63,958 nt of DNA from Thermoanaerobaculum sp. (GTDB lineage: Bacteria; Acidobacteriota; Thermoanaerobaculia; Multivoradales; UBA5704), in assembly GCA_021154885.1 (NCBI GenBank), contig JAJKHS010000016.1, positions 1 to 63,958 of the forward strand, in the 5' to 3' direction. The translations under genes were made by a program, and so were the position numbers. Under the pieces are notes generated by a model. That model ran no database searches and was not told the origin of the DNA. It saw nothing but the letters and a program-made list of their open reading frames with translations. Positions 1-63,958 of this stretch are shown piece by piece. Every line of letters begins with the position of its first letter. The first letter of the stretch is position 1.

Positions 1-432
1 CAGGCGCTGCTCGCCGGAGGCCAGGTCCTGCTGCGGGCCGAGAGCCACGCCTGGAGGGGCTCGTTCACTCTGGAGCCGGTGGGCGGACGGCGGCTCGACC
101 CCGAGCTGTTTCTGGAAGCGGGGTATCTGCTGCCGGTGCTGCCCGGTTTCCAGGTGATGCTGCCGGCAGACCTGCTGTGGGTGCTCGATATCGACAAAGG
201 CGATCAGCTCGCGTGCAAGCAGAGTCTGGCCACGGCCGACTTCGAGCCCTGCGAGTTGAAGAAGCCTCCGGAGGGCTGGCAGGTGGTCGAGCTGGGGCGG
301 GGAGGTCTGCTCGCCCTGCCGGAGTCGTTGCGCGTTCCCTCGGCTCTCAAGCCCAACGCCCAAGTCCGTCTGGAGGTGACTCTCTCACCGCGGGCGGCTC
401 TCCGGGTGAGGCAGTGGGTGGGCCTCGAATGA
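1..432 (+). CDS. Hypothetical protein, 5'-truncated by the window edge
   Basis: The frame is open from base 1, so the start lies outside the window; the GTG at 79 is only an internal codon. About 143 residues are visible, ending in a TGA at 430-432. The stretch around 'GRGGLLALPESLRV' followed by a short hydrophobic strand loosely recalls the swapped-hairpin fold of MraZ/AbrB proteins, but key residues are not convincing and I do not assign a function. No signal peptide or membrane segment is visible in the part present. It converges on the next gene across 57 bp. Confidence 0.6.
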   Translation, partial: QALLAGGQVLLRAESHAWRGSFTLEPVGGRRLDPELFLEAGYLLPVLPGFQVMLPADLLWVLDIDKGDQLACKQSLATADFEPCELKKPPEGWQVVELGRGGLLALPESLRVPSALKPNAQVRLEVTLSPRAALRVRQWVGLE

Positions 433-489
433 TGGGCACCTCTCCCAGCGAAGAGGAGGCGGCGCCGTCATCGTGCAGGTCCTGAGGGC

Positions 490-1926
490 TCAGGGAGTCG
501 GAGCCGCCGGTTTGGCCGCCCCGCTGTGCAGGCCCGCAGTGGCCACGAAGTGCTCCGCCAGGGCCGGCGCCTCGCCGTTGAAGTCGTGCCCGCCGGGCAT
601 CTTGAACTGGACGACCACCTGGGGGTCGAGCTTCGGGCAGAGGCTGTCGAGCTCCTTTTCGGCCAGGACGCAGAGGACCTTCAAACCTTTGAGGCGGGCG
701 ACCTCGGGCGCCACGGGCAGCTCGGGATCGGAATCCCGGCCGCTCATCCAGCCGTCGGGGTGCAAGCGGAACTGAGCGCTGGGGTCCGGGCCGATGAGGG
801 CCACCAGGGCCACTCGCGAGCGCAGATCGGCCGGCAGCCGGTTGACCATGAAGGGGACGATGTCCGCCCCCTGGGAGTAGCCGACGACGATGACCTTCTC
901 CTTGTGCCAGGCCGCGAGGTAGTGGTTGAGGATGCGGGTCAGGTCCTGGCCTGTGCCCTCGGGAGTGCGCGCTTTCCAGAAGTAATTGGCGGAGGAGATG
1001 CCGATCGCCGGCACCCCGCGCGCCGCGAGTTGGTTGCCCACCCTGCGGTCGAGGCTCGTCCAGCCGCCGGAGCCGGAGAGGACGACGGCCAGGGCGTTGG
1101 TTTCCGGAGCGTCGGCGGGGACCTCGACGAGCGGCAGGTCGTGAAGCTCGTTGTTGCGGTTGGGCGAGCTGGCCGCCGCCTGCCGGCTGCGCTCGGCGAA
1201 GGACGCCATGGCCTCCTGGAGCTGGCTCTTCCAGGCGTCCGCCGCCGGCTCCTGGGCCGGCAGGGGGATCACCTTGGATTGAGGGATGTCCTTGTTGAAG
1301 CTGCCCAAGGGCCCGGCGGCGCACTGGGCCTCGGAGGGTGAGCGGAGGATGATCCAGGGATCCTCGATCTGGGGATTGGGGAGCAGGCGCTGGCCCTCCT
1401 TCTCCCAGGTATGGTCCCGCATCAGGCCGCTGCCCTGGCACAGCGGGCGCTGGCTGTTCAGCACCGCGCAGAAGCCGGCGCTCACCGCTCCGGCGAAGGT
1501 GTTGGGAGGCGCTTGGGCCAGGGCGGCGTAGGCGAGCTCGGCCCCGGCTCCCGTGCCCACCAGGATGGGCGCCTTGTAGGTGGCCAGCCCCAGCTTCTGC
1601 TGGCCAAATTGGCTCACGCCCTCGAAGTCCGCGCCGGGGAAGATGCAGTGGATCTGCCCCGTCGCCTGAAGATAACGGGCGCTGTCGATCTCGAAGACCA
1701 GGGCCCCCTGGCTGGCGAGCACCGAGGCCATTTTGCCTTCCAGCTCTCCCAGCCCCTGGTCCCCGGAGAGGAGGAGTACCATCTGGGTGGGCTCCCCCTG
1801 GGGATGGACCACGGGGATCGTGCCGAATCGCCCGAACTGAATCGAGCCCGGCGCCTCGGCGGCACCGGCCGGGAGGCCGGTGAGGAGAAGGAAGAGAAGG
1901 AGGTAGTAGGGGTTCCAGCGTGCCAT
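490..1926 (-). CDS. AcvB/VirJ-like two-domain secreted serine hydrolase
   Basis: 478 residues with a signal peptide (residues 1-22, hydrophobic 'LLLFLLLTGLPAGAA'). Two tandem alpha/beta-hydrolase-like halves are seen. The C-terminal half has a nucleophile elbow G-Y-S-Q-G at 349-353 (Ser351) and a C-terminal 'PGGHDF' (His447) of VirJ-domain proteins. The N-terminal half has 'VGTGAGAEL' at the matching place, so its nucleophile Ser is missing. Known AcvB proteins of this two-domain shape are periplasmic and hydrolyse lysyl-phosphatidylglycerol or support type IV secretion; which applies here is unknown. The start is the ATG at 1926, preceded by GAGGTGA at good spacing; longer upstream frame extension runs over the neighbouring gene and is not used. 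Confidence 0.85.
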   Translation of the reverse strand: MARWNPYYLLLFLLLTGLPAGAAEAPGSIQFGRFGTIPVVHPQGEPTQMVLLLSGDQGLGELEGKMASVLASQGALVFEIDSARYLQATGQIHCIFPGADFEGVSQFGQQKLGLATYKAPILVGTGAGAELAYAALAQAPPNTFAGAVSAGFCAVLNSQRPLCQGSGLMRDHTWEKEGQRLLPNPQIEDPWIILRSPSEAQCAAGPLGSFNKDIPQSKVIPLPAQEPAADAWKSQLQEAMASFAERSRQAAASSPNRNNELHDLPLVEVPADAPETNALAVVLSGSGGWTSLDRRVGNQLAARGVPAIGISSANYFWKARTPEGTGQDLTRILNHYLAAWHKEKVIVVGYSQGADIVPFMVNRLPADLRSRVALVALIGPDPSAQFRLHPDGWMSGRDSDPELPVAPEVARLKGLKVLCVLAEKELDSLCPKLDPQVVVQFKMPGGHDFNGEAPALAEHFVATAGLHSGAAKPAAPTP

Positions 1927-2054
1927 CGTGTCACCTCGTTCGCGTCGCGGACCATCGGTTTGCAAGGGGCGAACCAGCGCGAAGCCCTCCGGTATTTTCA
2001 CCCGGAGTCGGAAACGCTCGTCTGTATTTTTGACTGGGGGTGAAATTACCGGCG

Positions 2055-3092
2055 TCACCCGCCTTCGTCGCCGCTCATCAGCACGGCGAGGGGCTGGAGG
2101 GCGGTGACGTTCTCGCAGATGATCTTGATCGTCGAGGTGATGGGCACCGAGAGCACCATCCCCCAGGGACCCCACAGCCATCCCCAGAAGATCAGGGAGA
2201 CGAGCACCAGGAGCGGGCTCAGGTTGAGGCTCGATCCCATCACCCGCGGCTCGAGGGCGTTGCCGATGGTGAACTGCACCGTCAGGTTGAGCAGCGACAC
2301 GAGCAGCGCCTTGCCCGGCGAGAGCTGGAGGAAGATGAAGATCGTGGGCACGCCCACGGAGATGATGGCCCCGAAGTTGGGGATGTAGTGGGAGAGGAAG
2401 GTGAGGAATCCCCAGAGCAGGGGGAAGTCGACTCCGAAGCCCCACATCAGGAGGCCCACCGTGGTGCCATTGACCAGGTTGATGAGGGTCTTGGTCAGCA
2501 GGTACTTGCGCACCTGCGCCTCGATATTGGTTTTCACCTCGGCGACGCGCTCGGCCTGATCGGGCATGGCGCGCCGCAGCTTCTTGGGGAAGCCCTCGCT
2601 GCCCACCAGCAGGAACACCAGGAAGAGGATGATCAGGAAGGCGTCGTTGAAGAAGAGCAGGAACGAGCCCACCGTGGTGGCCAGGAAGCCGGGAAGCGAG
2701 GAGACCTTCACCGATTCGTCCCACTTCCAGTGCTGGATCTGCGCCTTGAGGGCCGGGGAGTAGCCGCCCACCCAGTCGGAGATCCCCTGGATCATCGCCT
2801 TGAGCCGCCCCTGGTAGGTGGGGAGGGCGGCTTTGAAGGAGTTGGCGCTGGAAAAGATCACCATCGAGAGCAGCACCAGGACGCCCGAGACCAGAGCCAG
2901 CACCAGCAGCACCGAGATGGCGGCCGGCACCCGCCGCCGTTGCAGGGCCTTGTTCAGCGGCGCGAAGAGCTGGGCGAGGAAGACCGCGACCACGAACGGC
3001 AGCAGGATCGGCTTCAGGGTCTGCAGCAGGAAGCCGAGGGCCACGAATCCGAGGATGCCCAGGAGAGCGAGAGCGATCTTTGATTCGCGCAT
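2055..3092 (-). CDS. AI-2E family transporter (PF01594-type permease)
   Basis: 345 residues, strongly hydrophobic, with the N-terminal pair of membrane helices ('ALALLGILGFVALGFLL', 'LPFVVAVFLAQLF'), a central soluble segment, and a C-terminal helix bundle ('LLVLVSLIFWGWLWGPWGMV') typical of the AI-2E/TqsA/YdiK family. Members export autoinducer-2 or act as ion antiporters; the substrate cannot be read from sequence. The conserved 'N..VG...WGFGVDFPLLWG' segment and P-N-F-G-A-I motif near residues 240-250 are present. It lies 128 bp upstream of the AcvB-like gene on the same strand and may share its transcript. Confidence 0.93.
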   Translation of the reverse strand: MRESKIALALLGILGFVALGFLLQTLKPILLPFVVAVFLAQLFAPLNKALQRRRVPAAISVLLVLALVSGVLVLLSMVIFSSANSFKAALPTYQGRLKAMIQGISDWVGGYSPALKAQIQHWKWDESVKVSSLPGFLATTVGSFLLFFNDAFLIILFLVFLLVGSEGFPKKLRRAMPDQAERVAEVKTNIEAQVRKYLLTKTLINLVNGTTVGLLMWGFGVDFPLLWGFLTFLSHYIPNFGAIISVGVPTIFIFLQLSPGKALLVSLLNLTVQFTIGNALEPRVMGSSLNLSPLLVLVSLIFWGWLWGPWGMVLSVPITSTIKIICENVTALQPLAVLMSGDEGG

Positions 3093-3142
3093 GGCAAGCC
3101 TCGGAACGAAGGCGGTCCGACGAGACTAGCACAGCCGGCGGG

Positions 3143-3379
3143 CTATTCCTCGCCAGAGCCCGGGCCGGCGGCGGGATCGAATCCCGCCTCGGATGGCGGC
3201 AGGGCCGGGGAACGGGTCGCCCAGACCAGGAGGGCGGCCTGGAGCAGGGGCACGGCGAGAACCTGGAAGAGGGTGGCGCGCCCCGCGTCGGCGCGCTGGA
3301 AGAGCAGGGCGGAGACCGCCGCCCGCGTCAGCCAGAAGGCGGCGAGGAGGGTGAGCCAGAGGGTCAGGAACCGCCGCAT
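3143..3379 (-). CDS. Small two-helix membrane protein
   Basis: 78 residues with two predicted membrane segments ('FLTLWLTLLAAFWLTRAAV' and 'LFQVLAVPLLQAALLVWA') and a Pro/Gly-rich acidic tail. I do not recognise a named family. It starts 50 bp before the AI-2E transporter gene on the same strand and is probably cotranscribed. Longer in-frame extension upstream has no better start signal. Confidence 0.6.
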   Translation of the reverse strand: MRRFLTLWLTLLAAFWLTRAAVSALLFQRADAGRATLFQVLAVPLLQAALLVWATRSPALPPSEAGFDPAAGPGSGEE

Positions 3380-3575
3380 GGCCGTTGAAATTCTTTGTCA
3401 CCGAGGTGTCCGCTTCTTCGTCAGTCCCCGCACTATGGGGTAGTATGCCATCCATCCTGTAGGCAGAGGCCAGAGGCAGGTGAATCTCGGGAGGAGGGGA
3501 GTGCCTTGCCCGAGATCCGGCCATCCCTCAGCCCCAACCGGCACGCGCGCGGGGAGCGCGAAGGAGAAGGAATCC

Positions 3576-5564
3576 ATGGCGAGAAAAGTCAAAGTTTGGA
3601 TTGGACTGCTGGGGACGCTGTCGGCGCTGGGGCTGCTCTCGGCTCTGCTCTATCAGCCGGGGCTGGGGGCCAGCGGCAAGCCGGTCGTCGCGGCCAAGGT
3701 GGACTCCGCCGGCCTGCGTTCGGATTTCCAGGACTGGTCTGCCCGGCACACCGCGAACGGCGGCGACCACAACGTCATCTTTGGTCTCGGCTGGACGAAG
3801 GGCCTGTCGCGGGAGGACACGGACGCCGAAGGGATGGCCCGGCTCGACCTGGTGTCGAACGCCGCCCAGGTGGAGCTCAAGGGGCTGCCGGCCGGTAGCT
3901 GGGACGTCTGGCTGGTGCAGAACATGCCCGGCGGCAGCGTGGTTCCCGAAGCCGGCGACCGGATGCACCGGCTGGGCCGCGTGACCACCGCCGGCCGGCT
4001 CACTCAGCTCTCCACCCGTCTCGAGCCCGGCTTCTTCGACCGCTTCCGGGCGGACCTGATGGTGGTGACGCGGGCCGGCGTGCGTCCGGAGCAGGGCGGT
4101 GTCCTCTACGGCTCCCCCGACCTCTTCCAGAGGATGTACACCAAGGCCAAGGCGAAGACCTCGCTCGCGCCCAGCCACACGCCGATGCTGGCGTCGCTGT
4201 TCGGCCCCCGGGTCGCCACCGCCACGCCGTTCGATTCGACGGACGCGCTGGTCGCCCAAGGCTTCCAGATCTTCTTCAACGAGAAGTTTGGCGGCAATGG
4301 CCGGACCTGCGGCTCCTGCCACCCCTCGGACAACAATTTCACCATCGACCCCAAGTACCTCACCACCCTGGCGCCGGACGATCCGCTGTTCGTCGCCGAG
4401 ACCAACCCGGCCCTCGCCCAGAACTTCGAGAACCCGACGCTGATGCGCGCCCTCGGCCTGGTGCTCGAGAACGCGGACGGCTTCGCCGACCTGCAGCACA
4501 AATTCGTGCTCCGCGCCGTGCCGCACCTGCTGGGGCTGCGCAACTCCCGCATCCCGCAGATCGGCTCGCCCAACCCTCCCGCCGAGCGGCTGGGCTGGGG
4601 CGGTGACGGCTCGCCGGGCGCGGGCACCATCCGCGACTTCGCGGTGGCAGCCATCAACCAGCACCTCACCAAGACGCTCAACCGCGTCCCTGGGGTGGAC
4701 TTCCGGTTCCCGACCGACGCCGAGATGGACGCGCTGGCCGCGTTTCAACTCGCCCTGGGCCGCCAGCAGGACCTCAACCTCCCGACCCTGCAGTTCAAGT
4801 CGCCCGTGGTCGCCCGCGGCCAGCAGATCTACCTGACCTTCGACACCCAGGGCGGCACGGTGGCGGCCGGCAAGTGCAACCTCTGCCACGGCAACGGCGG
4901 CGCCCTCGGGCAGGACGGCGACAACCGCAACTTCAATATCGGCACCGAGGATCTCGCCGACCACCCGGCCGACCTGATCGCGCCCGGCGCCAAGCCGCGG
5001 GATGCCGGCTTTGGCCGCGCTCCCAATCCGCTCGGCGGCTTCGGCAACGGCCGGTTCAACACTCCGGTGGTGATCGAGGCGGCCGATACCGGCCCGTTCT
5101 TCCACAACAACTCGGCCACCACGATCGAGGAGGCCGTCGCCTTCTACAACAGCAACGCCTTCCAGAATTCGGAGGTCGGCCTGAGCGTAAGTGCTGCGGA
5201 CACGGGCGGCATCGGCATCCACCTCGAGTCCACCCAGGTGGAGGCGGTGGCCGCGATGCTGCGCGTCCTCAACGCCCTGGAGAACATCCGGTCGTCCACG
5301 GAGCTCGACCAGGCCGCCGTCAATCTGAAGGACAAGGGCAAGGCCGAGATGCTGCTCGAGCTCGCCTCCTTCGACACCCGCGACGCCGTCCGCGTGCTGG
5401 AGGAGCGGGGGCTGCACCTCGACGCCCTCGCCAAGCTGAAGCAGGCCTACGCGCTAGAGACCTCGGCCAAGGACGAGAACAGCCGTCCGAAGCGGGACGA
5501 CATGATCGCCCAGATCGTGCAGCTCAAGGCGGACGCCAAATCGGCGATGATCGTCACGCCCTGA
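3576..5564 (+). CDS. Di-heme cytochrome c peroxidase-like secreted protein
   Basis: 662 residues from the ATG at 3576, which follows 'AAGGAGAAGG'. An N-terminal signal-anchor ('VWIGLLGTLSALGLLSALL') is followed by a beta-rich segment (about residues 45-200) without cofactor motifs. The cytochrome part follows with two CxxCH heme sites, C-G-S-C-H at 245-249 and C-N-L-C-H at 434-438. 'FFHNNSATTIEEAVAFYN' near residue 510 matches the C-terminal part of MauG/CcpA-type cytochrome c peroxidases. It should act in the periplasm with c-type heme. The N-terminal domain is an addition relative to classical peroxidases (about 330 residues), so the substrate is open. A strong terminator follows. Confidence 0.85.
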   Translation: MARKVKVWIGLLGTLSALGLLSALLYQPGLGASGKPVVAAKVDSAGLRSDFQDWSARHTANGGDHNVIFGLGWTKGLSREDTDAEGMARLDLVSNAAQVELKGLPAGSWDVWLVQNMPGGSVVPEAGDRMHRLGRVTTAGRLTQLSTRLEPGFFDRFRADLMVVTRAGVRPEQGGVLYGSPDLFQRMYTKAKAKTSLAPSHTPMLASLFGPRVATATPFDSTDALVAQGFQIFFNEKFGGNGRTCGSCHPSDNNFTIDPKYLTTLAPDDPLFVAETNPALAQNFENPTLMRALGLVLENADGFADLQHKFVLRAVPHLLGLRNSRIPQIGSPNPPAERLGWGGDGSPGAGTIRDFAVAAINQHLTKTLNRVPGVDFRFPTDAEMDALAAFQLALGRQQDLNLPTLQFKSPVVARGQQIYLTFDTQGGTVAAGKCNLCHGNGGALGQDGDNRNFNIGTEDLADHPADLIAPGAKPRDAGFGRAPNPLGGFGNGRFNTPVVIEAADTGPFFHNNSATTIEEAVAFYNSNAFQNSEVGLSVSAADTGGIGIHLESTQVEAVAAMLRVLNALENIRSSTELDQAAVNLKDKGKAEMLLELASFDTRDAVRVLEERGLHLDALAKLKQAYALETSAKDENSRPKRDDMIAQIVQLKADAKSAMIVTP

Positions 5565-5590
5565 GAGCCCTGCCAGGCTCTTGAAGGTTC

Positions 5591-5626
5591 GACCCGGCCG
5601 GCTCGTTCGGCCGGGTCTTTCGTTTT
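5591..5626 (+). terminator. Rho-independent terminator after the cytochrome gene
   Basis: Perfect 10-bp inverted repeat GACCCGGCCG (5591-5600) / CGGCCGGGTC (5608-5617) with a 7-nt loop, followed by TTTCGTTTT. It lies 26 bp after the stop codon at 5564. Confidence 0.85.
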
Positions 5627-5683
5627 CCGGCCCGCTCTCTTCCCGTCGCCGCACTCAAGGAGGTAGAGAAGGAGGAAACCCGA

Positions 5684-6670
5684 ATGCGTAAGACGATCTC
5701 CCTGCTGCTGCCCCTGCTCCTCGCCGCCGCCCTGGCGCTCCCCGCCCAGGCCAAGGTCACGCGCTACCTCACCGGCAATCCTGCGGACGTGGTGGTGCCC
5801 ATGGCCGGCCCCGCTCACGACTTCGGCGGCGGCGGCACCGACGTCGACGCGGGCCTGCAGTGGATCATCGACCAGGTCCGCGGCTGCACGAGCTGCCCGA
5901 CGAGGATCGACGTCGTGGTCCTCCGCTCCTCGGGCGCCGACGGCTACAACGACTACATCTATGCCATGAACGGCGTCGACTCCGTGGAGACCCTGGTCAT
6001 CACCAGCGCCAAGGACGCCAATACCGCGGCCGTCGAGACCACGGTCAGGAACGCCGAGGTGGTCTTCTTCGCCGGCGGCGACCAGTGCGACTACGTGCGC
6101 TTTTTCAAGGGCACCAAGGTGGAGACGGCCGTCGAGTCCGTCTACGCCCGGGGCGGCGGGGTGGGCGGCACCAGCGCCGGCCTCGCCATCCAGGGGGAAT
6201 TCACCTACGACGGCTGCACCGGCAGCGCGCTCTCGAGCGACGCCCTGGCCAACCCTTACCACCGCACCATCACCTTCACCTACGACTTCTTCCACTGGGC
6301 GAACCTGGGCGCGACGATCACCGACAGCCATTTCGTCACCCGCGACCGGATGGGGCGGACCCTCGCCTTCCTCGCCCGCCAGATCCAGGACGGCAAGACC
6401 ACCACCGCCTGGGGGCTGGCGGTCAACGAGGCCACCTCGGTGGAGGTGGACAAGAACGGGCACGCCACGGTCGTCGGCAACGGCCCGGCCTACTTCATCC
6501 TCGCCGACCACGCCCCCGAGGTCTGCCAGCCAGGGGTGCCGCTGACCTACTCCAACTACAAGATCTGGAAGGTCGCCGCGGGCGGCACCTTCGACCTCCG
6601 CAACCGCCCCTCGAACGGCTACTACCTGCGCAGCGTCAACAACGGGGTCCTGAGCGCCGACCCCTATTGA
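5684..6670 (+). CDS. Cyanophycinase-like S51 family peptidase, secreted
   Basis: 328 residues with a clear signal peptide ending 'LALPAQA'. The core shows the S51 / class I glutamine-amidotransferase-like fold: 'VVFFAGGDQCDYV' (about 126-138), then the nucleophile elbow G-G-T-S-A-G with Ser164, then 'DSHFVTRDRMGR' supplying the His of the cyanophycinase-type site. Known relatives are cyanophycinases (beta-Asp-Arg hydrolysis) and peptidase E; a secreted version more likely acts on isoaspartyl or other peptides outside the cell. The start ATG follows two AAGGAGG-type ribosome-binding sites. Confidence 0.88.
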   Translation: MRKTISLLLPLLLAAALALPAQAKVTRYLTGNPADVVVPMAGPAHDFGGGGTDVDAGLQWIIDQVRGCTSCPTRIDVVVLRSSGADGYNDYIYAMNGVDSVETLVITSAKDANTAAVETTVRNAEVVFFAGGDQCDYVRFFKGTKVETAVESVYARGGGVGGTSAGLAIQGEFTYDGCTGSALSSDALANPYHRTITFTYDFFHWANLGATITDSHFVTRDRMGRTLAFLARQIQDGKTTTAWGLAVNEATSVEVDKNGHATVVGNGPAYFILADHAPEVCQPGVPLTYSNYKIWKVAAGGTFDLRNRPSNGYYLRSVNNGVLSADPY

Positions 6671-6811
6671 CGGCGTTTTCCAGCACCGCGGGGCCGCAGC
6701 CGGCCCCGCGATGCTGGCACTGGTGACCAAGTCGTTGCATAATCCATCCAAGTTCTCGACGGCACCCGGTGCACAGCGTGCATCGTTCGACCTTGAAAGG
6801 GAGGAAAGAAG

Positions 6812-9757
6812 ATGGGCAGAGGCAGGTACGCGCATCTCGCAATCGCCGCCGCCGTTCTGCTGCTGGCGCTGGCCGCCCCGGCCGCCGCGCAGCTCCAGAC
6901 CGGCGACGTCTACGGCACCACGGTGGACGAGCAGGGGCAGCCGCTCCCGGGAGTGACGGTCGCGCTCACCGGCCCGGCTGGCGCGCCGCAGGTCCAGCAG
7001 AGCGGCGGCGACGGGCGGTTCCGGTTCCTGAAGCTCTATCCCGGCAAGTATTCGCTGAGGGCCGATCTGCAGGGCTTCTCCCCCGTCGAGGTCCAGGAGG
7101 TCGACGTCCGGGTCGGTGCCAACACGGAGGTGCAGGTGACGCTCTCCGCGGCTGTCAAGGACGTCATCACCGTCACCGGCGAGAGCCCGCTGCTCGACGA
7201 GCGCAAGACGAACCTCGGCGCCAACGTCGGGGCCGCCGACCTGGCCCGGGTGCCCACGGCCCGCGACCCCTGGTCGCTCTTGAGCCAGGCGCCGGGGGTG
7301 GTGGTGGACCGCGTCAACGTCGGCGGCAACGAGAGCGGCCAGCAGTCGAACTTCCTCGGCGTCGGCTCCGGCACGCGGGACAACACCTTCGCCGTGGACG
7401 GCGTCATCCTCACCGACATGAACGCGGTGGGCGGCTCGGCCACCTACTTCGACTTCGGCGCCTTCGAGGAGGTGCAGTTCACGGTGTCGAGCGCCGACGT
7501 GACGGTGCAGACCTCCGGCGTCACCGTCAACCAGGTGACCAAGCGCGGCACCAACGAGTGGCGGGGCTCGGGCCGCTTCCTGCGCTCCGACGGCAACTAC
7601 CAGGCCAAACCGACGGACCCCACCGGCAACCGCATCGACAAGGTGGACGAGTACGGCGCCGATATCGGCGGGCCGCTGTGGAAGGACCACCTGTGGATCT
7701 GGGGCGCCTACGGCCGGAGCAACATCGGCAACCTGGTGCCGAGCGGCGACAACGGCTCGCAGCTCGACAAGACCGAGCTCAAGGACACCAACGTCAAGAT
7801 GAACTTCCAGACGGGGACGCAGAACTCGGGCGTCCTCCACTACTGGACCAACGACAAGCTCAAGTTCGGCCGCGGCGCGGGTCCCGACCACGCGCCGGAA
7901 TCCACCCTCGACCAGACGACGCCGTCGGACATCTACAAGGTCGAGGACACCTTCATCGCCAGCCCCAGCCTGGTCTTCAACGGCCTGTGGTCGCGGGACA
8001 ACGGCAAGTTCACCCTGACCCCCAAGGGCGGCCTGAACGCCGACATTTTCGTCGACGGGAACGGCGTGCTCCGCGGCTCGAACTTCGACTTCAAGCAGGA
8101 CGCCATCATCGATCAGTACAAAGCCGACGGCAGCTATTTCTTCAACACCGGCGCCGCCAGCAACGAGCTGAAGTTCGGCGGCAGCTTCCGCCAGCAGGAA
8201 AACCACTCCGGCACCGTCTGGCCGCACGGCAAGAAGGTCATCGCCGGCAATACGATCGGCCTCGACGAAGGCATCGATCAGGTCATCTTCTACCGCAACC
8301 GCACGGTGAAGATCCGCTCCGACTACGAGGCCGGCTGGGTGCAGGACACCCTGACCCTCAACCGCTGGACGGTCAACGCCGGCGTGCGCTACGACCGGCA
8401 GTACCTGAAGAACCTGCCAGCCAGCGATCCGGGCAACCCGCTGGTGCCGGGTCAGGATGCAGACAGCCCGGGGCTGCTGCCGCCCCTCAACTTCAATGGC
8501 AACAACGCCGGCGGCTTCGCCTGGAACACGGTCGAGCCCCGCGTCGGTATCACTTACGCCCTGGGGAAGGACCGCAACACGCTGCTGCGCGGCACCTTCT
8601 CCCGCTACGCCGAGCAGCTCGGGCAGCTCCCGCTGTCCACCCGCGTCAACCCCATCGGCTACGGCTATGCCTACTTCTACTTCGCGGACGTCAACCACAA
8701 CCACATCCTCGATCCGGGCGAGCTCGGCTCCCTGCAGTTCGGCTACACCTACAACATCGATCCCACGAACCCGTCAGGGCCGCCGCCCAACCTCAACGCC
8801 CGCAACCTGGGGCCGACGCTGACCGACGAGATCACCTTCGGCGTCGACCAGGGCTTCGGACCCAACTTCGCGGTGGGGGTCAACTTCATCTACCGTCACA
8901 TCCACGACGTGCCCGAGGCCCGCGCGCTGGTGCTCGACGAGTCCACGGGCCAGGTCCGCGTGGCGACCCGGGCCGACTACGAGCATCGAGACGTGGATCC
9001 CACGAGCGACGACTTCGACAGATTCTTCGCCCAGGGCACGCTGCCCAACGGCCAGCAGGTGACCGTCCCCATCTATCACCTGCGCAGCGGCCTCGACTTC
9101 ACGGGCGGCACCTTGTACACGAACGGCAGCCGCACCCAGGACTACAAGGGCGTCACCGTGAGCTTCAACCGGCGGCTCGTCAACCGCTGGAGCGCCCAGG
9201 GCCATTTCAACTACAACGACTGGACCTGGAACGTCCCGGATTCCTACCGGAGATTCCAGGACCCCACCGACCGGGTGGTCGACGCCCTCGGCTTCCCGGA
9301 CCGCAACGACGTCTACTTCGAGCGGTCGGGGGGCAGCGGCAACAAGGGGGACGTGCTGCTCGGCAGCCGATGGTCTTTCGGCCTCTACGGCCTGTACCAG
9401 ATTGCGCCGGACCACCCCTGGGGCTTCAACGTCGCAGCCAGCGTCAATGGCCGCGAAGGTTACGTCTCACCTCCCTACGTCAAGAGATCGGGCGGCACGG
9501 GGAGCCGGCAGGTCCAACTCGTGCCCATCGACGAGTTCCGCAACGACAACATCTACACCCTCGACGCCCGCGTCGAGAAGTCCTTCCACATCGGCCAGAC
9601 CGAGCTGCTGCTGGGCCTCGACGGCTTCAACCTCGCCAACCGGCACTACATTCTGCAGCGCGACCGCAACGTCCTGGACGGCACTCAGGCCAACCAGGTC
9701 ACCGAGCGGCTGAGCCCGCGCGTGCTCCGGCTCGGGGCCACGGTACGATTTCGGTAG
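6812..9757 (+). CDS. TonB-dependent receptor, Oar-like, with carboxypeptidase-regulatory-like N-terminal domain
   Basis: 981 residues with a signal peptide ending 'AAPAAAQ'. The order is: an extracytoplasmic beta-sandwich ('TTVDEQGQPLPGVTVALTGP', residues about 30-115), a plug domain ('FAVDGVILTDMN', 'GVTVNQVTKRGTNEWRGS'), then a beta-barrel ending 'LRLGATVRFR' with terminal aromatic F. This is the Oar/SusC-like outer-membrane receptor architecture expanded in Acidobacteriota and Myxococcota. Ligand unknown; probably energised import or adhesion. The start ATG follows GGGAGGAAAG. Confidence 0.93.
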   Translation: MGRGRYAHLAIAAAVLLLALAAPAAAQLQTGDVYGTTVDEQGQPLPGVTVALTGPAGAPQVQQSGGDGRFRFLKLYPGKYSLRADLQGFSPVEVQEVDVRVGANTEVQVTLSAAVKDVITVTGESPLLDERKTNLGANVGAADLARVPTARDPWSLLSQAPGVVVDRVNVGGNESGQQSNFLGVGSGTRDNTFAVDGVILTDMNAVGGSATYFDFGAFEEVQFTVSSADVTVQTSGVTVNQVTKRGTNEWRGSGRFLRSDGNYQAKPTDPTGNRIDKVDEYGADIGGPLWKDHLWIWGAYGRSNIGNLVPSGDNGSQLDKTELKDTNVKMNFQTGTQNSGVLHYWTNDKLKFGRGAGPDHAPESTLDQTTPSDIYKVEDTFIASPSLVFNGLWSRDNGKFTLTPKGGLNADIFVDGNGVLRGSNFDFKQDAIIDQYKADGSYFFNTGAASNELKFGGSFRQQENHSGTVWPHGKKVIAGNTIGLDEGIDQVIFYRNRTVKIRSDYEAGWVQDTLTLNRWTVNAGVRYDRQYLKNLPASDPGNPLVPGQDADSPGLLPPLNFNGNNAGGFAWNTVEPRVGITYALGKDRNTLLRGTFSRYAEQLGQLPLSTRVNPIGYGYAYFYFADVNHNHILDPGELGSLQFGYTYNIDPTNPSGPPPNLNARNLGPTLTDEITFGVDQGFGPNFAVGVNFIYRHIHDVPEARALVLDESTGQVRVATRADYEHRDVDPTSDDFDRFFAQGTLPNGQQVTVPIYHLRSGLDFTGGTLYTNGSRTQDYKGVTVSFNRRLVNRWSAQGHFNYNDWTWNVPDSYRRFQDPTDRVVDALGFPDRNDVYFERSGGSGNKGDVLLGSRWSFGLYGLYQIAPDHPWGFNVAASVNGREGYVSPPYVKRSGGTGSRQVQLVPIDEFRNDNIYTLDARVEKSFHIGQTELLLGLDGFNLANRHYILQRDRNVLDGTQANQVTERLSPRVLRLGATVRFR

Positions 9758-9769
9758 AAGAGGAAGAGG

Positions 9770-9807
9770 GAGTGGCGGGTCCGCAGAGGGAATAGGACCT
9801 GCCACTC
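9770..9807 (+). terminator. Hairpin after the TonB receptor gene
   Basis: 13-bp inverted repeat with one G-U pair: 9770-9782 against 9795-9807, 12-nt loop. No T-run follows, so it may be a processing or stabilising hairpin rather than a full intrinsic terminator. Confidence 0.5.
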
Positions 9808-9883
9808 TCATGGTTGCTGAAAAAGGTAGAATGGCGACTCTCTCGATCGCGCCCCGGCGCGTTGAAACCAAGGAGGTGCGACA

Positions 9884-10318
9884 GTGCCCTACAGCGAGCT
9901 TCTGGTCCGGCCGATGCGTGAAGAGCTTTCGAGCATCGGCGTGCGTGAGTTGCGGACGCCTGACGAGGTGGACGCTTTCCTGAACGAGAAGACCGGCACG
10001 GCGATGCTGGTGGTCAATTCCGTCTGCGGCTGCGCCGCCGGCATGGCGCGCCCCGGCGTGCGGCTGGCCCTCGAAGGCGAGCGCCGGCCCGACCGCGTGG
10101 CCAGCGTGTTCGCGGGGCAGGACCTCGACGCCACCGCCCGCGCCCGCGCCTTCATCGCCGACATTCCGCCCAGCAGCCCGTCCATCGCCTTCTTCAAGGA
10201 CGGCGAGCTGGTCTACTTCATGCCCCGCCACCGCATCGAGGGGCGCGACGCCCATCAGGTGGCCCACGACCTGACGCAGGTCTTCGCCGAGTTCTGCGCC
10301 GTGCCGGCGACCACCTAG
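9884..10318 (+). CDS. BrxA/BrxB family bacilliredoxin
   Basis: 144 residues. The CxC active site is C48-G-C50 in 'VVNSVCGCAAG', the hallmark of bacilliredoxins (YphP/YqiW family). Known members remove bacillithiol from mixed disulfides in the cytoplasm. 'PPSSPSIAFFKDGELVYFMPRHRIEGR' completes the thioredoxin-like fold. The start is a GTG at 9884, fixed by AAGGAGGT 8 bp upstream. The stop abuts the next ATG with no gap, so the two genes are translationally linked. Confidence 0.93.
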   Translation: MPYSELLVRPMREELSSIGVRELRTPDEVDAFLNEKTGTAMLVVNSVCGCAAGMARPGVRLALEGERRPDRVASVFAGQDLDATARARAFIADIPPSSPSIAFFKDGELVYFMPRHRIEGRDAHQVAHDLTQVFAEFCAVPATT

Positions 10319-10594
10319 ATGGGAACGTTCCACCAGAACAAGGGCGAGCTGCACGGCATCACCGTGATCGTCGACACCACCGGCCCCGAGATCTTCGTGG
10401 GCCGGTGCGACGACATGGACGCCCGCGGCATCTTCCTCCACGACGTCGACGTCCACCGCGACGGCGACGCCGGCCGCTCCAAGGAGGACTACGTGAAGCG
10501 TGCCTCCCGCTTCGGCGTCTTCAAAAAGTACGACCACCTGATGATCCCCCGCGACCGCATCGCCTCGGTGCGCCGGCTCGGCGAGATCGGATAG
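10319..10594 (+). CDS. Small conserved-looking protein downstream of bacilliredoxin
   Basis: 91 residues starting directly after the bacilliredoxin stop. It appears beta-rich at the N-terminus ('GITVIVDTTGPEIFVGRCDDM') and ends with 'FGVFKKYDHLMIPRDRIASVRRLGEIG', the kind of tail seen in small cytosolic beta-barrels. No cysteine pair or membrane segment. I do not recognise a characterised family; coupling with BrxA/B suggests a shared transcript, not a proven shared function. Confidence 0.7.
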   Translation: MGTFHQNKGELHGITVIVDTTGPEIFVGRCDDMDARGIFLHDVDVHRDGDAGRSKEDYVKRASRFGVFKKYDHLMIPRDRIASVRRLGEIG

Positions 10595-10614
10595 CCGGCC
10601 GCCGCCCCTCGTCC

Positions 10615-10977
10615 ATGAACTGGATCTTCATCGGCGCCGTCTGCGGCGCCCTGTCGGTGATCGCCGGGGCGTTCGGGGCCCATGCGCTGGCGGCTCGCCT
10701 GGAGCCGCGGGAGCTGCAGCTCTGGGAGACCGCGGCGCGGTATCTCATGTACGGCGGGCTGGCGATGGTGCTCCTGGGGCTCTTCGGGGCGCAGGGGGCG
10801 CGGCGGGGGGTGGACGGCGCGGGATGGTGCCTCCTCCTGGGAAGCGCCCTCTTCAGCGGCACGGTGTTCGGGCTGGCGGTCGGAGGGCCGCGGTGGCTGG
10901 GGGCGGTCACGCCCATCGGCGGCACGCTGCTGATCGCCGGTTTCCTGATCTTCGCCTGGACCTCTTTCAGGGGATAA
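10615..10977 (+). CDS. DUF423 (YgdD-type) small inner-membrane protein
   Basis: 120 residues with four hydrophobic helices and the family pattern 'GAVCGALSVIAGAFGAHAL' near the N-terminus, 'WETAARYLMYGGLAMVLLG' in helix two and a C-terminal 'TPIGGTLLIAGFLIFAW'. Function unknown in characterised relatives. It starts 20 bp after the preceding gene and probably belongs to the same operon as the bacilliredoxin. Confidence 0.9.
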   Translation: MNWIFIGAVCGALSVIAGAFGAHALAARLEPRELQLWETAARYLMYGGLAMVLLGLFGAQGARRGVDGAGWCLLLGSALFSGTVFGLAVGGPRWLGAVTPIGGTLLIAGFLIFAWTSFRG

Positions 10978-11023
10978 GCCCAAGGGGTAGCGCGCTCGCG
11001 GCGCAGCGGATACGATCTGCCGC

Positions 11024-12655
11024 ATGTCGAACGCGATCTTCCCCCTCGCCGCGCCCGTCAACGAGCCGGTGCGCTCGTACGCTCCCGGATCCCCTGAAAA
11101 GAAGTCCCTCAAGAAGCGCCTGGACGAGATGCTCGCCGAGGAGATCGAGATCCCGATCCTCATCGGCGGCAAGGAGGTGCGCACCGGCGACACCGCCAAG
11201 GCCGTCTGCCCGCACGACCACCGGCACGTCCTCGCCACCTACCACCAGGCCGGGGCCGCCGAGGTGGAGGCGGCGGCGAAGGCCGCGAAGGCGGCGTGGC
11301 GAGAGTGGTCCGAGGCGGCCTGGGAGGACCGGGCCGCGGTCCTGCTGCGGGCGGCCGACCTGCTCGCCGGCCCCTGGCGCGACACCGTCAACGGCGCCAC
11401 CATGCTCAATCAGTCGAAGACGGTCTTCCAGGCCGAGATCGACTCGGCCTGCGAGCTGATCGACTTCTACCGCTTCAACCCCTACTTCATGCGTCACCTC
11501 TACACCGACCAGCCGTGGTCCGCGCCGGGGGTGTGGAACCGCGTGGAGTACCGGTCGCTGGAGGGGTTCGTCTTCGCCGTCTCGCCCTTCAACTTCACCT
11601 CGATCGGCGGCAACCTGCCCACCGCGCCGGCGCTGATGGGCAACACGGTGCTGTGGAAGCCGGCCTCGACGGCCGTCTACTCGAACTACTTCATCATGAA
11701 GCTGCTCCAGGCGGCGGGCCTGCCGGACGGCGTCGTCAACTTCCTGCCGGGCAAGGCGAGCAAGGTGGGGGACCCGGTGCTGGCCCACCCCGACCTCGCG
11801 GGCATCCACTTCACCGGCTCGACGCCCGTGTTCCAGTCGATGTGGAAGACGATCGGCGACAACATCGCCCAGTACCGCTCCTATCCGCGGATCGTGGGGG
11901 AGACGGGAGGCAAGAACTTCGTCTTCGCCCACCCCTCGGCGGACGTCGAGTCCTACGTCACGGCGCTGGCGCGGGGCTCCTTCGAGTACCAGGGGCAGAA
12001 GTGCTCGGCGGGCTCGCGGGCCTACGTGCCGAAATCGCTTTGGCCGCGGGTCAAGGAGCTGCTGGTGGAGCAGGTTTCATCGCTCGACATGGGCTCGCCG
12101 CTGGATTTCCGCAACTTCATGGCGGCGGTGATCGACGAGCCCTCCTTCAACCGCATCATGGGCTATATCGACCATGCGAAAAGCTCCAGCGAGGCCGAGA
12201 TCCTGACCGGCGGCAAGGGCGACAAGTCCGCGGGCTACTTCATCTCGCCCACGGTGGTGGTGACCACCGATCCGCGCTTCAAGCTGATGCGGGAGGAGAT
12301 CTTCGGCCCCGTGCTGACGGTCTACGTCTATGACGACGGGGACCTGGAGCAGACCCTGGAGCTGGTCGACACCACGAGCCCCTACGCCCTGACCGGCGCC
12401 ATTTTCGCCGAGGACCGCAAGGTCATCGCCCATCTCACCGCGGCGCTGCGGCACGCGGCGGGAAATTTCTACGTCAACGACAAGCCCACCGGGGCCGTGG
12501 TGGGGCAGCAGCCCTTCGGCGGCGCCCGCGCCTCCGGCACCAACGACAAGGCCGGCTCGATGGCCAACCTCCTGCGCTGGACCTCCCAGCGGGCGATCAA
12601 GGAGAGCTTCGTGCCGCCGAAGAGCTACGCCTACCCGCACATGGGGGAGGAGTAG
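11024..12655 (+). CDS. pruA: L-glutamate gamma-semialdehyde (1-pyrroline-5-carboxylate) dehydrogenase
   Basis: 543 residues, the usual length for stand-alone P5C dehydrogenase. It oxidises glutamate-5-semialdehyde to glutamate with NAD+, the second step of proline degradation. The catalytic Cys is Cys327 in 'GQKCSAGSRAYVP' and the general-base Glu is Glu293 in 'VGETGGKNF'. 'FNFTSIGGNLPTAPALMGN' is the family-specific NAD-domain signature and 'KPTGAVVGQQPFGGARASGT' the substrate-anchoring C-terminal loop. No proline dehydrogenase (putA/prodh) gene lies beside it in this window. Convergent with the next gene, stops almost touching. Confidence 0.95.
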   Translation: MSNAIFPLAAPVNEPVRSYAPGSPEKKSLKKRLDEMLAEEIEIPILIGGKEVRTGDTAKAVCPHDHRHVLATYHQAGAAEVEAAAKAAKAAWREWSEAAWEDRAAVLLRAADLLAGPWRDTVNGATMLNQSKTVFQAEIDSACELIDFYRFNPYFMRHLYTDQPWSAPGVWNRVEYRSLEGFVFAVSPFNFTSIGGNLPTAPALMGNTVLWKPASTAVYSNYFIMKLLQAAGLPDGVVNFLPGKASKVGDPVLAHPDLAGIHFTGSTPVFQSMWKTIGDNIAQYRSYPRIVGETGGKNFVFAHPSADVESYVTALARGSFEYQGQKCSAGSRAYVPKSLWPRVKELLVEQVSSLDMGSPLDFRNFMAAVIDEPSFNRIMGYIDHAKSSSEAEILTGGKGDKSAGYFISPTVVVTTDPRFKLMREEIFGPVLTVYVYDDGDLEQTLELVDTTSPYALTGAIFAEDRKVIAHLTAALRHAAGNFYVNDKPTGAVVGQQPFGGARASGTNDKAGSMANLLRWTSQRAIKESFVPPKSYAYPHMGEE

Positions 12656-12656
12656 C

Positions 12657-13364
12657 TCAGCCGCCGGAAGCTGGCAGGAGATCGGTGAAGAGCCGCTGCC
12701 AGGCGTCCGGGGTGAGGGGCTGCTGGTTGGCCTCGAAGGTGCGGGCGGGAGGGGCCAGCACGTCGGAGGGGGGAGAGGGTTTGCTGCCGGAGAAGAAGGG
12801 CTGCGACCAGTCGCGCCCGTTCTTGGTCATGTAGAGGTAGTAGCCGAGGCGGGGGGCGTTCGGGCTCGGGTCGGCGTCGAGCCGGAGGACGAGAGTGCCC
12901 TTGCCGCTCGGATTGATGGCCAGGTAGTCCACCACGGCGTAGCGCGAGACCTTCTGCAATGAGCCGCGGTAGCGCCAGGCTCTGCCGCCGTTGGCGCTGG
13001 AGAGGAGCTCCAGGTTGGGCGCCGGGATCTCGCCCCCCACCTGAGCGCCGGCCCAGACCTCGTCGCTGGTGACGCCCCGCCCGGCGTAGACCCAGCTCAG
13101 GTTGTGGAAGTTCTCGGGGAGCTGGATCAGACGCCAGCCGTCCCGGGAGGAGATCAGGATCCGCGGGTCGTGCTCGGCGCCGGTGCCGCTGTGGGTGAAC
13201 ACCAGCGCCGGTCCGCCTTTCTGGACCTGGAAGGCGAAGCGCGGGATCGATTGCGCCAGGGTCTCCGGGGGCAGGTCTCCCTCCTGCTGCGCCTTGCCAG
13301 CTCCGGACAGGAGAGCCATCCCCGCCACCACGAGAGCAACGCCAAGTCTCGTCGATGGAGCCAT
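12657..13364 (-). CDS. Secreted hypothetical protein
   Basis: 235 residues with a signal peptide ending 'LLSGAGKAQ'. The body is beta-rich ('LISSRDGWRLIQLPENFHNLSWVYAG', 'LELLSSANGGRAWRYRG') in a BNR/sialidase-like cadence but without a full repeat motif. I chose the ATG at 13364: the apparent GTG start two codons earlier lies inside the ribosome-binding sequence GGAGGTG, so it cannot be the initiator. Function not recognised. Confidence 0.75.
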   Translation of the reverse strand: MAPSTRLGVALVVAGMALLSGAGKAQQEGDLPPETLAQSIPRFAFQVQKGGPALVFTHSGTGAEHDPRILISSRDGWRLIQLPENFHNLSWVYAGRGVTSDEVWAGAQVGGEIPAPNLELLSSANGGRAWRYRGSLQKVSRYAVVDYLAINPSGKGTLVLRLDADPSPNAPRLGYYLYMTKNGRDWSQPFFSGSKPSPPSDVLAPPARTFEANQQPLTPDAWQRLFTDLLPASGG

Positions 13365-13442
13365 GATCACCTCCGTCTCGAAGCTGTGGAGCGGATCTGC
13401 CCGAACATCTTACACGGTAGCATGCCACAGTCGCTCCGGACT

Positions 13443-16313
13443 TCATCCCCGGAGGCGAAATGAAGCGTTCAGTTGTGAAAGCAGCTCCGCCAGATGGATC
13501 GGCCGCCGGCCCGTCGTCTGGACGATCTGCTGGCGGCAACTGAAACCGTCGGCGACGATCGGGGTTTCCGGGGCCGCCTCGCGCACGGCCGGGAGGAGGA
13601 CCCTCTCGCCCACGGCGAGAGAGATCTCGTAGTGATCCTCCTCGAAGCCGAAGGCTCCGGCCATACCGCAGCAGCCGGAGTCGAGGAGGCGGTAGTCGAG
13701 CCCCGTCCGCGCGAGCAGGTCTCGATCCGCACCCAGTCCCATCACCGCGTGGTGGTGGCAGTGACCGTGGACCAGCGCTCGTCCGGTCCCGCGCGGCGGC
13801 TCCCACCCCCGCTGCTGGAGGAGCTCCGCCAGGGTGAAGGTCTGGGCTGAAAGACGCTGTGCGGCCTCGTCGCCTGGGAAAAGGGCGGGGAGCTCGTCGC
13901 GGAACACGGCGACGCAGCTCGGCTCCAGGCCGACGACGGGGACGCCGGCCGCGATCTCCGGCTGCAAGGCGTCCAGGATCTGGCGGAGCTGGCGGCGGGC
14001 GAGGTCCAGCAGGCCGAAGTCGTAGAGGGGACGGCCGCAGCAGAGGATCGGACGGGGGATCGTCACCCGCAGGCCGGCGGCCTCCAGAACGGCCACGGCC
14101 GCCTGTCCGATCTCCGGCTCGAAGAAGTTGGTGAAGGTGTCCGGCCAGAGGAGGATTCGATCGCCCTTGCTCGCCGGCCGTTTCCGGAACCACTCCCGGA
14201 ACGTCTGGCGGGCGAACGCGGGCAGGCTCCGTTGCGAGGCGATTCCCCCGGCCTTTTTGAGCAGGCTGCCGAGAGCGGGGCTCCGGGCGATGGCATTGGC
14301 GAGCCCTGGAGCGCGGGAGGCGAGGCGCGCCCACCAGGGGACGAGGCCCATGGCATAGGCGGAGCGGGGCCGGAGCCGGCCCTGATAGTGACGGTGGAGG
14401 AACTCGGCTTTGTAGGTGGCGAGGTCCACCTCGGCGGGGCACTCGGCACGGCACCCCTTGCAGGCGAGGCAAAGGTCGAGGGCCTCCCGCACCTCGGCGC
14501 TGCGCCAGCCGTCGCGAATCACGCCGCCCTGGAGCATCTCGAAGAGCAGCCGGGAGCGTCCGCGCGTCGAGTGCCGCTCTTCGCCCGTCGCCCGCCAGCT
14601 CGGACACATGACGCCGCCCTCGTCCCGCCGGCACTTGCCGACGCCCACGCAGCGGCTGACGGCGCGGGCGAAGCTTCCGGCGTCGTCCCGGAAGGCGAAG
14701 GCGGTCTCCGGGCTGGCGAGGCGGAGGGCTGGCCGGAGATCCGCGTCGAGAGGGTAGGGATCGACCTTCTTGCCGGGGTTCATCCGGTTGCCCGGGTCCC
14801 AGATCGCCTTGAATTCGCGGAAGGCCTGGACCAGCTCGGGGCCGAACATGCGGGGGAGGAGCTCGCCGCGCTGCTGGCCGTCGCCGTGCTCGCCGGAGAG
14901 GGAGCCGCCGTGGGCGACCACGAGGTCGGCTGCCTCCTCCATGAAGGACCGATACTTCCGGATCCCCTCCGTCGTCACGAGGTCGAAGTCGATGCGGGCG
15001 TGCAGGCAGGCCTCGCCGAAGTGGCCATAGAAGGCGGCGCCATAGCCGTAGCGGGCGAGCAGGGCCAGCAGGTCGCGCAGGTAGGGGGCGAAGCGATCGG
15101 GGGCGACGGCCGAGTCCTCCCAGCCTGGCCAGCCGTCGCCCCCCAGGCGCGGGTCGCGCGAGGTGGTCCCCACGGCCGCCTCCCGGACCAGCCAGATCCG
15201 TGATTGCTCGGCGGGATCTTCCAGGAGGAGCGCCGGGACCTGCCAGAGCCGCATCAGCTCGCGCGCCCGCCCGGCCGCCTCCTCCCGGCTGTCGCCCCCG
15301 ATCTCGACCAGCAGCCAGGCCGCTCCTGGCGGAAGTCGGGAGAGGGTCTCCCCATACGAGCGGCGGGTGAAATCGTTGTCCACCAGGAAGCGGTCCATCC
15401 CTTCGAGGCCGATGGGGCCGGCGGCCAGCACCTCGGGGACGCGCTCGGCGGCGGCCACCACGTCCGCGCAGCCGAGCACCAGGAGGACGCGGGCCTTCGG
15501 CGCCGGCACCAGCCGGACGGTGGCCTCCAGGAAGCTCACGCACGTCCCCTCGCTGCCGGTCAGGGCGCGAGCGACGTGAAACCCCCGCTCCGGGAGCAAC
15601 TCGTCGAGGTTGTAGCCCGAGACGCGGCGGGGGATGCGGGGGAAGCGCTGGCGAATGAGGTCCGCATAGCGGTCCCGCAGCTCCCGGAGGCGGCGGTAGA
15701 TCTCGCCCCGCCGGCCGCCGGCGCGGACGATGCGGTCCAGCTCTGCCTCCGGTGTCGCCCCCACCCGCAGGCACAGGCCGTCGTAGGTGAGCACCTCCAG
15801 CTCCTCGACGTTGTCAGAGGTGCGGCCGGCGGTCACCGAGTGCACACCGCAGGAGTTGTTGCCGATCATCCCGCCGATCGTGCACCACGCGTGGGTGGCG
15901 GGATCGGGGCCGAAGGTGAGCCCGTGCCGGCCCGCTTCGCGGCGCAGGTCGTCGAGCACCGTGCCGGGCCGGACGCGGGCCGTGCGCCGGCCGGGATCGA
16001 TCTCCAGCACGCCCTTCAGATGACGCGAGCCGTCGATTACCACGGCGACGTTGCAGCACTGGCCGGCGAGGCTGGTGCCGGCCCCACGCTGCACAATGGG
16101 GGCGCCATGGCGACGGCAGGCGGCCACGGCGGCCGCCAAATCGGCCTCATCCCGGGGAACGACGACGCCGATGGGCACCTGCCGGAAGTTCGAGGCGTCG
16201 GTGGCGTAGAGGGCGCGGCTGCCATCGTCGAAGCGCACCTCGCCGCGTAGCGAGCGGCAGAGGTCGTCCGCCAGGGCGAGGGCGTCGCCGGCCCAGAGAG
16301 GGGCACCGTGCAT
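13443..16313 (-). CDS. Three-domain FAD / 4Fe-4S / CCG-domain dehydrogenase (YdiJ / D-2-hydroxy acid dehydrogenase-like)
   Basis: 956 residues. N-terminal FAD-binding domain of the PCMH type ('VQRGAGTSLAGQ', 'CTIGGMIGNNSCGVHS'), then an FAD-linked-oxidase C domain (about 270-520, 'SLSGEHGDGQQRG'), then a 2x[4Fe-4S] region ('CVGVGKCRRDEGGVMCP' and 'CLACKGCRAECP'), then a cysteine-rich domain with 'CCGRPLYDFG' and 'GCCGMAGAFG'. This order matches E. coli YdiJ and related respiratory D-lactate/D-2-hydroxyglutarate dehydrogenases that pass electrons from a 2-hydroxy acid to a membrane acceptor. The exact substrate is not readable. Divergent from the thioesterase gene. Confidence 0.92.
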   Translation of the reverse strand: MHGAPLWAGDALALADDLCRSLRGEVRFDDGSRALYATDASNFRQVPIGVVVPRDEADLAAAVAACRRHGAPIVQRGAGTSLAGQCCNVAVVIDGSRHLKGVLEIDPGRRTARVRPGTVLDDLRREAGRHGLTFGPDPATHAWCTIGGMIGNNSCGVHSVTAGRTSDNVEELEVLTYDGLCLRVGATPEAELDRIVRAGGRRGEIYRRLRELRDRYADLIRQRFPRIPRRVSGYNLDELLPERGFHVARALTGSEGTCVSFLEATVRLVPAPKARVLLVLGCADVVAAAERVPEVLAAGPIGLEGMDRFLVDNDFTRRSYGETLSRLPPGAAWLLVEIGGDSREEAAGRARELMRLWQVPALLLEDPAEQSRIWLVREAAVGTTSRDPRLGGDGWPGWEDSAVAPDRFAPYLRDLLALLARYGYGAAFYGHFGEACLHARIDFDLVTTEGIRKYRSFMEEAADLVVAHGGSLSGEHGDGQQRGELLPRMFGPELVQAFREFKAIWDPGNRMNPGKKVDPYPLDADLRPALRLASPETAFAFRDDAGSFARAVSRCVGVGKCRRDEGGVMCPSWRATGEERHSTRGRSRLLFEMLQGGVIRDGWRSAEVREALDLCLACKGCRAECPAEVDLATYKAEFLHRHYQGRLRPRSAYAMGLVPWWARLASRAPGLANAIARSPALGSLLKKAGGIASQRSLPAFARQTFREWFRKRPASKGDRILLWPDTFTNFFEPEIGQAAVAVLEAAGLRVTIPRPILCCGRPLYDFGLLDLARRQLRQILDALQPEIAAGVPVVGLEPSCVAVFRDELPALFPGDEAAQRLSAQTFTLAELLQQRGWEPPRGTGRALVHGHCHHHAVMGLGADRDLLARTGLDYRLLDSGCCGMAGAFGFEEDHYEISLAVGERVLLPAVREAAPETPIVADGFSCRQQIVQTTGRRPIHLAELLSQLNASFRLRG

Positions 16314-16352
16314 GGTGGGAGAAGATTACACGGATCGGTATAGTCTACGCCC

Positions 16353-16793
16353 ATGTCCGTCCCCGGCCCGGCGGTTCGCACCCACCTCGGAATCGACCAG
16401 CGGCTCTGCGGCCGGCCTGTCGAGGTGGGGGAGGGCTCGGCCGTGGTGGCCTTCGAAGCCCTCCCTGAGATGGCGGCGGACGAGCGGGGCCTGGTGCACG
16501 GCGGCTTCGTCTTCGGCCTCGCGGACCATGCCGCGATGCTGGCCGTCAACCATCCCCACGTGGTGCTGGGAAGCGCCGAGGTGCGCTTCCTGAAACCGGT
16601 GACGGTGGGAGAGAGATTGGAGGCCCGGGCTGCCGTGGAAGAGACGGACGGCCGGAAGAGCCGGGTGCGGGTCGAGGTGCTGCGCCCCCGCCCCGGAGAG
16701 ACTGCGGCGGAGGCCGTGATGGCCGGCAGCTTCGTCTGCTTCACCCTGGAGCATCCTGTGCTCGATGTCCTCGACGGAGGAGGGAAGCGATGA
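16353..16793 (+). CDS. Hotdog-fold acyl-CoA thioesterase (PaaI/4HBT type)
   Basis: 146 residues with the hotdog central helix and strand signature '[19 protein letters not shown]' followed by '[19 protein letters not shown]'. Members hydrolyse acyl-CoA thioesters in the cytosol. Its stop overlaps the start of the ThDP enzyme by 4 bp (ATGA), so the two are translationally coupled and may act on the same CoA ester pool. Confidence 0.88.
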
Positions 16794-18526
16794 ACGGCGG
16801 CGACCGGATCGCGTCGGTGCTGGTGGAACAGGGGGTGCGGTTCCTCTTCACCCTCTGCGGCGGGCACATCTCGCCCATCCTGGTGGGCGCCAAGCACCGG
16901 GGCATCCGGGTGGTGGACGTGCGCCACGAGGTGGACGCCGTCTTCGCCGCCGATGCCGTCTTCCGCCTCACCGGCGTGCCCGGGGTGGCGGCCGTCACCG
17001 CCGGCCCCGGAGTGACCAACACCATCACGGCGATCAAGAACGCCCAACTCGCCCAGTCGGGCGTCGTCCTCCTGGGCGGCGCCGCCGCCACCCTGCTCAA
17101 AGGGAGGGGAGCGCTCCAGGACATCGATCAGCAGGCCCTGTTCGCGCCGCATGTGAAGTGGGCCGCCTCGGCCGCGGCGGTGCGCGATCTCGTGCCGATG
17201 CTGGAGAGGGCCTTCGCCGTGGCGCGGGCAGGAGTGCCCGGGCCCGTGTTCCTGGAATGCCCGGTGGACCTTCTCTACGACGAAGCCCTGGTACGCCAGT
17301 GGTATGGCGCCAGCTCCAAAGGGGGCGGCCTGGCCGGTGCCGCGCTGCGCTTCTACATGCAGCGCCACGCCGGCAAGCTCTTCGCGGGCGCGGACCGGCG
17401 GGCGCCCCGGCCGCGCCCGCCGATCCCGCCTCCCGCTCCGGACCGGTCCGAGGTGCGCAAGGCGGCGTCCCGGCTGCGCAAGGCCCGGCGCCCGGTGCTG
17501 GTGCTGGGTGGCCAGGCGCTCCTCTCCTCGCCCACCCGGCCGGAGGCGGAAGAGCTGGCGAAGGCCGTCGAGGCCCTCGGCGCGCCGGTCTACCTCGCCG
17601 GCGGGGCGCGCGGTCTGCTCGGGTCCGGCCACGCGCTCCAGATGCGGCACAAGCGGCGGGAGGCGCTGCGCGAGGCGGACCTCGTCCTGCTGGCCGGCAT
17701 TCCCAGCGATTTCCGCCTGGACTACGGCCGGCACGTCTCCCACAAGGCGTTCCTCATCTCCGTCAACCGCAGCGAGACCGACCTCAGGCTGAATCGCAAG
17801 CCGGATCTCGGGGTCCATGCCGATCCCGGCCTCCTGCTGCGTGGACTGGCGGCGGAGCTCTCCGGCCGCAAGCGGGACTGGGCGGACTGGCTCAAGACCC
17901 TGCACACCCGCGACGCCGCGCGGGAGCAGGAGATCGATGCGCAGGCCGCCATGACCGGCGAGCGGGTCAATCCCGTTCATCTCTGCCGGGAGATCGACCG
18001 TACCTTGGCGACGGAGAGCGTCATCGTCGCCGACGGCGGCGACTTCGTGGCCACGGCCGCCTACACGGTGAGCCCGCGAGGTCCCCTGTCCTGGCTCGAC
18101 CCGGGCGTCTTCGGCACCCTCGGGGTTGGCGGCGGCTTTGCCCTCGGCGCCAAGCTGTGCCGGCCGGAGACTGACGTCTGGATCCTCTATGGCGACGGCT
18201 CGGTGGCATACAGCCTGGCCGAATTCGATACCTTCGCCCGTCACGGAGTGGCGGTCATCGCGATCGTCGGCAACGACGCCGGCTGGACCCAGATCGCCCG
18301 CGAGCAGATCGAGGTCCTCCACGACGACGTGGGGGTCGTCCTCGCCCGCACCGACTACCACCAGGTTGCCGAGGGCTACGGCGGCCGCGGCCTGCTGCTG
18401 ACCCGGCGGGATGACGTCGCCAACGTGCTCCGGCAGGCGGTGGACCTCGCCCGCCAGGGCTTCCCGGTGCTGGTGAACGCCCACCTCGACAAGACGGAGT
18501 TCCGCAAGGGCTCGATCTCGATGTGA
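16790..18526 (+). CDS. Thiamine diphosphate enzyme, 2-hydroxyacyl-CoA lyase / acetolactate-synthase-like
   Basis: 578 residues with the three ThDP-enzyme domains: PYR domain with the catalytic Glu in '[14 protein letters not shown]', a central domain (about 220-380), and PP domain with the ThDP motif '[19 protein letters not shown]' ending in Asn at 'IVGNDAGW'. The overall shape resembles HACL2/ILVBL and oxalyl-CoA decarboxylase more than biosynthetic IlvB: there is no ilvN partner. Coupling to a thioesterase supports a CoA-ester substrate, which is inference. Possible pathway: alpha-oxidation style cleavage of 2-hydroxyacyl-CoA to formyl-CoA and aldehyde. Confidence 0.85.
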
Positions 18527-18655
18527 GGTCAGGGGAACTGCCGGCGCCCCCCTCCCTCTTGTTCCTGGTTCCGCTCTCGCCGTACACTCGTAGCCGCTTC
18601 AAAGAAACACGGCTTGCCTCGGCGTGCCTGTAAGCGCGGGAGGCGATCATGGGGC

Positions 18656-18685
18656 TTGACAGGAGTGTACGCGCGTGCATACAAT
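18656..18685 (+). promoter_or_regulatory. Near-consensus sigma-70 promoter overlapping the brnT start
   Basis: TTGACA (18656-18661), 18-bp spacer, TACAAT (18680-18685). The best brnT start (GTG 18675) lies inside the spacer, so either the true brnT start is different or the -10 match is fortuitous and the real promoter is upstream. Such overlap could also be an autorepression operator, as BrnA homologues bind their own promoter. Confidence 0.45.
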
Positions 18686-19055
18686 CGACGGGTATGAGTG
18701 GAGCCGCAGCAAGGCGACCGAGAATCGCTGGAAGCACGATGTCGACTTTGCCGACGGGGCGACCGTTTTCGGCGACGAGCAAGCCGTCACGATCGAGGAC
18801 GAGGGAGCGGAGGAGCGGCGGTTCGTCACTCTCGGAGTCAGTGCCGAAGGGCAGGTCCTGGTGGTGGCCTACACCTGGCGAGCCACGAAGATCCGGATCA
18901 TCTCGGCGCGGCGGGCGACGCCGCGCGAACGAAAAGCCTATGACACTTCAGAACGGAGCCGACATGCAAGAGGAATACGACTTCAGCCGCGGCGAGCGCG
19001 GGGCGGTGGAGCCGCTCGCACAAGGAAAGACCCGGATCACGATTCGTCTGGATGA
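18675..19055 (+). CDS. brnT: BrnT-family ribonuclease toxin with an abnormal C-terminal extension
   Basis: 126 residues read from GTG 18675 (AGGAG upstream). Residues 1-92 follow the BrnT pattern: 'YEWSRSKATENRWKHDVDF', 'ATVFGDEQA', and 'IRIISARRATPRERKAY'. BrnT is an RNase-fold toxin that cleaves RNA in the cytoplasm and is neutralised by BrnA. Family members normally end just after the 'R-x-x-Y' segment (about 90-100 aa). Here the frame runs on for about 34 Arg-rich residues and overlaps brnA by 92 bp in another frame, which suggests a lost stop codon or a frameshift near the end. Confidence 0.8.
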   Translation: MHTIDGYEWSRSKATENRWKHDVDFADGATVFGDEQAVTIEDEGAEERRFVTLGVSAEGQVLVVAYTWRATKIRIISARRATPRERKAYDTSERSRHARGIRLQPRRARGGGAARTRKDPDHDSSG

Positions 19056-19257
19056 CGACCTCCTGGACTGGTTCCGGGATCAGGTGCACCAGGCGGGTGG
19101 CGGCAACTACCAGACGCTCATCAACCGGGCGCTTCGGGTGTACGTCCAGGATCGCAGGGAGCCTCTCGAAGCCACCCTGCGCCGCGTCGTGCGCGAGGAG
19201 CTTCAAGCTTCCTCCGAGTCGGGGGGCTCCCGCGCTGCCGCAGGACGCCGGGCCTAG
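18964..19257 (+). CDS. brnA: BrnA-family antitoxin (CopG-like)
   Basis: 97 residues from ATG 18964. The pattern 'YDFSRGERGAVEP' then 'KTRITIRLDDDLLDWFRDQV' then 'YQTLINRALRVYVQ' is that of BrnA: a ribbon-helix-helix-like DNA-binding and toxin-neutralising protein. An alternative ATG at 18940 adds eight residues. It sits downstream of and overlaps brnT, the usual toxin-first order. Its TAG stop shares bases with the stop of the convergent FAD oxidoreductase gene. Confidence 0.85.
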   Translation: MQEEYDFSRGERGAVEPLAQGKTRITIRLDDDLLDWFRDQVHQAGGGNYQTLINRALRVYVQDRREPLEATLRRVVREELQASSESGGSRAAAGRRA

Positions 19258-20486
19258 CCGGCCTGTGGCCGGCGCGCGACCCGGGTGGCCGCGTGCTGGC
19301 GGGCGATGGCCTGGGCCGGCTCGGAGGGCTCCCACTTGTCCCGAGGCTTGGCTGGGGCGAGGGTCAGCGAGCGCATCTCCAGGCCGCCGTCCGCGGCGGG
19401 GTGCTTTTCCAGCATGTGATGTGCCGCTGTCTTCTCGATCAGCGAGTGCAGCCACGAGGGCTGGTAGAGCCGGGAGAGGAAGCGCAGGCCATCGCCTCCC
19501 AGGCGCTGGCTGCGTATCCAGAGCCGGGCGAGCCCTTCGAAGCCCCATCGCCCCAGATGGTTGAGCAGCCAGCGGTTGGTCAGCGAGGCCGCCTGGAAGG
19601 GCCGCAGGGTCTCGCGAACGGCCTGCTCATAGTCGAGCTCCCCCAGCAGGGCCCGGGCCGCCAGCACGCCGGAGGTGATGGCGTAGCGGATGCCAAAGCC
19701 CCAGAGGCCGTCCTGGAACCCGGCGGCCTCGCCCACGTAGCACCGGCCGTCCACCACGTGCCGGGGATTGAGGGCGAAGCCCCCGACGCCCCGCATGCGA
19801 TGCAGGGGCCGGCGGTCCAGGGCGGGGTAGTGGGCGTGGTACCAGGCCAGGGTTTCGTTCAGGAAACGCTCGGCGTCCCGCTGCCGGCGCAGCAGGACCG
19901 TGGCGATCAGCCCGGTGCCATCGACGACGATCAGGTAGGTGTAGGCGCCGGGCGCCAGCCGGTCGTCGAGTTGGAAGGCGACGTGGTCGGGGTGCGAAGT
20001 TTCGAAGAGCTCGCCGCAGACGAGGCCGCTGGCGGTCTTCGGTCCGGTGGCCACGATGTCGCAGAGCTCCCGGTCCCTCCGGACCCGATAGTGGAGATGG
20101 ACGCCCTCGGTCTCGGCCTGGCGCTTGAGGCCCTGGTCCAGCGTCCCCGGTCTGGTTCCGCGCACCACCAGGCGGAATGCGATTCCGGGAGTCCGAGCCG
20201 TGACGATCTCGCCGCGGGGAAGAACGAGGTCCATCTGGCGGAAGGGCGTCGTTTGGAAAGTGCCGGGGTCCAGACCCCAGCCCCGCATCTCGTCCAGGAA
20301 GTCCACCGGGTGCGACCAGTTCTCTATGGCCTGGAAGTCACCGGCGAAGCGGGCACCGCTGTCCGCCCGCAGCTCGTGGACATGGACCTCCCGGCCCGCC
20401 TGGGCGAGGACGATGGCGGCGGAGAGGCCGGACAGTCCGGCGCCAAGTACGTGAATGGGTTTATGCGGGTCCGCCCCGGTGGGCAT
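19254..20486 (-). CDS. FAD-dependent oxidoreductase, geranylgeranyl-reductase-like
   Basis: 410 residues. The N-terminal dinucleotide motif 'IHVLGAGLSGLSAAIVLA' binds FAD; 'YVGEAAGFQDGLWGFGIRYAITSG' is the second FAD signature of the geranylgeranyl reductase/lycopene-cyclase-like group, preceded by a conserved middle 'GALNPRHVV'-type region. Such enzymes saturate isoprenoid chains or hydroxylate aromatic substrates; substrate unknown. I prefer the ATG at 20486 (AAGG five bases upstream). A TATACT -10-like hexamer at 20532-20537 lies inside the longer frame that begins at 20573, which argues against that start. Confidence 0.8.
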   Translation of the reverse strand: MPTGADPHKPIHVLGAGLSGLSAAIVLAQAGREVHVHELRADSGARFAGDFQAIENWSHPVDFLDEMRGWGLDPGTFQTTPFRQMDLVLPRGEIVTARTPGIAFRLVVRGTRPGTLDQGLKRQAETEGVHLHYRVRRDRELCDIVATGPKTASGLVCGELFETSHPDHVAFQLDDRLAPGAYTYLIVVDGTGLIATVLLRRQRDAERFLNETLAWYHAHYPALDRRPLHRMRGVGGFALNPRHVVDGRCYVGEAAGFQDGLWGFGIRYAITSGVLAARALLGELDYEQAVRETLRPFQAASLTNRWLLNHLGRWGFEGLARLWIRSQRLGGDGLRFLSRLYQPSWLHSLIEKTAAHHMLEKHPAADGGLEMRSLTLAPAKPRDKWEPSEPAQAIARQHAATRVARRPQAG

Positions 20487-20624
20487 CGGGGCCTTAACGG
20501 GGGCTGGTGCAGTAAAATCCACCGCGCCCGCAGTATAACTCACTGCAGATTTGGACGTCCCTGCCCGTCCCATCCTGGGTTAGAGTCTCCCTGCTTGAGC
20601 CAACTCCAGATCCAGGAGATCCTG

Positions 20625-22685
20625 ATGCGCCGACTGCTTCTCGTCCTCGCTCTGCTCGCCCTTGCGGCCCCCGTCATCGCGGCGGAGCCCCATCCGTTCA
20701 CCGTCCATGACCTGCTCGCCATGGAGAGGATCAGCGACCCCGAGCCTTCGCCCCAGGGTGACAAGGTGGCGTTCGAGCTCCGCACCACGGACCTGGAAGC
20801 CAACAAGGGGCGGTTCGATCTCTGGGTGGTCAACACAGATGGTTCCGGCCTCACCCGTCTGACCTCCGATCCGGCCGCGGACAACAACCCGCGCTGGGCG
20901 CCGGACGGCAAGAGCCTCTACTTCCTCTCCACCCGCTCGGGATCGAGCCAGGTCTGGCGGCTGCCCGTGGGCGGCGGCGATCCGATCCAGATCACCAAGT
21001 CGCCGCTCGACGTGTCGAACCTTACCGTCTCGCCCGACGGCTCGCGCCTCGCCTTCAGCCTCGACGTCTTCGTCGACTGTCCGACTCTGGCCTGCACCAG
21101 GGAGCGGCTGGACGCACAGGCGAAAAAGAAGTCGAGCGGCCAGATCTATCAGGGCGGAGTCGGCTTCTTCCGCCACTGGGATACCTGGAGCGACGGCCGC
21201 CGCTCCCATCTGTTCGTCCTGCCCGTGGCTGGCGGCGATCCGGTGGACGTCTCCCACGGGCTGAACGCGGACACCCCCTCCAAGCCCTTCGGCGGTACTG
21301 AGGAGTACGCCTTTTCACCGGACGGCCGCTCCATCGTCTTCGCCGCCCGGAACGTGGGTGCGGAGGAGCCCTGGTCCACCAACCTCGACCTCTTCCTGGC
21401 GCCGGTGGATGGCTCGCAGCCGCCCCGCAACCTGACCGCCGCCAACCTCGCCACAGACACCCAGCCGGTCTTCTCGCCGGACGGCAAGACGCTGGCCTGG
21501 CTCGCCATGACCCGCCCCGGCTTCGAGGCCGACCGGCTGCGCATCAAGCTGCTGGATCTTGCGAGCGGCCGCGAGCGGGTGCTGGCCGAGGCCTGGGATC
21601 GCTCGCCGGACGGCCTCCAGTTCTCGCCCGACGGCCGCACCCTCTACGCCACGGCGGAGGACGTGGGCCAGGTGCCGCTGTTCGCCCTCGACGTGGCCAC
21701 CGGAAAAGTCACCAAGCTGGTGGCTCAGGGGCACGTGCGAACTCCCAAGCTGGCGGGCGACCGCATCGTCTTCGGCCGCGACGACCTGCGCGGGCCCGTG
21801 GAGCTTTACACGGTGCACCGCGACGGCACGGGCCTGTCCCAGATCACCCACGTCAACGCCGGCCGCGTGGCGGCGGCACGGATGGGGGAGCCCGAGCAGT
21901 TCTCGTTCCAAGGGGCGGGCGGCGACACCGTCTACGGCTGGGCCGTCAAGCCCGCGGGTTTCGAGCCGGGTAAGAAGTATCCCCTGGCCTTCCTCATCCA
22001 TGGTGGCCCTCAGGGCTCTTTCAACAACGAGTTTCACTACCGCTGGAACGCTCAGGCTTACGCCGGGGCCGGATACGGCGTGGTACTGATCGACTTCCAC
22101 GGCTCCACGGGCTATGGCCAGGCGTTCACCGATGCCATCCGCATGGACTGGGGGGACAAACCCCTGATCGACCTGCAGAAGGGGCTGGAGGCCGCCGTCG
22201 CCCGCTATCCCTGGATCGACGGCGACCGGGCGTGCGCCCTCGGCGCCTCCTACGGCGGCTACATGATCAACTGGATCGCCGGCAACTGGCCGGACCGCTT
22301 CCGCTGCCTGGTGGTCCATGATGGCATTTTCGATCAGCGGATGATGTACTACGGCACCGAAGAGCTCTGGTTCCCGGAGTGGGAGAATGGCGGTCCATAC
22401 TGGCAGAGCGCCGCCAACTACGAGAAGTACAACCCGGCGAGCTTCGTCGAGCGCTGGAAGACCCCGACGCTGGTCGTTCATGGCGGCCTCGACTACCGCG
22501 TGCCGGACAACCAGGGGATCGCCACCTTCACGACCCTCCAACGCCGGGGCATCCCCAGCCAGTTCCTCTACTTTCCCGACGAGAACCACTGGGTGCTCAA
22601 GCCGGCCAACAGCCTCCTCTGGCACGACACCGTCCTCTCCTGGCTCGACCGCTGGCTGAAGCCTGGAGCTGCCGCTTCCCGCTAG
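20625..22685 (+). CDS. Secreted S9 family dipeptidyl-peptidase-like protease
   Basis: 686 residues with a signal peptide ending 'APVIAAEP'. A seven-bladed propeller is seen as repeated 'SPDGxxLxF' WD40-like units between about 50 and 440, followed by a C-terminal alpha/beta-hydrolase. Catalytic triad: Ser542 in G-A-S-Y-G-G-Y, Asp623 in 'HGGLDYRVP', His655 in 'ENHWVL'. This matches DPP5/acylaminoacyl-peptidase-type S9C enzymes that trim dipeptides in the periplasm. The start ATG at 20625 has CAGGAG upstream; the much longer open frame before it is a shadow of the antisense gene. Confidence 0.93.
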   Translation: MRRLLLVLALLALAAPVIAAEPHPFTVHDLLAMERISDPEPSPQGDKVAFELRTTDLEANKGRFDLWVVNTDGSGLTRLTSDPAADNNPRWAPDGKSLYFLSTRSGSSQVWRLPVGGGDPIQITKSPLDVSNLTVSPDGSRLAFSLDVFVDCPTLACTRERLDAQAKKKSSGQIYQGGVGFFRHWDTWSDGRRSHLFVLPVAGGDPVDVSHGLNADTPSKPFGGTEEYAFSPDGRSIVFAARNVGAEEPWSTNLDLFLAPVDGSQPPRNLTAANLATDTQPVFSPDGKTLAWLAMTRPGFEADRLRIKLLDLASGRERVLAEAWDRSPDGLQFSPDGRTLYATAEDVGQVPLFALDVATGKVTKLVAQGHVRTPKLAGDRIVFGRDDLRGPVELYTVHRDGTGLSQITHVNAGRVAAARMGEPEQFSFQGAGGDTVYGWAVKPAGFEPGKKYPLAFLIHGGPQGSFNNEFHYRWNAQAYAGAGYGVVLIDFHGSTGYGQAFTDAIRMDWGDKPLIDLQKGLEAAVARYPWIDGDRACALGASYGGYMINWIAGNWPDRFRCLVVHDGIFDQRMMYYGTEELWFPEWENGGPYWQSAANYEKYNPASFVERWKTPTLVVHGGLDYRVPDNQGIATFTTLQRRGIPSQFLYFPDENHWVLKPANSLLWHDTVLSWLDRWLKPGAAASR

Positions 22686-22698
22686 TTTTCCCGTGTCC

Positions 22699-22737
22699 GG
22701 GGGCGGCTTTCGCCGCCTCCATGTTTGAACACTTTTT
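22699..22737 (+). terminator. Rho-independent terminator after the S9 peptidase
   Basis: 9-bp stem with one G-U pair (22699-22707 / 22712-22720), tetraloop TTTC, followed 13 bases later by TTTTTT at 22733-22738. Confidence 0.7.
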
Positions 22738-22772
22738 TCCTTGCACGTTGAGGCGAGGAAGTTCACAAACCC

Positions 22773-22817
22773 TGAAACGACGGCCGTTTCAACAAAGTTC
22801 GGGACTTTTGTCCCGAA
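22773..22817. repeat. Two consecutive inverted repeats upstream of the SPASM-like gene
   Basis: First: TGAAACG (22773-22779) / CGTTTCA (22785-22791), 5-nt loop. Second: TTCGGGAC (22798-22805) / GTCCCGAA (22810-22817), loop TTTT. Both perfect. They lie about 110-150 bp before the ATG at 22926, in an A/T-richer stretch, and could be operators or attenuator stems. Confidence 0.6.
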
Positions 22818-22925
22818 AACCGGCCCAGCGGAAACGAAGGTATTAGAGGCGAAATGGTTCGGCTGTTCCGGACACCCGATCGTGGGTGGGAGGCCGAGCC
22901 ATCGCCGGCATCAAGGAGGACGAGT

Positions 22926-24320
22926 ATGTTCCCCGTCACCGCCATGCCAATGCCCGGAGCCCTGCGGCTGCGAGCCCTGCATCCCCTCATCGAGGGGGAT
23001 GGTTCCTGCGGCTTGATCTATGACCTGGAGAGGGGGGCGGTGGTGGAGGTGCCGGAAGAGCTGCAATTCCACATTGCGCCGGCGCTGGAGATGGGGGACT
23101 TGGACGAGACCGTTCTCGGCTGGCTTGCCAATGAAGACCTGCTGACCAGCGAAGGGGGAGCGGGCTGGAACGCCCTCTCCGAGGGAGGGGGGGCGCTGGA
23201 GCTCACCGGAGGCTGGAGCGTGGGAGCGATCTACCGCGTGGACGACGAGCTCCACGCCCGTATCGAGCAGGCCCGGGAGGAGGCTGCCCTGGAGATCATC
23301 GGGTTCGTGCTGCAGCAGAGCGCCGGCGCCAGCCGCGTCAAGCTCCATCTGAGTTGGGACGGAGCGTTCCCGGGGAGCGGCGTGCTCGAGCGGATCGTGG
23401 TCGAAGCCTCCCGCCAGGCGCCCCCGCACCAGGAGATCGCCTTCGAGCTGACTCTCGGCGCGCGCGAGGTGACGCCCGCCGTGGCCGACATCCTCGCCGG
23501 GCTCTCCCTCCAGGTGCGGCTGCTCTGCGGCAGCTACCCGGCGCGGACCGAGGGCTTCTACGCCGATCGCCGCATCCCGGCCTGGAGGGCCGAGCCGGCG
23601 GTGCGCCTGCTGTTGGACAGGCTGGGCGAGCGGCTGACGGTTCACTGCATTCTGGACCAGGGTCGGCTCCTCGACGTCTGGGAATGGGCAAAACGGACCG
23701 GCATCCGCCACCTGGACACCACCATCCTGGAGGACTCGGCCGTGGGCGACGGGGCCGAGCGCCCGGGCCGGCTGCGCGAGACCCGGAACGATCTGCTGGC
23801 GGTTTGCGACGAGATGGGCGACGCTCTCACCGCCCAGAGCCTGCCGGTGGACTTCAAACCCCTGACCCGGATCGTCGACCGGCTGATGCGCAGCGAACCG
23901 CTCGATCGCCTCTACGGCGAGCGCGGCAGCTTTGGCGGGCTGATGCCCATGGCGGACGTATATCCCCGCTCCTTCCTGGATCGTCTGGACATTCGCCGCA
24001 CCCCGAGCCTCTGGGGCGAGGAGGACGTGGAGGGGGCCGGTGGCGATGCCGACTTTCCCTGCCAGGGGTGCTGGGCTCGTCACGTGTGCAGCCACAGCAC
24101 CTACGTGGCCGCCTCTCAGGAAGGGGAGGATCTCCGCGACCCGTCGGAGGAGCGCTGCACGCTCTGGCGGACGGAGGTCGAGGCGGCCCTCCGCTTCTAC
24201 CATCGCCTGGCGCACGCGGATCCTCTGCAGGTCCGCCGTTTCTTCGATGACTCGTCTCGCGAGCCGGGCCCCGCCCTGGTCCGGCGCGAGGACCTCGATC
24301 ACCTGAGGATGCCATTCTGA
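22926..24320 (+). CDS. Radical-SAM/SPASM maturase-like protein lacking the CxxxCxxC cluster (probable pseudoenzyme)
   Basis: 464 residues from ATG 22926, with AAGGAGG seven bases upstream. Three parts are seen. An N-terminal segment (1-75, 'DGSCGLIYDLERGAVVEVPEE') is like the leader-binding front end of peptide maturases. A TIM-barrel-like middle has the helix-strand cadence of radical SAM enzymes ('EEAALEIIGFVLQQSAGAS', 'IAFELTLGAREVTPAVADIL'). A C-terminal SPASM-like cysteine set follows: C379-x2-C382-x5-C388 and C411 in 'CQGCWARHVC' and 'ERCTLW'. Where the cluster motif should be, only 'GGWSVGAIYRVDDELHARI' is found, GGEP is replaced by 'SWDGA', and the SPASM 'GGGC' by 'SHST'. So SAM/4Fe-4S chemistry is unlikely. 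No precursor or maturase gene lies beside it. Confidence 0.75.
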   Translation: MFPVTAMPMPGALRLRALHPLIEGDGSCGLIYDLERGAVVEVPEELQFHIAPALEMGDLDETVLGWLANEDLLTSEGGAGWNALSEGGGALELTGGWSVGAIYRVDDELHARIEQAREEAALEIIGFVLQQSAGASRVKLHLSWDGAFPGSGVLERIVVEASRQAPPHQEIAFELTLGAREVTPAVADILAGLSLQVRLLCGSYPARTEGFYADRRIPAWRAEPAVRLLLDRLGERLTVHCILDQGRLLDVWEWAKRTGIRHLDTTILEDSAVGDGAERPGRLRETRNDLLAVCDEMGDALTAQSLPVDFKPLTRIVDRLMRSEPLDRLYGERGSFGGLMPMADVYPRSFLDRLDIRRTPSLWGEEDVEGAGGDADFPCQGCWARHVCSHSTYVAASQEGEDLRDPSEERCTLWRTEVEAALRFYHRLAHADPLQVRRFFDDSSREPGPALVRREDLDHLRMPF

Positions 24321-24364
24321 GCCCCGTCGCGATGGCTCCGGCGACCTCGAACCTCTCTCCCCTC

Positions 24365-24410
24365 GGGTAGAGACGTCTCCCCTCCGGGACGTCTCTACCC
24401 ACCCTTTTTT
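24365..24410 (+). terminator. REP-like palindrome acting as terminator
   Basis: 13-bp perfect inverted repeat (24365-24377 / 24388-24400) built around GTAGAGACGTC, with an inner TCCC/GGGA pairing, followed by TTTTTT at 24405-24410. The GTAG tetranucleotide at the edge is the hallmark of REP sequences served by RAYT transposases. Confidence 0.75.
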
Positions 24411-24464
24411 CTTTGGGACACCTGCCAATCTCAGGCGTGGATCGTGCACAATGGGCCGCCCATC

Positions 24465-25064
24465 ATGCCCCCGAACGTCTGGCAACGCTTCCGTTACACG
24501 CTCTGGGCCCCGCACTACGATCGGGTCACCCGCTTCCACGAAGAGCGGCGGCGCTCCATCGACCTGCTGGCGCTGCGGCCCGGCGAGCGGCTGGTGATCA
24601 TCGGCTGCGGCACGGGGGCGGACCTGCCGTTCGTCCCTCCGGGCGTCGAGGTGCTGGCCACCGATCTGACGCCGGCCATGCTGCGCCAGGCCGCGGCTCA
24701 TGCCCGTCCCGGCGTGGAACTCCGGGTGATGGACGGCATGGATCTCGACCTGCCGGACCACGCCTTCGACGCGGCCATCCTGCACATGGTGCTGGAGGTC
24801 ATCCCGGACCCTGTCCGCTGCCTGCGCGAGGCGGCCCGGGTGCTCCGGCCGGGCGGTCGGCTGGCAGTGTTCGACAAGTTCCTGCCGGACGGCTCGCGGC
24901 CGGGCCCATTGCAAAGGGCGGGGCTGGCCCTCCTCGACCTCGTCTTCACCAGCACCAACCGGCGGATGGGGGAGATCCTCGACGGCTCCGGAGCGCCGCT
25001 CGCGGTGGAGCACGACGAGCCGGCGGTGAGCTCCTACCGGCACCTCCTGCTGCGCCGCGTCTGA
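24465..25064 (+). CDS. Class I SAM-dependent methyltransferase
   Basis: 199 residues from ATG 24465; a GTG seven codons upstream (24444) is an alternative, and neither has a strong ribosome-binding site. Motif I 'LVIIGCGTGADLPF', acidic 'LATDLTPAMLRQA' and motif IV 'FDAAILHMVLEVIPDP' define the Rossmann methyltransferase fold of the UbiE/PmtA type. The C-terminal 'DLVFTSTNRRMGEIL' resembles phospholipid N-methyltransferase-like proteins. The substrate cannot be assigned. Confidence 0.85.
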   Translation: MPPNVWQRFRYTLWAPHYDRVTRFHEERRRSIDLLALRPGERLVIIGCGTGADLPFVPPGVEVLATDLTPAMLRQAAAHARPGVELRVMDGMDLDLPDHAFDAAILHMVLEVIPDPVRCLREAARVLRPGGRLAVFDKFLPDGSRPGPLQRAGLALLDLVFTSTNRRMGEILDGSGAPLAVEHDEPAVSSYRHLLLRRV

Positions 25065-25120
25065 CCGGCACACTGCTTGCAGTCGAGGCTTGTCCGAACG
25101 CGGCTTATGGGAGGCCGAGG

Positions 25121-26968
25121 ATGGTTGAGACTTCTTCGCAGTCGGTATCGACATCCAGCTTGCAGGCTCCGAAGTTCCTCTGGGGGCTGGTCAGCTTCGG
25201 TGCGCTCGTCTTCTATGTCCTCTTCATCGTGCGGACGGGCTTCACGGTGGGCGGGGAGCGCTATTACACGCTGTTCGACGACGCCATGATATCCATGCGT
25301 TACGCCCACAACCTGGCGGTGGGACATGGGCTGGTCTGGAACCCGGGCGAGGTGCCGCCGGTGGAGGGATATACCAACCTGCTGTGGACGCTGTGGATGG
25401 CGGCGATCCACCTCCTGCCGCTGCCGCTCTCGAAGACCTCCCTCGTGGTGATGGTCTCGGGGGCGCTCATCCTCCTCGCCCAGATCTGGGTGGTGGCGGC
25501 GACGGCACGTCTCCTCACCGGCGTGCAGCGGAGCTGGGCCGGGCTCTTCGCGGTCTTCCTCACGGCGTTCTCCTTCCCCTTGATCTACTGGACGTTGCGC
25601 GGCATGGAGGTGGGCCTGCTGGCGCTCCTGGCGAGCGCCGGCGTGCTGCTGCTCTTCCGGCTGCAGGAGGAGCGCCGGCCGGCTTTCCTGCTTGGGCTGG
25701 CCCTGTGCCTGGCGGCCCTGGTGCTCACCCGGGACGACGCGGTCACCATCGCGGGCGTCCTCGTGGCCTTCGCCCTCCTCACGGCTCCGAGCTGGCGCTC
25801 CCGGGTGAGCACGGCCGCGGTCCTGGGCGCGGCTGTCGCCGTGCCGAAGGCGATCCATCTCGCCTTCCGCTGGTCGTTCTATGGCGACGTGCTGCCCAAT
25901 ACCTATTACCTGAAGCTGGGTGGCAGCTCCCTGATGGATCGCGTCGGCCGGGGAGCGCTGACCTTCGGCTCGGCCGTCACCCAGCAATTCCTGCCCCTGC
26001 TGGTAGTCGCCGGTCTGCTGCTGCTGGCGCTCCGGCGGGGCCGCGATCCGGTGCTCCGGGGGCGCCTCCTGCTGCTGGCGGCGCTGGTCGTCGTGCAATC
26101 GGCCTACTCCATCTACGTGGGCGGCGATGCCTGGGAGTACATGCGGATGGCGAACCGCTACGTGGCCATCGCGATCCCCGCGCTGACCCTCCTCGCGGGC
26201 CTGGGCCTCGCGTGGCTCGGGGAGGCCGGCGGTCCGCAGCCGCGGACGCTCGGCATCGTCCTCGGGCTGGGGGCGCTCGCCGGCGGACTGTGGAACGCCG
26301 GGGACAAGGTCTCCGAGCACCTCACCTCGCCCCGCGACCTCGCCTGGGGCGTCGCCCTGGCGGTCGCGGGAGCGGCCCTCGTCGGACTTTTCCGCCTGGC
26401 GTCGCGAGGGATCGACGAGGGAGCCTGGGCGCGGACGGATCGCGCGCGGATCGCCTGGGCCCTCGCCCTCTGGGCCCTGGTCAACGGCAAGGGGACCGCG
26501 CAGTGGGTGGTCGACAACGCCTACGAGCTCCCCATGAACGTCCAGATGACCCGGGTCGGCCTGCTGATCCGGGAGAGCAGCGATCCACAGGCGAGCATCG
26601 CCGTGGCCGCGGCCGGGAGCACGCCTTACTTCGCGGAGCGGCCGACAGTCGACGTCCTGGGCAAGTGCGACCGGCGGATTGCGCGTCTGGAGCGCTCGCG
26701 GTCGTTCATGCCGGGGCACGACAAGCAGGATTACGACTACAGCTTCGGCGCGCTGCGGCCCGATATCATCGTCGACTACTGGCACCCGCGCCCCGATGCC
26801 GCCCAGGCTCTGGCCCGATATGGCTTCGAGCAGATGCCCAACGGCCTCTGGGTCGCCCGTTCCAGCTCGCGGGTATGGCGGGCTTCCATCTCCCGCGACT
26901 TCGACCGCTTCGGGCTCCCTCCCCTCACCACAGAAGCATCGCTCCCGCCGCCAGGGCCAGCGAGATGA
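25121..26968 (+). CDS. GT-C type membrane glycosyltransferase (arabinosyltransferase/mannosyltransferase-like)
   Basis: 615 residues with about ten membrane segments and a soluble C-terminal domain (from about residue 480). The first periplasmic loop carries 'YYTLFDDAMISMRYAHNL' then 'GHGLVWNPGEVPPVEGYTN', the DD catalytic pattern and loop of AftB-like and ArnT-like GT-C enzymes that use polyprenyl-phosphate sugars outside the inner membrane. The start ATG 25121 is set by GGAGG six bases upstream; the longer open frame overlaps the methyltransferase and is not used. Confidence 0.85.
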   Translation: MVETSSQSVSTSSLQAPKFLWGLVSFGALVFYVLFIVRTGFTVGGERYYTLFDDAMISMRYAHNLAVGHGLVWNPGEVPPVEGYTNLLWTLWMAAIHLLPLPLSKTSLVVMVSGALILLAQIWVVAATARLLTGVQRSWAGLFAVFLTAFSFPLIYWTLRGMEVGLLALLASAGVLLLFRLQEERRPAFLLGLALCLAALVLTRDDAVTIAGVLVAFALLTAPSWRSRVSTAAVLGAAVAVPKAIHLAFRWSFYGDVLPNTYYLKLGGSSLMDRVGRGALTFGSAVTQQFLPLLVVAGLLLLALRRGRDPVLRGRLLLLAALVVVQSAYSIYVGGDAWEYMRMANRYVAIAIPALTLLAGLGLAWLGEAGGPQPRTLGIVLGLGALAGGLWNAGDKVSEHLTSPRDLAWGVALAVAGAALVGLFRLASRGIDEGAWARTDRARIAWALALWALVNGKGTAQWVVDNAYELPMNVQMTRVGLLIRESSDPQASIAVAAAGSTPYFAERPTVDVLGKCDRRIARLERSRSFMPGHDKQDYDYSFGALRPDIIVDYWHPRPDAAQALARYGFEQMPNGLWVARSSSRVWRASISRDFDRFGLPPLTTEASLPPPGPAR

Positions 26969-27139
26969 GGGTCACCGGCTCGCAGAAGCCGAGCGCCGCA
27001 AGGGTTTGACGGCCCCCGTAGCCGCCTGAGAAGATGGTTCTCAGAGTCCGCCGCGGCGGCGGTGGTGCCGCTGGCGGCGAGCAGAGCACGAGCTTGGGGC
27101 GGCGGACACGAGATCTGAGGTAGAGCCATCGGAATCCCC

Positions 27140-27808
27140 ATGCTTCGCTTCGTCGTCGCCCTCCAGGCGGAGGCCCGCGCATTGATCGAAAGGTTCGGCA
27201 TGGAGCCGGCCGGCGAGGGTCCATTCTCCATCTACCGCGGAGAGGATGCGTGGCTGATCGTCTCCGGTCCGGGCAAGGCCGCGGCCGCGGCCGCCACGGC
27301 CTACCTCCACCTCTTCTCCGGCGGCGAGTTGGGGCGGGCGTGGCTCAACGTCGGCCTCGGTGGGCACCGCGCGCGCCCGGTGGGCGAAGGCGTCATCGCT
27401 CACAAGATCTCCGACGGCGCGAGCGGCGCCTCCTGGTATCCCCAACTCGTGGTCGACAGCCCCCGGCCCACAGTCGCGGTGCTCACGCTGGAGCGGGTGG
27501 AAGAGGAGTACTCGCTGCCATGGGTGTACGACAGCGAGGCGGCGGGGTTCTTTCCCACTGCCTGCCGGTTCTCCGTCGCCGAGCTGGTGCACTGCTTCAA
27601 GGTAGTCTCCGACAACGCCGACGCCACCCTCTCGCGGCGGATGTCCAGCACTTTCCTCGAGCACCTGATCGCCCGCAACCTCGGCGACCTGGAGACCTTC
27701 GCCCGCGACTTGGCCGCTCTGGCGGAGGAGCTCGCGGCGTGGGCCGCCGCCCGTCATCCCATCCGGCTGCCCGCGCCCGAAGGAAACACCGCCGATGATC
27801 TACGTTGA
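27140..27808 (+). CDS. MTA/SAH-nucleosidase-like phosphorylase-superfamily protein
   Basis: 222 residues. The nucleoside-phosphorylase-like fold shows as 'VVALQAEARALIERFGM', 'GPGKAAAAAATAYL', the invariant glycine strand 'WLNVGLGGHRARPVGEG', a purine-binding 'VYDSEAAGFFPTACRF' and 'FKVVSDN' with the catalytic-type Asp. MTAN family enzymes split S-adenosylhomocysteine or 5'-deoxyadenosine. Its last 14 bases overlap the radical SAM gene, which makes removal of 5'-deoxyadenosine a plausible job; that is inference. Confidence 0.8.
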   Translation: MLRFVVALQAEARALIERFGMEPAGEGPFSIYRGEDAWLIVSGPGKAAAAAATAYLHLFSGGELGRAWLNVGLGGHRARPVGEGVIAHKISDGASGASWYPQLVVDSPRPTVAVLTLERVEEEYSLPWVYDSEAAGFFPTACRFSVAELVHCFKVVSDNADATLSRRMSSTFLEHLIARNLGDLETFARDLAALAEELAAWAAARHPIRLPAPEGNTADDLR

Positions 27809-28829
27809 AGAAGAGATCCTGAACCATCCGCGGACGCTCGCGATCCAGAGCCGTTTCCCGGATGCCGAGGTGGTCCCCTGCGCACGCTACGGCGAGATCT
27901 TCAATCGCCGCGCCCAGCACTTCCGGCTGCAGAAGCGCCGGCCGTCGCTCATCCTGGCGAAGAAGCATCGCAACTTCGTGCACGACGCCCCGGAGGGGTT
28001 CGGGCTCGCGGGGGCGCGGAGCTTCCTCTTCGATCCCATGCTCAACTGCATCTACGACTGTCGCTACTGCTACCTTCAGGGGATGTTCCGGTCGGCCCAC
28101 TACGTGGTGTTCGTCAATTACGAGGACTACCAGTGGGCGATCGAGGAGAAGATCCGGGCTCTCCCCGGAGAGGAATTGTGGTTCTTCTCCGGCTACGAAT
28201 GCGACAGCCTGGCTCTCGAGCCGGTGACGCGGCTTGCTGCCAGCTTCGTCCCCTTCTTCTCCCGGTTCCCGCAGGCGAACCTGGAGCTGCGCACCAAGAG
28301 CACGCAGATCAAGTCGCTGCTGGACATGGAGGCGGTGCCCAACGTGGTGGTGGCTTTCAGCTTCACGCCCGAGGAGGTGCAGGCGGCCCACGAGCACGAA
28401 ACGCCATCGGTCGACCGCCGCATCCGGGCGATGGAGCGCCTGCAGGAGCGGGGCTGGCGGCTGGGTCTGCGCTTCGATCCCCTAGTCTACGGCGAGGGCT
28501 ACCGCGAGCAGTACCGCCGCCTTTACGAGCAGGTGTTCGGCGCCGTGCGGGTCGATAGTCTCCACTCGGTGAGCCTCGGCCCGTTCCGCCTGGCGGGGGA
28601 CGCCTTCAAGGCCATGGTCCGCCTCTATCCCGAGGACGTCCTGTTCGCCGGGCCGCTGGCGGAGGAGAATGGCCGAGTGGCCTACCGGCGCGAACTCGAG
28701 GAGGAGATGGTGGAGTTCTGCACCGGAGAGCTGCTGCGCCACGTGCCGCAGGAGATCTTCTTCCCGGGCTTGAGCGTGGCGCCCGCGACGCCGGCTGCCG
28801 CGCATTCCGACAGCGGGCCGGCGTCGTAG
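27795..28829 (+). CDS. Spore photoproduct lyase family radical SAM protein
   Basis: 344 residues. The 4Fe-4S motif C-x3-C-x2-C is present as 'NCIYDCRYCYLQG', followed by the SPL-family 'YVVFVNYEDY', 'FFSGYECDSLALEP' and 'LELRTKSTQIKSLL'. SPL repairs the 5-thyminyl-5,6-dihydrothymine dimer in spores; in non-sporulating bacteria this subfamily has unproven targets. Here it is coupled to the upstream nucleosidase-like gene. No spore genes occur in the window. Confidence 0.9.
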   Translation: MIYVEEEILNHPRTLAIQSRFPDAEVVPCARYGEIFNRRAQHFRLQKRRPSLILAKKHRNFVHDAPEGFGLAGARSFLFDPMLNCIYDCRYCYLQGMFRSAHYVVFVNYEDYQWAIEEKIRALPGEELWFFSGYECDSLALEPVTRLAASFVPFFSRFPQANLELRTKSTQIKSLLDMEAVPNVVVAFSFTPEEVQAAHEHETPSVDRRIRAMERLQERGWRLGLRFDPLVYGEGYREQYRRLYEQVFGAVRVDSLHSVSLGPFRLAGDAFKAMVRLYPEDVLFAGPLAEENGRVAYRRELEEEMVEFCTGELLRHVPQEIFFPGLSVAPATPAAAHSDSGPAS

Positions 28830-28841
28830 TTCGCTCCGCGT

Positions 28842-30785
28842 CTACTTCGAGGTGGCGGCCGCCCCGCCTCCCTTCAGGTATTTGTCCAGGAAATTCAGCG
28901 TGGCCTGGTAGGCTTTCTCCTGGCTCTCTTTGCGGGCGAAGCCGTGCCCTTCGTTGGGGAAGATGAAGTATTCGACCGGGACGCCCTTTTTGCGCACCGC
29001 TTCAACGATCTCGTCCGACTCCTTCTTCAGCACCCGCGGGTCGTTCTCTCCCTGGAGCACGATGAGCGGGCGCTCGATCTGATCGGCGTGGAAGAGGGGC
29101 GAGATGCGCCGCAGGTAGTCGGCGTCCTTGACCGGATCGCCGAGCTCCTTGTAGAGCGCGTCCCGCTCCGGTCCCCACCAGGCGGGGATGCTCTGCAAGG
29201 TGCGCAGCCAGTTGGAGACGCCGTACATGTCGACCCCCACGGCGAACGCCTGCGGCCGGAAGCTCAGAGCGGCGAGGACCATGTAGCCGCCGTAGCTGCC
29301 GCCGAGGATGCCGATGCGGTCGGGATTCACCCAGCCGGTGGCGGCCAGCATCTTCTTGCTCGCCACACAGTCGTCGAGGTCGGCGTCGCCGTGCTTGCGA
29401 TCGTCCAGCGTGAAGAATTTTTTGCCGTAGCCGTTGCTCCCCCGGTTGTTGATGGCATAGACCGCATAGCCATGGTTGACCAGGAACTGGGTGAAGCCGC
29501 TGTAGCCCACCCGCGACTGCCCGCCCGGTCCACCATGCACAGAGACCAGGGCCGGCACCCTGCTGCCGGCGGCGGCGAGGGGCTTGTAGAGCAGGCCAGG
29601 GATCTCGAGGCCATCGTAGGACTTGAAACGCACCACCTGGGCAGGTACCAGGTCGGCGGGATCGATGGCGGGGTTGAGCGCGTGGGTGAGCTGCCGCACC
29701 TGGCCGGTCGCGACGTCGCGCACGTAGAGGTCGCGCGGGCCGGCCGACTCGGCGTAGAAGGCCATCCGCGAGCTGTCTTTCGAGAAGGTCACGCCGGTGA
29801 CGTCGGCGCCGGGCAGGGTGGGCAGCTCGACGGGCTTGAGGGTCGCTGCATCGAAGACGCGCAGCTCGGTACGAGCGTCGTTGTTGATGGCCACGGTGAG
29901 GAAGCGCCCGTCGCGCGAGAGGCCTGCGCCCGCCACATCCCAGTGGGTGCGCACCAGGTCGGTCCGTTTGCCCGTGGCGAGCTCGTAGCGCACCAGGTAG
30001 GCGAACTCCGAACCCTGGTTGGTGGCGTAGTACAGGCTGCCGTTGTCGCGGCTGAACGTCTCGGGGGCGTTGGTCACGTCTTCGTTGGGCGTCTCCGGCG
30101 TCAGCCGCGTGAGCTTGGCCGCGGTGCGGTCGTAGAGATAGATGACGGAATCCGAGCTGGAGATGGCCTTGACCAGCGCCACCCAGCGGCGGTCCGGCGA
30201 GATGGCACCGATCAAGAAGCCGCCGTCGTTGGTGTAGAGGAGCTTGCGCTCGTAGCCGTCCACCGACATCTCGTAGAGGTCCATGGCGGCGGGATCGCGC
30301 TCGTTGGTGGAGAGGAAGAAGCTCTTCTCATCCGGCGCCCAGCCCTCGAATTCGGCCCGGAGCTTGTCGCCCGGGGTCAGGTCGCGGACGCTGCCGTCTG
30401 GCGACTGGACATAGAGATGGCTCTTCTCGTTCCCTCCCTGATCGCTCAGATAGAGGAGGCGCTCGTCGTTGGGGAAGTAGCCCACCGGCTGGATGGAGCT
30501 CACCTTGGAGTCGGTGAGTTGGACGGGCTTGCCGCCGTCCACGGAGATGGAGAAGACGTTGGCGACCCCCGTCTGGTTGGAGCCCACGAGGATTTTGCGG
30601 CCGTCGGGCGAGAACGACGCTCCGCCATAGGCGGTGTTGGCGAGGAACTGGTCGATGGTGTACTGCCTCGGCTGCCGCGCTTGGGGAGCGGCGGCGGGCT
30701 TCGCCGGGGGCTTGGCGGACAGTCCGCCGACGAAGAGGAGTGCTGCCGCCAAGCCGAACGAAAAAGAGCGAAGAGTCATCTTCAT
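28842..30785 (-). CDS. Secreted S9 family prolyl-oligopeptidase-like peptidase
   Basis: 647 residues with a signal peptide ('FGLAAALLFVGGLSA'). Propeller repeats of the 'SPDGRKILVGSN', 'APDEKSFFL', 'SPDRRWVAL' type run from about 45 to 370. The hydrolase domain follows, with nucleophile G-G-S-Y-G-G-Y, acid in 'QGENDPRV' and His in 'NEGHGFARKESQ'. Cleaves short peptides in the periplasm by family analogy. The first ATG (30785) has GGGAGGT seven bases upstream. Convergent with the SPL gene, 12 bp between stops. It is more diverged from the 20.6-kb S9 enzyme than a recent duplicate would be. Confidence 0.93.
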   Translation of the reverse strand: MKMTLRSFSFGLAAALLFVGGLSAKPPAKPAAAPQARQPRQYTIDQFLANTAYGGASFSPDGRKILVGSNQTGVANVFSISVDGGKPVQLTDSKVSSIQPVGYFPNDERLLYLSDQGGNEKSHLYVQSPDGSVRDLTPGDKLRAEFEGWAPDEKSFFLSTNERDPAAMDLYEMSVDGYERKLLYTNDGGFLIGAISPDRRWVALVKAISSSDSVIYLYDRTAAKLTRLTPETPNEDVTNAPETFSRDNGSLYYATNQGSEFAYLVRYELATGKRTDLVRTHWDVAGAGLSRDGRFLTVAINNDARTELRVFDAATLKPVELPTLPGADVTGVTFSKDSSRMAFYAESAGPRDLYVRDVATGQVRQLTHALNPAIDPADLVPAQVVRFKSYDGLEIPGLLYKPLAAAGSRVPALVSVHGGPGGQSRVGYSGFTQFLVNHGYAVYAINNRGSNGYGKKFFTLDDRKHGDADLDDCVASKKMLAATGWVNPDRIGILGGSYGGYMVLAALSFRPQAFAVGVDMYGVSNWLRTLQSIPAWWGPERDALYKELGDPVKDADYLRRISPLFHADQIERPLIVLQGENDPRVLKKESDEIVEAVRKKGVPVEYFIFPNEGHGFARKESQEKAYQATLNFLDKYLKGGGAAATSK

Positions 30786-30969
30786 CAGTGGACCTCCCTG
30801 GATCGATTTGCGAAATCATCTCACAATTGAGAAACCGTGCCGGTGCCCGTTCGTAGGAAGAGGGTGAGGAGGCGCTCTCCGTCCCCGACGGCGGGCACCG
30901 GCACGGGGTACGCCGTGCGCGTTTGAAGGGAGACGCGCACACTCTCCCAACGCCGGAGGGTTGGCGTTC

Positions 30970-32133
30970 TTACCGGTGTTCCGCCGTCGGGTAGCCGGTG
31001 AGCTCCACGTAGCCGCGCCCGCGGATGGGCCGGCCGCGCTGGGTGCCCGTGATCTCCACCGCTCCCTCCCAGTAGCGGAAGGAGACGTCCAGCTCCTGGT
31101 CCGCGAGCAGTGGCTGGACCTTGAGATCCAGCTCCTCAGAAGGGATGCGCACCCGCCACTGAGCGGGGTAGCGGGCGCCGCTCCGGGGGCTCCGCCACTC
31201 GCCGGAGCCCGCGATCTGGAAATCGGAAAGCCGCAGGTGCCGCGCGTCGCCGGTGGGGGCCACGACGGTGCCGCTGCTCGCCGGATCGGCGGCGCCGTCC
31301 TGATGTCGCAGGCGATAGAGCATCAGCTCCGAGCCGTCGGAGAGCTGGAGGGCGAACCAGTCCCAGCCCGCCTGGTCCCGGCCCAGCGAGCTGGTGCTCC
31401 ACTCCCGGTCCATCCAGGCGAGGCCGGTCACGGCGAAGCGCTCGCCGCCCAAGCGGACGGTGCCGGCGGCGGGCATGCGGGTGAGGGAGTAGTAGTAGGA
31501 CGCGTTGCCGACCTCGGCGCTCTTTCGGGAGAGTCCCCGGTCCCCCTGGAGCACCGGGGGCTTGCCCGGCTGGAAAACGAGGTCGATCTCCACGTCGCCC
31601 TCGGAGGCGGCGAGATGCATGGGAGGAGCCTGGCTCCCAACCGCTTCCGCCGTCCAGTCTTTGACCCAAACCCGGAATGGCTCGGCCCGAGCCCCGGCGA
31701 GGTCGATGGCTCCTCGGCTCCAGCGCTCGAATGAGTGGAATCGCCCGCCGTTGACATCGGAGACCGTGAAATGGGCGAGCCAGGCCTGGCGCGTGGCCCA
31801 GGCGGACTCGCGGGCGGGCATATCGGGCGCCAGAGCCGAGCGGAAGAACGTCAGTTGAAAGCCGAACCGGCGTCCCTCTGCGGTCTCCAGGTTCCCCGTG
31901 TAGTACCACCACTCGGTGCGGAATTCCGGATGGGGTCCATGATCAGCCGGGAAGCGGAAATCCCGCGGCTCGATTGCACGGGCATACCCCTGCTCGTTCG
32001 CGGCGCGCAGGGTGGTGGCGACGGAGAGGGAGGCTCTGGGGGTGAGGGGCTGCTCAGAGCGGGCTAGGAAGGCGGCGGCGAGGAGAGTCACGGAGACGAG
32101 AATCACGATGACTGCTCCGGCCCGAGCCCTCAT
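30970..32133 (-). CDS. CrtC/AttH lipocalin-like secreted hydrolase family protein
   Basis: 387 residues from ATG 32133, with an N-terminal membrane/signal segment ('AVIVILVSVTLLAAAFLA'). 'PEFRTEWWYYTGNLE' and 'RRFGFQLTFFR' are diagnostic of the carotenoid 1,2-hydratase / AttH family, as is 'WMDREWSTSSLGRDQAGWDWFALQL'. CrtC hydrates carotenoid ends; most relatives outside phototrophs are uncharacterised exported lipocalin doublets. No carotenoid genes lie nearby, so hydratase activity is not implied. The extra N-terminus of the longer frame is not supported. Confidence 0.88.
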   Translation of the reverse strand: MRARAGAVIVILVSVTLLAAAFLARSEQPLTPRASLSVATTLRAANEQGYARAIEPRDFRFPADHGPHPEFRTEWWYYTGNLETAEGRRFGFQLTFFRSALAPDMPARESAWATRQAWLAHFTVSDVNGGRFHSFERWSRGAIDLAGARAEPFRVWVKDWTAEAVGSQAPPMHLAASEGDVEIDLVFQPGKPPVLQGDRGLSRKSAEVGNASYYYSLTRMPAAGTVRLGGERFAVTGLAWMDREWSTSSLGRDQAGWDWFALQLSDGSELMLYRLRHQDGAADPASSGTVVAPTGDARHLRLSDFQIAGSGEWRSPRSGARYPAQWRVRIPSEELDLKVQPLLADQELDVSFRYWEGAVEITGTQRGRPIRGRGYVELTGYPTAEHR

Positions 32134-32179
32134 CTCGCGAGCATAACCTGCTCTCAGACCATGGCGCTCGGCCCTCAGA

Positions 32180-32905
32180 TCAGTGGAGCTCGTTGCGCGC
32201 CAGAAAGAGCGGCAGGTTGAAATAAAGCTGACGGCACAGATCCTGGTAGCTCCGGTACTGGATACGGAGTAGTCCTTGAAGATCGGAAGGGACGCTCCCC
32301 GTGTCCGGGACCTTCTTTCGACGCCCGGCCGCACTGCCGCCGTACTCGCAGACCAGCATCGGCTTACCGAGGGCGTGCGCGATCCCGATCTCGATGTAGA
32401 CGTTCGGCCGGTTCAAGGTGCCGAGATTGTCGAACAGGCAGAGATCCGCCGACTTGATGCCGCGGACGATCTCGTCAAATACGTCCCGGGCACTGAGATC
32501 GTAACCCGACCAGCGAAGGTCGATTCCATAGGGCGACAGCAGATGCACCAGATTGAACCGTAACGACTGCTCGATGTTTTTGAGGAAGCGGTGCCCCACG
32601 AAGCAGGTCAGCCGTCTTCGATCCGGAGGCCCCAGCTTCGTGAGGCCCTGGAGAAACGGGAACCGGCTGCCGTCAGGCTCCCGCAGCTCGATGATGCGGA
32701 GTGGACCATAGCCATCCAGGTGAATCGCCTCCGGGGAGTTTTCGAAGAGGCGCCGGCTGGTCGGAGCGAACGCGTCATTCCGGCGCAGAGCGACCACGGT
32801 GTCGTGGTACTCGTCGACAGAGATGAACCCGCTGAGGAGACGGCTTTCGAAAAAAGAGACGACGAATTCCTGCAAAAAGACCGAGGGCTCGACCGGAGGG
32901 AGCAC
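32180..32905 (-). CDS. TIR-like / nucleoside 2-deoxyribosyltransferase-like domain protein
   Basis: 241 residues if started at GTG 32905, directly after the stop of the small upstream gene; TTG 32911 is equally possible. An upstream ATG at 32977 would overlap the small gene by 70 bp out of frame and read a shadow. An N-terminal helical part (1-110) is followed by an alpha/beta domain: 'LTCFVGHRF' (strand 1), 'DEIVRGIKSADLCLFDNLG', then 'RPNVYIEIGIAHALGKPML' with the Asn and the catalytic-type Glu of TIR-like and deoxyribosyltransferase domains. Such domains degrade NAD+ or nucleotides in anti-phage and abortive-infection systems. Base composition looks lower in GC than the flanks, a hint of transfer. 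Function is inference. Confidence 0.65.
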   Translation of the reverse strand: MLPPVEPSVFLQEFVVSFFESRLLSGFISVDEYHDTVVALRRNDAFAPTSRRLFENSPEAIHLDGYGPLRIIELREPDGSRFPFLQGLTKLGPPDRRRLTCFVGHRFLKNIEQSLRFNLVHLLSPYGIDLRWSGYDLSARDVFDEIVRGIKSADLCLFDNLGTLNRPNVYIEIGIAHALGKPMLVCEYGGSAAGRRKKVPDTGSVPSDLQGLLRIQYRSYQDLCRQLYFNLPLFLARNELH

Positions 32906-32907
32906 GC

Positions 32908-33081
32908 TCAACCGAGGCGCTGATAGTACTTCGCGAAGAGAGCGAGGGGATCGAGGGACATGTTCTCCTCGAACCATTTTTTTTCTGCCTTCCAGGCCGC
33001 ATCCCGAACGACCTGCTGGCTTTGCCCCTTCCTGGACGTCGACGTCGTCTTGGGTTTCGTTGAATCTATTTTCGTCTTCAT
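32908..33081 (-). CDS. Small basic protein upstream of the TIR-like gene
   Basis: 57 residues, Lys/Thr/Ser-rich N-terminus ('[19 protein letters not shown]') and a C-terminal amphipathic helix region ('[20 protein letters not shown]'). ATG 33081 follows GGGAGGG and a good promoter (33105-33134). Its TGA stop lies within a few bases of the start of the TIR-like gene, so the two form a coupled pair. Not recognised; could be a sensor, inhibitor or adaptor of the downstream effector. Confidence 0.6.
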
Positions 33082-33104
33082 GCGCCCTCCCATTGCGTAT
33101 GGGA

Positions 33105-33134
33105 AGCATAGGACAGCGTCCAGAGGCAAGTCAA
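33105..33134 (-). promoter_or_regulatory. Sigma-70-like promoter of the TIR-like two-gene unit
   Basis: On the minus strand: TTGACT (33134-33129), 18-bp spacer, TATGCT (33110-33105), about 24 bases before the small gene's ATG. It stands out in this GC-rich window. Confidence 0.65.
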
Positions 33135-33142
33135 GTTCCCCT

Positions 33143-35752
33143 TCACTCCTCCCGCAACGCCAGCGCCGGCGAGGTCCGCGACATCCTGAACGCCGGGTAG
33201 AGCCCCGCCAGGATCGCGGCGGCGAGGGCCAGGGCCAGGGCTTCGAGCAGGATCTGCGGACCGACTTCCATGCGGATCGTCCAGCCGAAGGAGCGGCGGT
33301 TGACGACGTAGATCATGATCGCCGCGAGCGTCAGACCCACGGGGATGGAGAGGAGGCCGGCGGCGAGCCCCATCAGCCCCGTCTGGGAGGTCAGGAGCTG
33401 CCAGACCTGGCCCGGCGTCATGCCGTTCGCCCGCAGCACACCCAGCTCCCGGGCCCGCTCCAGTTGAAGGGCCATCAGCGACGAGAGGACGCCGATGAAC
33501 GCCACGAACCCCGCCAGCAGGCGCAGCACGCCGGTGATCAGGAAGGTGCGGTCGAAGATCTCCAGGGAGATCTTCTTGAGCGAGCGGTTGGACTGGATGG
33601 ACAGCCCACGCTCGGCGCCGATCGTCCGCCGCAGGAGCTCCACCACGCGGTCGACGTCCGCTCCCGGCGCAAGGTACAGCGAGAAGCCCGAGAGAGAGGG
33701 ATCGTTCCACCAGCGCAGGTAGGTCCGCCGGCTCATCAGCACGATGCCGCGGTCCGAGGCGTAGTCGTAGTAGACGCCAGCGACCGGGAAATCCCGGTCT
33801 CCGCGCTCGGTGCGCAGACGGACCGCGGCCCCCCGGCCCACCCCCGTGCGATGGGCGAAGGGCTCCGAAACGAGAACGGCGCCGCCGTCCTGGAAGGCGG
33901 GCCACGCCTTGTCGGGCCGCCCATCCTTGAGCTCGAAGGAGCGGCGGATCCCCGTCGCCGTCGTGCCGATCACCACCAGTCGCACGGGGCTGGAGGGGGA
34001 GGGGATCTCCACCCGCCGGATGGAATTGACCTGGGCGACACCCGCCAGCGCCGCGGCCCGGCGGGCCACCTCCGGATCGATCGCTGCGCCGCTGAAGCCG
34101 CCGGCCCGGGTGGGCGCGGAGACGAAGACATCAGCCTGGAGCGACATCTCGAGCCAGCGCACCACCGTCTGGCGGAAGCTGGCGATCATCACCCCGACCC
34201 CCACCGTCACCGAAACCGCGATGACCAGGGCGGCGATGGCCACTGCCGTGCGCGACAGGGAGGCCACGACGCCATTGGCAGCCATCTTCCCCAGCACGCC
34301 GAGGAGCGCCCCGAGGGGACGGCGCAGCAGGCGCATGAGCCCCACCGTGGCCACCGGCGCCAGGAGAGCGAAACCGAGGATGACGGCGAAAAGGCCGGCG
34401 AAGCTCATCCCCAACAGCTCGCCGGGGAGAGCCAGCAGGCCCCCGCCCAGCAGGAGCAGCCCGGCGCCCAGGGCGCTGGCTCGGGGCAGGGCCTGGCGCA
34501 GCCGCGCCTCCAGGGCCGAGCGGCTGAGCACCGCCCGGGGGGGCGCCTGAGTGGCCTCCAGAGCGGGGACGAGCGCCGCCAGCAGCGTGGCGCCGATGCC
34601 GAGGGCCGCCCCCTCCAGCAGCGTCGCGGACGGCACCGTCAACTCGCGGACGGAGACCACGAAGTAGAGATCGTTGATCGTCTGCGTCACCAGCCGCACC
34701 AGCCCGCGCCCGAGGAGCACTCCTGCGCCCAAGCCCACCGCGGAACCCAGCAGGGCGACCACCAGCGCCTCGCCCAGCACGAGAGCGAAGACCTCGCGGC
34801 GCGTCACCCCCAGGGCACGCAGGGTGCCGATGAGCCCCCGGCGCTGCACCACGGAAAAGGTGATGGTGTTGTAGATGAGGAAAAGGCCGCAGACCAGGGC
34901 CAGCAGCGACAGCGCGGTGAGGTTGAGCCGGAAGGACCGCGTCATCTCCTCCGTCGTCCGGGTGCGCCCACTGGCGGCGAGGACCTGGGCCTTGGCCGGG
35001 AGCACCGCGACGGCGCGAGCGAGCAGGCGCCGGCCCTCCGCTCCCTCGGGGATGATCAGGTCGATGCGGTCCAGCCGCCCCACCCGGCCGAGCAGCTCCT
35101 GGGCCGCCGCAATGTCCATCACCAGCAGGTCGGCCACGGCCCGGCGGGTGTTCTCGTTCGCAGGCTCCAGGGTCCCGGTCAGCTCGACCCGACGCTCGGT
35201 GCCCGCCGCCCGCACGGTGAACGAGTCTCCCACCCGCAGCCCCAACTCGCGGGCCGTGGCCGCCGGCAACACTCCGGCTCCGGGCCGGGTGAGGAGGGGG
35301 CCGAGGTCGACGGACGCGCGGTCCGTGACCGAGTCCCCGGGCGTGCCGCTCAGATAGGCCCGGAACGGCCCCTCGGAGAAGGGATCGACGCCCAGCAGAT
35401 GGAGTGTCCGCGAGGGTTGCCCGTCCCGGCCGGGAATGGAGACGTAGTCCTCGACCACCGGCGCCGCCCGCTCGATCCCGGCCTCGACGACCAGGCGGCG
35501 GAAGGCGTCGTCCGGCAAGCCCCCGGGGCCACCCACCACCTGATGGGTGGCCTTCCCCGTGACCGCCTCGGTGGAGAGGGTGAAGGCCCGTCGGGCGCTG
35601 ACGTTGGCGAGGTCGATCGAGACTACGACCGCCACTCCCAAAGCCACCCCGAGCACGGCCAGCCCGAATTGCCACGGATGGCGGACGAGATACCGCAGGC
35701 TCGACCGCCAGAGGAGGGGGGAGGGGAAGGTGGCGGTGGAGGAGTCGCTCAC
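33143..35752 (-). CDS. ABC transporter permease with two FtsX domains
   Basis: 869 residues. Layout: N-terminal helix ('[21 protein letters not shown]'), large periplasmic MacB-PCD-like domain (about 50-270), FtsX helices ('[19 protein letters not shown]', '[21 protein letters not shown]'), a second periplasmic domain, and a C-terminal FtsX unit ('[16 protein letters not shown]', '[20 protein letters not shown]'). This duplicated form resembles lipoprotein- or lipid-handling exporters (LolCE/YbbP style). Its start overlaps the stop of the ATPase gene by 4 bp. Substrate unknown. Confidence 0.93.
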
Positions 35753-36462
35753 GCCCGCCCCCTCGTCTCCACCAGCCGGCAGTCCTCGATGCGGAAGACG
35801 CGGTCGGCGAGCCCCACCACCTCGGAGCTGTGGGTGACCATCACCATGGTCTTGCCGGCGCGGCGGGTGAGGCGGTCGAGGATCTCCAGCACCTGGAGAC
35901 CGGTCTCGAGGTCGAGGTTGCCCGTGGGCTCGTCGGCGAGGACGAGGAGGGGATCGTGGGCCAGCGCCCGCGCCACCGCCACCCGCTGCTGCTCGCCGCC
36001 GGAGAGCCGGTCCGGATAGCTCGCCGCCCGGTCCGCCAGCCCGACCTCTTCTAGTAGATGAAGGGCGATTTCCCGCTGCTCCCGGCTCACCTTCCCTTTG
36101 AGCTCCAGGGGGAGGAGGAGGTTCTCCTCGACCGTCAGCGTCGGGATGAGGTTGAAGAACTGGAAGACGAAGCCGATCCGCTCGCGGCGGAAGAGGGTCC
36201 GCTCCCGCTCGGACAGGGTCGAGAGGGAGACGCCGTCGACGATCACCTCGCCCGAGTCCGGCTGGTCGATTCCCGACAGGAGGTTGAGCAGGGTGGACTT
36301 CCCCGTGCCGCTACGCCCGACGAGCACCGCCAGCTCCCCCCGCGCGAAGGAGGCGTTCGCGGCGCACAGCACCATCCGCCGCCGGCTCCCTTCCTCATAA
36401 GCCTTGGTGAGGTCGCGCAGCTCGATGAGGGGAGCGGAGGAGACCGAGGAGAAGTCTGTCAG
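35749..36462 (-). CDS. ABC transporter ATP-binding protein (LolD/MacB type), probable CTG start
   Basis: 237 residues if started at CTG 36462. Walker A '[10 protein letters not shown]', Q-loop '[12 protein letters not shown]', signature '[15 protein letters not shown]', Walker B '[10 protein letters not shown]', His switch '[10 protein letters not shown]'. The first in-frame ATG (36375) would remove the family's first strand, which is clearly coded upstream as '[14 protein letters not shown]'. No ATG, GTG or TTG precedes that strand; CTG at 36462 has GAGAGG five bases before it and overlaps the upstream stop as CTGA. It pairs with the FtsX permease that follows. Confidence 0.85.
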
Positions 36463-36875
36463 CGCTGCCTCTCTTCCAGACCGCGGTATCGGCGCAGGAA
36501 AGGCTCCAGGTCCCAGAACTCCATGCGCGACCGGACCTCGAACCGGACCCGCCGGGAGGCGTTCCCCTCGAAGAGCAGCCTGCCGTCCCGCAGGACCCGG
36601 ACGATGGGGTCCACGGGAGCGCGGTTCAGCACGACGACCTGGACGGGGAGCCCGAGGAGCCGCTCCAGGTCGCCCTCCAGGTCGAGGCCGAGCCCGGCGA
36701 GGGTCCGCGGCGGGTCGTCCGTATAGAGGATGCCCACGTCCACGTCGCTCTCCGGCCCCGCGGTCCCCCGGGCGACGCTGCCGAACAGCCAGGCGGCGGC
36801 GATCTCCGGGCCCTCGGCCCCGGCGAAGAACTGACGCAGCCGGGTCTCGATCGCCGCAGAGTCCCTGGGGTCCAT
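36459..36875 (-). CDS. Minimal nucleotidyltransferase (MNT) domain protein
   Basis: 138 residues with the pol-beta motif 'LFGSVARGTAGPESDVDVGIL' (G-S-x10-D-x-D). Proteins of this size are either HEPN-partner antitoxins that AMPylate the toxin, or small-molecule nucleotidyltransferases. No HEPN gene is adjacent; instead the stop overlaps the ABC ATPase start by four bases. Role therefore open. Last residues 'EFWDLEPFLRRYRGLEERQ' resemble those of MntA-type proteins. Confidence 0.8.
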   Translation of the reverse strand: MDPRDSAAIETRLRQFFAGAEGPEIAAAWLFGSVARGTAGPESDVDVGILYTDDPPRTLAGLGLDLEGDLERLLGLPVQVVVLNRAPVDPIVRVLRDGRLLFEGNASRRVRFEVRSRMEFWDLEPFLRRYRGLEERQR

Positions 36876-37052
36876 GGGCTCATTATAGAGAGGACGGACC
36901 CCTTCTCCCTGGGGGAACGACCCGTCCCGCCCCCGTCACGAAAAAGTTTCAGGAAAGTTGTCCCGCTTGCCCCACCCTCGCGCACTCTACGGATAACCCG
37001 GCGCCATCGAAGCCACCTCTTCGCAGCGTAGGGCTTGCAGTTTTTTATTTTC

Positions 37053-37069
37053 GCCGCCTCTCCGGCGGC
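37053..37069 (+). promoter_or_regulatory. Stem-loop in the tnaA 5' leader
   Basis: GCCGCC (37053-37058) / GGCGGC (37064-37069), 5-nt loop, preceded by an A/T-rich run (37041-37050) and followed by the GGGGGAG ribosome-binding site of the lyase gene. It may modulate translation. No TnaC-like leader peptide with Trp is seen. Confidence 0.4.
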
Positions 37070-37090
37070 ACTCACATGGGGGGAGATCCA

Positions 37091-38512
37091 ATGAGCAGAA
37101 GCCTGCCTGAGCCCTGGCGCGTCAAAGTGGTCGAGAAGATCCAGCTCCTGCCCCGGGATGAGCGCGAGCGTCTCCTGGTGAAGGGGGGGTTCAGCCTCTT
37201 CCAGATCCCTTCGGAAGCGGTCTTCATCGACCTGTTCACCGACTCCGGGACCTCGGCCATGTCCGACTGGCAATGGGCGGGCATGATGCAGGGGGACGAA
37301 GCCTATGCGGGTGCCCGCAACTTCTTCCACCTGCAGGAGACCATCCAGGACGTCTTCGGCTTTTCGCACTTCCTGCCCGTCCATCAGGGGCGCGTCGCCG
37401 AGAACCTCCTCTTCTCGACTCTGCTCACGCGGCCGGGGATGATCATCCCCAACAACTGCCACTTCGACACCACCCGGGCCAACATCGAGGTCAACGGCGG
37501 CACCGCCCTCGACCTCGTGATCTCCGAGGGGCGGGACGCCCAGAACCTCCACCCGTTCAAGGGGAACATGGACCTCGTCCGCCTGCTCCAGCTCTTCGAG
37601 GAGCGGGGGGACGACGTCCCGGCCTGCATGCTGACGCTGACCAACAACTCCGGCGGCGGTCAGCCGGTGTCGCTGTCCAACATCCGGGCCGTCTCGGCTC
37701 TGTGCCGCGAGTTCGGCATCCCCTTCTACATCGACGCCTGCCGGTTCGCGGAGAACGCCTGGTTCATCAAGCAGCGCGAGCTGGGGCAGGGCCACCGCTC
37801 GGTCGCCGAGATCGTGCGCGAGATCTTCGGCTTTGCCGACGGCTGCACCATGAGCGCCAAGAAGGACGGCCTGGCCAACATCGGCGGCTTCCTCGCCACC
37901 CGCAACGAGGAGCTGCTCGAGGTGCTGAAGCAGAAGCTGATCGTCATCGAGGGATTCCCCACCTACGGCGGCCTCGCCGGGCGCGATCTCGAAGCCGTGG
38001 CCCGCGGTCTGCGCGAGGTGCTGGACGAGAACTACCTCCGCTTCCGCGTCTCCCAGGTGGAGCAGTTCGGCGCCATGCTGACGGCGGCGGGCATCCCCAT
38101 CATGCAGCCCACGGGCGGCCACGCCGTCTACATCGACGCCAGGAAGCTCCTGCCCCACATCCCCCAGCAGCAGTTCCCGGCCCAGGCGCTGTCCGTGGCC
38201 CTCTACCGCGAGGGCGGCATCCGCGGCGTGGAGATCGGCAGCGTCATGTTCGGCAAGGACGACCCGGTGACCGGCGAGCTGATCCCGGCGCCCATGGAGC
38301 TGATCCGTCTGGCCGTGCCGCGCCGTGTCTTCACCAACTCCCACCTGGAGTACGTGGCCGGTGTGCTGGAGGACATCCGCGCCCAGCGTCACACCTTGAA
38401 GGGCATGCGGATGACCTTCGCCCCCAAGGTGCTGCGCCACTTCAGCGCCCGCTTCGAGGAGGTCGAGGTGGGGGTCGGAGTCGAGGTCGAAGAGACGGCG
38501 GTCGCGGCCTGA
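37091..38512 (+). CDS. tnaA: Tryptophanase / tyrosine phenol-lyase family beta-eliminating lyase
   Basis: 473 residues from ATG 37091 (GGGGGAG five bases upstream), the usual family length. It is a PLP enzyme: the Schiff-base lysine is in 'CTMSAKKDGLANIGG' (Lys257/258), with 'HQGRVAENLLFS' and 'YIDACRFAENAWF' as cofactor-binding segments and 'IEGFPTYGGLAGRDLEA' as the family signature. Tryptophanase gives indole, pyruvate and ammonia; tyrosine phenol-lyase gives phenol. The 'NIGG' and 'GGQPVS' segments look as close to tyrosine phenol-lyase as to E. coli TnaA, so the substrate is uncertain. No tnaB permease follows. A low-complexity C-terminus ('EVEVGVGVEVEE') is atypical. Confidence 0.88.
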   Translation: MSRSLPEPWRVKVVEKIQLLPRDERERLLVKGGFSLFQIPSEAVFIDLFTDSGTSAMSDWQWAGMMQGDEAYAGARNFFHLQETIQDVFGFSHFLPVHQGRVAENLLFSTLLTRPGMIIPNNCHFDTTRANIEVNGGTALDLVISEGRDAQNLHPFKGNMDLVRLLQLFEERGDDVPACMLTLTNNSGGGQPVSLSNIRAVSALCREFGIPFYIDACRFAENAWFIKQRELGQGHRSVAEIVREIFGFADGCTMSAKKDGLANIGGFLATRNEELLEVLKQKLIVIEGFPTYGGLAGRDLEAVARGLREVLDENYLRFRVSQVEQFGAMLTAAGIPIMQPTGGHAVYIDARKLLPHIPQQQFPAQALSVALYREGGIRGVEIGSVMFGKDDPVTGELIPAPMELIRLAVPRRVFTNSHLEYVAGVLEDIRAQRHTLKGMRMTFAPKVLRHFSARFEEVEVGVGVEVEETAVAA

Positions 38513-38540
38513 AGGGCGGGAGCTCTCCCGACCGGGTAGA

Positions 38541-38712
38541 GGCCTCTCCCTGCTCGTACGAGGGTTCGTCCCCAGTGGGGAGAGGCTGTCCCCAGTGGGG
38601 AGCGGGCTCCCCCCAACGGGGCGCGGGCTCTCCCAGCAGGGCGAGCTCCTCCCTGTAGGGGGGAGGGCTCTCCCCACTGGGGACAGCCTCCTCCCCGCTG
38701 GGGAATGCCTTC
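38541..38712. repeat. Tandem array of 20-21-bp palindromic units
   Basis: About eight units, each centred on a TCCCC-N3-GGGGA palindrome, begin near 38548, 38570, 38590, 38609, 38630, 38650, 38671 and 38692. The units at 38570 and 38590 are identical over 15 bases. The array fills the whole gap between tnaA and the convergent MBL gene, where bidirectional termination would be useful. Confidence 0.8.
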
Positions 38713-38724
38713 GCCCCACTCACT

Positions 38725-39519
38725 TCAGGAGCGGAGCAGCTCCCGGATCAGGTTGCGATGTGAGAAATCGCCGAGGCTGAGCCAGGCGAGGAGCCCTTCC
38801 CGCCCCAGCAGCCGCTTCGTGATCTCGTCCATGGAGATGCCCTGGTCCCGCAGCTCCCGGGCCTTCCCGCCCAGATCCTCCCACCAGCCGATCTTGCGCG
38901 CCAGCCGCCCGGCGGCGTTCTCCAGGATGCCCGCGTGGTCGCAGATCAGCAACTCCGGCTCCAGGGCCAGCACCTTGCGCAGGGAGTCGATGTGGTCCCG
39001 GAGGCTCTCGATCCGCCGCAGGTAGCGTACCCGCTCGTGGACGTAGAGATCCCCCGAGAACAGCCAGCGCCGCTCCTCGTCGAACAGGCAGATGTGGCTG
39101 AAGGCGTGGCCCGGAGTGGGGATCACGCGCAGCCGGTAGCCCTCCCCCTCGAGCACCGGGCCCAGCGGCTCGGCCCGGAACCGCCGGGGCGATCGCCACA
39201 CCGCCCGGCGGTAGAGAGGAATCCGCAGTCCCTCGGCCAGGATGGGGACCGCTCCGACCGGAGCCAGGATCGGGAGGCCGAGCTCTTCTTGCAGCGCGGT
39301 CGCCCCACCGACGTGGTCCTCATGATGGTGAGTGAGCACCACCCGCCGCACCGGCCCGCCGCGGCACCACTCCACGAGCTGCGCCGCCCGTTGGGGAGGG
39401 CCGCTGTCGATCAGCAGGTCGGCGAAGGCGTAGGCCGAGACCTCGTAGACCGGCCGGCCGAGGAACGTCGAGGCCATGCGGATGCGGGTGAGGGGGCCTT
39501 GGGGGGTGGGGCGGAACAC
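38725..39519 (-). CDS. MBL-fold metallo-hydrolase
   Basis: 264 residues. The metal site 'LTHHHEDHVGG' (H-x-H-x-D-H), 'PTPGHAFSHICLF', 'FSGDLYVHERV' and 'LICDHAG' are the zinc ligands of the metallo-beta-lactamase fold. The C-terminal helix ('DEITKRLLGREGLLAWLSLGDFSH') resembles LACTB2/glyoxalase-like winged parts. Substrate unknown. The GTG at 39519 has AGGATGG upstream; a TTG at 39534 and an ATG at 39477 are alternatives. Confidence 0.85.
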   Translation of the reverse strand: MFRPTPQGPLTRIRMASTFLGRPVYEVSAYAFADLLIDSGPPQRAAQLVEWCRGGPVRRVVLTHHHEDHVGGATALQEELGLPILAPVGAVPILAEGLRIPLYRRAVWRSPRRFRAEPLGPVLEGEGYRLRVIPTPGHAFSHICLFDEERRWLFSGDLYVHERVRYLRRIESLRDHIDSLRKVLALEPELLICDHAGILENAAGRLARKIGWWEDLGGKARELRDQGISMDEITKRLLGREGLLAWLSLGDFSHRNLIRELLRS

Positions 39520-39540
39520 GGCCCATCCTATCAAGCCCGC

Positions 39541-39569
39541 TTGACTGCGGCAGGTCCGGGCAGTACCTT
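39541..39569 (+). promoter_or_regulatory. Sigma-70-like promoter with a leaderless ATG downstream
   Basis: TTGACT (39541-39546), 17-bp spacer, TACCTT (39564-39569). Transcription would start at about the A of ATG 39577, giving a leaderless or nearly leaderless message. Confidence 0.5.
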
Positions 39570-39576
39570 CGGGCGA

Positions 39577-39762
39577 ATGGGCAGGAAGACGGTTGCGCTG
39601 AAGCTGATCCGAGAAGCCCTCGCCGGCTACTTTGCTCGGAAGGGTTGTGCTGATCGCACCTCGTTCGCGGTGCTCGCCGGGGACCTAGCAGGTTGTGTCG
39701 AGGGACCGGACGATCTGTCGGTAAACCAGGATCACCTTGCCGGCTACGGACGATTATTGTAG
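39577..39762 (+). CDS. Small hypothetical protein, possibly leaderless
   Basis: 61 residues ('MGRKTVALKLIREALAGYF...'). Support is the promoter directly upstream and an intrinsic terminator at 39842-39861; the protein itself has no recognised domain. The end ('DLSVNQDHLAGYGRLL') does not look like a family C-terminus. It may be a gene remnant or non-coding. Confidence 0.3.
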   Translation: MGRKTVALKLIREALAGYFARKGCADRTSFAVLAGDLAGCVEGPDDLSVNQDHLAGYGRLL

Positions 39763-39841
39763 ACGCCTGTGCAGTTTCGTGACCGCCGCCTGAAGTTTTA
39801 CCAGTATCCAGCCAGGGGTAGATTCGCCGGCGTGATAGCGC

Positions 39842-39861
39842 GGGACGATTGTCCCTTTTTT
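39842..39861 (+). terminator. Small intrinsic terminator
   Basis: GGGAC (39842-39846) / GTCCC (39851-39855), loop GATT, followed by six T. It closes a short unit starting at the 39541 promoter. Confidence 0.65.
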
Positions 39862-40002
39862 CAAGATAAGAGAAGCCCGCCTGACCTGTCTTGGTGGACC
39901 AGCGGAAGGGGGTCCGACGAGCGTCCGACTGGGAGCCATGTTAAGCCTTGAGGGGTTAGACCGGGCGAAGACACGAAAGACTTTCTCCTGGACACGCATA
40001 TC

Positions 40003-40034
40003 TTGGTAGTGGGCCAACTAAGGACCACTAGCCA
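40003..40034 (+). promoter_or_regulatory. Stem-loop abutting the ribosome-binding site of precursor peptide 1
   Basis: Arms 40003-40012 and 40024-40034 pair over 10 bp with one bulged base. The right arm ends exactly where AAGGAGG (40034-40040) begins, so folding could affect ribosome access to the peptide gene. Confidence 0.55.
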
Positions 40035-40044
40035 AGGAGGATGC

Positions 40045-40236
40045 ATGCGAAAGAACCGAAAGAGGCTCGTGCTCAACAAGGAGACCGTGGCGGTCCTCTC
40101 CGATCCGAAGCTCTTAGGTGTCCACGGCGGAGGGCCAACCCCCGGTTATGGGGAATGCCTGACCGACCGGTGCAGCGTCGCCTATTGCTTTACCACCGGG
40201 CCCACCTGTCAGCCAGATAATAGAGACTCGTCATAG
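40045..40236 (+). CDS. Class-I-lanthipeptide-like / GG-leader precursor peptide 1
   Basis: 63 residues from ATG 40045 (AGGAGG four bases upstream; ATG 40041 touches the ribosome-binding site and is rejected). The leader 'RLVLNKETVAVLSDPKLLGV' ends in H-G-G-G, the 'LNKETV..L' plus GG pattern of class I lanthipeptide/'natural product precursor' leaders. The core (from about residue 30) has four Cys (38, 43, 48, 55) plus Ser/Thr, e.g. 'ECLTDRCSVAYCFTTGPTC'. It would be a substrate for a maturase and a GG-cleaving exporter, neither of which is in the neighbourhood. It is related to the peptide at 62928. Local base composition is lower in GC than the flanking genes. Confidence 0.75.
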   Translation: MRKNRKRLVLNKETVAVLSDPKLLGVHGGGPTPGYGECLTDRCSVAYCFTTGPTCQPDNRDSS

Positions 40237-40908
40237 TTGGCGCCAGGGCAGGGCTCTGGAGCTAAAGGAGGACAAGGAGAAGATCTACAAGCTGACGACA
40301 GTACTGCCTTCGTAGCCCTCTGGCTCAACGACTCAGGCTCCGCCACCGAAAACGACGGGGCCCTTGTCCGCCGGACCAGCAAGGATGAATCCCGAGACCC
40401 ACGCCCCGACCTCCCTAAGTTGCGGGCGTGGGTCCAGCCAGAAAATGAGCTAATGTCTTTTCGGAAGCACGGCCGGTTTAGGGAGGCCTTGGCAGCCTTT
40501 TGAAGGCCGGCCCGTCCACGGAGACCGGCGGCGGGCCGGCGAGGGACTGGATCTACTGATGCAGCAGACGCTGGGAAATTATGGCTCTCTCCTGGCGCTC
40601 TGCCCGGCGCTGGACGACCTGGAGAACCGGATCCGTCGGATTCTTTCCGTCTCGAAGTAGAAGGATCTGTCCGAGTCGGAGTCCGATGTCGTAGTCCCAC
40701 AAATGGGGTAAGCGTGTCATAGCGTTCGCCTCACGCGCCTCATCTTAACCGCTTTGGGCTTCATCGCGAGCGTCCGGCCGTTGCCGGTCCCGGCCGACTC
40801 TGGTAAACCTCCTTCGCCACGGGCGGCTGCGGTCTGGCATGGATCGCGCAACTCCGTCCGCCGCTGACCGGCAAGGAGCTGCGACGACTTCAGGAGCGGA
40901 TTGGGGAC
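40237..40908. other. Gene-poor stretch before the trehalose operon
   Basis: No convincing gene. An 88-codon frame at 40237-40503 and a 33-codon frame at 40559-40660 have no ribosome-binding site or recognisable domain. The stretch contains a perfect 11-bp inverted repeat at 40396-40406 / 40424-40434 (17-nt loop). Confidence 0.5.
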
Positions 40909-43900
40909 ATGGGAAACGGCGAGCGGGACCCGCTCTGGTACAAGGACGCGGTCATTTATGAGGTCCACGTGCGGGCCTTCTACGACTCCGACGGCGATGG
41001 CCGCGGCGACTTCCAGGGGCTGACCGCGAAGCTCGACTACCTGCGCGACCTCGGGGTGACGGCCCTCTGGCTCCTGCCGTTCTACCCCTCGCCCTGGCGC
41101 GACGACGGCTACGACATCTCCGACTACACCAGCGTCCACCCTGCCTATGGCACCCTGGAGGACTTCCAGCTCTTCCTTGACGAGGCCCACAGGCGGGGGC
41201 TCAAGGTCATCACCGAGCTGGTGATCAACCACACCTCGGACCAGCACCCCTGGTTCCAGCGCGCCCGCCTCGCGTCCCCGGGGAGCCCCGAGCGCGACTT
41301 CTACGTCTGGAGCGACTCGGATAGGAAATACGCCGGCACGCGCATCATCTTCACCGACACCGAGACCTCGAACTGGACTCGCGACCCGGTGGCGGGCGCC
41401 TACTACTGGCACCGCTTCTTCTCCCACCAGCCGGACCTCAACTTCGACAGCACGCGCGTCCAGGAGGAGGTCTTCAAGGCCCTCGACTTCTGGATGGAGA
41501 TGGGGGTCGACGGCCTGCGGCTCGACGCCATCCCCTATCTCTTCGAGCGCGAGGGGACGAACAACGAGAACCTCCCCGAGACCCACCAGTTCCTCAAGAA
41601 GCTGCGGGCCCACGTCGACGCGAAGTTCCACGGCCGCATGCTGCTCGGCGAAGCCAACCAGTGGCCGGAGGATTCGATCGCCTATTTCGGCGATCCGGCG
41701 ACCGGCGGCGACGAGTGCCACATGGCGTTCCACTTTCCCGTGATGCCCCGCCTGTTCATGGCCCTGCGCATGGAGGACCGCTATCCCATCGTCGACATCC
41801 TCCAGCAGACGCCGCCCATCCCCGAGAAGGCGCAGTGGGCCATCTTCCTGCGCAATCACGATGAATTGACGCTGGAGATGGTCACCGACGAGGAGCGGGA
41901 CTACATGTACCGCGTCTACGCCGCGGACAAGGACCAGCGGATCAACGTCGGTATCCGCCGACGGCTGGCGCCGCTGCTTGGCAACGACCGGCGGCGCATC
42001 GAGCTGCTCGACGGCCTGCTCTTCTCGCTGCCCGGCACGCCCGTTCTCTACTATGGCGACGAGATCGGCATGGGCGACAACTTCTACCTCGGGGACCGCA
42101 ACGGCGTGCGCACCCCCATGCAGTGGAGCGCGGACAAGAACGCCGGCTTCTCGCGCGCCAACCCGCAACGGCTGTTCCTGCCGGTGATCGTCGATCCCCT
42201 GTTCCACTACGAGGCGGTGAACGTCGAGGCGCAGCAGGGCAATCCCCACTCGCTGCTCTGGTGGACGCGCCGGCTCATCGCCCTGCGCAAGCGCCACCCG
42301 GCCTTCAGCCGCGGCACGATCGAGTTCCTCCAGCCGCAGAACCACCGGGTGCTCGCTTTCCTGCGCCGCACCGAAGGGGAGACGCTGCTGGTGGTGGCGA
42401 ACCTCTCCCGTTTCGCCCAGCACGCGGAGCTGGACCTCTCGCGGCTGGCCGGCCTGACGCCGGTCGAGCTCTTCGGCCGCTCGCCGTTCCCGCCGATCGG
42501 CGCGGGCGGTTGGGGCCTCACTCTCGGCCCCCACTCCTTCCTCTGGTTCTCTCTGGTGCAGGACCCGTCCGAGCTCGGCCAAGTGCGGCAGGAAGGGGCC
42601 AGGGGGCAGGCGGCGGCGATGGCGGAGGAGACTGCCGTGCCGGTGCTCGCCGTCGCGGGAGCGTGGACCTCCGTCCTGGAAGGGAAGGCCCGGCGGGAGC
42701 TGGAAACGGCGCTCCTCGACGTGCTGCCCTCCCGCCGCTGGTTCGGCGGCAGGGCGCGGACGCTACGGGGCGTGGAGATCACGGAGATTTTTCCACTCGG
42801 CGCCGGCGCCGTGCTGACGGTGCTGGCAGTGATTCGCGCCGAGTTCACGGACGCCGAGCCGGAGACCTGCTCTCTGCCCCTCGCTTTCGCGCCGGACGCG
42901 GACGCCGAGCGCATCGAACGCCTGCGCCGGGCGGCCCCGTCGCCGGTCGTGGCACGCCTCGAATCCTCTGTGCCGGAGAGCACGGGCCTGCTCTACGACC
43001 CGGTGGGCGATCCGGGCTTCGACCGGCTCCTGCTGAGCGCCATCGAGCGCGGCGAGCGCTTCCGCGGCGAACGTGCCGAGCTGGCGGCCACGGCCTCGCC
43101 GGCGCTTCGCGAGTTGGGAAGCGACCGGCTGATCCTCAAGCTGTTCCGCAAGTTGGAGCCGGGGGTCAACCCCGACCTGGAGATCGGCCGTTTCCTCACC
43201 GAGCAGACCGACTTCCGCCACGTCCCACGGTTGGCCGGTTGGCTGGAGATCCGCGACCGGCGCTCCGAGCCCGTGACGGTCGGCATCCTCCAGGAATTCG
43301 TGCCCAACGAGGGGGACGCCTGGAGCTACACCCTCGACGCCCTGGGCCGCTACTTCCTGCGCGTGCTGACCGGCTGGGGCGACGGCGAGCGCGGTCCGGC
43401 CGAGGTCCCCGCCGCGCACCTCGTGGAGTTGGCGGAGGTGGCGCCCGGACCGGAGGTCTTCGATCGCATCGGCACCTACCTCCCCGCCGCGCGGCTGCTG
43501 GGGGAGCGCACGGCCGAGCTGCACATCGCCCTCGCCTCGGGGCGCGGCAAGGATTTCGCGCCCGAGCCCTTCTCGGAGCTCTACCAGCGGTCGCTGTACG
43601 ACTCCATGCGCACCCTGGCGAAGAAGAACCTGCGGCTCCTCTCCCAGCGCCTCGCCGCCCTGCCGGAGGCGGACCGCGGCGCGGCCGAGGCGCTGCTGGC
43701 GGACGAGGAGCGGATCGTGGACCGCTTCAAGCGGCTGCTCTCGCGCAAGGTCGCCGCCGAGCGCATCCGCACGCATGGGGATTACCATCTGGGGAGGATT
43801 CTCTTCACCGGCCGCGACTTCGTCATCCTCGACTTCGAGGGCGAGCCGTCGCGGTCGCTATCGGAGAGGCGCTTGAAACGCTCGCCCTTGCGCGACGTTG

Positions 43901-44259
43901 CCGGTATGCTTCGCTCGTTCCAGTACGCGGCCTACGTCAAGCTCTTCGAGGAGGCGTCGGCCGGCGTGGCCTCGCCCGAGCTGCTGCCGGAGATGGAGCG
44001 GTGGGCGCTCTACTGGGAGCGGTGGGTGTCCGCGGCCTTCCTGCGGGCCTACTTCGGCCGCACGCGGGGAGCGTCGTTCCTGCCGCCCGCCGCCGGGGAG
44101 CGAGCGTCGTTGCTCGACGCCTTCCTGCTGGAGAAGGCGATTCACGAGCTGGGGTACGAGTTGAACGACCGTCCCGCCTGGGTCCGCATCCCCCTTCAGG
44201 GCATCCGCGAGATCCTCGGGACCGTCTGGAGAGAAACCGGGGACGACGTTGCCGAATGA
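40909..44259 (+). CDS. treS: Trehalose synthase-maltokinase fusion (TreS-Mak)
   Basis: 1116 residues. Residues 1-560 are a GH13 trehalose synthase: nucleophile Asp in '[19 protein letters not shown]', acid Glu in '[12 protein letters not shown]', third acid in '[12 protein letters not shown]'. It interconverts maltose and trehalose. Residues about 580-1110 are a maltokinase (Pep2/Mak): '[17 protein letters not shown]', phosphotransfer loop '[13 protein letters not shown]' and metal-binding '[10 protein letters not shown]'. It makes maltose-1-phosphate from maltose and ATP for GlgE. The fused form is known in several phyla. It is the first gene of the operon; malQ overlaps its end by 11 bp. 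GlgE itself is not in the window. Confidence 0.95.
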
Positions 44260-46342
44260 ATTCGCAGAGCTGCTGACGCTGGCCCGCATGTATGGGATCC
44301 AGACCGCCTACCACGATGCCCTGGGCCGCTACGTCGAAGCCGGGCCTGACTCCCTGCTCGGCGCGCTGCGGGCCCTGCAGATCCCCCTCGAGGGCCTGGC
44401 GGATGTGCCCGACGCCTTGGAGGAGCGGCGCCAGGAGCTGGCTCGCCGTCTGCTGGAGCCGGTGATCGTGGCCTGGGAGGGCCACGCGCCCGGCATCGAG
44501 CTGCGCCCCGGCACGGCCGGTGGCTCGCTCGCCTATCACCTCGACCTTGAAGGCGGGGAGCGGCGGGCCCAGATGGTGGACCTGGCGAGCCTCCCCGAGG
44601 TGCGGCCGGCCGCGGACGGGGACCGGCCCGGCCGGCGGCTGACCCTCTCCGAGCCGCTGCCGCCGGGCTATCACCACCTCACCGTGGAGGTCGCCGGTCA
44701 CAGCGCCCAGTCGCTGATCATCTCGGCGCCCACCCGCTGCTTCACCGGCGACGGCAAGCCGCTATGGGGCGTCTTCCTCCCCCTCTACTCCCTGCGCACC
44801 TCGCGGAGCTGGGGCGCAGGCGACTTCTCGGACCTGGAGACCCTGGCGGAGTGGACCGCCGGCCTCGGCGGCGGCGTGGTGGGCACGCTCCCCCTGCTCG
44901 CCGCCTTCCTCGACGAGCCGTGCGAGCCCAGCCCCTACGCGCCGGCCTCCCGCCTGTTCTGGAACGAGCTCTACCTCGATCCCCGCCGGCTGCCGGAGAT
45001 GGCGGACTGCCTCGCGGCCCGGCGGCTCGTCGAGTCGCCCGAGTTCCGGCGCGAGGTGGAGGTGCTGCGCGCCGCGCCGCGGGTGGACTACCCGCGGCTG
45101 ATGACGCTCAAGCGCCGCGTCCTGGAGGAGCTGGCTCACTGCTTCTTCTCGCGGCCCGGAACGAGAGAGGAGGACTTCGCCCGCTTCGTGGTGGACAAGC
45201 CGAACCTGGACGCCTACGCCGCTTTCCGCGCCGTGGGTGACCGCCGGGGTGAGCCCTGGCAGTCGTGGCCCGAGCGGCTGCGGGAGGGGACCCTCGCCCC
45301 CGCCGACTACGACGACGACGACCGGCGCTACTACCTCTGGACGCAGTGGGCCGCGGAGCAGCAGATGAGCGCCATGGCGCACGAGGCACGGCGGCGCGGC
45401 CCGGGCCTCTACCTCGACCTCCCCCTGGGCGTCCACGGCAGCGCCTTCGACGTCTGGCTGGAGCCCGACCTCTTCGCCCAGGACGCCTCGGCCGGCGCGC
45501 CGCCGGACTCCCTGTTCACCAAGGGTCAGAACTGGGGCTTCCCCCCTCTCCAGCCCGAGCGGCTGCGGGAGCAGGGATACAGCCATCTGATCGACTGCCT
45601 GCGCCATCACCTGGAGCATGCGGGCATCCTGCGCATCGACCACGTGATGCAGCTCCACCGGCTGTTCTGGATCCCCCGCGGCCTGGACACCTCGGCCGGC
45701 GTCTACGTCAACTATCCGGCCGAGGAGCTGTATGCCGTGCTGTCGCTCGAGAGCCACCGTCACCGGGCGATGATCGTGGGCGAGAACCTGGGGACGGTGC
45801 CCCCCGAGGTCTACGACTCCATGGACCGCCACGACGCCTATGGCATGTACGTCGTGCAGTACGAGCTGAACCCCGGCAGCCAGGGGCTGCGCGAGCCGCC
45901 GGCCAAGACGGTGGCGAGCCTCAACACCCACGACATGCCCACCTTTCAGGGCTTCACGCAGGCGAAGGACGTGGACGAGCTGCAGAGCCTCGGCTTCTTC
46001 AGCCCCGAGCAGGCGCAGGCCGAGCGCGAGCGCCGGGCAGCCATCCGCGGGGACATGGAGGAGGCGCTGCCGCCGGAGCTGCGCGGGCGCGGCGCCGCCA
46101 CCCAGGAGGCCGTCCTGCGCCAGCGCCTGGAGCACCTGGCGGCGAGCCCGGCCCGCATGGTGATGGTCAACCTGGAGGACCTGTGGCTCGAAGCCGAGCC
46201 GCAGAACGTCCCCGGCACCCATACCGAGCGCCCCAACTGGCAGCGCAAGGCGCGGTTCTCCTTCGAGGAATTCTCCACCCGCGCCGACGTGGCCGAGCCC
46301 CTCCGGCGGGTGGACGAGCTGCGGCGGCGGGGCACGCCATGA
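44249..46342 (+). CDS. malQ: 4-alpha-glucanotransferase (amylomaltase)
   Basis: 697 residues from a TTG at 44249, overlapping the upstream stop by 11 bp. The N-terminal 200 residues form a beta-sandwich extension as in the longer MalQ group. The GH77 catalytic part shows '[20 protein letters not shown]' (nucleophile Asp), '[18 protein letters not shown]' (acid Glu) and '[13 protein letters not shown]' (third Asp). It transfers maltosyl and longer units between glucans in the cytosol, supplying linear donors for branching and releasing glucose. Its stop overlaps glgB by 4 bp. Confidence 0.94.
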
Positions 46343-48315
46343 CCAGCCCGCTCACCGAGCAGGACCTCTACCTCTTCAACGAGGGCACCCACTTCCGGCT
46401 GTACGAGAAGCTGGGCGCCCATCCGGGGAATGAGGACGGGGTGGCGGGGACCTGGTTCGCCGTCTGGGCCCCGGACGCCGATCAGGTCTCGGTTATCGGC
46501 GACTGGAACCTGTGGGACAAGCGGGCAAACCTGATGACGGCGCGGGGGGCCTCCGGGATCTGGGAGGCCTTCATCCCGGGCGCGGCGCAGGGGATGAGGT
46601 ACAAATACCACGTCATCTCCCGCTACAACGGCTACCGCGTGGACAAGGCGGACCCCTTCGCCTTCCATGCCGAGAAGCCGCCCCTGCGAGCCTCCATCGT
46701 CTGGGACCTCGATTACATGTGGGAGGACGCCGGCTGGATGGCGACCCGCCAGGACAAGCAGTCGCTCGCGGCTCCCATGTCCATCTACGAGCTCCACCTG
46801 GGCTCGTGGCGGCGGGTGCCCGGGGAGGGGAACCGTTCGCTCACCTATCGCGAGGCCGCGCCCCTCCTCGCCGGGCACTTGCAGCGCCTGGGTTTCACCC
46901 ACGTCGAGCTGCTCCCCATCATGGAGCACCCGTTCTACGGCTCCTGGGGCTATCAATCGCTCGGCTACTTCGCACCCAGCAGCCGCTACGGCACGCCGCA
47001 GGACCTCATGTTCCTCGTCGACTTCCTGCACCGAGAGGGGATTGGCGTGATCCTCGACTGGGTGCCGTCGCACTTCCCGGGCGACGAGCACGGCCTGGCC
47101 TTCTTCGACGGCACCCACCTCTACGAGCACGCCGATCCGCGCAAGGGCTTCCATCCCGACTGGTCGAGCTGGATCTTCAACTACGGCCGCAACGAGGTGC
47201 GCAGCTTCCTCATCAGCAGCGCCGTTTTCTGGCTGGAGCGCTACCATGCCGACGGCCTGCGGGTGGACGCCGTGGCCTCCATGCTCTACCTCGACTACTC
47301 GCGCAAGGCCGGGGAGTGGATCCCCAACGAGCACGGGGGGCGCGAGAACCTGGAGTCCATCGCCTTCCTGCGCGCCCTCAACGACGAGGTCCACGCGGCC
47401 GCTCCCACCGCCGTGACGATCGCCGAGGAGTCCACGGCCTGGCCCCTCGTCTCCCGCCCCACCTACGTCGGCGGCCTGGGTTTCGATTACAAGTGGGACA
47501 TGGGGTGGATGCACGACACCCTCGCCTACTTCGCCGAGGATCCCCTCTACCGGCGCTATCACCACAACCAGATCACCTTCCGGATGGTCTACGCCTTCAA
47601 CGAGAATTTCGTGCTGCCGCTCTCCCACGACGAAGTGGTGCACGGCAAGGGGTCGCTCGTCAACAAGATGCCGGGCGACCTCTGGCAGAAGCTGGCGAAC
47701 CTGCGGCTGCTCTATGGCTACATGTGGTCGCAGCCGGGCAAGAAGCTGCTGTTCATGGGCGGCGAGCTCGCCCAGTTTCGGGAGTGGAATCACGACGCGA
47801 GCCTCGACTGGCACCTCCTGGACGACGAGGCCCACGCCGGCATCGTCCGCTGGCTGGAGGACCTGAACCGCCTCTACCAGCAGGAGCCGGCCCTGCACGA
47901 GCTGGACTGCGACCCGCAGGGCTTCGAGTGGATCGACGGCTCGGACGCGGACAACAGTGTCATCGCCTACCTGCGCAAAGGGAAGAGCCCGGGCGAGCCC
48001 CTACTGACGGTCTTCAGCTTCACGCCGGTGCTGCGGGACAACTACGGCGTCGGCGTCCCCGGGGCCGGCTGCTGGCGGGAGATTCTCAACAGCGACGCCA
48101 TCGAATATGGCGGCACGGGGCGCGGGAATTATGGCGGTGTGGAGGCTCAGCCCACCCCCCTGCACGGTCGCACCCACTCGCTGACGCTGACCCTGCCGCC
48201 GCTGGGCGTGCTTTTTTTGCAGCGGGAAGATGAAAAAGAAAGAGACAACAGGGACTTCAGGGACAACAGGGACGAAGAAGAAGAGAAAGCCGAGGAGGAC
48301 GAGGCCGGCTCTTAG
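46339..48315 (+). CDS. glgB: 1,4-alpha-glucan branching enzyme
   Basis: 658 residues from ATG 46339 (ATGA overlap with malQ). CBM48 at about 20-120 ('[18 protein letters not shown]'), then the GH13 barrel: '[20 protein letters not shown]', nucleophile Asp in '[17 protein letters not shown]', acid Glu in '[10 protein letters not shown]', and '[20 protein letters not shown]'. It makes alpha-1,6 branches in glycogen. The last about 30 residues ('[17 protein letters not shown]...') are low-complexity and are coded by one arm of a large 9-bp-repeat hairpin, so the tail is probably repeat-derived. Confidence 0.95.
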
Positions 48316-48339
48316 TCCCTGCTGTCCCTGAAGTCCCTG
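48249..48339. repeat. Mirror-image 9-bp repeat hairpin across the glgB stop codon
   Basis: Arms 48249-48273 and 48315-48339 are inverted copies matching at 24 of 25 bases, built of CAGGGACAA/CAGGGACTT-type 9-mers. The stop codon is at 48313-48315, so one arm is coding and the other not. A related array lies at 54494-54637. Confidence 0.8.
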
Positions 48340-48366
48340 CTGTCCCTGGCCTCTTCATCCACCCCC

Positions 48367-50811
48367 ATGCCACGCTTCCTCTGTATCCACGGCCATTTCT
48401 ATCAGCCGCCCCGGGAGAACCCGTGGCTGGAGGCGGTAGAGATCCAGGACTCCGCCTACCCCTACCACGACTGGAACGAGCGCATCACCGCGGAGTGCTA
48501 CGCCCCCAACGCCGCCTCCCGCATCCTCGACGGCGAGGGGCGCATCGAGCGGATCGTCAACAACTACGCCCGGATCAGCTTCAACTTCGGCCCCACCCTG
48601 CTCGCCTGGCTGGAGGCGAAGAAGCCCGAGGTCTACCGTTCCATCCTGGAGGCGGACGCCGCGAGCCGCGAGCGCTTCTCCGGCCACGGCTCCGCCCTAG
48701 CTCAAGCCTACAACCACGTCATCCTGCCGCTCGCCAACCGCCGGGACAAGCGCACCCAGATCCGCTGGGGGCTCGCCGACTTCAGGCGCCGCTTCGGCCG
48801 TGAAGCCGAGGGGATGTGGCTCCCCGAGACGGCGGTGGACCTCGAGACTCTGGAGCTGCTGGCCGAGGCGGGACTTCGCTTCACCATCCTGGAGCCCAGC
48901 CAGGCGCGGCGCGTCCGGCGGTCCCTGAAGATGGAGACGGACGACGGCGAGTGGCAGGACGTGGCCGGCGGGCGGATCGATACCACCGTTCCCTACGAGG
49001 TGGTCTTCCCCTCGGGCCGGCGCCTCGCCGTCTTCTTCTATGACGGCGGCGTCTCCCGCGCGGTGGCCTTCGAGGGCCTGCTGAACAGCGGCGAGCGCTT
49101 CGCCGGCCGGCTGATGGCGACCGTCCCCGAGGACTCGGAAAGCGACCGGCTGGTCAACATTGCCACCGACGGCGAGACCTATGGCCACCATCACCGCTAC
49201 GGCGAGATGGCTCTCTCCTACACCCTCCACCACATCGAGGCGAACGGCCTCGCGAGGCTGACGAACTACGGCGAGTACCTGGAAACCCATCCGCCGGAGA
49301 TGGAGGTGGAGATCGTCGAGAACACCTCCTGGAGCTGCGCCCACGGAGTGGGCCGTTGGCGCGAGGACTGCGGCTGCCACACCGGTGGCAATCCCGGCTG
49401 GAATCAGGCCTGGCGCGCGCCGCTGCGGCAGGCGCTCGACTGGCTGCGCGACGAGGTGGCCCCCCGCTACGAAGAGGCGGCTGGAGAGATTTTCCCCGAT
49501 CCCTGGGCGGCGCGGGACGGGTACGTCGACGTGCTCCTGGACCGCTCCCGGGAGACCGTGGATGCCTTTCTCGATCGAGCTACCGGCGGGAATCCGCCGC
49601 AGGGGGACCGCCGCGTCCGGGCCCTGCGGCTGCTCGAGCTGCAACGCCATGCCATGCTCATGTATACGAGCTGCGGCTGGTTCTTCAACGACCTCGCGGG
49701 CATCGAGACGGTGCAGATCCTGGGCTATGCCGGCCGGGTGGTGCAGCTCGCCGGGCAGCTCTTCGACAAGCCGGTGGAGAAGGGCTTCCTGCGCCGCCTG
49801 GATCACGCGAAGTGCAACGCGCCCGAGCGCGGCACCGGCCGGGACCTCTACGAGCGGCACGTCCGGCCGGCCATCGTGGACCTCTCGCGGGTGGCCGCCC
49901 ATTACGCCGTGGCCTCCCTCTTCGAGGACTTTCCGCCGCGGGCGCCGGTCTATTGCTACTCCGTCGAGCGGAAGAACGGCCGCGTTTTCCGGGCTGGCCG
50001 CTCGCGTCTGTCCCTCGGCAAGGTCGGCGTCACCTCCGAGGTCACCGGCAAGACCGGGGAATTCGTCTTCGGCGTCCTCCACTTCGGGGATCACAACCTC
50101 AACGCCGGGGTCCGTCTCCACGACGCCGAGGACGGCTACCAGAAGCTCCTTTCTGAGGCCGGCAGCGCCTTCGACCACGGCGACCTGGCGGACGTCATCC
50201 GGCAACTGGATCGCTACTTCATCCACGTCCCCTACTCCCTGAAATCGCTCTTCCGGGACGACCAGCGCCGGATCCTCGACCTGATCCTCGCCTCCACTCG
50301 TGGCGAAGTGGAGCATGAATTCCGGGAAGTCTTCGAGCAGCACGCGCCGCTGATGCGCTTCCTGCGTAGCCTGGGCAACCCGCTGCCCAAGGCCTTCGCC
50401 GCCGCCGCCGAGCTGGTGCTGAACCTGGACCTCGAGCGCTCTCTGGAAGACCCCGCGGCCGACCCTGACGAAGTGCAGAGCCTGCTGGCCCAGCGGGAGT
50501 CCCTGCAGGTGGATCTGGACGTCCAGGGCCTCTCCTACGCCCTGGCGCGGGCCCTGGAGACCCTGGTCCACCGCCTGACCGAGCACCCGGAGAGCCCCGA
50601 GCTGCTGCGCAAGATGGGCTCCACCGTGGCCCTCGCCTGCCAGCCCCCCTTCCACGTCGACCTCTGGCGCGCCCAGAACGGCTGCTATGAGCTGCGACGG
50701 ACGGTCTATCCCCTCCAGAGGGAGAAGGCCGAAGCCAGGGACGCCGCGGCGGCGGAGTGGGTGCGGGTCTTCCAGGAGCTGAGCGGGCGGTTGGGAGTGC
50801 GGGTGGAGTGA
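48367..50811 (+). CDS. GH57 family glycoside hydrolase with DUF3536
   Basis: 814 residues. The N-terminal 'FLCIHGHFYQPPRENPWLEA' is the GH57 opening; 'EGMWLPETAVDLETLELLAE' holds the likely catalytic Glu and 'NIATDGETYGHHH' the acid and metal-like residues. The C-terminal half (about 430-814) matches DUF3536-type helical regions. Relatives act on alpha-glucans (amylase or branching-like). Its place after glgB supports a role in glycogen turnover. No signal peptide, so cytosolic. Confidence 0.88.
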   Translation: MPRFLCIHGHFYQPPRENPWLEAVEIQDSAYPYHDWNERITAECYAPNAASRILDGEGRIERIVNNYARISFNFGPTLLAWLEAKKPEVYRSILEADAASRERFSGHGSALAQAYNHVILPLANRRDKRTQIRWGLADFRRRFGREAEGMWLPETAVDLETLELLAEAGLRFTILEPSQARRVRRSLKMETDDGEWQDVAGGRIDTTVPYEVVFPSGRRLAVFFYDGGVSRAVAFEGLLNSGERFAGRLMATVPEDSESDRLVNIATDGETYGHHHRYGEMALSYTLHHIEANGLARLTNYGEYLETHPPEMEVEIVENTSWSCAHGVGRWREDCGCHTGGNPGWNQAWRAPLRQALDWLRDEVAPRYEEAAGEIFPDPWAARDGYVDVLLDRSRETVDAFLDRATGGNPPQGDRRVRALRLLELQRHAMLMYTSCGWFFNDLAGIETVQILGYAGRVVQLAGQLFDKPVEKGFLRRLDHAKCNAPERGTGRDLYERHVRPAIVDLSRVAAHYAVASLFEDFPPRAPVYCYSVERKNGRVFRAGRSRLSLGKVGVTSEVTGKTGEFVFGVLHFGDHNLNAGVRLHDAEDGYQKLLSEAGSAFDHGDLADVIRQLDRYFIHVPYSLKSLFRDDQRRILDLILASTRGEVEHEFREVFEQHAPLMRFLRSLGNPLPKAFAAAAELVLNLDLERSLEDPAADPDEVQSLLAQRESLQVDLDVQGLSYALARALETLVHRLTEHPESPELLRKMGSTVALACQPPFHVDLWRAQNGCYELRRTVYPLQREKAEARDAAAAEWVRVFQELSGRLGVRVE

Positions 50812-50859
50812 AATTCGATCTCAGAGCGCCCCCACCCGAGGGCCCTCACCCCTGCCCCT

Positions 50860-50963
50860 CTCCCGCCCCCTCCCACCCCCCTCACCGGGAGAGGGGAACC
50901 CGGCTGAAGGTTTCTTGCCTTTCTCCCTCTTCTCCCGGTGAGGGGGGTGGGAGGGGGCGGGAG
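50860..50963. repeat. Perfect 33-bp inverted repeat upstream of treY
   Basis: Arms 50860-50892 and 50931-50963 are perfect inverted copies (C-rich arm, G-rich arm) separated by 38 bp. It lies between the GH57 stop and the treY start and resembles dispersed GC-rich intergenic palindromes of high-GC genomes. It may end the GH57 message. Confidence 0.85.
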
Positions 50964-51042
50964 AAGAGGGCCGGGGTGATGAGGGCCTTGGGAGGGGGGC
51001 CGGCATAGGTGGCGCGGCGTAATCCTTGCACTCCCCCCGCCC

Positions 51043-53725
<2,683 letters not shown>

Positions 53726-53754
<29 letters not shown>

Positions 53755-53938
53755 GCCGCGCCACCTCTTCGTCGAGGACGCGGTCGACCAGGTCGTCGAT
53801 CTCCCGCCGGCTCAAGGGAGGGCCGGTCGGCGGGTGCTCTCCGGCGCCGAGGTCGTCCAGGTCGGAGTCCAGCCGGTCCAGGAACGCGGCGGAGTCCTCC
53901 GGGGGGATCTCGAGCTCCTCGATCTCGTCGTCTCTCAT
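53726..53938 (-). CDS. Small acidic hypothetical protein
   Basis: 70 residues from ATG 53938 ('MRDDEIEELEIPPEDSAAFL...'), acidic, with a helical C-terminus 'SRREIDDLVDRVLDEEVARL'. No recognised family, weak ribosome-binding site. It overlaps the end of treY tail-to-tail by 29 bp, which may be a result of the repeat insertion into treY. Confidence 0.5.
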
Positions 53939-54071
53939 CCTGGCTGCGATTCTACGGCATTGGGACATCCGCTCCAATGCCCGGCCCCGGATTCCTGGAT
54001 TCAGCAAGAAAATTCAAGACAAGCTATCGCCAGGGTCTCTATGCTGAGCCTACCTCGGAAAGGAGGAAACG

Positions 54072-54437
54072 ATGCGAAGACTTTTGATCCTGGCTGGTCT
54101 CGTGGCGGTCGTGGCGCTGGCGGCTTCCACGGGAATGACGCCCCCCGCGCAGGCCACGACGATGTGCACCACGACCTGTTCCGGCTCGACCCTGAGCTGC
54201 ACCCCGATGAGCTCCTGCACCAGCGTGCCTGGAACGTCCATCACCTGCGACGGCGCCACGACGCAATGCAGCGCCTCCAACTCCTGGTGCGCCTGCTCGA
54301 ATCAGTGCGACGCCAACTTCGAAACTTGCAACTTCAACTGCGATCCCAGCGTCCCCGTCACCTGCCGGATCTGCGGCAGGACCTACAACACCTGCATCAC
54401 GCACTGCGGTGCTCAGCCTCCCCACTCTTCCTGCTGA
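54072..54437 (+). CDS. Secreted cysteine-rich protein
   Basis: 121 residues with a signal peptide ('LLILAGLVAVVALAAS...PPAQA') and AAAGGAGG upstream of ATG 54072. The mature part (about 92 aa) has 16 Cys in closely spaced pairs ('MCTTTC', 'WCACSNQC', 'CRICGRTYNTC', 'THC'), no charged catalytic motif and many Thr/Ser. The even number suggests a disulfide-knotted exported protein. Not recognised. It resembles in style the smaller secreted Cys peptides at 60289 and 61975. Confidence 0.8.
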   Translation: MRRLLILAGLVAVVALAASTGMTPPAQATTMCTTTCSGSTLSCTPMSSCTSVPGTSITCDGATTQCSASNSWCACSNQCDANFETCNFNCDPSVPVTCRICGRTYNTCITHCGAQPPHSSC

Positions 54438-54493
54438 TTCCGTAACGGGGGCCGCCGCGCGGCAGGGGGCCCCGGTTCCGCCTGAAGCCAAAG

Positions 54494-54637
54494 CAGGGAC
54501 AGCAAGGACGACAAGGACAACAGGGACGACAAGGACGAGGAACGCTCTCGTCTCGGCGATTTTCTTCGTGTCCCTGATGTCCCTGGTGTCCCTGCTGTCC
54601 CTGCTGTCCTTGTTGTCCTTGTTGTCCTTGCTGTCCC
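54494..54637. repeat. Second mirror-image 9-bp repeat array
   Basis: Left array 54494-54537: about five 9-mers of the form CARGGACRA. Right array 54569-54637: about seven to eight 9-mers of the inverted form TGTCCYTGN, separated by about 31 bp. They can fold into a long imperfect hairpin between the convergent Cys-rich gene and the ABC1 kinase gene. Same family as 48249-48339. Confidence 0.8.
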
Positions 54638-54687
54638 AGAGCTTGGGCCACCCACACTGCTTCGAGCTTCCTGCGGCGCCGGCGCTC

Positions 54688-56388
54688 CTAGCGCTTCGAC
54701 AGGATCCCCCATAGGAAGGTCACAGCCGCGGCGGCCATCATGATCCGGCCGGTGGGCTCGCTCGCGCGGTGGAGCGTGGCGCCGGCGATCAGCAGGCCGG
54801 CGGTGAGCATCATCCAGGCCATCTGGCGGATGGAGCGCTCCAGGCGGTGGACGGCCCGGCGAGCCTCCGGCGCCAGGGCGGTTTCGATGGTGAGCGTCCC
54901 GCGCTCGGCCTGGGTGAGGAAGGTCTCCAGCCGGCGCGGCAGGGCGAGGGCGACCTGGAGCTGGAGCAGCCCCTCGCGGAGCAGGCCCCGCCAGTCGCGC
55001 CGCAGCTCCTCGGCGGCGAGCCGTTCGCCGAAGGGGATGGTCTCGGCCCACAGGTCGAGCTCCGGGTCGAGGGAGGTGGAGATGCCCGCCAGCAGGCCCA
55101 CGGCCCGTCCCGCGAAGAGGAGGTCCACCGGCACCTGGAAGGGGAGGGCATAGATCAGGTCCCGGTACTGGCTCACGAAGTAGCGGGCCTCCGAGAGGGC
55201 CACACGGTTGAGGCTGCCGATGCTCACCCCCCAGAAACGGGTGAACAGCTCCTCGTGCACCTCCGTGAGCCGCCGCAGGTCCGCGCCTGGGAGCAGCACG
55301 CCGGCCGCGACATAGGACTGGACGATGCGGGCCGCGTCCCGCGTCGCCAGGGCGATGACGTACTCCCGCAGCGCCGCCCGCAGTCGCTCCGGGATGACGG
55401 CCACCATCCCGAAGTCCACGAACACGATCTGGAACGGCCGGGCGCCGCCGCCCGGTGGAGCCGGCACGGGATCGCCGGGGGCGAAGGGGGTCTCGCCCGC
55501 CAGCGGCAGCGGACGGACGAAGAGGTTCCCCGGATGGGGATCGACGTGCACGAAGTGATGGACGAAGATCTGCTGCATGTAGATGCGGTAGAGATCCCGC
55601 GCCACCTCCGTGCGGCGGATGCCGGCCGCTTCGAGGGCCGCGACGTCGCCGATCTTGAGATAGCCGACGTTCTCCAGCGTCAGGGTGCGGCGGGCGCTCT
55701 GCTGCCAGAAGACCTTGGGGATGCAGACGCGGCGGTCCTTGGCGAAGTCCTGGGCGAAACGCTCGGCGTTGCGCCCCTCGGCGGCGAGGTCCAGCTCGCT
55801 GCGGGTGGTCTCCGTGATCTCCTCGCCCACGCGGTCGAGGTCCACGCGCAGCCGCACCCGTCCCCAGAACTTGAGCAGCCGCAGGGCGAGCCGGGCGGCC
55901 GCGAGGTCGGTCTCCACCAGCACGTCGATGCCGGGGCGCAGGACCTTCACCACCACGGGCTCGCCGCCGGGGAGGCGAGCGGCGTGGACCTGGGCCAGCG
56001 AGGCGGCGCCCACCGCGGCCGGAGAGATCCACGAGAAGACCTCCCCCACCGGCCGGCCGAAGTCCTCCTCGATCTGGGCGACGATGGCCGCGAACGCCTC
56101 CGGCGGCACCTCGTCCTGCAACCCGGCCAGCTCGCGGGTGACAGCCGTGGGGAGCATGTCCACCCGGGTGGAGAGGAACTGGCCGATCTTGATGAGCACG
56201 CCACCCATCTCCGCAGCCAGGGTGCGGTAGCGCCGGGCGATCTCCCGATACCGTTCGAGAGCCGGCCGCCGGAACCGCCGCAGGACCGGGGCATTGAGGA
56301 CCACGTCCCACCAGACGACGTGGATGAAAACGCGGGTCACGAAGCGGCGCACCTTGCGGTAGCGTCGGAAGTCGATGCCCGCGGCCAT
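54688..56388 (-). CDS. ABC1/UbiB family atypical protein kinase-like ATPase
   Basis: 566 residues from ATG 56388. The UbiB-type KxGQ motif is in 'GGVLIKIGQFLSTRVDMLP', the nucleotide-binding region in 'VGAASLAQVHAARLPGGEPVVVKVLRPG', ExD-like 'ELDLAAEGRNAERF', and kinase motifs 'VHVDPHPGNLF' and 'VFVDFGMVAVIP'. Two membrane segments close the C-terminus ('WMMLTAGLLIAGATL', 'MMAAAAVTFLWGIL'). UbiB proteins assist quinone-lipid biosynthesis at the inner membrane. The nearby menC-like gene makes a quinone link tempting but unproven. Confidence 0.92.
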   Translation of the reverse strand: MAAGIDFRRYRKVRRFVTRVFIHVVWWDVVLNAPVLRRFRRPALERYREIARRYRTLAAEMGGVLIKIGQFLSTRVDMLPTAVTRELAGLQDEVPPEAFAAIVAQIEEDFGRPVGEVFSWISPAAVGAASLAQVHAARLPGGEPVVVKVLRPGIDVLVETDLAAARLALRLLKFWGRVRLRVDLDRVGEEITETTRSELDLAAEGRNAERFAQDFAKDRRVCIPKVFWQQSARRTLTLENVGYLKIGDVAALEAAGIRRTEVARDLYRIYMQQIFVHHFVHVDPHPGNLFVRPLPLAGETPFAPGDPVPAPPGGGARPFQIVFVDFGMVAVIPERLRAALREYVIALATRDAARIVQSYVAAGVLLPGADLRRLTEVHEELFTRFWGVSIGSLNRVALSEARYFVSQYRDLIYALPFQVPVDLLFAGRAVGLLAGISTSLDPELDLWAETIPFGERLAAEELRRDWRGLLREGLLQLQVALALPRRLETFLTQAERGTLTIETALAPEARRAVHRLERSIRQMAWMMLTAGLLIAGATLHRASEPTGRIMMAAAAVTFLWGILSKR

Positions 56389-56433
56389 GATGGGTACGAT
56401 ACAACGCGCTTGTGGCAAGATCCCCCTGCCGCG

Positions 56434-57270
56434 ATGATCGCCATGACCGAATTCCCCGACCGCACCGATCCCGACGGGCTGACCTTCCGTCCGCTGTCCT
56501 CGGTGGCCGACTATCACGCCTGCATCGAGCTCCAGCGGGCCACCTGGGGACGCGACTTCTCGGACGTCGTCCCCCTGTCGATCCTGAAGATCGTCCAGAA
56601 GACCGGGGGGATCGTGGCCGGCGCGTTCACGCCCGACGGCCGGCTGCTCGGCTTCGTCCTCGGGCTCGCCGGTCTGCGCCGTGATGGGCAGCCGTTCCAC
56701 TGGTCGCACATGCTGGCCGTCGACCCCGCCGGCCGCGACCTCGGGCTCGGCACCCGCCTCAAGCTCTACCAGCGCGAGTGCCTTATTCCCCTGGGGATCG
56801 AAGAGGTCCAGTGGACCTACGACCCCCTGGAGTCGCGCAACGCCCATCTCAACTTCAACCACCTCGGCGCCGGCGTCGCCGAGTACGTGGAGGACATGTA
56901 CGAAGGGGAGCTGTTCAGCGACTTGGCCAGGGGGATCGGCACCGACCGCTTCGTCGTCTCCTGGCGCATCGCAAGCGAGCGGGTGGCCCGCGCCCTGCGA
57001 GACCACCGGGCCGGTTGCGAGGAGCCCTTCCGGCAGGCGCCCGTGGCCAACCCGGGAGGCGAGCTGCGCGAATTGCCGACGGCGCCCCGGGTGCGGGTCG
57101 AGATCCCCGAGGACGTCCAGGCGGTGAAGACCGAGCGGCCGGAGGCGGCCGTGGCCTGGCGCGAGTCCACCCGGCGGGCCTTCGAGGGGTATCTCGCCCG
57201 CGGCTATCGCGTCGAGGCCTTCTATCGCGATCCTGTGGAAAGGCGCTGCTACTACGGACTGGAGGCTTGA
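56434..57270 (+). CDS. GNAT-superfamily acetyltransferase-like protein (COG3375 type)
   Basis: 278 residues from ATG 56434 (ATG 56443 is an alternative). 'SHMLAVDPAGRDLGLGTRLK' is the acetyl-CoA-binding GNAT motif A; 'WTYDPLESRNAHLNFNHLG' follows as in COG3375 proteins. These are repeatedly found beside N-acylamino acid racemase / OSBS genes, as here (next gene starts 9 bp later), so it may acylate amino acids for the racemase. That role is inference from family context. Confidence 0.85.
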   Translation: MIAMTEFPDRTDPDGLTFRPLSSVADYHACIELQRATWGRDFSDVVPLSILKIVQKTGGIVAGAFTPDGRLLGFVLGLAGLRRDGQPFHWSHMLAVDPAGRDLGLGTRLKLYQRECLIPLGIEEVQWTYDPLESRNAHLNFNHLGAGVAEYVEDMYEGELFSDLARGIGTDRFVVSWRIASERVARALRDHRAGCEEPFRQAPVANPGGELRELPTAPRVRVEIPEDVQAVKTERPEAAVAWRESTRRAFEGYLARGYRVEAFYRDPVERRCYYGLEA

Positions 57271-57279
57271 GGAGATTCC

Positions 57280-58407
57280 ATGCTGCGCATCGAAGCCATC
57301 ACCCTGCGCGAGATCGCCCTCGCCCTCAAGGAGCCGTTCCAGATCTCGTCCGGCACCCAGAGCCGCCGCCGCATCTTCCTCCTGGAGCTGACGAGCGCCG
57401 ACGGCCTGGTGGCGTGGAGCGAGTGCGTGGCCGCGGAGCTTCCCAACTACAGCTCGGAGACCATCGACACCTGCTGGCACGCCATCCGCGAGTGGGTGGC
57501 GCCGCGGGTGCTGGGCCGCTCCTTCGCCGGACCGGAGGAGGTCCATCCCGTCCTGGAGCAGAACTTCCGCGGCCACCATATGGCCAAGGCGGCGGTGGAG
57601 ATGGGGGCCTGGGAATTGGCGGCGCGCACAGAGGGGGTGGCGCTCTCCAGCAAGCTCGGCGGCACCCGGTATCAGATCCGCGTCGGCATCTCCCTGGGCA
57701 TCCAGGCGAGCCCCGCGGCGCTGGTGGAGAAGGCGCGCGCCGCCCTGGAACGGGGCTATCGCAAGGTGAAGATCAAGATCAAGCCGGGAGCGGACGTGGA
57801 GTACGTGCGCGCCGTGCGCGAGGCGCTGGGACCCGAGGCTCCCCTGATGGCCGACGCCAACAACGCCTACGGCCTGGAGGACGCCGCGAGCCTCCAGGCC
57901 CTGGACGCGCTCGGCCTGATGATGATCGAGCAGCCCCTGGCCTGGGACGACGTGCTGCGCCACGCCCATCTGCAGAACCTGCTCAAGACCCCGATCTGCC
58001 TCGACGAGTCCATCACCAGCGTCGACCGGGCGGAGGACATGATCCATCTCGGCGCCGGCCGCATCGTCAATATCAAGCCCGGCCGGGTCGGTGGCTTCTT
58101 GCAGTCGAAGGCCATCCACGACGTCTGCGCCGCCCACGGCGTCCCCGTCTGGTGCGGCGGCATGCTGGAGAGCGGCGTCGGCCGTGGCCACAACGTGGCC
58201 TTGGCGTCGCTGCCGAACTTCACCCTGCCGGGCGACGTCTCGCCCAGCGAGCGCTACTGGGAGCGCGACATCGTCACCCCGGAATGGACCATGGACGCGG
58301 CGGGCTGGATCGTCGTGCCGGTCGACCGTCCCGGCATCGGCGTCGAGGTCGATCGCGACCGCGTCGAGGACCTTACCGTGCGGCGCGAAGAGCTGCGGGC
58401 GCCATGA
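57280..58407 (+). CDS. menC: o-Succinylbenzoate synthase / N-succinylamino acid racemase family enzyme
   Basis: 375 residues, enolase superfamily. 'LKEPFQISSGTQSRRRIFLLEL' is the capping-domain opening; catalytic K-x-K lies in 'RKVKIKIKPGAD'; metal ligands in 'LMADANNAYG', 'MIEQPLAWDD', 'CLDESITS'; second base Lys in 'IVNIKPGRVGG'. OSBS makes o-succinylbenzoate for menaquinone; NSAR racemises N-succinyl amino acids, and many members do both. No other men genes are visible, and the COG3375 neighbour favours the NSAR role. Confidence 0.88.
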   Translation: MLRIEAITLREIALALKEPFQISSGTQSRRRIFLLELTSADGLVAWSECVAAELPNYSSETIDTCWHAIREWVAPRVLGRSFAGPEEVHPVLEQNFRGHHMAKAAVEMGAWELAARTEGVALSSKLGGTRYQIRVGISLGIQASPAALVEKARAALERGYRKVKIKIKPGADVEYVRAVREALGPEAPLMADANNAYGLEDAASLQALDALGLMMIEQPLAWDDVLRHAHLQNLLKTPICLDESITSVDRAEDMIHLGAGRIVNIKPGRVGGFLQSKAIHDVCAAHGVPVWCGGMLESGVGRGHNVALASLPNFTLPGDVSPSERYWERDIVTPEWTMDAAGWIVVPVDRPGIGVEVDRDRVEDLTVRREELRAP

Positions 58408-58781
58408 CCTACCGGCTCCTCGCGGACCTCCTCGTCGTCTTCCATCTCGGGTTCGTGCTCTTCGTCTGTCTGGGCGGTCTCCTCGTCCTGCGCTGGCGCC
58501 GGATGGCCTGGATTCATCTGCCGGCCGCGGTGTGGGGAGCGATCGTGGAGTTCACCCAGACGATCTGTCCCCTGACGCCGCTGGAGAACCACCTCCGCCG
58601 CCTGGGCGGCCGGGCGGGCTACTCCGGCGGCTTCATCGAGCACCACATCACGCACGTCCTCTATCCCGCGGGCTTGAGCCGGCCCATCCAGATCGCGCTG
58701 GGCGTGTTCGTGGTCGTCCTCAACCTGGCGGTCTACACCACGGTCTTCCTGCGCCGGCGACGCCGGCGCACACCTTCATAA
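58404..58781 (+). CDS. DUF2784 membrane protein
   Basis: 125 residues, ATGA overlap with menC. Three membrane helices with the family motifs 'DLLVVFHLGFVLFVCLGG', 'CPLTPLENHLRR' and 'GGFIEHHITHVLYP'. Function unknown. It ends two bases before repeat element A, which may serve as its terminator. Confidence 0.9.
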   Translation: MTYRLLADLLVVFHLGFVLFVCLGGLLVLRWRRMAWIHLPAAVWGAIVEFTQTICPLTPLENHLRRLGGRAGYSGGFIEHHITHVLYPAGLSRPIQIALGVFVVVLNLAVYTTVFLRRRRRRTPS

Positions 58782-58782
58782 A

Positions 58783-58900
58783 GGCCCGCCTCCTTCCCCG
58801 AGGGGAGAGAAGACCTCTCCCCAGGAGGCGGGCCTCCTTTCGGGCGGAACGGCGGCGTCCTTGGACTCGGCGGCCGCCATCCCTTCTCAATTGTCAAAGA
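58783..58900 (-). repeat. Dispersed two-hairpin element, copy A (minus orientation)
   Basis: 118-bp element. Read on the minus strand it starts with TCTTTGACAATTGAGAAGGG, then a hairpin around GGCGGC/GCCGCC, then a large hairpin GGCCCGCCTCC/GGAGGCGGGCC with an inner GGGGAG/CTCCCC stem. Bases 58851-58900 are a perfect 50-bp inverted copy of 59427-59476 in copy B. Confidence 0.9.
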
Positions 58901-59093
58901 GCGCACCTCGTCGCGGCGGTCACGATATATCCTCCGCGATATGCGGTAGGATGCCAGAAACAGAGAGGCGCATCAAGAAACAGCTTGACGCAGCCTTGCA
59001 CAGCCTATAACCTATGCACACAGAAAGAGGGAAGGCGTTACGCGATGCGCTCGCCTGTATCGAGGTAGAACCGCCTGAAACGTCTTTTCTCGG

Positions 59094-59254
59094 GCTGAAA
59101 CAGCGAAAAAGCCGCTGAAACAATGTTCCACGGCGTTTTTCATTGTTTCCGGCCGCCAAACAATGAAAAAAGCCGTGGAACATTGAAAAAAGCCGTGGAA
59201 CATTGAAAAAACGGGAGAAACAATGGAAAAAGCGGGGAAACATTGAAAAAACGA
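59094..59254. repeat. 20-bp iteron-like array containing a long hairpin
   Basis: Eight units of 20 bp in exact register: 59094, 59114, 59134, 59155, 59175, 59195, 59215 and 59235. Consensus is close to GTGGAACATTGAAAAAAGCC; the third unit is inverted. Because of that, 59121-59148 and 59158-59185 form a 28-bp stem with one mismatch and a 9-base loop. No spacer/repeat alternation, so not a CRISPR array. No gene is present in 58901-59426. Confidence 0.85.
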
Positions 59255-59426
59255 TCCGGACACTCCAAAACGTCTTCCGCATCCGTAACGCCCTCTTAAG
59301 GGTCTTGGACGACTTGACGGCACCCTATTGACAATAGTGCGGCGGTTCTATACGCTTCCCTCCGTTAACGGCAAAAGAGGAGTCATTCTCCTCCTCGTTC
59401 CACTTTGGAGCGCGGCGAGATGCCGT

Positions 59427-59542
59427 TCTTTGACAATTGAGAAGGGATGGCGGCCGCCGAGTCCAAGGACGCCGCCATCCCGCCTGAAGGAGGCCCGCCT
59501 CCTGGGGAGAGACTGCGTCTTCCCGCGGGGGAGGGGCGGGCC
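59427..59542 (+). repeat. Dispersed two-hairpin element, copy B
   Basis: 116-bp copy in plus orientation, inverted relative to copy A 526 bp away. Hairpin I: GGGATGGCGGC/GCCGCCATCCC (11 bp perfect). Hairpin II: GGCCCGCC.../...GGGCGGGCC. The leading TTGACA and TCTTTGACAATTG resemble a -35 box and a boxA antitermination site respectively. Confidence 0.9.
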
Positions 59543-59660
59543 GAGGGTCTTCGTTCGGGGATCAGGTACCTAGGGAGTATAACTGCATGGGCTGGGCCAT
59601 GCAGGAGCCGCGCGCGGACTTGGCTCGCAGCCGCTCTCGCATCAACCAATGGGGGTGGAC

Positions 59661-60158
59661 ATGTCGGACGCACCAGACCAACGCCTGCTTGAGGCTCTGC
59701 TGGACTCCTGGGACCGGAATAACACCATCCTGCTCAACCTGCTCCGCGCCCTCCCGGAGGGTGGATTGGAGGCCAGGGCGATGGCGGGGAACCCCTCCGT
59801 CTCGGAGCTGTTCACCCACATCCACTATGTACGACTCGTGTTCGTCTTCGAGGACGCCCCCGAGCTCGCCAGAGAGTTGCCCGAGGAAGAGTGGGTGGTC
59901 GAGCGTGACCCGGCTCGCATCGCGCAGATGCTGGACGACAGCGCAAAGGCGGTGCGGGACGCGGTCAAGGGCAGGGTGGAGGCAGGCCGGGACATGGACC
60001 TTCACTACGACCACCCGATCCTCCTGCTCCAGCACATGCTCTGGCACGAGGGTTACCATCACGGTCAGATGAAGCTGGCCCTCAAGCTGGCGGGCCGCCC
60101 CATAGCCGATGAAGAAGCCGGGCCGGTCACGTGGGACGTCTGGATGCGCAAAAAGTGA
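59661..60158 (+). CDS. DinB-like metal-binding four-helix protein
   Basis: 165 residues from ATG 59661 (GGGGGTGG just upstream); ATG 59649 adds four residues. DinB/YfiT fold: 'SWDRNNTILLNLLRALPEGG' helix 1, 'SVSELFTHIHYVRLVFVF' with the first His ligand, and 'LLQHMLWHEGYHHGQMKLAL' with the H-x3-H ligands. Family members include thiol transferases (bacillithiol or mycothiol S-transferases) and damage-inducible proteins. The BrxA/B gene at 9884 makes a bacillithiol-dependent role conceivable. Confidence 0.88.
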   Translation: MSDAPDQRLLEALLDSWDRNNTILLNLLRALPEGGLEARAMAGNPSVSELFTHIHYVRLVFVFEDAPELARELPEEEWVVERDPARIAQMLDDSAKAVRDAVKGRVEAGRDMDLHYDHPILLLQHMLWHEGYHHGQMKLALKLAGRPIADEEAGPVTWDVWMRKK

Positions 60159-60288
60159 GCGGTCTTAAGGAGGGCGGAGCGGCGAGCACACGCTCAGGCT
60201 GCCGGCACACCTACCCGGCTCGTTGCTGGCGCCACGAAGCACTATTCAAGGTGTGGGCAACGCCATCTTGACTTCAAGGAGGGTTTCG

Positions 60289-60615
60289 ATGCGGAAGATC
60301 CGGATTTCCATCTTCGCTCTGACGGCTTTCACCGTGCTGGCCTTGGCCGCCTCCTCGGCTCAGGCTGGGGCGACCTGCAGTGCGAGCAAGCCCATCTGCA
60401 CGGCCTCGTTCCAGCCGGAGCCGGTCCTGATGTCGACTTGGACCTTCTGGGGGTGCTGGTCTCAATGGCCGGCCGGTCCTTGCCGCGACATCTTCCGGGA
60501 CAGCTCAGGCGCCTTTTGGATCTGCGCGAATTGCGGTCAGACCAAGAACCCTGGCCCAGGCACGTGCAACCAGATCGGCGCCCAGGCGCTGGACAGAGGG
60601 TACTGGTGCTCGTGA
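60289..60615 (+). CDS. Small secreted Cys/Trp-rich protein
   Basis: 108 residues with AAGGAGGG upstream of ATG 60289 and a signal peptide ending 'ASSAQAGA'. The mature part has eight Cys ('TCSASKPIC', 'WGCW', 'GPCRDIF', 'WICANCGQTKN', 'GTCNQ', 'YWCS') and several Trp. Likely a disulfide-rich exported protein; not recognised. Confidence 0.75.
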   Translation: MRKIRISIFALTAFTVLALAASSAQAGATCSASKPICTASFQPEPVLMSTWTFWGCWSQWPAGPCRDIFRDSSGAFWICANCGQTKNPGPGTCNQIGAQALDRGYWCS

Positions 60616-60662
60616 GGCTCGCTCTACGGTGGTACGCCACCTTCCGCCAAGGCGTGGAAGGG

Positions 60663-60761
60663 TGAAGGGCCGGCCGCCGGTCCAAGGACGCCGCCATCCC
60701 GCCAGAAGGAGGCCCGCCTCCTGGGGAGAGACTTCGTCTCCCCGCGGGGGAGGAGGCGGGC
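60663..60761 (+). repeat. Dispersed two-hairpin element, copy C
   Basis: 99-bp copy in plus orientation lacking the TTGACAATTG head. It keeps the GTCCAAGGAC centre and the hairpin GGCCCGCCTCC/GGAGGCGGGCC with its inner GGGGAGAGAC/GTCTCCCC stem. It sits between the convergent secreted-protein and toxin genes, a terminator-like position. Confidence 0.88.
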
Positions 60762-60772
60762 CGATCACTCGC

Positions 60773-61081
60773 TCATGCCAAAGCGAAACGAAGCGCCGCT
60801 TCGATCTGCTTGATCTTTGCCGGGCGGAGGAGAGCGATGCACTGTTCAAGGTGTGATTTCGGTAGGGTGACGATGAAGTCGAGATTGACGACGCACCTCT
60901 TGGGAAGACCATCCTCAGGACCGAGGTCGACCTCGACATGGATGCCACGGCGTCGGGTCGTTACGGGCGCCACCGTCACCTGGGCCCGGATGGCATAAGC
61001 TTCGTCGCGCGAGAGCAGGACAACCGGACGTCGACCGGCCGGTGGCGGGAGATCCGCCCACGAAGCCTCACAGCGCCTCAA
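60773..61081 (-). CDS. PemK/MazF-family toxin
   Basis: 102 residues. 'GRRPVVLLSRDEAYAIRAQVTVAPVT' and 'EDGLPKRCVVNLDFIVTLPKSHL' are the MazF barrel signature with the RPVV strand; 'IEAALRFALA' is the C-terminal helix. MazF toxins cut mRNA. The start overlaps the antitoxin stop by 4 bp. The very N-terminus before 'PPAGRRPVV' is short of the usual 'GDIWWVDL' strand, so it may be slightly degraded. Confidence 0.85.
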   Translation of the reverse strand: MRRCEASWADLPPPAGRRPVVLLSRDEAYAIRAQVTVAPVTTRRRGIHVEVDLGPEDGLPKRCVVNLDFIVTLPKSHLEQCIALLRPAKIKQIEAALRFALA

Positions 61082-61335
61082 TCCCAGGGTTCCTCGGCCA
61101 GAGCCGCATAGCTCGCGGAGCGGATCGCGTCTATTTCTTCGGCGTGCTCCGGATGCTCGACATAGCCCTGGACGTATCGCTCCACGTCCTTTCGCTTCTG
61201 CAAGTCACGCAGGAATGCCTGAACGGCTTGCCGGAAGAACTCGCTGCGGCTCTCTCCCCGCTTACGCCGTTCTTTCTCCACCGAGTCGAGGATCGTTGGG
61301 GGCAGGCTGATGGCAACTTTCACGGCATGGGGCAT
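61078..61335 (-). CDS. Ribbon-helix-helix antitoxin (MazE-like partner)
   Basis: 85 residues from ATG 61335 (AGGAG seven bases upstream). 'AVKVAISLPPTILDSVEKERRKRGESRSEFFRQAVQAFL' is a CopG-type RHH domain; the acidic tail 'YVEHPEHAEEIDAIRSASYAALAEEPWD' would bind the toxin. Antitoxin-first order with a 4-bp overlap to the PemK-like gene. Confidence 0.88.
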   Translation of the reverse strand: MPHAVKVAISLPPTILDSVEKERRKRGESRSEFFRQAVQAFLRDLQKRKDVERYVQGYVEHPEHAEEIDAIRSASYAALAEEPWD

Positions 61336-61498
61336 GATGATTCTCCTACCAGCTTCATACAGCTTCATACCAGAGTATGGCCGGGCGCGGGTCAGCCTTG
61401 CAGGATCTTCTTCCAGAGGTCCTGGCATCGCGCAGGAAGGTCTGAGTTAGGCGGACAGGGCGAGCGCGCCGATCAGGGTCGTCGAGCTGATCTCCTAC

Positions 61499-61840
61499 TC
61501 ACTCCCGATCCGCGGCCTGAGCGGCTTGCCACAGCTCGCCGTACTTCTCGCGTACGTAGGGATCGAGCTCCTCCGCGAGCCCGGCAGGGAGCTTGAGGAT
61601 GCGATGACCTCGATCACGTCGGCCAGATCCTTGAGCCGGTGTGGGGCGGTCATCCCCGAGGCCAGCTTCAGCTCGATCAGGAAGGGATGCCGTCCTCCTC
61701 CAGCAGGCGCGCCACCTTGTTGCGGGCGCGCTGAACCTTGGATTCTCCCATGAAGAATCTCTCCGCCTCTTCGATTCCCGCGTCAAGGCGGGCCTCAAGC
61801 TCCGGGTCCAGACGGGGACGGTTGCGCCCAGGCAGCCATG
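61499..61840 (-). pseudogene. Frameshifted nucleotidyltransferase/AbiEii-like gene remnant
   Basis: Three frames read in order give one protein: 'LEARLDAGIEEAERFFMGES' plus 'ARLLEEDGIP' (frame 1), 'LIELKLASGMTAPHRLKDLA' plus 'DVIEVI' (frame 2), then 'LKLPAGLAEELDPYVREKYG' plus 'ELWQAAQAADRE' (frame 3). Shifts fall near 61685 and 61610. The 'ELKLASGMTAPHRLKDLADV' and 'LDPYVREKYxELW' segments are typical of the C-terminus of sugar/nucleotidyltransferase-like AbiEii proteins. No intact copy is present. Confidence 0.7.
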
Positions 61841-61974
61841 GCGCTGGCCGCGATCGATCTCATGCGGTCAGGTTAGCAGAATCCTGGCCTCCCCGGCCGC
61901 ATCCGGGACCTCTCAGAGTCCAGATGGGTGTTTGTGCTACGCTCACCTCCGCCGTTTTCCTGAAAGGAGAGGAC

Positions 61975-62133
61975 ATGACACGTAAACTCGTCGTCGCCGC
62001 CTTCCTCCTCGCCCTCTGCTGGATGCCGAGCGCTACCGCGTCGCAGGGCGCGGCCTGCACAGCCCACGTCTGCAACATCTGCGCGCAAAGTGGGCTGGTT
62101 TGCGTGTCCACGCCGCACTGCCACTGCGAGTGA
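61975..62133 (+). CDS. Very small secreted Cys-rich peptide
   Basis: 52 residues from ATG 61975 with AAAGGAGAGG upstream. Signal peptide to about residue 23 ('LVVAAFLLALCWMPSATAS'), then a 26-29-residue mature peptide with six Cys ('ACTAHVCNICAQSGLVCVST' then 'PHCHCE'). The spacing would allow three disulfides or metal binding. Too short for database-style recognition; style resembles bacteriocin or defensin-like peptides. Confidence 0.65.
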   Translation: MTRKLVVAAFLLALCWMPSATASQGAACTAHVCNICAQSGLVCVSTPHCHCE

Positions 62134-62184
62134 GCGGGCTGGCGGAGCGCGAGCCCCCACGGCGAACTGCCGGAGCGGCTCTAG

Positions 62185-62293
62185 GAGCCTGTCGGGAAAC
62201 CTCCAAGCGTGCCCATATAATGTGGTTGCGCTTGGAGCAAGCTACTATAGATTGTGGCCAAGATGCTCATTTTTCGGGTTTTCCGACAGGCTC
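62185..62293. mobile_element. 109-bp MITE with 17-bp terminal inverted repeats
   Basis: Ends GAGCCTGTCGGGAAACC and the inverse GGTTTTCCGACAGGCTC (16 of 17 matching), flanked on both sides by CTAG (62181-62184 and 62294-62297), a likely target duplication. The end sequence resembles IS1182-type termini, so it is probably a non-autonomous derivative. No coding capacity. Confidence 0.85.
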
Positions 62294-62297
62294 CTAG

Positions 62298-62674
62298 CGC
62301 CGGGCCGCCAAGAGGGGGAGCGGTTTCGACGTCAGCCTGTCGGATACCCGTTCCAATCCAGGTCCCTGTGGCAAAGATCCAGAATAGGTGCCGGGGTATT
62401 CTGGGTGGACCTATACATCGGTATCGGAGGCCGGGTCAGATCTCCAGCCCTGCCAGCGGGGAACGTGGCATCTCCGTGTAGATTCCTCGGGCCCGGGCTC
62501 GGCATCCTTGAGTCCGGTTGAGCACACGCCCAGAGCTCAGCCCTGAGCAAGCCCGGTAGTCTTCCTCAGACCGTCACGGACCCCGGCGACCAAGCCTGCT
62601 CCTCCTGGTTTGGAGGTTCGGGGAGCAAGAACACGAGCCTGGGAAGACAGGCCCAAAGGCCTTAAAGCTCGCTG
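62298..62674. other. Non-coding stretch
   Basis: I see no gene, repeat or signal here beyond short chance frames; it is probably decayed sequence between the MITE and the SUMF1 fragment. Confidence 0.5.
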
Positions 62675-62795
62675 GCATGATGGCATACGGAAGCCGATAT
62701 TGCCGTGACGGCTCTCGGCGGGCGTGATGTCGCGGTACGTGGCGCGCAGGTCCTCCGCGCGAGTCACCCAGCAGCAGCCGCCCCGAAGACACCGC
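62675..62795 (-). pseudogene. Fragment of a formylglycine-generating-enzyme-like (SUMF1) gene
   Basis: One minus-strand frame reads 'LRGGCCWVTRAEDLRATYRD' then 'ITPAESRHGNIGFRM', matching the C-terminus of SUMF1-domain proteins (consensus 'LRGGSW...LRAAYR...P..R..NIGFR'). The frame has no start and the rest of the domain is missing. Confidence 0.6.
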
Positions 62796-62876
62796 CAGTC
62801 CTCCCGTCCTCTCTGGAGAGCTTTGTGTGATAAGAGCGCTGAGGAGGATGTAGCGAAATGAAAACGGACTCAACAT

Positions 62877-62894
62877 CACTTCCTGTAGGAAGTG
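62877..62894 (+). promoter_or_regulatory. Stem-loop upstream of precursor peptide 2
   Basis: CACTTCC (62877-62883) / GGAAGTG (62888-62894), loop TGTA, perfect. A second short stem GGGC/GCCC follows directly. It precedes the AGAGGAGG ribosome-binding site, as a hairpin also does at precursor 1. Confidence 0.55.
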
Positions 62895-62927
62895 GGCGCT
62901 GAAGCCCGCTTCATAGAGGAGGTCACT

Positions 62928-63134
62928 ATGAGACGCAACCGTTCGGTCAAGAAATTGCAGCTCAACAAAGACACTCTTGCAAACCTGACTCAGCAGGACC
63001 TAGCATGGGTGAACGGTGGGGCAGAGACTCGGGCGTTTTCGGATTGCAGGTTTTGCTCGGTGGGTGGCGGGACCTCCTGCGTTTCGGATAGTAATTGTAC
63101 CGATCCAAGGGTCTGCGGCCCCTTCCCCATATAA
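62928..63134 (+). CDS. Class-I-lanthipeptide-like / GG-leader precursor peptide 2
   Basis: 68 residues from ATG 62928 (AGAGGAGG five bases upstream). The leader 'KKLQLNKDTLANLTQQDLAW' ends V-N-G-G, the same 'LxLNK[ED]T[VL]..L..GG' signature as the peptide at 40045. The core from residue 32 has five Cys (40, 43, 51, 57, 63) and several Ser/Thr ('SDCRFCSVGGGTSCVSDSNC'). No LanB/LanC, LanM, radical SAM maturase or peptidase-exporter is within view; decayed genes surround it. A hairpin at 63171 may end the message. Confidence 0.78.
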   Translation: MRRNRSVKKLQLNKDTLANLTQQDLAWVNGGAETRAFSDCRFCSVGGGTSCVSDSNCTDPRVCGPFPI

Positions 63135-63170
63135 GATTCCTAACCGCTGATTCTCCCGCTAAAGCACTTG

Positions 63171-63201
63171 GAGGGCGGCCGGATTTTATCCAGCCGCCCT
63201 C
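63171..63201 (+). terminator. Hairpin after precursor peptide 2
   Basis: GAGGGCGGC (63171-63179) / GCCGCCCTC (63193-63201) with an inner GGAT/ATCC stem. Strong stem but only a weak downstream T content. Confidence 0.6.
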
Positions 63202-63290
63202 TAGGTTCTACCTGTTGTCCGCCGGGAGGTAAGAGGTAAGGTGCAACTGAGCTGGTGCCGGGCTCTTCCCGGCCCCTTTCCGGCCCTGGG

Positions 63291-63365
63291 CAGAATAAGC
63301 GGCCCCAGAATAAGCGGCCCCAGAATAAGCGGCCCCTAAGCGGCCCCTAAGCGCAGAATAAGCGC
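63291..63365. repeat. 15-bp tandem repeat
   Basis: Three perfect copies of CAGAATAAGCGGCCC at 63291, 63306 and 63321, then shortened CTAAGCGGCCC copies and a final CAGAATAAGCGC. The rest of 63202-63565 shows no gene. Confidence 0.85.
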
Positions 63366-63565
63366 CAGAGGTTTATAGGAGAAGATCGCCTCGATAGGAC
63401 CGACCTTGCCTTCTCCCCGCTCCTGCGGTGCCAATTCCCAGGAATCGTGGCCTTCCGAGCCTCACTTCTGAAAGCTTCGGACACACCTCGGCCCATGCGA
63501 GCGTAGGCTCACGAAAATGGCCCTCGGCGGGCGGCATGGCTGTCAAAGATCGTGTCCTGGTTTGT

Positions 63566-63958
63566 CTATCCGGCTACAAAGGGCAGGGCCGGCGGGAAGC
63601 TGCCGGCGGGGAAGGGAGCGGTTAGATCCCCTCGGCGCAGCTTCTCGGCGGCATCGCGGAAGGCTCCCACGAACTAGGAGTAGGCCTCGTAGAACATCTT
63701 GCGCGCGGCCTGGGTCGCGGCATGCACCCGCGGTGCCGGCGAGCGGGCGAGCTTTTTGGGCCGGTACAGGGGATCCCGAGCCAAGATCGCTGCGACTCCC
63801 AGAACCCGGGCCCCCGTCTCTTCTCTCACGACGGCAGCTTCGGCTTCAATGTCCTCGCCCAGGGAAGCGACGCGTTGACGGTAGGCTTCGTCGGAGAGAT
63901 GAGCCCAGCAGGGAATCTTGGAGAGGATCACGGTCTCAGTCGTCGCATACTCGAATCG
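63566..63958 (-). pseudogene. C-terminal part of a REP-associated tyrosine transposase (RAYT), amber-interrupted
   Basis: Open frame from the right edge: 'YATTETVILSKIPCWAHLSD', 'ILARDPLYRPKKLARSPAPR', 'VHAATQAARKMFYEAYS', then TAG at 63674-63676, then in the same frame 'FVGAFRDAAEKLRRGDLTAP', 'FPAGSFPPALPFVAG' and a final stop at 63566-63568. This continuous segment matches the C-terminal region of RAYT-type transposase proteins. The in-frame amber makes it a likely pseudogene; the catalytic HUH/Tyr domain would lie beyond the window. Confidence 0.7.

Follow-up and report, generated by a model that had tools for sequence, protein, structure and literature searches.

A family of SPASM maturase descent in the Thermoanaerobaculia that lacks the radical SAM cluster site

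What use can a cell make of a protein with the build of a radical SAM/SPASM peptide maturase once the site of its catalytic cluster has gone? The question is raised by a gene in a 63,958-nucleotide stretch of Thermoanaerobaculum sp. DNA, referred to below as the window. The original prediction read the product as a SPASM maturase scaffold that had lost the radical SAM cluster and was kept as a functional pseudoenzyme, perhaps as a partner for GG-leader peptides encoded further along the window.

22926..24320, plus strand: pseudo-radical-SAM/SPASM protein (P0001), 464 aa; intact open reading frame, six-member family, dN/dS 0.27 against the orthologue in genome G089
22913..22919, plus strand: ribosome-binding site AAGGAGG, read directly from the DNA, 6 nt 5' of the ATG

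The intact frame and the good ribosome-binding site on which that reading partly relied are both present, the frame being open over all 464 codons and AAGGAGG standing 6 nt ahead of the ATG. A GGAGG is also found shortly 5' of the ATG in family members L002, L003, L004 and L006, and its position is poorer in L005. An upstream start at 22854 was discarded as unsupported, because the ATG at that point is ATA in G089. A Pfam search with the protein returned zero matches, and no solved structure matching it by sequence was found.

Orthologues are carried by 6 of 148 genomes of the class, probably Thermoanaerobaculia (Acidobacteriota), always at one and the same place, following an S9 peptidase gene; a search of these 148 genomes with the family alignment recovered the same six at E<=1e-150, with the next match at E 0.002. 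The protein shares 71, 70, 48, 31 and 27% identity with its five homologues, and the carriers fall into two families, f1 (four genomes) and f7 (two genomes). A contig search yielded three loci, all of which belong by position to the six known members. Across the phylum (396 genomes), a profile search matched 19 genomes at E<=0.01, among them two with family members; the remainder are mostly radical SAM/SPASM frames that keep the cluster motif and a full CX2CX5CX3C, together with a few weak partial matches, and the idea of a wider family was discarded on that ground. The carrier genomes are drafts with some 80 to 1250 contigs each, at least three of them metagenome-assembled, and a decaying pseudogene or an assembly artefact might be suspected for that reason. 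However, the gene recurs in six assemblies, in one conserved slot and with frames free of internal stops in all six members, and its dN/dS against the G089 orthologue (0.27 overall, Nei-Gojobori) is close to those of the flanking genes in the same pair of genomes, 0.30 for the S9 peptidase and 0.21 for a methyltransferase. Decay or artefact, whose chance we regard as negligible, was therefore discarded, the loss of the cluster site being moreover common to the six orthologues, and the claim that the protein is kept by selection is upheld.

The nearest relative by sequence is the radical SAM enzyme family QhpD. In NCBIfam, residues 372-441 match TIGR03906 (QhpD) with E 2.3e-5 and 23.2 bits, against a cut-off of 453 bits, and three of the six members match this model at E<=5. 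Profile-profile comparison of the family with nine QhpD enzymes from among the phylum-wide matches, which themselves score 552-596 bits for TIGR03906 (cut-off 453), gave a probability of 97.7% and E 2.5e-12 over columns 114-429, a likeness that on these sequence profiles exceeds chance. The barrel and the SPASM region are common to both; in contrast to QhpD, the family has neither the cluster motif nor an intact GGE, and does not keep the Aux I set of cysteines. The QhpC substrate model PF08992 matched none of the 148 genomes, and no positive control gave a match either.

The absence of CxxxCxxC from the protein was confirmed and extends to the looser pattern C-X(2-15)-C-X2-C. CxxxCxxC is missing from all six members. 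When they are aligned jointly with seven true QhpD enzymes, every member is gapped where the first two cluster cysteines stand in QhpD, and has a gap or a residue other than cysteine at the third. The GGE motif, rightly described as changed, reads WDG in the protein, and no member has it intact (WDG, WGG, WGG, WPE, CGQ, AAG), its glutamate column being retained by L004 alone. The GGC of the SPASM region, for which a change had also been claimed, is HST in the same joint alignment. None of the members matches the radical SAM model PF04055 at E<=5; two QhpD enzymes used as a control score 56-64 bits. The cysteines of the protein before residue 300 are scattered, at positions 28, 201, 241 and 294. 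The original prediction had allowed that homologues might universally contain CxxxCxxC and that this might be one decayed copy; all six homologues are without it, and the loss of the cluster site is common to the whole family. As a side observation, C28, in the N-terminal domain, is the only cysteine before residue 300 that is present in all six members, unlike the SPASM cysteines.

The former catalytic part of the protein is nevertheless recognisable in predicted structures.

23226..23891, plus strand: radical-SAM-type barrel without cluster loop, aa 101-322; AlphaFold2 models, PDB matches, gapped cluster-loop columns, dN/dS 0.41

Of two AlphaFold2 models, one was built only on the six family members; the alignment behind the second also included true enzymes, and this model is the less independent. 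Mean pLDDT is about 63-66 over both (62.7 for the own-family model, in which the N-terminal domain and the barrel are fair to good), with most of residues 324-406 below 50 (323-406 in the own-family model). The best PDB match of the own-family model is CteB (5why_A, Z 18.7, 321 residues aligned at 4.7 A; 5wgg_A, Z 18.5), followed by anSME (Z 15.5), ChlB (13.8) and TigE (13.2), the next family being Elp3 (11.1). Foldseek likewise ranks CteB first, and the enzyme-supplemented model leaves the top PDB families unchanged. The partial TIM-barrel fold of the radical SAM superfamily is thus predicted to be present, in agreement with the maturase scaffold and radical SAM-like barrel that had been proposed. 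CteB (5WGG/5WHY), a maturase of the sactipeptide thioether type, is the nearest solved fold, with an alignment over model residues 4-427; identity over the aligned part is 14%, and CteB is an active radical SAM enzyme.

Could the family still be enzymatic, using SAM (as a radical SAM protein or in some other way) with a cluster motif that departs from the standard? Some radical SAM proteins do have other cysteine spacings, the barrel is retained in the model and L004 has its glutamate in the GGE column. We nonetheless hold this to be very improbable, with the cluster-loop columns gapped and GGE broken in all six members, the cysteines before residue 300 scattered and PF04055 matching none.

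More of the auxiliary cluster apparatus has survived.

24054..24215, plus strand: remnant SPASM region, aa 377-430, with C379, C382, C388 and C411 in auxiliary-II positions; motifs, QhpD alignment, PMC5491770/PMC5715301

The two cysteine motifs quoted in support of a partial SPASM set are real, CQGCWARHVC occupying aa 379-388 and ERCTLW containing C411. The anSME literature gives C317, C320, C326 and C348 as ligands of Aux II and C255, C261, C276 and C330 as ligands of Aux I (PMC5491770; the SPASM ligand assignment is also taken from PMC5715301), and it is to the Aux II ligands that C379-X2-C382-X5-C388 and C411 align. CX2CX5C and the last cysteine are kept in five of the six members, CX2CX5CX3C in none, and the seven-cysteine motif CX9-15GX4C-Xn-CX2CX5CX3C-Xn-C is absent from the family. 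The partial set therefore stands for Aux II in these five members and fails in the sixth, L005 (G060), which has lost all four SPASM cysteines, so that the cluster would be dispensable in some members. At the Aux I site, the columns of the QhpD PCGAG motif are gaps in the joint alignment and the column of the ALCHRF cysteine holds no cysteine in any member. One or two further cysteines of L002 and L003 lie two columns off an Aux I column, so that a second cluster site is conceivable, if unlikely, in these two.

Twitch domains, the truncated form of SPASM, hold a single cluster at a site of the Aux I type, and the family resembles them in that its SPASM region is likewise reduced towards a single auxiliary cluster. 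The Twitch domain is described as being without CX2CX5CX3C (PMC5715301), and the family, which keeps CX2CX5C...C in five of six members and has lost the other site, accordingly looks like the reverse case.

The best-conserved part of the protein lies at the other end.

22953..23156, plus strand: N-terminal domain, aa 10-77, possibly a degenerate leader-binding (RRE/PqqD-like) domain; conservation, dN/dS 0.07, pLDDT

Here the protein is 90, 90, 72, 60 and 35% identical to its five homologues, compared with 70, 70, 45, 24 and 26% in the barrel and 80, 74, 57, 21 and 30% in the SPASM remnant. Both models predict strands followed by two helices, with pLDDT in blocks over residues 11-70 of 77-90 (enzyme-supplemented model) and 63-87 (own-family model). 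This order of strands and helices, and the CteB structural alignment that begins at model residue 4, are suggestive, though only that, of an RRE/PqqD domain. The leader-binding character ascribed to the region could not be established: the Pfam PqqD model matched none of the six members, and comparison with the QhpD N-terminus by hhalign gave a probability of 0.3%, on a shallow alignment. A search for the domain on other proteins gave 17 weak rows outside the family, the best at E 0.0046 within a frame of 3345 aa; five of these 17 frames were inspected and hold nothing related to it, and the candidates were rejected.

The regional dN/dS values against G089 follow the same order, 0.07 for the N-terminal domain, 0.16 for the SPASM remnant and 0.41 for the barrel. 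They come from 54-222 codons each, with uneven dS (0.50-0.99) and from a single genome pair, and therefore give a direction and not exact values; read in this manner, selection seems to bear less on the former catalytic barrel than on the cysteines and the presumed binding domain.

One reading of this pattern centres on the cysteines and makes the protein a single-cluster Fe-S electron carrier of the Aux II type, a redox partner for another enzyme and not a peptide binder. It draws on the Aux II positions kept in five of six members, on the dN/dS of 0.16 around them and on the suggestion, made in PMC5715301, that Aux II is an electron route to the surface in SPASM enzymes; another paper calls the role of Aux II unclear (PMC9012708). 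We consider an electron carrier quite unlikely, as L005 has dispensed with these cysteines and the strongest constraint falls on the N-terminal domain (0.07).

In these computations the family thus shows maturase ancestry in its fold; its members consistently lack the cluster loop as well as an intact GGE, and a persisting purifying selection is strongest at the N-terminus and in the SPASM remnant. Since this selection weighs most heavily on the N-terminal domain, the protein probably acts as a helper that binds peptides and not as an enzyme, and we favour, at roughly even odds (about 0.5), a catalytically dead radical SAM/SPASM maturase that has been retained to serve as a peptide-binding adaptor and that would contain one cluster in most members. 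The catalytic cluster site of a radical SAM/SPASM maturase ancestor would have disappeared, in the simplest case before f1 and f7 separated, and the protein would have been retained without a catalytic role. RRE domains of SPASM maturases bind peptide, and by analogy the N-terminal domain may still do so. The barrel would serve as a scaffold, and CX2CX5C...C may hold one auxiliary-II-type [4Fe-4S] cluster in most members, in a structural or electron-carrying role. Such a protein would act on a precursor peptide destined for another enzyme, by delivering, shielding or holding it, and would carry out no SAM chemistry itself; the peptides served might, at a guess, be precursors with L1a leaders of the lanthipeptide type.

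Does the genomic setting point to a client or a partner?

20625..22685, plus strand: S9 peptidase (Dpp5-like), directly 5' of the P0001 gene; NF053518 at 526 bits, below the 900-bit cut-off

An S9 peptidase is the upstream neighbour in all six loci. Among the 148 genomes, 130 have this peptidase at E<=1e-100, and 124 of these are without a P0001 orthologue; the peptidase is nearly universal, and the pairing therefore reflects a common location more than a partnership. Diverged members were looked for behind S9 peptidases in 30 loci (5 from carriers, 25 from the 124 non-carriers) and none was found, three of the 25 non-carrier loci (L098, L120 and L121) having hardly any downstream sequence. 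In two f4 loci (L106 and L110) a nucleosidase-like gene lies about 0.9 kb after the S9 peptidase, with no pseudoenzyme match in between.

The setting bears on a further explanation, in which the scaffold has been repurposed away from modified peptides, with a new binding site in the barrel and a regulatory or redox-sensing role that may be connected with the S9 locus. The motif R247-L248-x-D250-x-W252, invariant in the six members and located where the helix that follows strand 237-243 begins, would suit a new site of this kind, and the constant S9 peptidase neighbour, the lack of any recognised RiPP gene beside the gene and the f7 carriers without L1a leaders speak in the same direction. Yet 124 of the 130 genomes with the peptidase do without an orthologue, the N-terminus of the peptidase resembles a signal peptide by eye and the enzyme looks exported, which P0001 does not, and the barrel is under less constraint (0.41) than either of the other two parts measured. 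We regard such a repurposing as possible but rather doubtful.

For the peptide-binding adaptor, the candidate clients in the window are the two GG-leader precursors.

40045..40236, plus strand: GG-leader precursor 1 (class I lanthipeptide leader L1a); NF038153 at 25.6 bits, cut-off 22
62928..63134, plus strand: GG-leader precursor 2 (class I lanthipeptide leader L1a); NF038153 at 32.4 bits, cut-off 22

They are located 16 kb and 39 kb from the P0001 gene and belong to a family scattered over the source genome, in which 23 contigs together carry 34 NF038153 matches at E<=0.1; 22 of the matches exceed the cut-off. These precursors have a leader of the form MKKxxKKLxLxRETLRxL...GG and a Cys-rich core; scattered L1a precursors are reminiscent of prochlorosins, though with a class I leader. 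L1a leaders occur in 12 of the 148 genomes (10 over the cut-off), with 34, 37, 20 and 8 matches in the four f1 genomes and 1-7 in the other eight, all eight without a P0001 orthologue. All four f1 genomes carry the pseudoenzyme, and as one family they may represent a single event; the two f7 carriers have no L1a match, and none was found on the carrier contigs (8-34 kb) of G089, G090 and G091. The proposed link to precursors 1 and 2 is consequently not established and, there being no adjoining precursor and none in the f7 carriers, binding of L1a GG-leaders by the protein is rated as possible only.

Genes of the LanB family (PF04738) are present in 23 of the 148 genomes, among them all six carriers. 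In the source genome they lie on contigs C1, C75 and C83, of which C1 and C75 also have leader matches. In G086, six of seven L1a matches cluster just 5' of a LanB gene on C255 and one lies near another LanB on C240, an ordinary arrangement unlike that of the f1 genomes. A bolder form of the adaptor reading, which we think unlikely, would make the protein an inverse Twitch with Aux II only, serving in trans as a leader-binding hub for the scattered class I lanthipeptide-type precursors and feeding a few LanB enzymes.

By its sequence the protein is not classed here with the radical SAM enzymes, the complete SPASM domains, QhpD or the Twitch proteins, because one defining feature of each is missing. 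GeoRSP and grasp-with-spasm are NCBIfam names for SPASM proteins, some of which may lack the radical SAM domain, and partial precedents are possible there; at E<=5 none of the six members has an NCBIfam match under either name, and no relevant paper on them was found among the literature matches listed. In a limited search, a conserved radical SAM/SPASM protein without the cluster was likewise undescribed in the titles and abstract openings of the open-licence matches listed. For the proposed role, PqqD and stand-alone RRE proteins offer an analogy, as they too would bind a precursor for another enzyme; the presumed binder described here differs in keeping a whole dead maturase behind it and in having no PqqD match. 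The thuricin CD maturases TrnC and TrnD are reported to be SPASM proteins that form a complex with RRE-RRE contact, in which only the radical SAM activity of TrnC is strictly essential, and they provide an earlier example of a SPASM protein that is required as one half of a complex (PMC12093266). TrnD, however, is still an active radical SAM protein, whereas the family has lost its catalytic site and has no known active partner. If the adaptor reading were confirmed, the family would allow one to ask what a SPASM scaffold with Aux II does without SAM chemistry, and it would bear on whether maturase scaffolds evolve into peptide carriers.

The gene may be under a control of its own.

22806..22857, plus strand: conserved upstream stretch; 24-nt core at 22830-22853 identical in three genomes of the genus

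This stretch is probably the gene's own promoter or regulatory element, to judge from its conservation, and it counts in favour of the adaptor reading. A genome-wide search for the 24-nt core that tolerated up to 3 mismatches gave a single site, and a regulon shared through it was discarded on account of this single occurrence. A perfect inverted repeat, CGGGAC-TTTT-GTCCCG, lies at 22800-22815, its left arm being imperfect in the sister genomes. Elsewhere in the window, a radical SAM gene resembling spore photoproduct lyase (27795-28829; PF04055 below cut-off) overlaps the end of a nucleosidase-like gene (27140-27808), and two short frames, at 60223-60615 and 61738-62133, resemble by eye secreted Cys-rich small proteins.
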